Notes under the pieces: generated by a model | Seen by the model: only the letters and a program-made list of their open reading frames with translations | Database searches by the model: none | Told to the model about the DNA's origin: nothing | Source: a virus | Length of the DNA: 23,825 nucleotides | Strand: one strand, 5' to 3' | IMG/VR virus record: IMGVR_UViG_3300008110_001221 | Coordinates: 1-23,825 of that record | Translations under genes and position numbers: made by a program | In this document: piece by piece, positions 1-23,825 of the stretch | Layout: every line of letters begins with the position of its first letter | Position numbering within the stretch: position 1 is the first letter of the stretch

Positions 1-1
1 A

Positions 2-265
2 GACGCGGAACGCATCTCACGCATGACGCCACTCGGTCAGGCGAAAGAGATTGGAAAGATTGAGGCCAAATTGGCCGCAGAACCTCCGGTCAAACGAACA
101 ACGTCAGCGCCAGCGCCGATTTCACCTGTTACTGCTCGAGCCTCCGGCTCGCCAGCACTTGACACTACAGACCCACGGTCAATTAAGACCATGACGGCCT
201 CGCAGTGGATTGAAGCTGATAGGGCACGCCAGATGAGAAAGCTCGAAGCACAACGTATCCGCTAA
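2..265 (+). CDS. Probable scaffold/head-assembly protein, C-terminal part (cut by left edge)
   Basis: The frame is open to the left edge, so only the last 87 or so residues are visible. The first in-frame ATG is at 23, but the codons before it read on smoothly, so it is probably internal. The segment is charged and low in complexity: a Pro/Ala/Ser-rich linker, then a basic helical end containing MTASQWIEADRARQMRKLEA. It sits directly before a P22-type coat gene, where such phages place the scaffolding protein, and a basic C-terminal helix that contacts coat is typical of scaffolds. The function is inferred from position and composition; no catalytic motif is visible. It could also be the end of another head-assembly gene. 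Confidence 0.5.
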   Translation, partial: DAERISRMTPLGQAKEIGKIEAKLAAEPPVKRTTSAPAPISPVTARASGSPALDTTDPRSIKTMTASQWIEADRARQMRKLEAQRIR

Positions 266-286
266 CTTTTTTTAGGAAATTTACAA

Positions 287-1498
287 ATGTCAAACTCGAT
301 TCTTACCATCGACATGATCACGCGCAAAGCGCTTGAGATTCTCGAAAACAACTTGGTTCTTACCCGTAACGTCAATCGTCAGTACGATGACAGCTTTGCT
401 GTTGAAGGCGCTAAGATTGGCTCCACACTGCGTATCCGTCTGCCTGACCGCGCTCTGGTTACTGACGGTGCCGCCCTGCAAGTTCAGGACGACAACGAGC
501 AGTTCACTACTTTGGCTGTTTCTACCCAAAAGCACATTGGTGTCAACTTCACATCTGCTGAATTGACTATGCAATTGGATGACTTCGCAGAGCGTGTTCT
601 TAAGCCGCGTATCAGCCAGTTGGCCTCCAGCATTGATGCTGACGTTGCCAATGCGTACAAAACCATCGGTAACACCGTTGGCACGCCTGGCACCACTCCT
701 TCAACTTCGCTGGTGCTGCTCCAAGCCCAACAAAAGCTGAACGAGAACGCTGCTGTGATGTCGCCACGTTACGCCACCGTAAACCCTGCGGCCAACGCCG
801 GTCTGGTTGAAGGTATGAAAGGTCTGTTCAATCCGACCGACACTATCTCCAAGCAGTTCCGCAACGGCATGATGGGCACCGGCGTGTTGGGCTTTGATGA
901 AGTCAACATGTCTCAGTCGATCAAGCAGCACACCACTGGCTCACGTAGCGCAAGCGCGTCCACACTGGTGAAGACCCCAGGCGTCACTGCCGAAGGTGCT
1001 TCTTCCATTCTGTTGGAACAAGGCTCTGTGTCTACCACCATCAAGGCTGGTGACGTGTTCACGGTCAGCGCTTGCAACGCCGTCAACCCACAGACCCGCG
1101 AGTCCACTGGTTCGCTGTTCCAGTTCGTTGCTCTGGCTGACGCCACTGCTTCGTCCGGCACTTGGACTGTGACTGTTGCTCCGATGTACTCGGCCAATCA
1201 CGCTCTGGCTACTGTAGATGTGCTGCCTGCAACTGGCGCAACTGTGACCTTCGTGGGCGCAGCTTCTACTCAGTACGCTCAGAACTTGGTCTACCACAAG
1301 GATGCCATCACGTTCGCCACTGCTGACCTGTTGCTGCCACAAGGCGTTGACATGGCTGCTCGTGCCGTTCACAACGGTATCAGCCTGCGCGTTGTTCGTC
1401 AGTACGACATCAACAACGACCGTATGCCTTGCCGTATTGACGTTCTGTATGGTTTCAGTACCATCCGTCCACAAATGGCCTGCCGCATCTGGGGCTAA
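287..1498 (+). CDS. Major capsid (coat) protein, P22 gp5-like
   Basis: This 403-residue protein would form the icosahedral shell. The start MSNSILTIDMITRKALEILENN, the pattern of NRQYDDSFA and GSTLRIRLPDR soon after, and the C-terminal RPQMACRIWG resemble the P22 gp5 coat family (P22 coat is about 430 residues). An AGGAAA ribosome-binding site lies just before the ATG. It follows the scaffold-like gene and precedes two small virion-type genes and gp4/gp10 homologues, which matches the head gene order of P22-like phages. A hairpin terminator follows the stop directly, so much of the transcript probably ends here and gives coat its high level. Recognition rests on recalled sequence features plus context. 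The family call is strong. Confidence 0.9.
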   Translation: MSNSILTIDMITRKALEILENNLVLTRNVNRQYDDSFAVEGAKIGSTLRIRLPDRALVTDGAALQVQDDNEQFTTLAVSTQKHIGVNFTSAELTMQLDDFAERVLKPRISQLASSIDADVANAYKTIGNTVGTPGTTPSTSLVLLQAQQKLNENAAVMSPRYATVNPAANAGLVEGMKGLFNPTDTISKQFRNGMMGTGVLGFDEVNMSQSIKQHTTGSRSASASTLVKTPGVTAEGASSILLEQGSVSTTIKAGDVFTVSACNAVNPQTRESTGSLFQFVALADATASSGTWTVTVAPMYSANHALATVDVLPATGATVTFVGAASTQYAQNLVYHKDAITFATADLLLPQGVDMAARAVHNGISLRVVRQYDINNDRMPCRIDVLYGFSTIRPQMACRIWG

Positions 1499-1503
1499 AC
1501 CTA

Positions 1504-1524
1504 ATGCCCCTTCGGGGGCGTTTT
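1504..1524 (+). terminator. Rho-independent terminator after coat gene
   Basis: A GCCCC-TTCG-GGGGC hairpin (arms 1504-1510 and 1515-1521, including one G-T pair) has a stable TTCG tetraloop and runs into four T residues. It begins six bases after the coat stop. Downstream genes are on the same strand with no obvious new promoter, so termination is probably partial. Confidence 0.8.
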
Positions 1525-1549
1525 CTAAATCTTTTTAAGGAAATTTATC

Positions 1550-1948
1550 ATGGCTCTTCCTAATGGCGCTGGTGGCTACCAGCTTGGTGACGGCAATATC
1601 GGTGAAGCTGTTCTGTCGGTTCAAGGCGCTCCTACTGCTGTGGCTGCTGCCGCAACAATGACGGCTGCTGAACTGGCTAATGGCTTGTTTGTGTTCAACG
1701 GCACTGCCGGTAGTCTGACTTTGCCCACCGTGGCATTGGTAGAAGCCGACATCTCGGCTGCATCAAAAGTCAACGCTTCTTTTGACTTCATCATCATTAA
1801 CGCTGATGCAACCACCGATGACGTGACTCTGGCTGTCGGCACTGGCTGGACAATTGTTGGTAACGCTGTCGTGTCAGAAGCTACTTCTGCTCAGTTCCGC
1901 GCCCGTAAAACCGGCGATGGTACTTGGACTGCATACCGCATTGCCTAA
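1550..1948 (+). CDS. Small virion-type protein, possible capsid decoration protein
   Basis: A 132-residue protein rich in Ala, Thr and Val with an alternating pattern expected of beta structure and no membrane segment or catalytic motif. The C-terminal part (GTGWTIVGNAVVSEATSAQFRARK then GTWTAYRIA) looks like the closing strands of a beta sandwich, as in many phage decoration or fibre-tip domains. It has its own AAGGAA ribosome-binding site and lies between two terminators right after coat, the place where cement or decoration proteins are often coded. I cannot assign a family. The decoration role is an inference from position, size and composition. Confidence 0.75.
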   Translation: MALPNGAGGYQLGDGNIGEAVLSVQGAPTAVAAAATMTAAELANGLFVFNGTAGSLTLPTVALVEADISAASKVNASFDFIIINADATTDDVTLAVGTGWTIVGNAVVSEATSAQFRARKTGDGTWTAYRIA

Positions 1949-1952
1949 ATCT

Positions 1953-1977
1953 GATGGGGCTTCGGCCCCATCTTCTT
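1953..1977 (+). terminator. Rho-independent terminator, perfect 8-bp stem
   Basis: GATGGGGC (1953-1960), TTCG loop, GCCCCATC (1965-1972), then TTCTT. The stem is perfect and starts four bases after the preceding stop codon. Confidence 0.8.
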
Positions 1978-1990
1978 AAAGGGAAAAATC

Positions 1991-2317
1991 ATGCCAAATA
2001 CAAAAGCTGTAGGCGTTGCGTTTGAAGACGCGCAACTGGACGGCGCAATCATGGGCAAAACGGGCGGCACCGCGGGTTTCTACGGTACAACCCCTGTAGT
2101 TCAAGGCGCTGCCTTGACTACTCAGTTGACCTCAATTACCAGCACTGCACCAAGCACTGCTGATTACGCAATTCAAGACCTAACTCAGACTACCCCCTTT
2201 GGTTTTGCGACCAAAGACGAAGGTAACACTGTTTTGTCTGTGATCGCCAACTTGCAAGCCCGCCTTGCTCAAGTTGAATCACGTCTTGAAACTGTCGGTT
2301 TGATTGCATCTAACTAA
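1991..2317 (+). CDS. Small virion-type protein, possible head fibre or head decoration
   Basis: A 108-residue protein. The middle GFYGTTPVVQGAAL, a Thr-rich linker, the PFGFATKDEGN motif and a C-terminal heptad-like helix (VLSVIANLQARLAQVESRLETVGL) form an arrangement I recall from many small phage structural proteins that trimerise through the final coiled coil. AAAGGGA precedes the ATG. It is bounded by a terminator on each side, as is the gene before it. No enzymatic motif is present. Head-fibre or decoration function is inference; the gene itself is well supported by ribosome-binding site, spacing and the terminator directly after the stop. Confidence 0.75.
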   Translation: MPNTKAVGVAFEDAQLDGAIMGKTGGTAGFYGTTPVVQGAALTTQLTSITSTAPSTADYAIQDLTQTTPFGFATKDEGNTVLSVIANLQARLAQVESRLETVGLIASN

Positions 2318-2346
2318 AAAGCGGGGGCTTCTGCCCCCGTTTTCTT
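2318..2346 (+). terminator. Rho-independent terminator, long GC-rich stem
   Basis: Arms 2318-2328 and 2333-2343 pair over 11 positions (one G-T pair), with a TTCT loop and T-rich tail TTTTCTT. It starts immediately after the stop codon and its tail abuts the next ATG. The A-rich left flank also pairs with the T tract. Confidence 0.82.
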
Positions 2347-2535
2347 ATGAACATTTATCTTCAGCACCCCGTCCACGGGGCCAAAGTTGCCACGATGGAA
2401 CTTGAAGCCGTGTTTGATGAAACACACGGCTGGACACGCTACAATCCTGACATGCCTTCAGAACCTGAAGAAGCAGTTAACGCGCTAGAAGTCAAGCGCA
2501 AGTACACACGTAAGGCTGTAGCCGAAGGAGTCTGA
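2347..2535 (+). CDS. Small conserved-type phage protein of unknown function
   Basis: A 62-residue acidic-to-basic protein: an N-terminal IYLQHPVHGAKVA strand, WTRYNPD in the middle, and a basic tail VKRKYTRKA. I recall similar short proteins before the gp4-like gene of related phages but know no function. The odd feature is the start: the ATG directly follows the T tract of a terminator and no Shine-Dalgarno sequence is visible. The next in-frame ATG (2395) has none either. The stop precedes the next gene's ATG by one base, and this gene's end carries that gene's AAGGAG site. Confidence 0.65.
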   Translation: MNIYLQHPVHGAKVATMELEAVFDETHGWTRYNPDMPSEPEEAVNALEVKRKYTRKAVAEGV

Positions 2536-2536
2536 G

Positions 2537-3253
2537 ATGGCCGTTTACACTGCTGGCGATCAAATCAATCGGGCGCTTCGGCTGCTCGGCGTGCTAGCCG
2601 AAGGTGAAACGGCTTCAGCCGCGTTGTCACAAGATGCCTTGATGGCAATGAACCAGATGATCGACTCATGGAACACTGAGCGCCTATCTGTCTTTTGCAC
2701 ACAAGACCAAACCTTTACATGGCCCGCTGGCGAGTACATCCGCACGCTTGGCCCTACCGGCAATTTTATTGGCCTGCGCCCTGTGCTGCTGGATGAGTCA
2801 ACTTACTTCCGTGACCCTGGCACGAACGTGTCGTTTGGCATCAAGTTCATCAACCAGCAACAGTACAACGGCATCGCGGTCAAGACGGTGACCAGCACCT
2901 ACCCGCAAGTGATCTTTGTGAACATGGGTTTCCCCGATGTCACGATGTCTATCTACCCGCGCCCTACACGCGATCTGGAATGGCACTTTATATCGGTTCA
3001 AAAGCTGGATGAGCCTGCTACGCTGGTGACCGACCTGTTGTTCCCACCTGGCTACTTGCGTGCGTTCACCTACAACTTGGCAATGGAACTTGCGCCAGAG
3101 TTTGGCATTGAGCCAAGCCCCCAAGTGCAGCGCATTGCCATGACAAGCAAGCGCAATTTGAAACGCATCAACAATCCAGATGATGTGATGTCGATGCCAT
3201 ACGCCATCGTGGCGACTCGTCAGCGGTTTAACATCTACGCCGGAAATTACTGA
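2537..3253 (+). CDS. Head-tail adaptor / packaged DNA stabilisation protein, P22 gp4-like
   Basis: A 238-residue protein in the gp4 position of P22-like phages, between head genes and a gp10 homologue. The beginning (YTAGDQINRALRLLGVLAEGE), then DALMAMNQMIDSWNTERL, is the helical start typical of gp4-type adaptors, which bind the portal after packaging and form the first ring of the tail. It is longer than P22 gp4 (166 residues). The C-terminal part (FPPGYLRAFTYNLAMELAPEFG) also matches the family as I recall it. AAGGAG lies six bases before the ATG. The stop overlaps the next start by one base (TGATG), so the two adaptor proteins are probably made in a coupled way. Confidence 0.8.
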   Translation: MAVYTAGDQINRALRLLGVLAEGETASAALSQDALMAMNQMIDSWNTERLSVFCTQDQTFTWPAGEYIRTLGPTGNFIGLRPVLLDESTYFRDPGTNVSFGIKFINQQQYNGIAVKTVTSTYPQVIFVNMGFPDVTMSIYPRPTRDLEWHFISVQKLDEPATLVTDLLFPPGYLRAFTYNLAMELAPEFGIEPSPQVQRIAMTSKRNLKRINNPDDVMSMPYAIVATRQRFNIYAGNY

Positions 3254-4698
3254 TGGACTCGCCAATTCTTGGCTCTAGCTATGTGGCTCGCAGCGTAAAC
3301 GCTGCTGATAACCGCATGGTGAACATGTACCCCGAGATAGTGCCCGAGGGAGGCAAGACGGCGGCTTTTCTGTCCCGCTGCCCTGGCCTTCAGCGCTTAG
3401 TGGCCGCTGGCACTGGCCCCGTCCGTGGGCTGTGGGCGCTAAAAGACTACCTGTATGCCGTTTCTGGCGACACGGTGTACCGGCTCAATGTGATCGGCAA
3501 CACCACCCGCTGGAAAATTAAGCCTTTGGGCACGGTCACCGGCACTGGCCCTGTGTCCATGTCGGACAACGGCACCCAGATTTTTATTGCGTGCAACCCA
3601 GACGGGTACATCTACAACTCCACCACGGAGGTGTTTGCACAGATTACCGACCCTGATTTTCCAGGCGCAGTCAAAGTCAGCTATCTTGACGGCTATTTTG
3701 TGTTTAATGAACCCAACAGTTCGCGGGTGTGGGTGACTCAATTGCTGGACGGCCTGTCTGTTGACCCGTTGGATTTCGCCAGCGCAGAGGGCGATCCTGA
3801 CGGTTTGGTGTCGCTGATTGTTGACCACCGCGAGGCATGGCTGTTTGGCTCCAACTCAATTGAGGTTTGGTATGACGCTGGCCTACCTGACTTCCCGCTA
3901 CAGCGCATTCAGGGCGCTTTTAACGAGATTGGCTGCGCTGCCCCCTACTCGGTTGCAAAACTCGACAACGGCCTGTTTTGGCTAGGTTCTGACGCCCGTG
4001 GGCGGGGCATTGTCTATCGGGCCAACGGCTACACGGGTGTACGTGTTTCTACGCACGCTGTCGAGTGGCAAATCCAGCAATACGCTGATTTGTCGGATGC
4101 CATCGGCTACACATACCAGCAAGACGGCCATGCTTTTTATGTGCTGATTTTCCCAAGCGCTCAGACCACTTGGGTCTACGATGTGGCTACGCAAGCCTGG
4201 CACGAACGTGCAGGCTGGTCTAACGGCGATTTTGTGCGGCATCGCTCCAATTGCCAAGTCGTCTATGACGAAAAGGTTATTGTTGGCGATTTTGAAAACG
4301 GCAACATCTACGCCTTTAACTTGGACGTGTACGCTGACAACGGCGACATCCAAAAGTGGCTGCGGTCGTGGCGGGCGCTGCCTACCGGCACAAACAACCT
4401 AAAGCGGTCAGCGCAGCACACCTTGCAGATTGATTGCGAAACAGGTGTGGGCCTTAACACCGGCCAAGGCGATGACCCTCAAATTATGCTGCGCTGGTCT
4501 GATGACGGTGGGCACACATGGTCTAACGAGCGCTGGATGTCGATGGGCAAAGTTGGCGAGTATTTTAAGCGTGCCTTTGCTCGCCGATTGGGCATGACGT
4601 TAAAGTTGCGTGACCGCGTGTATGAAATTTCTGGCACTGATCCGGTAAAAATAGCGATCATGGGCGCTCAACTTTACGTGACGCCTACCAATGCCTGA
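3253..4698 (+). CDS. Packaged DNA stabilisation / tail hub protein, P22 gp10-like
   Basis: A 481-residue protein, close to P22 gp10 (472 residues). The start GSSYVARSVNAADNRMVNMYPE and the following CPGLQRLVAAGTGPVRGLW are characteristic of the gp10 family, which forms the ring between gp4 and the needle or spike and closes the portal after packaging. The rest shows repeated beta-blade-like units (LFGSNSIEVWYDAG, WVYDVATQAWHER), as expected for a beta-propeller-like hub. The start codon shares one base with the previous stop. The gene overlaps the next start by eight bases, again suggesting coupled translation of the tail genes. Confidence 0.85.
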   Translation: MDSPILGSSYVARSVNAADNRMVNMYPEIVPEGGKTAAFLSRCPGLQRLVAAGTGPVRGLWALKDYLYAVSGDTVYRLNVIGNTTRWKIKPLGTVTGTGPVSMSDNGTQIFIACNPDGYIYNSTTEVFAQITDPDFPGAVKVSYLDGYFVFNEPNSSRVWVTQLLDGLSVDPLDFASAEGDPDGLVSLIVDHREAWLFGSNSIEVWYDAGLPDFPLQRIQGAFNEIGCAAPYSVAKLDNGLFWLGSDARGRGIVYRANGYTGVRVSTHAVEWQIQQYADLSDAIGYTYQQDGHAFYVLIFPSAQTTWVYDVATQAWHERAGWSNGDFVRHRSNCQVVYDEKVIVGDFENGNIYAFNLDVYADNGDIQKWLRSWRALPTGTNNLKRSAQHTLQIDCETGVGLNTGQGDDPQIMLRWSDDGGHTWSNERWMSMGKVGEYFKRAFARRLGMTLKLRDRVYEISGTDPVKIAIMGAQLYVTPTNA

Positions 4699-6070
4699 AC
4701 AACCAAATATCACCAACATCCCTTCTGCGAGGGTCGAAATCATTGACTCTCGCACGGGGATGATCTCGCGTGAGTGGTATCGGTTTTTTCTCAATCTGTT
4801 TAACCTTGCAGGCAACGGCGGCAACCAAACATCGCTGGATGACTTGCAACTAGGCCCACCGCCATCTGGTGAGACAACCAGCAGCGGGGGCGGTACTGGG
4901 ACGGTTACGTCTGTTGATGTCTCTGGCGGCACAACGGGGATAACCACTACTGGCGGGCCAATTACAACCAGCGGCACGATTACGCTGGGCTTGACGGGCC
5001 AATTGCAAACCCCCACTGCAATCCAGATGGGCAATGGCTCGGCCACAACGCTGGCCGCTGGCAAGATGTGGTACAACCAAACCACGGGAGCGTGGAACTT
5101 GGGCATGGGCAATGGCAACATTACCCAGCAAGTTGGTGAAGAAATATTTGTGTACGGTAAAGCCTCTGCCGCTATTACTGACTCGCCACTCCAAATTATT
5201 TACCACACCGGCACGGTGGGGGCTAGCAGCGTCATTACGTTTGGCCCTACGGTTGCGGGCATTACAGACGCCAACGCAATTATTGGTATAGCCACTGAAT
5301 CTTTGGCGCATAACGATTTTGGCCGCGCCACAGTGTTTGGCGTGGTGCGGAACATCACAACCGACGGCACTGCCTTTGGGCAAACTTGGGCCGACGATGA
5401 TGTAATCTGGTATGACCCAGTGACGGGCAACCCTACGAATGTTGAACCAGTTGCGCCCAACATCAAGGTACAAGTTGGTCTGGTCATTAAGGCCGGTTCG
5501 GGTGGGTCGGGGTCTTTTCAAGTCGGCATAAATCGCGGGTCTACGCTTGGAGGCACTGACTCTAATGTGCAGTTTGGCACTTTGGCGAACAACAACCTGA
5601 TTGCGTATGACAGCACGCTAGGCTATTGGAAAAACGTCACCTCGTCTGCGTTAGGTTTTGTCACTTCGGTCACAGGCACCAGCCCCGTGGTGTCTTCTGG
5701 GGGCACAACGCCAGCCATCAGCTTGGCAGCGGGGTATGGCGACACGCTCAATCCGTATGCCAGCAAAGCGGCCAATTACTTTTTGGCTGCACCCAACGGG
5801 TCTGCCGGTGTGCCGACATTCCGCGCAGTTGTTGCGGCTGACATTCCTACGCTGAACCAGAACACCACTGGCAGTGCGGCCACCTTGACCACAGGCCGAA
5901 CCATTGCCATAACGGGCGACCTGGCTTACACCAGCCCATCATTTGACGGCTCGACAAACGTCACGGCTGCGGGCACTTTGGCGACTGTCAATGCCACGGT
6001 TGGCTCGTTCACAAACGCCAGCATTACCGTCAATGGCAAAGGCTTGGTCACGGCACACGGCAGCGTCTAG
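4691..6070 (+). CDS. Tail fibre protein, N-terminal 459 residues (frame broken by 7-bp duplication)
   Basis: This occupies the needle (gp26) position of the P22 layout. Residues 1-40 (IDSRTGMISREWYRFFLNLFN) resemble a conserved attachment segment found at the start of many phage tail proteins. The rest is a long Gly/Thr/Ser-rich, beta-repeat fibre shaft. Near the end it enters the common fibre motif (SFTNASITVNGKGLVTA) and then stops at a TAG (6068-6070). The stop arises because CACGGCA is present twice (6049-6055, 6056-6062). Removing one copy continues the motif as TAASSGAAP in the following frame and gives a 659-residue protein ending at 6677. As it stands the product lacks about 200 residues, including the probable receptor-binding tip. 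Confidence 0.85.
   Translation: MPEQPNITNIPSARVEIIDSRTGMISREWYRFFLNLFNLAGNGGNQTSLDDLQLGPPPSGETTSSGGGTGTVTSVDVSGGTTGITTTGGPITTSGTITLGLTGQLQTPTAIQMGNGSATTLAAGKMWYNQTTGAWNLGMGNGNITQQVGEEIFVYGKASAAITDSPLQIIYHTGTVGASSVITFGPTVAGITDANAIIGIATESLAHNDFGRATVFGVVRNITTDGTAFGQTWADDDVIWYDPVTGNPTNVEPVAPNIKVQVGLVIKAGSGGSGSFQVGINRGSTLGGTDSNVQFGTLANNNLIAYDSTLGYWKNVTSSALGFVTSVTGTSPVVSSGGTTPAISLAAGYGDTLNPYASKAANYFLAAPNGSAGVPTFRAVVAADIPTLNQNTTGSAATLTTGRTIAITGDLAYTSPSFDGSTNVTAAGTLATVNATVGSFTNASITVNGKGLVTAHGSV
5660..5872 (+). repeat. 71-codon direct repeat in fibre gene, copy 1
   Basis: It encodes VTSVTGTSPVVSSGG through PTLNQNTTG. The same 71 residues recur at 6084-6296 with only a few substitutions (TT to AT, AGY to TAY, KAANYF to KTANFV). 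Confidence 0.85.
6049..6062 (+). repeat. Exact 7-bp tandem duplication that shifts the fibre frame
   Basis: CACGGCA occurs twice in a row (6049-6055 and 6056-6062). Seven bases is not a multiple of three, so two copies produce a TAG eight bases downstream, whereas one copy leaves the fibre open. Slipped-strand pairing can add or remove such a copy. Confidence 0.9.
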
Positions 6071-6677
6071 CGGCGCTGCGCCAGTTACCTCTGTCACTGG
6101 CACCTCGCCCGTGGTATCTAGCGGCGGCGCAACACCGGCGATTAGCCTTGCCACTGCTTACGGCGATACGCTCAACCCTTACGCCAGCAAGACCGCCAAC
6201 TTTGTGCTGGCTGCGCCTAATGGATCGGCTGGCGTGCCTACCTTTAGGGCGGTGGTGGCGGCTGACATTCCTACGCTTAACCAAAACACCACTGGAACTG
6301 CGTCCAATGTCACCGGCACCGTAGCCATAGCCAACGGCGGCACGGGCCAGACAGCAGCCGCCGCCGCGTTCAATGCTCTGTCGCCCATTACATCTACGGG
6401 CGACTTGATTATTGGTAACGGCGTCAATAGCGCCACTAGGCTGGCTATTGGCACTACCAGCTATGTTTTGACATCCAACGGCACTACGGCCACATGGGCG
6501 GCGGCGGCTGGCGGCGGCAGCAACATCACGGCGCTGGGTTTGTGGGAAAATAATGCTTCAATCACGGCTAATTACACGATTGGAACGGGCAACAATGCTA
6601 CGTCTGCTGGCCCAATTTCCGTTGCGGCCAGTATTGTTGTCACAGTGCCTACAGGCTCAACATGGGTCGTTCTTTAA
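6063..6677 (+). pseudogene. Distal part of tail fibre, out of frame with its N-terminus
   Basis: In the +1 frame relative to the upstream segment, this region codes ASSGAAPVTSVTGTS, a second copy of the 71-residue repeat, then GGTGQTAAAAAFNAL (a widespread phage fibre motif), and a tip ending in VTVPTGSTWVVL. It has no in-frame ATG after the frame break and no visible ribosome-binding site at a GTG or TTG, so it is unlikely to be made alone. It would be made only by a one-copy variant, by +1 frameshifting, or not at all. The TAA stop is followed by an AAGGA site for the next gene. The coding pattern is intact, with no further stops, so the break is recent, switchable or a sequence error. Confidence 0.8.
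6084..6296 (+). repeat. 71-codon direct repeat in fibre gene, copy 2
   Basis: Second copy of the repeat at 5660-5872, lying in the distal frame. Many differences are silent, so the duplication is old and the protein sequence has been kept under selection. Confidence 0.85.
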
Positions 6678-6686
6678 GGATTACAC

Positions 6687-7028
6687 ATGACAGTTACCGC
6701 CCGAAATTTAGTGCCCGCAAAGCTGGTGGAAAACACCCAGACCACCCAGTACATTGTGCCCACCAACGCCACAGCCGTGATTATTGACAAATTTACGGCC
6801 ACAAACACCAGTGCCAGCACGGCTACAATCAGTGTAAACTTGGTCACAGGCTCGGACACCGCAGGCAATCAGAACCTGATAACCAAGACCAAGTCGTTAG
6901 CCGCGTCTGAGGTGTACACGTTTCCAGAACTGGTGGGTCAAATTTTGCCAACTGCTGCGTTCATATCAACCATTGCCAGTGCGGCCAGCGCTATCAACAT
7001 GCGCGTGTCTGGGCGAGAAGTGACGTGA
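6687..7028 (+). CDS. Small beta-rich virion-type protein, unknown
   Basis: A 113-residue protein with no membrane segment. It reads as alternating strands: TTQYIVPTNATAVIIDKFTATN, TATISVNLVTG, then SEVYTFPELVGQIL and a final INMRVSGREVT. This looks like a compact beta sandwich, such as a small fibre-associated or connector protein. AAGGA lies just before the start, between the fibre stop and this ATG. The end overlaps the acetyltransferase start (TGATG). I recall such short proteins next to fibre genes but cannot name a family; a structural role is inferred from position and composition. Confidence 0.7.
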   Translation: MTVTARNLVPAKLVENTQTTQYIVPTNATAVIIDKFTATNTSASTATISVNLVTGSDTAGNQNLITKTKSLAASEVYTFPELVGQILPTAAFISTIASAASAINMRVSGREVT

Positions 7029-7495
7029 TGATTGTTCGTGACGCTACCGAAGCCGATTTGCCGCAGTACATTGTACTGGCCGAGTCATTTCACATAGCGT
7101 CACCTATGCACGGCGTCATTGATTTTGATCCAGTTGGCTACGCTGAGTTCTATACCGCGTCACTTCAAAATAATTCGGTAGGTGTTTGGCTAGCTGAAAT
7201 TGACGGTGAAATTGTCGGGATAGCGGGCGCAGTAGCATACCCGCTGTACTTCAACCCGGCCGCGCTTGTGGTTCAAGAGTTATGGTGGTGGCTAACGCCA
7301 AAGGCGCGGGGAAGCGGCGCAGGCGGTAAAATGTTCAAACAAATTGAACAATGGGCCGAAGATCACAATGCGTCAGCGCTTTTTATGATTGCTTTAGAAG
7401 ACAATCGGGCAAAAAAGATGGAAAATCTATACGTTCGTGCGGGTTTTAGGCCAATGGAACGAACTTTTATTAAAGAGGTCACATCATGGCAATAG
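7028..7495 (+). CDS. GNAT family N-acetyltransferase
   Basis: A 155-residue protein of typical single-domain GNAT length. The start MIVRDATEADLP is the usual first strand and helix. The acetyl-CoA pyrophosphate loop is visible as ARGSGAGGKM (about residues 93-102; Q/R-x-x-G-x-G/A pattern), preceded by strand ELWWWL, and the C-terminal part NLYVRAGFRPMERTF is the usual last motif. It would transfer acetyl from acetyl-CoA to an amine, but the substrate cannot be read from sequence. I chose ATG 7028, which shares one base with the previous stop, over the GTG at 7025. It overlaps the next gene by ten bases and so is expressed with virion genes, which suggests late expression. Confidence 0.85.
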   Translation: MIVRDATEADLPQYIVLAESFHIASPMHGVIDFDPVGYAEFYTASLQNNSVGVWLAEIDGEIVGIAGAVAYPLYFNPAALVVQELWWWLTPKARGSGAGGKMFKQIEQWAEDHNASALFMIALEDNRAKKMENLYVRAGFRPMERTFIKEVTSWQ

Positions 7496-8301
7496 GAACA
7501 GCAACCGCAATTCTTGGCGGCGCTATTGGCGGCGCCTTACTTGGCGGCAGCGCGGCTAAAAAAGCGGCAAGCACACAAGCCAGTGCGGCTGACCGTGCGG
7601 CTGAACTGCAAAGACAAGTTGCCGATCAACAGATTGCTCTGCAACGCGAACAGTTTGATCGTCAAGTTGAACTGCAAACGCCGTTTCGCGAGGCCGGTGT
7701 TCGTGCGTTGCCAGAACTGGAAGCGGCGTCTAGGTACACACCGTTTGGCATGGAGCAGTTTACCGCTGACCCAGGCTACGGTTTTCGTTTGGCTGAAGGA
7801 CAAAAGGCACTTGATCGGCAAGCCGCCGCCCGTGGTGGGTTGATCTCTGGCGCTGCACTAAAGGGCGCGCAACGCTTCGGTCAAGAGATGGGTAGCCAAG
7901 AGTACACCAACGCTTTCAATCGCTACCAGACTGAGCGTCAGGCTCGTCTTAACCCGCTGCAATCTTTAGCCGGTATGGCTCAAACTTCTGTAGGCCAGCT
8001 AGGCCAAGCTGGTCAAGCAATGACATCAGGCTCCGCAAGTGCTCTTGGCGCGTATGGCGCAGGCGCAAGTGAAGCTATTGGCGCGGCGGGGCAGGCCCGT
8101 GCTTCTGGTTACTTGGGCCAAGCCAACGCGCTATCACAAGGCTTGGGTCAATACATAAACTATAGCCAAGGTCAAGATCGCAACGCTTTGCTGCAACAAC
8201 TGATTGGTGGTGGTGGCGGTGGCGGTGGTGGTGGTGGCGGCGGCGCTGCGGCTGGATACTTAAACCCATACGCAAGATTTTCTTACGGGTCAAACGCTTA
8301 A
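7486..8301 (+). CDS. DNA ejection (internal virion) protein, P22 gp7/gp14-like role
   Basis: A 271-residue Ala/Gly/Gln-rich protein. A Gly-rich hydrophobic start (AILGGAIGGALLGGSAAKKAA, residues 8-28) is followed by a Gln/Arg-rich coiled coil (about 30-70) and the segment TPFREAGVRALPELEAAS, which I recall from a widespread group of phage DNA transfer proteins. DPGYGFRLAEGQKALDRQAAARG also belongs to that group. Near the end there are 13 glycines in a row. P22 carries three ejection proteins at this place in the order, and two more candidates follow here. AGAGG lies seven bases before the ATG. It is probably packed inside the head and ejected to form the channel across the envelope. Confidence 0.75.
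   Translation: MAIGTATAILGGAIGGALLGGSAAKKAASTQASAADRAAELQRQVADQQIALQREQFDRQVELQTPFREAGVRALPELEAASRYTPFGMEQFTADPGYGFRLAEGQKALDRQAAARGGLISGAALKGAQRFGQEMGSQEYTNAFNRYQTERQARLNPLQSLAGMAQTSVGQLGQAGQAMTSGSASALGAYGAGASEAIGAAGQARASGYLGQANALSQGLGQYINYSQGQDRNALLQQLIGGGGGGGGGGGGGAAAGYLNPYARFSYGSNA
8206..8244 (+). repeat. Poly-glycine tract (13 GGN codons)
   Basis: Thirteen consecutive GGT/GGC codons form an imperfect 3-bp repeat inside the ejection protein gene. Expansion or contraction would stay in frame. Confidence 0.85.
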
Positions 8302-8310
8302 GGATTGATC

Positions 8311-9651
8311 ATGGCACTTGTAAACCCCAACATCGCGATGGGCTATCGCGCCCCTGAAATTCAACCGCAGAACATGTTGGCTGACTATGCTGCCATACAG
8401 CAAATTCAAGGCGGGCGGCAAGCACAAGAACTGAACGCGCTGAAGATGCAAGAGGCGCAAGCGGCGTTGACCGAACGTAACGCGCTTCGTGGCTTAGACC
8501 CTACGGCTGCGGATTACGAAAGCCAACTGTTTAAAGTTAGCCCAACATTAGGGATTTCGTACCGCAAAGAGCGCAGCGCAGCAGACGCAAGCGCTGCGGC
8601 AACTGCAGCCAGCCGAGCAGCGGCGGCTAAATCAGGGTTTGATCTTAAAGCCGCGCAGCGCAAGTTTGGCGAAGACCTTAAACGCGGGCTGTCGGCTAAT
8701 CCATCGGACGCAAACATTATTGCGTTTGGTGAAGACGCGGTGCTGCAAGGGTTGTACACGCCGGAGCAAGTTAAAGGCACCGTTGATCAATTGTTGGCGT
8801 TGCCCGCTGCTGACCGTGTGCGTATTCTTTCGCAAGCAGGCGCAAGCCCAAGCGAGTTGAAGCCAACCGTAACACCGCAAACTCTTGGCGGCACTGTTCG
8901 GCTGCTAAGTACCCCAGCTTTTGGTGGCGCGGCAACGCCAGTAGAGGGCAGCGTTGGTACAGTTACCATGACGCCAGCGCAAGAGCGCGAAGCCAAAGAT
9001 TCGGCCATCCGCATCAAACAAGAAGGCCAGCGAATTGGTTTGGAAGGCCGGCGCGTGGCTGTCTTGGAACAAGACGCCAAGCAGAAACAAGACCCCGTGT
9101 TCCAGCAAACTATGGCCGGCGCCAGAGCCACAGGCGAGGCAATTGCCAAAGGCACTGTGGCCGCGCAACAAGCGTTGCCGGGCGTTATTACAAACGCGAT
9201 GATAGCGGTTAACGCCGTTGATGACATGGTTGGCAGGCAGGAAGTTAAAGACGCCAGCGGTAAAGTTATTCAGCCTGCTACTGCGCCGCACAAAGGTTTC
9301 CAAGACGCCGTGGGCGCTACATGGAAGCCTGGCTTCCGATTTATCCCCGGCACAGACGCGTCCGATTTTCAATCTTATCAAGATCAAATCGAAGGCGCCG
9401 CGTTCTTGTCGGCGTTTGAGGCACTTAAAGGTGGCGGCGCTATCTCTGAGAAAGAAGGCTCAAAAGCCACAGCGGCCAAACTTCGCATGAAGTTGGCTCA
9501 GAGTGAAGTTGAGTATGTTAAAGCCGCCCGTGAGTTCCAAGAAGTTGTGCGAACAGGCGTAGAGAATGCCCGCCGAAAATTTGGTGCTGGTGGTGCAGCG
9601 CCCGCCGCTGGCGGTGCAAACATTGATGCCCTTCTTGATAAGTACAAATAA
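8311..9651 (+). CDS. DNA ejection (internal virion) protein, second of three
   Basis: A 446-residue, Ala/Gln/Lys-rich, mostly helical protein. The N-terminal ~90 residues are a polar helix bundle (ALKMQEAQAALTERNALRGLD). The C-terminal third has FLSAFEALKGGGAISEKEGSKATAAK, a motif I recall from phage structural and ejection proteins (variants of LKGAGAITE-EG-KAT). It sits between two other ejection-type genes, matching the gp7-gp20-gp16 order of P22. I prefer ATG 8311, six bases after AAGGA, over the TTG at 8305. The stop is two bases from the next ATG. It is probably a head-internal protein delivered with the DNA; no enzyme motif is visible. Confidence 0.72.
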   Translation: MALVNPNIAMGYRAPEIQPQNMLADYAAIQQIQGGRQAQELNALKMQEAQAALTERNALRGLDPTAADYESQLFKVSPTLGISYRKERSAADASAAATAASRAAAAKSGFDLKAAQRKFGEDLKRGLSANPSDANIIAFGEDAVLQGLYTPEQVKGTVDQLLALPAADRVRILSQAGASPSELKPTVTPQTLGGTVRLLSTPAFGGAATPVEGSVGTVTMTPAQEREAKDSAIRIKQEGQRIGLEGRRVAVLEQDAKQKQDPVFQQTMAGARATGEAIAKGTVAAQQALPGVITNAMIAVNAVDDMVGRQEVKDASGKVIQPATAPHKGFQDAVGATWKPGFRFIPGTDASDFQSYQDQIEGAAFLSAFEALKGGGAISEKEGSKATAAKLRMKLAQSEVEYVKAAREFQEVVRTGVENARRKFGAGGAAPAAGGANIDALLDKYK

Positions 9652-9653
9652 TC

Positions 9654-11801
9654 ATGGCAACACTTGAACAACTCACCGCAGCGTTGATCAAGGCCGATGC
9701 TGCGGGCAACGCCGCAGACGCTAAAGAACTTGCGGATGAAATTCGACGTGTTCGTGCGGCGCCAGCAGCCCCTGAACTGCCTACAGCGCTCCAGCCTAGC
9801 GCCCGCGTAGAAACTGGCATTCCGGGCGCGCGTCAAGACCTGACAATGGGCCAGCGAGTGTATCAAGCCGCCCGTCCTTATGCTGCCCCACTTCTTGAAG
9901 CTGCTGGTGCAATTGGCGGCGGTTTAATTGGCGCTGCTGCCGGTGTTCCAGCCAGCCCCGTGGGCATGGCAACGCTGGGCGTTGCTGGTGCGGGTCTTGG
10001 CTACGGTATCGCCAAAGAAGGTTTGGAGTTGGCCGATGTGGCGATGGGCATGAAAGCCCCCCGTCAGGGCGCGGCTCAAGTTGTAGAGCCGGTTCGTAAT
10101 GTTCTTGAAGGCGCTACGTTTGAGGCTGGCGGGCGCGTAACAGGGCAAGCCCTTGGCTATCTTGGTGGCAAGATTGCCGATCTGCGCCAGATTCCTACTC
10201 AGAAAGCTGCCAAGATTGCCCGTAACGCGTTGGGTAAAGATTTGCCAGAAGTGCTCAACACTTTACGAAATGCGCCTGATGACGCAAGCGTTGCGTATCT
10301 GACCGCAAAAATTGAAAACCCTGCATGGCAAGCGTTAATTAAAGACGCGCTTGAAAAAGACCCTCAGTTTGTTCGCAAAGCGCGCTTGCTTGGCGAACGC
10401 GAATCGCGTAATGTGTTGGCTGATTTAGTAGGCGGCGCCACTGCCGCCGAAACCCGCGCTACAGCAGAAGCGGCTAAAAACGCATTGACGCAAACCACCA
10501 CACCAATGCGTGAGGCCGCGCTTAGCCGCGCCAGCTTGGGTAAGGCTGTAGCTGAATATGAAGCGCAGGCCGGCAAATTAAGCGCTGATGCTGCGGCCAA
10601 GGTGGCCGATGTTCGCAGACTTGTTGAAGCGGGCAACTTGGCCGAAGCGGCTGGCCGGCTTGAACTGATCAAAAAAGGCGTGCCTGTTGGCTTTACCAAG
10701 TTTACCTACAAAGGTGAGCTTGCTAAGATGGCCGACGACTGGGCCACGGGCGCCGCCAACGCTTCGCTCGACTTGGGCCAAGGCGCTAGATTTGCCCAAG
10801 GCGCGGCTGACGCGCTGCGGTCGGTCGGCATCAAACCGATAGAAGGCGCAACGCTATCAAAAAGCATCTCCACTTTGGCTAACAAGCCTGAGTTTGCGGG
10901 CAACGATTTGCTGGCTGGCGCGGCTAAAAATGTTGCTGATGACATTGCTAAGTGGACTGACAGCGGCGGCGTGCTTGATTTAGTTGCGCTTGAAGCCATC
11001 CGTAAAAATTCTGTCAACGCGGCCATTCAACAAATGCGCCCAGGCGTTGACGCCACCACGCAGCGCAACCTTGCGGCCGGTGTGTTAAATAAAATCAAAC
11101 CTTTAATTGACGACACAATTGAAGCCGCCGGAGGCACGGGTTGGAAACAATACTTGGCCGAGTACGCCAAAGGATCGCGCCAAATTGCCGAGCGCAAGCT
11201 GACAGGCGAAGCGGCGCGTTTGTGGAAGACCGACAAAGACGCGTTTGTGCGGCTTGTGCAAAACGAATCGCCAGATGTGGTTGAAAAGTTTTTAGGCCCA
11301 GGCAATTACAACATTGCCGCCGAACTGGCCGACACAACTATGGGTGTTTTGCAAAAACAGGCTGAAAAACGGTTGACTGAACTTTCGGTCAAAGAACAAG
11401 TTAGCGAAGGTAGCGCGGCGCTGTCACAATTACTTAAACAGCAAACTTCAATTTTGCGCGTACCGTCGTTCTTGAATTTTTGGGCGGCTGCAAGTAATAA
11501 GACGTTAAGCGAACTAGAAAAAGCGGTTGGCGCTAAAACGCTTAAAACATTGACTGACGCTATGAAAACCCCTCAAGGCGCTACGGCGCTGTTGGAAACG
11601 TTGCCTGGTTCGGAACGCGTTCGCGTGTTGAAATTGTTGTCTGACCCAAGTCAATGGAAGTCTGGCACTAAAGCTGTTGCTACGGGCACCACAACTATGG
11701 GCGTCAACGCGCTAGCGCCTGATCGTTACGACGATGCTGGCGCGCCAGCAAACCAGCCAGCGCGGATTATCTTAAACAACATGGCGCCAGGTCGGCCATA
11801 A
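9654..11801 (+). CDS. Large DNA ejection (internal virion) protein, gp16-like role
   Basis: At 715 residues this is the longest gene in the window, placed third in the ejection block as gp16 is in P22. A polar N-terminal segment is followed by a Gly/Ala-rich hydrophobic stretch at about 78-120 (AGAIGGGLIGAAAGVPASP, GVAGAGLGYGIA) that could insert into the host membrane. The remainder is long alternating helices rich in Ala, Lys and Glu, as in ejectosome proteins. No lytic transglycosylase or other catalytic motif is visible. It is likely ejected into the cell with the genome. The weak purine-rich AAATAATC before the ATG suggests coupling to the gene upstream, whose stop is two bases away. Confidence 0.7.
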   Translation: MATLEQLTAALIKADAAGNAADAKELADEIRRVRAAPAAPELPTALQPSARVETGIPGARQDLTMGQRVYQAARPYAAPLLEAAGAIGGGLIGAAAGVPASPVGMATLGVAGAGLGYGIAKEGLELADVAMGMKAPRQGAAQVVEPVRNVLEGATFEAGGRVTGQALGYLGGKIADLRQIPTQKAAKIARNALGKDLPEVLNTLRNAPDDASVAYLTAKIENPAWQALIKDALEKDPQFVRKARLLGERESRNVLADLVGGATAAETRATAEAAKNALTQTTTPMREAALSRASLGKAVAEYEAQAGKLSADAAAKVADVRRLVEAGNLAEAAGRLELIKKGVPVGFTKFTYKGELAKMADDWATGAANASLDLGQGARFAQGAADALRSVGIKPIEGATLSKSISTLANKPEFAGNDLLAGAAKNVADDIAKWTDSGGVLDLVALEAIRKNSVNAAIQQMRPGVDATTQRNLAAGVLNKIKPLIDDTIEAAGGTGWKQYLAEYAKGSRQIAERKLTGEAARLWKTDKDAFVRLVQNESPDVVEKFLGPGNYNIAAELADTTMGVLQKQAEKRLTELSVKEQVSEGSAALSQLLKQQTSILRVPSFLNFWAAASNKTLSELEKAVGAKTLKTLTDAMKTPQGATALLETLPGSERVRVLKLLSDPSQWKSGTKAVATGTTTMGVNALAPDRYDDAGAPANQPARIILNNMAPGRP

Positions 11802-11817
11802 TGATCGGAAAATAAAC

Positions 11818-12495
11818 ATGGCATCACTTTCCCCCACCCCCAAGCTACAGTTCTTCGGAACTGACGGTCTGCCTCTTGTGGGCGGTAAGCTGTACACCTA
11901 CCAAGCGGGCACGACAACGCCTATCGCTACGTACACCGACTACACCGGAGTCACGCTAAACACCAATCCGGTGATCTTGGACTCGGCGGGCCAGGCGAAT
12001 GTGTGGCTGACTGACTCGACCACCTACAAGTACATCCTAAAAACCGCTGCTGAAGTTACGCTGTTCACGGTGGACTATGTGTCCGTGCCCGTGACCACCA
12101 ACTCGTTTGCATCGCCCCCGCCCATCGGCAGCAGCACGCCAAACGAAGGCACCTTCACCAATTTGAACGTGGTGGACTTGCTGACGCTGGAGTCCACTGG
12201 CGCAGCGATTTTGAACGTGGGCACCACGGGCGAGCGCCCAGCAACAGCCGAGGCGGGCATGGTTCGCTACAATAGCACCACAACCAAGTTTGAGGGCTAC
12301 AGCACCGCTTGGGGCGCGTTAGGCGGCGGTGCAACAGGTGGTGGTTCGGATACGGTGTTTTTTGAGAACAGCTTGACTGTGACGGCAGACTACTCTATCC
12401 CCGCTGACAAGAACGCCGGTACTTTTGGCCCTATCACTATCGCTGACAGCATCACCGTGACCGTATCAGACACCAGCGTCTGGTCAATTGTTTAA
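11818..12495 (+). CDS. Tail fibre/tailspike-type protein with head-binding N-terminus
   Basis: A 225-residue protein. Residues about 1-90 (LQFFGTDGLPLVGGKLYTYQAG, TTPIATYTDYTG, NPVILDSAGQANVWL, YKYILK) form the widespread N-terminal anchor that joins tailspikes and fibres to the P22-like tail. The middle holds GERPATAEAGMVRYNSTTTKFEGY, a common phage fibre module. The C-terminal ~50 residues (ENSLTVTADYSIPADKNAG to VWSIV) resemble the end of the broken fibre at 6543-6677. No enzymatic domain is present, so it is a short fibre or an adaptor carrying other receptor-binding proteins rather than an endoglycosidase spike. It stands in the position of the P22 tailspike gene. Confidence 0.8.
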   Translation: MASLSPTPKLQFFGTDGLPLVGGKLYTYQAGTTTPIATYTDYTGVTLNTNPVILDSAGQANVWLTDSTTYKYILKTAAEVTLFTVDYVSVPVTTNSFASPPPIGSSTPNEGTFTNLNVVDLLTLESTGAAILNVGTTGERPATAEAGMVRYNSTTTKFEGYSTAWGALGGGATGGGSDTVFFENSLTVTADYSIPADKNAGTFGPITIADSITVTVSDTSVWSIV

Positions 12496-12504
12496 GGAAC
12501 CATC

Positions 12505-13101
12505 ATGGGCGTTAAATTAGTTTCTTCTAGCGGTGGGTCTGTAGAGATCAACCCGCCGGTCACCGCCAGCAACTTTACGGCCACGATGCCTGCGGGCACT
12601 GGCACTGTTGCAGTCAACGGCGCTAGCGGTGTGCTTGTCTCTGCTACAGCGCAGGCGTCCACCAGCGGAACAAGCATTGACTTCACATCTATCCCATCTT
12701 GGGTCAAGCGGATTACGGTGATGTTTAGCGGTGTAAGTACAAATGGCTCTAGTGGTATTCTTATCCAGTTTGGTGATTCTGGAGGAATTGAAAACACTGG
12801 CTACGTGTCAGGGTCGGTGGCAATTACTAACGGGGCTGTTGGTACTTTAGCTACATCAACGGCTGGAATTGTGGTTGTAACAGCGCTTGCTGCGGCCGAT
12901 ACGTTTCATGGAAATGTTATGGTTGGAACGCTAGGTACCAATATTTGGTCAGCGGGGGGTTCTGTTTACCGTGCCAGTGTAGGGTCGTATGTTGTAGCAG
13001 GCTCTAAAACCCTATCCGACACGCTAACGCAAGTTCGCATCACAACAATTAACGGCACGGACACCTTTGACGCTGGCACTATCAACATAATGTACGAGTA
13101 A
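12505..13101 (+). CDS. Receptor-binding-type fibre protein, paralogue A
   Basis: A 198-residue protein. The first ~40 residues (LVSSSGGSVEINPP, TMPAGTGTVAVNG) are a short anchor I recall from many fibre proteins. From residue 51 it shares a domain with the next gene: ASTSGTSIDFT-x-x-PSWVKRITV, IENTGYVS, then KTLSDTLTQ and TFDAG-x-INI-x-YE at the end. The stretch between these blocks differs strongly from the paralogue. This pattern, conserved edges around a variable centre, fits a receptor-binding domain. AAGGAA precedes the start. No coiled coil or enzyme motif is visible, and the receptor is unknown. Confidence 0.75.
   Translation: MGVKLVSSSGGSVEINPPVTASNFTATMPAGTGTVAVNGASGVLVSATAQASTSGTSIDFTSIPSWVKRITVMFSGVSTNGSSGILIQFGDSGGIENTGYVSGSVAITNGAVGTLATSTAGIVVVTALAAADTFHGNVMVGTLGTNIWSAGGSVYRASVGSYVVAGSKTLSDTLTQVRITTINGTDTFDAGTINIMYE
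12655..13098 (+). repeat. Paralogous receptor-binding domain, copy A
   Basis: It codes 148 residues related to 13477-13914. The first ~50 and last ~30 residues are closely alike and the middle is diverged. Confidence 0.8.
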
Positions 13102-13104
13102 ACT

Positions 13105-13917
13105 ATGACCACAAAAATTGATGGAAACAACGGCGTCTTGCAGTCGTATGACTACCAGGTTCTGACAACTGGTTTCTCGTACACCTTTGCCACCGGCATC
13201 ACCACGCTTTTGATCGAGCCTGCCGGTACGCTGGCAACGGGCACGATCACCATGCCAGCCTCACCCGCTGACGGCATGGTGGTTACATTTAGCTCGACTC
13301 AGCAGATCACAGCGCTGACAGTGGCCGCTAACACGGGGCAATCGATCAAAGGCAATTCTGTTCAGGCCATCCCTAACCAGCCCTTGTCTTGGGTCTACCG
13401 CCTGACCAATACCACTTGGTACGCAATGGCTGGCGGCGCTGCTCGTGCATCTAATGTAGTGTCTGGCACTTCGGTAGCTTCGACTTCTGGGACAAGCATT
13501 GACTTCACTGGCCTGCCAAGCTGGGTCAAGCGTATTACGGTGCTGTTTGCTGGCGTCAGCACCAACGGAACAAGTCAATTTTTAATTCAGTTAGGTGACG
13601 CTGGCGGCATAGAAAACACTGGCTATGTTTCAAGCAGCACTGGTTTTACTGGCACAGCGGGGTCAACAATCTCAAGTACGGCTGGATTTATTATTTCCTA
13701 CGATACTGCTTCGTATATTGCATCCGGTTCTATTGTTCTTAATTATGTTGGCGCAAATCTTTGGGTTGGGTCAGGGGTGGGTAAATTAGCAACAGGTGTT
13801 AGCTTTGCTGCTGGTGGAGATAAAACACTGTCTGACACTTTGACGCAGATAAGGCTTACCACTGTTGGCGGTACAAACACCTTTGATGCTGGCTCTATCA
13901 ACATCTTGTACGAATAA
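13105..13917 (+). CDS. Receptor-binding-type fibre protein, paralogue B
   Basis: A 270-residue protein. Its N-terminal ~110 residues (TGFSYTFATGITTLLIEPAG, TITMPASPADGMVVTFSS, PLSWVYRLTNTTWYAMAGG) are a beta-rich domain different from paralogue A. I recall this type in phage fibre genes. From residue 125 to the end it repeats the domain of the gene before it, with the same starting block (ASTSGTSIDFTGLPSWVKRI) and end block (TFDAGSINILYE). The start lies three bases after the previous stop without a clear ribosome-binding site, so translation probably relies on coupling. The central part of the shared domain is visibly more AT-rich than the flanks. Confidence 0.75.
   Translation: MTTKIDGNNGVLQSYDYQVLTTGFSYTFATGITTLLIEPAGTLATGTITMPASPADGMVVTFSSTQQITALTVAANTGQSIKGNSVQAIPNQPLSWVYRLTNTTWYAMAGGAARASNVVSGTSVASTSGTSIDFTGLPSWVKRITVLFAGVSTNGTSQFLIQLGDAGGIENTGYVSSSTGFTGTAGSTISSTAGFIISYDTASYIASGSIVLNYVGANLWVGSGVGKLATGVSFAAGGDKTLSDTLTQIRLTTVGGTNTFDAGSINILYE
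13477..13914 (+). repeat. Paralogous receptor-binding domain, copy B
   Basis: It codes 146 residues related to copy A at 12655-13098, joined here to a different N-terminal domain. Confidence 0.8.
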
Positions 13918-13926
13918 GGACGCATC

Positions 13927-14115
13927 ATGGAACGAATTGTTGTAGACCTACAAGCGGGCACCACAACGGTTGTGGCCCTTACGGCAGAAGAAGTGGCGCA
14001 AGCGCTGGCTCAGAAGGCCGCATGGGACGCCGAGCAAGCTGCCATTGTGGTAGAGCCGACTATGCAAGAAATCATAGCCCAATTACAAGCTGAAATAGCT
14101 GCGCTCAAAGGATAA
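13927..14115 (+). CDS. Small acidic protein, possible fibre assembly factor
   Basis: A 62-residue protein. The start MERIVVDLQAGTTTVVALTAEEVA, followed by a helical Ala/Gln/Glu-rich tail with heptads (IIAQLQAEIAALKG), is a pattern I recall from small phage genes beside fibres. Some of these are described as tail assembly chaperones or base-plate linkers. AAGGA precedes the ATG by six bases. It lies between two fibre-type genes, so a role in their folding or attachment is a fair guess but unproven. Confidence 0.65.
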   Translation: MERIVVDLQAGTTTVVALTAEEVAQALAQKAAWDAEQAAIVVEPTMQEIIAQLQAEIAALKG

Positions 14116-14118
14116 TCC

Positions 14119-14562
14119 ATGCCAATAACAATCAACGGAAGCGGCACCATCACTGGTGCATCAACTCTGGCGACAACTGTTGCCAGCCCCACGCTGACCA
14201 CACCGAACATCAACTCGGCGCAGTTTGCTACCGTGACCGGCACAGCGCCTATCTATCCTTGCCGCGTTTGGGTAAACTTCAACGGCACAGGTACTGTTGC
14301 AATTCGTGCTAGTGGGAATGTGACGAGCATTACAGACAACGGTACTGGTGACTACACAGTTAACTTTACGACTGCGATGCCTGATGCAAATTATACTTTA
14401 GTTGCAACAATAAAACCTACAGCGGCGGCAAGTAGTACAAATGGAAAAGTTGTAAATATTCGTTATGACACGAATTTAGCTACATCTTCATGTAGGTTGT
14501 GGTGCAATAGCACAGGCGGGGCAGAAGATATGGATGTAGTAGCTGTTGCAGTTTTTAGATAA
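14119..14562 (+). CDS. Short fibre / receptor-binding-type protein
   Basis: A 147-residue protein. Residues about 1-45 (ITINGSGTITGASTLATTVASPTLTTP) are a Thr/Ser-rich fibre linker. From about 47 on, RVWVNFNGTGTVAIRASGNVTSITDNGTGDYTVNFTTAMPDANY is a module that recurs in fibre tips of many phages. The last third is diverged and AT-rich compared with its neighbours, as expected for a fast-changing receptor contact. AAAGGA precedes the start. It is one of four consecutive fibre-type proteins here, suggesting a branched or interchangeable receptor-binding set. Confidence 0.75.
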   Translation: MPITINGSGTITGASTLATTVASPTLTTPNINSAQFATVTGTAPIYPCRVWVNFNGTGTVAIRASGNVTSITDNGTGDYTVNFTTAMPDANYTLVATIKPTAAASSTNGKVVNIRYDTNLATSSCRLWCNSTGGAEDMDVVAVAVFR

Positions 14563-14571
14563 GGTAACCCA

Positions 14572-14748
14572 ATGAACTCAAGAATCATCTACAAAACACC
14601 AGACGGCGGCGTGGCAGTCATCATCCCCGCTGACACCATTGAAGCCTGTATGAAAGACATCCCCGAGGGCGCTGAGTACGCCATTGTGGATGTAGCAGAC
14701 ATTCCAGAAGACCGCACATTCAGAGGAGCATGGACATGGGCATCGTAA
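14572..14748 (+). CDS. Small phage protein (58 residues), fibre-region type
   Basis: Encodes MNSRIIYKTPDGGVAVIIPA, then a helical part, and ends DIPEDRTFRGAWTWAS. AAGGT lies six bases before the ATG. The DRTFR-AW motif is one I recall near the middle of longer phage proteins that continue into a segment like the next gene's start. The coding region overlaps the following gene by 13 bases, and a -1 shift at the TGG GCA codons would join them. Function is unknown. The gene is supported by ribosome-binding site, tight fit between neighbours and protein-like composition. Confidence 0.7.
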   Translation: MNSRIIYKTPDGGVAVIIPADTIEACMKDIPEGAEYAIVDVADIPEDRTFRGAWTWAS

Positions 14749-14969
14749 TCGACCTAACCAAAGCCAAGGCCATAACGCATGATGCGCGTAGAGCCGCCCG
14801 TGCCCAAGAGTTTGCGCCATTGGATGTGAAGGCCACCATTCCGTCAGAGGCCGTGGCCGCTGAAGAAGCGCGTGCGGCTATCCGTACCAAGTACGCCGAC
14901 ATCCAAACGGCTGTTGACGCTGCTGCTGATGTGGCTGCGTTGAAGGGCATCATTGAAAGCCTGGCGTGA
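14736..14969 (+). CDS. Small helical phage protein, possible fibre-region accessory
   Basis: I chose ATG 14736, seven bases after AGGAG; the ATG at 14730 is too close to that site. The 77-residue product starts MGIVIDLTKAKAITHDARRAAR and then has an Ala/Glu-rich helical region (VAAEEARAAIRTKYADIQTAVDAA). I recall similar segments as the C-terminal half of longer phage proteins whose N-terminal half resembles the 58-residue gene just upstream. No catalytic or membrane features are seen. It overlaps the next start (GTGA). Function is unknown. Confidence 0.7.
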   Translation: MGIVIDLTKAKAITHDARRAARAQEFAPLDVKATIPSEAVAAEEARAAIRTKYADIQTAVDAAADVAALKGIIESLA

Positions 14970-15190
14970 ACGACATAACGCACCGCGAAATCTACGACCG
15001 CCTGGTGGCCGTTGAGGGCAAGGTTGATGCCTTGACCAACAGCACCAAGGATGTGACCGCCGCGTTTGCTGCGGCTCGCGGCGCCTTTGTGGTGCTGGAA
15101 ACGCTTGGCAAGCTAGCCAAGCCCCTGCTGTGGCTGGGTGGCCTGTTCGTGGCTGCTGCGGCCTTCTGGGAACACTTTAGAGCACGCTGA
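14966..15190 (+). CDS. Small single-TM protein, holin-like candidate
   Basis: A 74-residue protein that starts with GTG overlapping the previous TGA. The N-terminal half is a polar helix (DITHREIYDRLVAVEGKVDALT), and the C-terminal half contains one hydrophobic segment (AKPLLWLGGLFVAAAAFW, about residues 51-68) with a short basic tail (EHFRAR). I recall this type at the start of lysis regions in phages of betaproteobacteria, often labelled putative holin or membrane protein. Here a better holin candidate (16380) exists, so this one may modulate it or act in virion attachment. Function is not certain. Confidence 0.7.
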   Translation: MNDITHREIYDRLVAVEGKVDALTNSTKDVTAAFAAARGAFVVLETLGKLAKPLLWLGGLFVAAAAFWEHFRAR

Positions 15191-15191
15191 G

Positions 15192-15308
15192 ATGGAAGCG
15201 CTGCCGCCTCCACCGCCAGCAGCCAAATCACCCATCTTTGAGTGCATCAAATGGACGTGGACGCCTGACCGGCTGCTCGTCTGGTGCTTGCAGTGGCGTA
15301 AGAAATGA
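15192..15308 (+). CDS. Very small protein (38 residues), unknown
   Basis: The ATG follows the preceding TGA by one base, and the TGA stop overlaps the next gene's ATG (ATGA). The product has a Pro-rich start (EALPPPPPAAKSP) and an aromatic end (FECIKWTWTPDRLLVWCLQW) closing on RKK, which could lie at a membrane surface. It exactly fills the space between two genes, and this is the main argument that it is real. No family is recognised. It has two Cys and four Trp in 38 residues. Confidence 0.55.
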   Translation: MEALPPPPPAAKSPIFECIKWTWTPDRLLVWCLQWRKK

Positions 15309-15775
15309 TCGACCCAATCACAGCCCTTGCAGGCATTCAGGCGGCGGTTGCGCTCATCAAGAAGGTCAGCAAGACTGTGGACGATGTGTCCTCGCTTGGG
15401 CCTGTGCTGGGCAAGTACTTTGACGCCAAGTCCACGGCCACCAAGGCTGTCGTTCAGGCCAAGAAATCCAAGTCATCAATGGGCACGGCCATCCAGATTG
15501 AGATGGCGCTCGACCAAGCTAGACGGTTTGAGGACGAGTTGCAACTGCTGTTCATGCAGGCGGGCAAGATCGACGTCTGGAACAAGATCAAGTCCAGGGC
15601 AGCGGCGATGGATGTCGAGTCGGCCCATGACGCCAGACGTGAGCGTGAGGCGGCAACGAAGCGCAAGCAAGAGATGGATGAGGCAATTGAGTTGACCTTA
15701 CTGGCGCTTGTCTTCTTCAGCTTGGTCGGAGTGATCTTGTATTTCACCATTGGCATCCTTGAGCAGCAAAGATGA
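15305..15775 (+). CDS. C-tail-anchored coiled-coil membrane protein, lysis region, unknown
   Basis: A 156-residue protein. An N-terminal amphipathic part (MIDPITALAGIQAAVALIKK) leads to a long charged helix, with coiled coil about 60-128 (QARRFEDELQLLFMQAGK, RREREAATKRKQEMDEAIEL). There is one membrane segment near the C-terminus (about 130-152, LTLLALVFFSLVGVILYFTIG) and only a few residues beyond it. Such topology places the coiled coil in the cytoplasm. It overlaps both neighbours through ATGA junctions, so it is made together with the next membrane protein. I do not recognise a lysis family; it is not a classic Rz-type spanin, which has its membrane segment at the N-terminus. Confidence 0.7.
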   Translation: MIDPITALAGIQAAVALIKKVSKTVDDVSSLGPVLGKYFDAKSTATKAVVQAKKSKSSMGTAIQIEMALDQARRFEDELQLLFMQAGKIDVWNKIKSRAAAMDVESAHDARREREAATKRKQEMDEAIELTLLALVFFSLVGVILYFTIGILEQQR

Positions 15776-16380
15776 GCGCCGAGCAACTTAGCCTGGTTGA
15801 CAAGGTGCTGGCGTATGTGTCCAGCCCGTTCCGGCTGTTCGCAATGGTTCTCATGGCTGTGCTGACCTTCGCCGGCTATTTTGTATACACGAACCAAGAA
15901 CTTCTGATCGGCGCCTACAAGGAGTCCAAGAAGATACCAAGCATCGCTGAAGATCGCGTAGAAGACGCCGCCGCCCACCTGTTCAAACAGTCCGGCGCGC
16001 TGGTGGTGGCGGTCTTCAAAGTCAACAGCATGTTTGGCACAAGGGTTCTGTACCGCGCCTACGGCAAGAACGGCAGGGACAAAACCAATGACGGGCTGGA
16101 TGTCGGCCTGTTCACCCAAAACGCCGCCAACAACAGCGATGTCGTCAAGCTGATGGCAAACGAGATTCCATGCAGCGAATACAAATCGGCGCAGTCGGAG
16201 ATGGGCCTGTGGTACATCGCCAAGGGCGTGGCCTACACTTGCCGCATCAGCGTGCCGCCGGAGCCTGGGCGCTTTGTCGGCCAGATCACAGTCGGCTGGG
16301 CTACCCAGCCAGAAGACATGGACAGCACCCGCGCCATGTTACAGATTGCAGCAACCATGTTATCAAGGAGTAAACAGTAA
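15772..16380 (+). CDS. N-anchored membrane protein with periplasmic domain, lysis region, unknown
   Basis: A 202-residue protein with a single membrane segment at about 20-39 (FRLFAMVLMAVLTFAGYFVY). The ~160 residues after it would lie in the periplasm. That domain has two cysteines (134 and 157) that could form a disulfide and strands such as ALVVAVFKVNSMFGTRVLYRA and GRFVGQITVGWA, reminiscent of small sensor-like alpha/beta domains; I cannot name one. It is coupled by ATGA to the gene before and by TAATG to the holin. It may be an outer partner of the upstream protein, a lysis regulator or a spanin-like factor. Function is unknown. Confidence 0.7.
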   Translation: MSAEQLSLVDKVLAYVSSPFRLFAMVLMAVLTFAGYFVYTNQELLIGAYKESKKIPSIAEDRVEDAAAHLFKQSGALVVAVFKVNSMFGTRVLYRAYGKNGRDKTNDGLDVGLFTQNAANNSDVVKLMANEIPCSEYKSAQSEMGLWYIAKGVAYTCRISVPPEPGRFVGQITVGWATQPEDMDSTRAMLQIAATMLSRSKQ

Positions 16381-16790
16381 TGTTCCCCCTCACAGCCCTA
16401 TTAGAAGTTGGCGGCAAGCTGATTGACAAACTTATTCCAGACCCGCAAGCCAAGGCCAAAGCGCAAATGGACTTGGCTCAAATGGCGCAAGACGGCGAGT
16501 TAGCCAAGATGGCAAACGACACGGACTTGTACAAGACCGAACAAAACAACTTGACCGAACGCTTGAACGCAGACATGAGCAGTGACTCTTGGCTGTCTAA
16601 GAACATCAGGCCCATGACGCTAGTCGCCATTTTTGTTGGCTACTTTACGTTTGCCATGATGAGCGCCTTCAAGCTAGACGCCAACGAGGTCTACGTTACC
16701 CTGCTGGGCCAGTGGGGCATGTTGGTCATGTCTTTCTACTTTGGTGGCCGCACGCTTGAAAAAATTATGGACATGAAGAGCAAAAAATGA
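16380..16790 (+). CDS. Holin, three-TM (GTA holin-like) family
   Basis: A 136-residue protein. The start (LEVGGKLIDKLIPDPQAKAKAQ), then MAQDGELA, a polar region and WLSKNIRPMTLVAIFVGYFTFAM, is characteristic of the 3TM holin family known from gene transfer agents and many phages. Hydrophobic segments lie at about 78-95 and 105-125. The N-terminal part is amphipathic, so two rather than three strong segments are visible. AAGGAG lies upstream of the ATG, which shares its A with the previous TAA. The endolysin follows with ATGA overlap. It would open the inner membrane to let the endolysin reach the wall. Confidence 0.82.
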   Translation: MFPLTALLEVGGKLIDKLIPDPQAKAKAQMDLAQMAQDGELAKMANDTDLYKTEQNNLTERLNADMSSDSWLSKNIRPMTLVAIFVGYFTFAMMSAFKLDANEVYVTLLGQWGMLVMSFYFGGRTLEKIMDMKSKK

Positions 16791-17197
16791 CACCACACTT
16801 CACCCTTGCGGAACTGACCGCTACAAGCCACCGCCAGTTTGACAACACGCCAAACGAAAAAGAACTAGCCAACTTGCAAAAGCTGGCTGAGTTCTTGGAG
16901 CAAGTCAAGACGCTGCTGGACGGCAAGCCGATTATGATCAATAGCGCCTTCCGATCCAAGCAAGTCAACGACAGCGTAGGCAGCAAGGACACCAGCCAGC
17001 ACCGTCTAGGCTATGCGGCTGACTTCAAGGTGCCGGGCATGACGCCAGACCAAGTTGTGCGGGCCATCATTGACTCTGACTTGCAGTTTGACCAGGTTAT
17101 CCGTGAGTTTGACGCTTGGACGCACATCAGCATCAGCCCCTACCCTCGCCGTCAAGCGCTGATCATTGACAGGGCGGGCACTCGCCCTTTCGCATAA
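16787..17197 (+). CDS. Endolysin, peptidase M15 family (zinc D-Ala-D-Ala type)
   Basis: A 136-residue single-domain protein. It opens with FTLAELTATSHRQFDNTP, the common start of phage and bacterial M15A peptidases, followed by NSAFRSKQVN. The zinc-binding motif is SQHRLGYAADF (His72, Asp79) and the third ligand is His113 in WTHISIS, which matches S-x-H-x-x-G-x-A-x-D and W-x-H. It would cleave peptide cross-links in peptidoglycan. There is no signal peptide, consistent with release through the upstream holin. Its start overlaps the holin stop (ATGA). Its 3' end overlaps a minus-strand gene by 35 bases. Confidence 0.88.
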   Translation: MTPHFTLAELTATSHRQFDNTPNEKELANLQKLAEFLEQVKTLLDGKPIMINSAFRSKQVNDSVGSKDTSQHRLGYAADFKVPGMTPDQVVRAIIDSDLQFDQVIREFDAWTHISISPYPRRQALIIDRAGTRPFA

Positions 17198-17336
17198 GCG
17201 CTCGGTACGCCTCAATCGCGTCCTTGAGGTCGCATTGAAGCTGTTGAATCCTGTCGTCTTGCTCAACCATCTTTGCGTTCGCTTCTTGGGCGAACTGGGC
17301 TAGGTTTTCTTGAGTCCAAGTTTTGAAGTTTGACAT
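17163..17336 (-). CDS. Small coiled-coil protein (57 residues), unknown
   Basis: On the minus strand the product begins MSNFKTWTQENLAQFAQEAN and continues through VEQDDRIQQLQCDLKDAIEA to a CPPC near the end. It is helical with heptad-like spacing and resembles small phage accessory proteins I recall from related genomes. GGAAG precedes the ATG. It overlaps the zinc-ribbon gene upstream by 74 bases. A shorter start at 17270 (MVEQDDR) would reduce this overlap to eight bases, but the longer N-terminus looks protein-like. It runs 35 bases into the end of the convergent endolysin gene. Function is unknown. Confidence 0.65.
   Translation of the reverse strand: MSNFKTWTQENLAQFAQEANAKMVEQDDRIQQLQCDLKDAIEAYRALMRKGECPPCQ
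17171..17188. terminator. Weak hairpin at the convergent gene ends
   Basis: AGGGCG (17171-17176) and CGCCCT (17183-17188) form a 6-bp stem with a six-base loop, inside the overlap of the endolysin and the minus-strand gene. There is no real T tract on either strand, so terminator activity is doubtful. Confidence 0.25.
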
Positions 17337-17490
17337 GTTCTTCCGTTGTGAATTTATGGCCGTTGCCGCACTCTCGGCGGCGTAGTGTAAATGAGCCTTT
17401 GTTTCGCGTGTCGCTGACAGTTGTCCATGTGTTGCAAGTTGGGCATTTCAAGTGTTTTTCTCTCCATGTGTTGCAAGTTGGGCATTTCAA
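17263..17490 (-). CDS. Small zinc-ribbon protein, NrdR N-terminus-like, with duplicated CxxC unit
   Basis: I start this at TTG 17490, eight bases after CAGGAG and overlapping the upstream TGA (TTGA). The 75-residue product reads MKCPTCNTWREKHLKCPTCN, then TLRRRECGNGHKFTTEE. A CxxC pair, RRR-x-C and a later His resemble the zinc ribbon at the start of NrdR and of small phage relatives, so DNA or RNA binding is plausible. A 39-bp tandem duplication has doubled the first CPTC unit, and the inner copy brings its own GGAGAG site and TTG start at 17451. The last ~25 residues overlap another gene and look unstructured. The ATP-cone domain of real NrdR is absent. Confidence 0.65.
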   Translation of the reverse strand: MKCPTCNTWREKHLKCPTCNTWTTVSDTRNKGSFTLRRRECGNGHKFTTEEHVKLQNLDSRKPSPVRPRSERKDG

Positions 17491-17501
17491 GTGTTTTTCT
17501 C
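17424..17501 (-). repeat. Exact 39-bp tandem duplication
   Basis: Positions 17424-17462 and 17463-17501 are identical over 39 bases; matching ends exactly at both boundaries. The unit holds a ribosome-binding site, a TTG start and the MKCPTCNTW codons of the zinc-ribbon gene and is in frame (13 codons). Confidence 0.92.
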
Positions 17502-17993
17502 CTGCTCTGGCTGTGCCAAGGCTTCTTGCCAATTTTGTACTTGCGCATCATCAAGCGACAGGCCGCGCATTTTTGCAAAATCTTTGATTGCATCCACTGC
17601 TGGCGATGCGTCATCAGCAGATGACAACATGATTCGCTTAGGGCGCGATGTAAGCCACGCCATGAAGTCAAACAATGCGCCAGCTATCATGCCGTGTGAC
17701 ACATCTTGCGCCTTATAAAGCTCGTCATATTTTGCGTACAGCTTCGCAACATCTCGCAAGGCCAAGGTGTCGTAGTCTGGGTGGATGCTGTCGCTCTCTT
17801 TCCAGTAGCCAATCGCGGCAGTGCAAATGCCAGCCATCTGCAAGCGGTACTGCTCAATGTCTTGCAGCGCAGGTTCTTTTAAGGCCATGCCGCCAACAAC
17901 ATCAATCAGCCTGTGTATCTCCGCCACAAGCGCCGCAGTTGTTTCAGCGTCTACCGGAACTACAGCTTCGGGGAATAGCCACTCTTCTTTCAT
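17487..17993 (-). CDS. Phage accessory protein, unknown (168 residues)
   Basis: Starting at ATG 17993 (GGGGG seven bases upstream, one base after the preceding stop), the product begins MKEEWLFPEAVVPVDAETTA. It is helical with AGALFDFMAWLTSRPKRI, LSSADDASPAVDAIKDFAKMRGL and a final VQNWQEALAQPEQEKNT. I recall the FDFMAWLTSR / SPAVD pattern from accessory proteins of betaproteobacterial phages but know no function. No membrane segment or enzyme motif is seen. The last residues come from a 21-bp sequence also present in the gene at 18574-18939, and the same bases serve as ribosome-binding site for the next gene. An in-frame extension to 18077 exists but reads through a better-supported small gene. 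Confidence 0.7.
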   Translation of the reverse strand: MKEEWLFPEAVVPVDAETTAALVAEIHRLIDVVGGMALKEPALQDIEQYRLQMAGICTAAIGYWKESDSIHPDYDTLALRDVAKLYAKYDELYKAQDVSHGMIAGALFDFMAWLTSRPKRIMLSSADDASPAVDAIKDFAKMRGLSLDDAQVQNWQEALAQPEQEKNT

Positions 17994-17994
17994 A

Positions 17995-18135
17995 TCAATA
18001 CCCCCATCGAATGCGGAAACACACAAGGTATAGGTGCAGCACGAACTCGTCACCACTGCTAAAAAACCCAATGGCAAAGCAGGGCCACTTGCGCGGCAAG
18101 AACTCAGTTATCAGGTGTAATCTTTTTCTCATCAT
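17995..18135 (-). CDS. Small protein (46 residues), unknown
   Basis: The ATG overlaps the upstream TGA (ATGA), and the stop lies one base before the next ATG. The product starts MMRKRLHLITEFLPRKWPCF and ends HLYLVCFRIRWGY. It is basic and aromatic with alternating hydrophobic residues, as in a small beta sheet rather than a membrane helix. I recall similar tiny proteins (LHLIT-x-x-LPR-x-WPCFA) in related phages. A GGGGGAAG site lies just upstream, close to the first ATG and better spaced for the second. Function is unknown. Confidence 0.65.
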   Translation of the reverse strand: MMRKRLHLITEFLPRKWPCFAIGFFSSGDEFVLHLYLVCFRIRWGY

Positions 18136-18362
18136 TCTTCCCCCGTCAGGTTTCTGATCTCATCTTGCAGGCCAACGATCTGCTCGGCGCGGGTGATGAG
18201 TATCTTATGTAGCGTGTCAATCTCTATGTGCAGAGCGGCAATTTCTGCACCCATACGCTGCATCTCCTCGACCAGCACTGCTTCGGTGTTCCAATCTGGT
18301 TTATATGGCTCATTTGTGCTGTACTTGCGCCCGTTGTTGTCCGTGAGTATTCGCTCAGTCAT
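18132..18362 (-). CDS. Small coiled-coil protein (76 residues), unknown
   Basis: Started at ATG 18362, which overlaps the preceding TGA. The product begins MTERILTDNNGRKYSTNEPY, followed by a long heptad helix (LVEEMQRMGAEIAALHIEID, LHKILITRAEQIVGLQDEIR) to the end. It probably forms a dimeric or oligomeric coiled coil. No catalytic motif or membrane part is seen. GGGGG upstream may act as the ribosome-binding site. Its end overlaps the 46-residue gene by ATGA. Function is unknown. Confidence 0.65.
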   Translation of the reverse strand: MTERILTDNNGRKYSTNEPYKPDWNTEAVLVEEMQRMGAEIAALHIEIDTLHKILITRAEQIVGLQDEIRNLTGEE

Positions 18363-18577
18363 TCCAAGCCCCCTTCCATTGCCCACTGCTCGGCTTTCTT
18401 GGCCATGAACAAGCCCTCGGCGCGGGTCATCTTTGACGACCTGACAATGAGCACGCCCGCTGAGTCATAGCCAAGCACCAGCACATCAGTAAGCTCCTTC
18501 ATTAGGGCCGAGTTCAGCGCCTGCTCGGCTGTGTAGTTGACGCTGGCTGGCAGCGCGATAACAGTCATGTTGTTCAT
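18359..18577 (-). CDS. Small protein (72 residues), unknown
   Basis: AAGGAG lies eight bases before ATG 18577, and that ATG overlaps the upstream TGA. The product MNNMTVIALPASVNYTAEQA continues through LTDVLVLGYDSAGVLIVRSS to KMTRAEGLFMAKKAEQWAME. The centre looks like two beta strands with a turn and the end is a helix. I recall this LGYD / RSS-MTRAE pattern in small proteins of other phages without a known role. It is coupled to both neighbours. Confidence 0.68.
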   Translation of the reverse strand: MNNMTVIALPASVNYTAEQALNSALMKELTDVLVLGYDSAGVLIVRSSKMTRAEGLFMAKKAEQWAMEGGLE

Positions 18578-18939
18578 ATCTTTGTCTCCTTAATGTCGTG
18601 CGCGGCTTCAACAGCTCTCATTAAATCAGCCCAGCTAGTTCCTTTTTTGGATTCCCAATTGGTGTAGATTTCAACGATCTGCTCATCCGTCAGCGGCTTG
18701 CGCTGTGGTGGGGTGGTGTAGAGAGGGTCTTTCCAATCCATTCCTTTTTCGTAAACAAGGTGCTTTCGCTTTACCTCGTCCAAGTCCTGAACACACGCCA
18801 CCGGCTCCTGCTCTGGCTGTGCCAAAGTTTCACGGATAGCGGTGATGGCAGCTTGCTCACGCTCATGCGCGAATCCTGCAATGTTCCCTGTTCGCTCCAG
18901 CGCCTCAAGCGCCAGCTTCAGTGTTTCGTCTTTGGTCAT
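18574..18939 (-). CDS. Phage accessory protein, modular (121 residues)
   Basis: Started at ATG 18939, nine bases after GGAG and overlapping the upstream stop (ATGA). The layout is a helical start (MTKDETLKLALEALERTG), ITAIRETLAQPEQEPVACV, then KHLVYEKGMDWKDPLYTTPPQRKPLTDEQI and a C-terminal helix. The block AQPEQEPVA followed by PLYTTPPQR is one I recall from many phages of proteobacteria, where it joins variable segments like a linker; such proteins have no established function. The LAQPEQE codons are identical over 21 bases with part of the gene at 17487-17993. Confidence 0.7.
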   Translation of the reverse strand: MTKDETLKLALEALERTGNIAGFAHEREQAAITAIRETLAQPEQEPVACVQDLDEVKRKHLVYEKGMDWKDPLYTTPPQRKPLTDEQIVEIYTNWESKKGTSWADLMRAVEAAHDIKETKI

Positions 18940-19226
18940 ATCAGCAGACTCCAAATGTAAAACCCCGTGAAGAAAAACAGGGCTGCTATCACCACCAGTG
19001 CCACCAGCACAAAGCCGACCACAACACTGCCGATCATCTGCCAAGTGTCTGACACGGGTTCAATGTCGTCTGGTATCACTGGATACGGTTTGATCTTCCT
19101 AATTACCGCTGATGGGTCTGGTTCTGGCGCAACGTACAGTAACTTTGCATCCGTGAAGTGGCAAAGGTGGTCACACTGTGGCTTGTGAGGGCAGAGCGCA
19201 AGCCCTGTATCGCATACTGTTTTCAT
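18936..19226 (-). CDS. Cys/His-rich tail-anchored membrane protein, unknown
   Basis: A 96-residue protein starting at ATG 19226, five bases after AGGAG and overlapping the upstream TGA. The N-terminus has seven potential metal ligands within 20 residues (C5, C12, H14, C18, H20, C22, H23). A Pro-rich linker follows, then a long hydrophobic C-terminal segment (about 64-95, IGSVVVGFVLVALVVIAALF). It would sit in the inner membrane with a cytoplasmic metal-binding head. The location in an early accessory operon suggests action on the host envelope or on incoming phages, but this is a guess. No family is recognised. Confidence 0.68.
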   Translation of the reverse strand: MKTVCDTGLALCPHKPQCDHLCHFTDAKLLYVAPEPDPSAVIRKIKPYPVIPDDIEPVSDTWQMIGSVVVGFVLVALVVIAALFFFTGFYIWSLLI

Positions 19227-19435
19227 GCTGGCTCCTTTGGTTCTGGTGGAGAAAGATACGCTTTCAGGCGCTTGACGCGGTTCTTGTTGTAAGTCACCAG
19301 CGAAGTCGCGTACTCGACAGCGCTCTCGGCTTGCAGCAGTTCGTGCTCGGCGTGCATCAGTTCGTGCGCCACGGCCTGCGCTGGCGTGACGGTCTTCATC
19401 ATCAACCGCAACTCTGTCCAGATGTACTTAAACAT
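19223..19435 (-). CDS. Small helical protein (70 residues), unknown
   Basis: I chose ATG 19435 because AGGAGG lies about six bases upstream. The product starts MFKYIWTELRLMMKTVTPAQ and is a long helix with HELMHAEHELLQAESAVEYATS and a basic end (NKNRVKRLKAYL). It contains HELMHAEH, which looks like the zinc peptidase HExxH only superficially (no glutamate at the catalytic place). It overlaps the gene upstream by eight bases and the next by ATGA. Function is unknown. Confidence 0.62.
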   Translation of the reverse strand: MFKYIWTELRLMMKTVTPAQAVAHELMHAEHELLQAESAVEYATSLVTYNKNRVKRLKAYLSPPEPKEPA

Positions 19436-19616
19436 GTTTCGCCTCCTGTAGTAGTTCAATCCGTTCGCGGCTGACCCGCAGCGTGTTGTAGCGTTGGTGC
19501 AGGCGCTCCAAGACCGACACGCGGCGCTGGTTCTTGCGCTCCTCCATCAGCATCTCCAGCACTTGCGCCTCGGTCAGCGTCCGCAGTTCTGCGTTAAGAC
19601 TTCGCCATGTAGTCAT
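19428..19616 (-). CDS. Small charged helical protein (62 residues), unknown
   Basis: AAGGAAAA precedes ATG 19616. The product MTTWRSLNAELRTLTEAQVL continues through MLMEERKNQRRVSVLERLHQ to LRVSRERIELLQEAKHV. It is a highly charged helix with many Arg and Glu, perhaps binding nucleic acid or another protein. It overlaps the upstream 53-residue gene by 23 bases. I recall short phage proteins with TEAQVLxML-EER that have no assigned function. Confidence 0.65.
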   Translation of the reverse strand: MTTWRSLNAELRTLTEAQVLEMLMEERKNQRRVSVLERLHQRYNTLRVSRERIELLQEAKHV

Positions 19617-19755
19617 AAATTTTCCTTTCTAGCTTAATAATTATTTTGTCCAACCTAGCGACAGTGCGCGTTGCCGCGTTTGCCTCCCTTTGCCGTATCT
19701 TCATCTCAGCCAACGCCGCCTTTAGCTGCGCCTTCCATAAATCAATCCGTCTCAT
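19594..19755 (-). CDS. Small helical protein (53 residues), unknown
   Basis: ATG 19755 overlaps the helicase stop (ATGA). The product MRRIDLWKAQLKAALAEMKI continues to RTVARLDKIIIKLERKIYDY, a basic amphipathic coiled coil. In-frame codons further upstream lie inside the helicase gene, so the short form is preferred. Coupling to the helicase suggests it is made with it, but a partnership is not shown. Function is unknown. Confidence 0.6.
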   Translation of the reverse strand: MRRIDLWKAQLKAALAEMKIRQREANAATRTVARLDKIIIKLERKIYDYMAKS

Positions 19756-21032
19756 TTCAAAGCCTCCAATGCAATGTCCGACAATGTGCGCTTGTCGTGT
19801 AGCGCGCCCCAAATCTTCTCGTCAACCGTCTTGTGCGTCAGCATGACGTAGCACCAGACCGCATTCTTCTGGCCGCTGCGGTGCAGCCGGCCGATGGTCT
19901 GCTCGTAGAGTTCCAGCGACCACGGCAGCGACAAGAACACGATGTGGTGCCCGCCGTGCTGTAGGTTCAGGCCGTGCCCTGCTGACTTCGGATGCACCAG
20001 CAGCAACTCGACCTGGCCGGCGTTCCAGCGTTCAATGACGCCGGCATCGTCCAGCGTCTGTGCGCGTGGGAGCCGGCGCTGGAGTTCGGCCAGTTCTTCC
20101 TTGTACTGGTACACAACAATCGTGTTGGCCCGCTGGTTCTCAGCCAGCAAGTCTTCCAGCCGGTCAAACTTGTGGTTGGACAACCAGATGGGACCGTTGT
20201 CGGTGTACAAGAACCCGCTTGCCATCTGTTGCAGCTTCTGCGTCACAACAGCCGCGTTGACGGCCACCACATCGTTCAGCACAAAGTCCTTCTTCATGGT
20301 GTTGTAGTCGGCCATGTCCATGTCGCAGCGCAACTCGACCGTGTGCAGTGGCGGCAGCGTGTCTTTGTAGTCGCCTGGCTCCAGTAGGTAGGTGGCCGGT
20401 TTGATGCGCTCCATGACTTGCGCCAGTGAGCCAGGGCGCGGCGCCCAATCGCCGTAGTCTTTGTTGATCAAGATGAAGTACTGCTGCTGGAACGCGCCTT
20501 TGCTGCGGCCAAGCAACGACTGGTCAACGATCTTGCACTGGCCGAACACGTCCTCCAGCCCGTTGCTGGTGAACGAGCCGGTCAAGCCCCAACGGATGTT
20601 GATCTTGTCAATGACCTTGTTCAGCGCCTTGAACCGTGCGCCCGAGGGGTTCTTCAGCTTGGTCAACTCGTCGTAGACAATGCCGTCAATGTGGGCTAGG
20701 TTCTGTGTCGCCAGCCATTGGATGTTGTCGTAGTTGGTCACGATGATCTGCGCGCCGCTGTACAGCGCCGCCGCTCGTTGGGCCGGTGTGCCCACCGCCA
20801 CGGCCAGCGTCAGACTCGGTGCCCACTTGGGCTGTTCGACCGGCCACACGTCCGTGCAGACGCGCTTGGGCGCCAGCACTAAGAAGCGCTCGACCACGCG
20901 GTCGGCCAGCATGTCTCGCATGGCCGTCAGCGTGATGGCCGTCTTGCCTGCGCCCACGGGCGCCAAAATCATGGCGCGGTCGTGTTCGTACAGGAAGTCA
21001 ACCGCCGTCTCTTGGTAGTCACGCAACTTCAT
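19752..21032 (-). CDS. SNF2/superfamily 2 DNA helicase (phage type)
   Basis: A 426-residue protein from ATG 21032, which overlaps the nuclease gene by 14 bases. Motifs in order: LRDYQ with Gln7 (Q motif), APVGAGKT Walker A (24-31), IIVTNYDNI, YDELTKLKN with Asp121-Glu122 (motif II; the DELTKLKN form is common in phage SNF2 proteins), GLTGSF (motif III, usually LTGTP), KSAGHGLNLQ (motif V, about 349-358) and QTIGRLHRSGQ (motif VI, 378-388). It would use ATP to move on or remodel duplex DNA in replication or recombination. It follows a VRR-NUC nuclease, a pairing common in phages. No extra domain is present; the length is compact for the family. Confidence 0.88.
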   Translation of the reverse strand: MKLRDYQETAVDFLYEHDRAMILAPVGAGKTAITLTAMRDMLADRVVERFLVLAPKRVCTDVWPVEQPKWAPSLTLAVAVGTPAQRAAALYSGAQIIVTNYDNIQWLATQNLAHIDGIVYDELTKLKNPSGARFKALNKVIDKINIRWGLTGSFTSNGLEDVFGQCKIVDQSLLGRSKGAFQQQYFILINKDYGDWAPRPGSLAQVMERIKPATYLLEPGDYKDTLPPLHTVELRCDMDMADYNTMKKDFVLNDVVAVNAAVVTQKLQQMASGFLYTDNGPIWLSNHKFDRLEDLLAENQRANTIVVYQYKEELAELQRRLPRAQTLDDAGVIERWNAGQVELLLVHPKSAGHGLNLQHGGHHIVFLSLPWSLELYEQTIGRLHRSGQKNAVWCYVMLTHKTVDEKIWGALHDKRTLSDIALEALK

Positions 21033-21294
21033 TAAGCCACCCATCGATTTGTTCTTTGTTCCATAGGCATACGTAGTTTTGATTCATGCGTGCCATGTCC
21101 GACATGAAAACCTTCTGCAAGGGCGACAGCCTGCCGCCTTCGGTCTTGACCTCAACGAACCATGTCTGGCCGTTAGGAAAGCACACGATGCGGTCGGCCA
21201 CACCACGGTGCGCGGGGCTGGTGAATTTGTAAGCCACACCGCCAAGCGCTTTGACACGATCAACGAGGTAGCGTTCGATTTGTTTTTCAAGCAT
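21019..21294 (-). CDS. VRR-NUC domain nuclease
   Basis: A 91-residue single-domain protein. The fold markers are visible: EKQIERYLVDRVKALGGVAYK, then RGVADRIVCFPNG with Asp34, FVEVKTEGGRLSPLQ with Glu48, Lys50 and Gln60, the usual active-site pattern of the PD-(D/E)XK VRR-NUC family. It is expected to cut branched or structured DNA, such as recombination intermediates, and is first in the minus-strand operon before a helicase. No ribosome-binding site is present before the ATG (T-rich), and a possible -10 element lies only about eight bases upstream, so the message may be nearly leaderless. Confidence 0.88.
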   Translation of the reverse strand: MLEKQIERYLVDRVKALGGVAYKFTSPAHRGVADRIVCFPNGQTWFVEVKTEGGRLSPLQKVFMSDMARMNQNYVCLWNKEQIDGWLNEVA

Positions 21295-21301
21295 GTAAAA
21301 A

Positions 21302-21334
21302 AGTTTAGCACACTTTTATTTTTTATGCTACACT
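21302..21334. promoter_or_regulatory. Divergent promoter region with imperfect inverted repeat
   Basis: AGTTTAGCA (21302-21310) and TGCTACACT (21326-21334) are inverted copies with one mismatch. Read rightward, TTAGCA (21305-21310), 18 bases and TACACT preceded by TGC (extended -10) make a fair sigma70-type promoter for the plus-strand replication genes. Read leftward, TGCTAAACT gives a similar extended -10 for the nuclease/helicase operon. The spacer is almost all A/T. Neither -35 is strong, so a phage activator could be needed. Confidence 0.5.
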
Positions 21335-21362
21335 GAACGCCTCATCAACTAAAGGACAGTAC

Positions 21363-22457
21363 ATGCAGCACTCAAAGATCGTCGGCGGCAGCACCGCCAA
21401 GCGCGTCATCAACTGCCCAGGCTCAGTGGCCTTGGTGGCCGAGATGCCACCGCAGCCCAGCAGCAGCTACGCCGAAGAAGGCACGTTGCTGCACGATGAG
21501 ATCAGCCGCTTTTTAGGCGATCTCGACTACAGGTTTACTTGCAGCCAAGAACTTATTCAAGACAAACTCTGGCCCGCCTTAGACTTGCTTGATGAAATAG
21601 ACCCCGACAAGACAATGGAGTATGCAATCGAGACGCGCGTCGGCTTTGGTGACTTGCTGCCCGGTGTCTTTGGCTCGACCGACCTGATGGGCCGCATCGG
21701 CAACAAGGCGGTTATCCTTGACTGGAAGTTTGGCTCTGGCGTGCCGGTGCCCGCCGAGGAGAACGAGCAACTGATGTTCTACGCTGCTGCCGCCATGCGT
21801 ACCCCCGAGGCAAAGTGGGTGTTTGATGGCGCAACCGAAGTCGAGTTGGTCATCATCCAGCCGCCCACCATCAAGCGCTGGACGACCACCATTGCGCGCA
21901 TCAAAGAGTTTGAGCAGACGCTTATCAGGGCTGTCAAGATTGCGGAGCAGCCGGACGCCCCGCTAAAGAATGGTGACCATTGCCGCTGGTGCAGTGCCAA
22001 GCCGGTGTGCCCCGTGATGACTGGCGCTGTTGACCGCGCTGTTGCAATTAAGATGGATAAGATTGACGTTGACAAGATTGGCGCGTATCTACACAATGCA
22101 GACCTCCTTGAAGATTGGATCAAAGACCTTCGCGCTTTGGCCGAGGAGATGATGAAAAAGGGCAAGCCCGTTACGGGCTGGAAGATGGTGCCCAAGCGGG
22201 CTACAAGATCGTGGGTGAAGGAGGAGGACGCCAAGGCGGCGCTGCTCCAGCACCTCAAAGAATCTGAAGTGATCGAGACGAAGTTGGTCAGTCCGGCTGC
22301 TGCCGAGAAGCTGCTTAAAGCGCAGAAACTCAAGCTGCCTGACGGGCTGACAGTAGCGATCAGTTCGGGTAACACAATTGCACCGGAGAGCGATCCTCGG
22401 CCAGCAGTTGTACTCATCGGGCAGCAGTTAAACGCCGCTCTTTCTAAAATAATGTAA
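21363..22457 (+). CDS. PD-(D/E)XK nuclease, DUF2800 type, probable Fe-S protein
   Basis: A 364-residue RecB/Cas4-like nuclease. Start STAKRVINCPGSVAL; AEEGTLLHDEI with Glu39 and His44; FGSTDLMG with Asp107; VILDWKFGSG with Asp120 and Lys122 (the D-x-K core); then ENEQLMFYAAA (Gln136, Tyr140, motif of RecB nucleases). Cys18 together with Cys207, Cys210 and Cys216 (CRWCSAKPVCPV) reproduces the four-cysteine iron-sulfur pattern of Cas4 and AddB. It probably processes DNA ends in replication or recombination. AAAGGA lies before the ATG. It starts the plus-strand replication operon and is followed by a probable ssDNA-binding-type gene and the polymerase. Confidence 0.88.
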   Translation: MQHSKIVGGSTAKRVINCPGSVALVAEMPPQPSSSYAEEGTLLHDEISRFLGDLDYRFTCSQELIQDKLWPALDLLDEIDPDKTMEYAIETRVGFGDLLPGVFGSTDLMGRIGNKAVILDWKFGSGVPVPAEENEQLMFYAAAAMRTPEAKWVFDGATEVELVIIQPPTIKRWTTTIARIKEFEQTLIRAVKIAEQPDAPLKNGDHCRWCSAKPVCPVMTGAVDRAVAIKMDKIDVDKIGAYLHNADLLEDWIKDLRALAEEMMKKGKPVTGWKMVPKRATRSWVKEEDAKAALLQHLKESEVIETKLVSPAAAEKLLKAQKLKLPDGLTVAISSGNTIAPESDPRPAVVLIGQQLNAALSKIM

Positions 22458-22467
22458 AGGTAAAATC

Positions 22468-23133
22468 ATGTCACTGACAGTTTTCAAATCCGCTGGCCTT
22501 CCAGCAGTCTCCTCCCTCGCTACTTCCTTGCGTTCTATCGCCACTGATGTTGGCCCAGCCGGCGTTGTCATTCTCAAGATGGACAAGACCGGCCATTGGG
22601 TGTTCGGCGCTGATCAGACCGAAGTCGAAGACGAAGCCACTTGGGCCGTCAATCCTTTCTCGTTTGTTCACGGCTTTATCGCTTGGGGTGACGGTGAAGT
22701 GCTTGGCGAGAAGATGGCAAGCGTAAGCCAGCCATTGCCTGAACTTGACATTGCACCGCCTAGCGCCAAGAAGGGCTGGGAGACGCAAGTCGGCATGTCG
22801 CTCAAGTGCTTGTCTGGTGAAGACAAGGGCATGGAAGCGCGGTTCACCACCACCAGCGTGGGCGGCAAGCGCGCCGTGCAAGCCTTGGCAGTCGCCTTGG
22901 CCGAGCAAGTCGAGAAGGATCAGACCAAGCCAGTGGCTATCATCAAGCTGAAGAAAGACCACTACGCGCACAAAAGCTACGGCAAGATTTACACGCCAGT
23001 GTTTAGCGTAGTCGAGTGGGTCGGCATGGACGCCGATGCTGAAGTAGAGCAAACGCCTGAAAGCGCGTTGACCGCTAGCGTAGCCGCTGAAGAAGCCCCT
23101 GCGCCAGCCGGACGCCGCCGCCGCGCAGCGTAA
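22468..23133 (+). CDS. Replication-associated protein, probable ssDNA-binding-like
   Basis: A 221-residue protein. N-terminal helices (LPAVSSLATSLRSIATDVGP) lead to beta-rich core VVILKMDKTGHWVFGAD, GWETQVGMSLKCLSGEDKGM and VAIIKLKKDHYAHKSYGKIY, then TPVFSVVEW. It ends in an acidic/Ala-rich region and a basic tip (AGRRRRAA). In related phages, as I recall, a protein of this kind stands between the DUF2800 nuclease and DNA polymerase, the place of DUF2815-type ssDNA-binding proteins. An acidic flexible tail is also common in SSBs, though here it ends in arginines. SSB function is inference; no OB-fold signature can be proved by eye. Confidence 0.6.
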   Translation: MSLTVFKSAGLPAVSSLATSLRSIATDVGPAGVVILKMDKTGHWVFGADQTEVEDEATWAVNPFSFVHGFIAWGDGEVLGEKMASVSQPLPELDIAPPSAKKGWETQVGMSLKCLSGEDKGMEARFTTTSVGGKRAVQALAVALAEQVEKDQTKPVAIIKLKKDHYAHKSYGKIYTPVFSVVEWVGMDADAEVEQTPESALTASVAAEEAPAPAGRRRRAA

Positions 23134-23143
23134 GCCTTTCCTG

Positions 23144-23167
23144 ATGCCCATTCGCAAGAGTGGGCAT
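23144..23167 (+). promoter_or_regulatory. Hairpin directly before the DNA polymerase gene
   Basis: ATGCCCATT (23144-23152) pairs with AGTGGGCAT (23159-23167) over nine positions (one G-T pair) with a six-base loop. No T tract follows, so it is not a standard terminator. It ends six bases before the likely polymerase ATG and covers the GTGGG that could serve as ribosome-binding site. Confidence 0.5.
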
Positions 23168-23173
23168 TGGAAA

Positions 23174-23825
23174 ATGCTCTACTTAGATTTTGAAACCCGC
23201 AGCCACTGTGACCTTAAAAAGCACGGGGTCTACAACTACGCCCAACACGCAAGCACCGAGGTGCTGTGCATGTCGTACGCCTTTGACGATGGCGAGGTGC
23301 AGACTTGGCTACCCAGCCAGCCGTTCCCGTCTGAAGTCAAAGACTACGCCGGCCTGATCTACGCCCACAATGCCGCCTTTGAGCGCCTGATCTTCTGGTA
23401 TGTCCTTCAGATCGACTTCAAGCTGGAGCAGTTCTACTGCACCGCCTCGCAGGCCAGAGCCAACTGTGCGCCTGGCTCGCTTGAGGACGCTGGCCGGTTT
23501 GCCGGCGCCAACATGAAGAAAGACCATCGCGGTAGCCAACTGATCCGGCTGTTGTGTGTGCCGCCGTTCCGTGAGGACGCTGCGCTCATGGCCGAGATGG
23601 TGGCCTACTGCGAACAGGACGTGCGCGCTATGCGGGCCATCAGCCAAGCCATGCGGCCACTGTCTGAACAGGAACTACAGGACTACCACGTCAACGAGCG
23701 CATCAACGACCGTGGCGTGCTGGTAGACGCCCCGCTGTGCGCCGCTGCCGTGCGCTTTGCCGCCGCTGAGACAGAAGAAATCCAGCAGATCGTGGCCGAG
23801 GTGACTGAGGGCCAGATCACCAGCG
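23174..23825 (+). CDS. DNA polymerase I-like (family A), N-terminal exonuclease part, cut by right edge
   Basis: The visible 217 residues cover the 3'-5' proofreading exonuclease domain: MLYLDFETRS (exo I, Asp5 and Glu7), YAHNAAFERLIFW (exo II) and MVAYCEQDVRAM (exo III, Tyr-x-x-x-Asp). Then ERINDRGVLVDAPL follows, which leads into the polymerase domain as in T7-like and other phage family A enzymes. The reading frame is open to the window end. ATG 23174 gives the usual family start; an in-frame ATG at 23144 would add ten residues but begins inside the hairpin and has no ribosome-binding site. As the replicative polymerase it implies phage-coded replication, supported by the nuclease and SSB-type genes before it. 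Confidence 0.9.
   Translation, partial: MLYLDFETRSHCDLKKHGVYNYAQHASTEVLCMSYAFDDGEVQTWLPSQPFPSEVKDYAGLIYAHNAAFERLIFWYVLQIDFKLEQFYCTASQARANCAPGSLEDAGRFAGANMKKDHRGSQLIRLLCVPPFREDAALMAEMVAYCEQDVRAMRAISQAMRPLSEQELQDYHVNERINDRGVLVDAPLCAAAVRFAAAETEEIQQIVAEVTEGQITS

Follow-up and report, generated by a model that had tools for sequence, protein, structure and literature searches.

The locus raises the question of whether an exact short repeat at the 5' end of a small phage gene has doubled a zinc-binding unit together with its start site. The stretch of DNA analysed (the window) is a single viral contig of 23,825 bases, which makes up its record with no further contigs. Its plus strand carries phage structural and lysis genes, and its minus strand carries an early-type block; the repeat is located near the end of this block, adjoining a convergent M15 peptidase (endolysin) gene. 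Tandem Repeats Finder (TRF) detected a tandem pair at 17424-17501 with a period of 39, 2.0 copies, and 100% match, confirming the exact 39-bp tandem duplication described in the first-pass annotation. The sequence likewise contains, in the minus-strand frame, the two CPTC motifs and the TTG starts at 17490 and 17451 that the annotation had read there. The features of the region are as follows.

17463..17501, minus strand: copy 1 of the 39-bp unit GAGAAAAACACTTGAAATGCCCAACTTGCAACACATGGA, the 5' copy on the coding strand (TRF and sequence)
17424..17462, minus strand: second copy of the unit, with the same sequence as copy 1 (TRF and sequence)
17263..17490, minus strand: long reading frame with TTG start, 75 aa, two CPTC (PF22811, 33.9 bits, residues 14-51)
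17263..17451, minus strand: inner reading frame with TTG start, 62 aa, single-unit NrdR-type zinc ribbon as in all intact relatives
17499..17502, minus strand: outer GGAG ribosome site, 8 nt 5' of the TTG at 17490; G17502 lies outside the repeat
17462..17465, minus strand: inner GGAG ribosome site (GGA/G), formed at the copy junction, 10 nt 5' of the TTG at 17451
17487..18077, minus strand: upstream gene with no clear family match, the cassette upstream of the joint discussed below
17163..17336, minus strand: downstream small gene, 57 aa, conserved in the related contigs L058, L070, and L073

The insertion amounts to 13 codons and preserves the frame of the ribbon gene, and the copy-to-copy junction reads ACATGGA/GAGAAAAAC (the slash marks the boundary). 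The unit had been said to contain a GGAG-type site as well as the TTG and the following codons. The latter two do lie within it, but no GGAG is wholly inside, since the outer site uses G17502 and the inner one spans the junction. A self-match count found no second exact tandem run of more than 15 matched bases in the window, and 317 kb of relatives' contigs contained no perfect tandem pair with a period of at least 15. An imperfect 21-bp tandem pair in a minus-strand gene (19325-19367) is, unlike the 39-bp repeat, evidently old, because it is common to the related contigs L007, L008, L020, L058, and L064.

The product of the ribbon gene is a small NrdR-type zinc-ribbon protein; it is neither NrdR itself nor a new kind of protein. 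It scored 33.5-33.9 bits against PF22811 (NrdR zinc ribbon), above the cut-off of 27.2, and all 40 aligned proteins matched this family with E 0.001 or better. NrdR also ranked first in a profile search of solved structures (1.1e-5). The model of the 62-residue form is a three-stranded ribbon with a pLDDT of ~90 over the first 40 residues. Foldseek alone returned no significant match for this model (best E 0.11). When the short-form model was compared with solved structures a second time, the top five chains were all NrdR (Z ~5), and 9gex_A superimposed with an rmsd of 0.8 A over 40 residues. A Z of ~5 is no strong fold match alone, yet it agrees with the sequence evidence and lends it modest support. 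Against the full-length NrdR model TIGR00244, the protein scored 22.5 bits, below the cut-off of 124.65.

The residues C3, C6, C28, and H32, which are predicted to bind zinc, were invariant among 39 distinct single-unit relatives. The ribbon core is under purifying selection, with pN/pS ~0.29 across 29 distinct core sequences. In 40 of 44 distinct sequences, the D-x-R segment reads D/E-T-R or D/E-S-R. NrdR is composed of a zinc ribbon followed by an ATP-cone domain (140-220 aa), and its D-x-R segment reads DNA (PMC9110341). Since the ribbon protein carries this segment as NrdR does, it would be expected to bind DNA, and a response to nucleotides is not expected because the ATP-cone is absent. 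The window, a fragmentary contig, contained no NrdR-box-like site with up to three mismatches to the box pattern used. A search of the literature on NrdR ribbons in phages found no paper on this small ribbon family.

Next to the ribbon gene, the downstream 57-aa gene starts within its tail, so that the two genes share 74 bp (17263-17336), each reading them in its own frame; both frames are conserved in relatives. A comparable setting occurs in the lake phage DSL-LC05 (L098:3501-3656, corresponding to OR003940.1 11110-11265), where an unannotated zinc-ribbon-like frame immediately follows a gene whose annotation is putative transcriptional regulator. This frame is convergent with holin and peptidase genes.

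The comparison with relatives covered 71 viral loci, and every intact one had one unit; the ~70 viral relatives carried either one unit or none. Three of them are nearly identical to the window on the 5' side of the ribbon gene and are single-copy: L007 is identical over 17463-19990, L064 differs at one position over the same range, and L008 differs at three positions over 17463-19855 (2393 bp). The 24-mer spanning the junction occurred in no other viral contig in an exact search, so the doubled allele is known from a single contig. Because these near-identical relatives have one copy and the junction is unique among viral contigs, the doubling appears to be derived and private. It also appears to be recent, as had been proposed, with instability as the alternative, from the perfect identity of the copies and as the comparison with L007, L008, and L064 now corroborates. 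A genome scan added three distant loci, all in metagenome-assembled genomes. Two superficially similar patterns were rejected. Eight viral contigs matched a general pattern of doubled CPxC units before TGAA-start ribbons, and none of them was related to the ribbon gene or doubled in the same manner. A second start-like string in L071 (KTLEMP) was attributed to chance, as no second ribbon follows it.

The claim that the repeat doubles a zinc-binding unit proved overstated. The duplicated stretch holds a single CPTC knuckle, while its partner ligands C28 and H32 stay single, so that by its sequence the repeat copies half of a zinc site and not a whole zinc-binding unit. The first CPTC cannot form a second ribbon alone. 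In the long-form model, residues 1-10 had a pLDDT of 38, so the extra CPTC is modelled as disordered, and the ribbon strands were kept. The confidence of the ribbon core was ~73-82 in this model and ~86-91 in the short-form model, and a mild disturbance of the core in the long form is possible because of this lower confidence. The changed N terminus could also carry a cost, given the purifying selection on the core. The inner start was correctly read as giving the usual single-unit protein, which matches exactly the form in 39 distinct relatives.

Both starts have a GGAG ribosome site. The calculated anti-Shine-Dalgarno duplex energy was -7.4 kcal/mol for the outer and -6.4 kcal/mol for the inner site. 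GGAG 8 nt before TTG is the commonest geometry (31 of the 35 distinct relatives that start with TTG); a spacing of 10 also occurs. All 35 begin with TTGA, in which the start overlaps the upstream stop; in the window, the TGA stop of the upstream gene overlaps the outer TTG in this way. By this comparison, the outer start retains the ancestral ribosome-site geometry together with the TTGA overlap. The 75-aa long form is therefore probably the main product, and the 62-aa short form, initiated at the inner TTG with its own GGAG at a spacing also found elsewhere, is likely to be a second one. An overlapping ATG frame (MPNLQHM...) was dismissed, as relatives beginning TTGAAC do not have that ATG.

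The duplication lies at a site that has changed more than once. The contig L058 is identical to the window on 17496-20005 and carries an independent 48-bp in-frame deletion at the duplication site (L058:2495-2515). In it, the upstream gene is fused into another frame and reads on for 214 aa. Its ribbon gene, which has lost the start and first knuckle, is destroyed. Change at this site thus seems to be tolerated, at least as judged from this deletion of the ribbon-gene start. For most relatives, the homology to L007 on the upstream side of the ribbon gene breaks off at -12 to -14, where the GGAG box lies, and the upstream genes that adjoin this box are of several unrelated kinds. In L070 (2342-2593) and L073 (2330-2593), a helix-turn-helix domain (GGKREGAGRPPK...REIARRFDV...) stands in place of the zinc ribbon, and the C-terminal tail overlapping the next gene (KLQNLDSRKPS...) is retained, an apparent exchange of DNA-binding domains. 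Because homology breaks at the GGAG box and both the upstream genes and the DNA-binding domain are exchanged, the box looks like a recurrent joint, that is, a cassette border for exchange, duplication, and deletion. The upstream edge of the duplication is at most 2 bp from it, and the joint may have contributed causally to the duplication.

Two further observations concern this neighbourhood. A 27-bp repeat (93%) encodes LAQPEQE in two different minus-strand genes (17499-17525 and 18805-18831), and the GGAG box at the border of the 39-bp duplication forms the end of its copy at 17499-17525. On the other side, a patch of ~207 bp (17142-17348) has 24 differences from L007, with none on 15820-17141 or 17349-19990. 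The patch is thus flanked on both sides by at least 1.3 kb of perfect identity to L007, and it is likely to be a small tract of recombination with one end in the ribbon gene. The L064 contig ends within this patch, at 17344. Together, the patch and this contig end show that strains are mixed close to the repeat, a situation that can upset assembly.

The duplication could for this reason be an artefact, with the contig joined across tangled strain variants in such a way that the 39 bp were entered twice. It occurs in one contig only, it adjoins the strain-divergent patch in which L064 ends, and the L058 indel at the same place could be produced by the same kind of tangle. However, the frame was kept, which would happen by chance in 1 of 3 cases, and 39 bp is far below a read length, so that reads of 100-150 bases would normally span both copies. 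Moreover, relatives' contigs contain no other perfect tandem pair. We regard an artefact as unlikely, though with appreciable weight, and a real duplication as clearly favoured because the frame is preserved and the unit is short. A different objection is that the ribbon frame is no gene in this phage and that its duplication has no consequence at the protein level. The frame starts at TTG, L058 no longer has the ribbon gene intact, and L070 and L073 carry a helix-turn-helix gene in its place. This reading is nevertheless the least probable of all, as the selection on the core, the invariant ligands, and the conserved GGAG-8-TTG with its stop-start overlap are the marks of a gene.

A more ambitious interpretation is a functional two-isoform gene, in which both starts are used and the long form, with its competing CPTC knuckle, alters how the short form binds zinc, dimerises, or binds DNA. 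Each start does have a GGAG at a spacing found among relatives, and the frame is open through both units. Yet near-identical strains live with a single unit and none of the lineages retains two. The copies have not diverged from each other, and the added CPTC lacks partner ligands and is disordered in the model. We therefore consider this highly unlikely. Slightly less credible again is that the doubling made, in one step, a working two-isoform regulator, with a decoy-CPTC long form and a normal short ribbon translated from one mRNA and differing in zinc or DNA binding.

The reading that we consider probable is a recent, private, near-neutral in-frame 39-bp tandem duplication in a phage NrdR-type ribbon gene, with the outer TTG giving the long form and the inner TTG the normal one. 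Illegitimate recombination or replication slippage at the cassette border (GGAG box) would have duplicated the 39 bp. The outer TTG, with the ancestral ribosome site, would probably yield the 75-aa protein, a normal ribbon with a floppy 13-residue tail bearing a spare CPTC, and the inner TTG with its own GGAG could yield the normal 62-aa form. The net effect would probably be near neutral. The duplication, the open frame, the single-copy state of the relatives, the domain family, and the ribosome-site geometry are direct observations, and the mechanism of origin, the use of both starts, DNA binding, and neutrality are inferred from them. Two other causes were rejected: the unit forms no hairpin (-0.9 kcal/mol, z 0.56), and there is no exact microhomology at the duplication edges, as the repeat has exactly 2.0 copies and only an out-of-register GGA lies near both.

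If real, the locus offers a clean natural view of an in-frame duplication soon after its birth: a second start has been added, and near-identical strains still carry the parental allele. The allele is a private indel in a domain family already known, and its functional novelty is low; for function, the duplication as such probably matters little. More useful is the general pattern, in which the 5' border of a small zinc-ribbon regulator of phages appears as a recurrent joint where genes are exchanged and where duplication and deletion occur.

Among known systems, the closest is the NrdR ribbon (PF22811; PDB 9gex, 9fxk, and 7p37), which shares the CPxC knuckle and the D/E-x-R specificity segment, as well as the arginine run before the second ligand pair and the FTTxE strand. 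The two differ in the second ligand pair, C-x3-H in the window family and CxxC in NrdR, so that the final ligand is C in NrdR and H in the window family. Full NrdR has an ATP-cone, whereas the window protein (62 or 75 aa) does not, and its long form is, unlike NrdR, extended at the N terminus by 13 residues that include a second CPTC. The Ogr/Delta-like phage zinc fingers (PF04606) are likewise small zinc-binding, DNA-binding phage proteins; the window protein scored 12.4-14.2 bits against this family, below the cut-off of 26.3, and 5 of 40 relatives reached E 0.001. As a perfect head-to-tail copy absent in close relatives, the duplication resembles other spontaneous short tandem duplications and differs from them only in its location, which includes a start site and a zinc knuckle.
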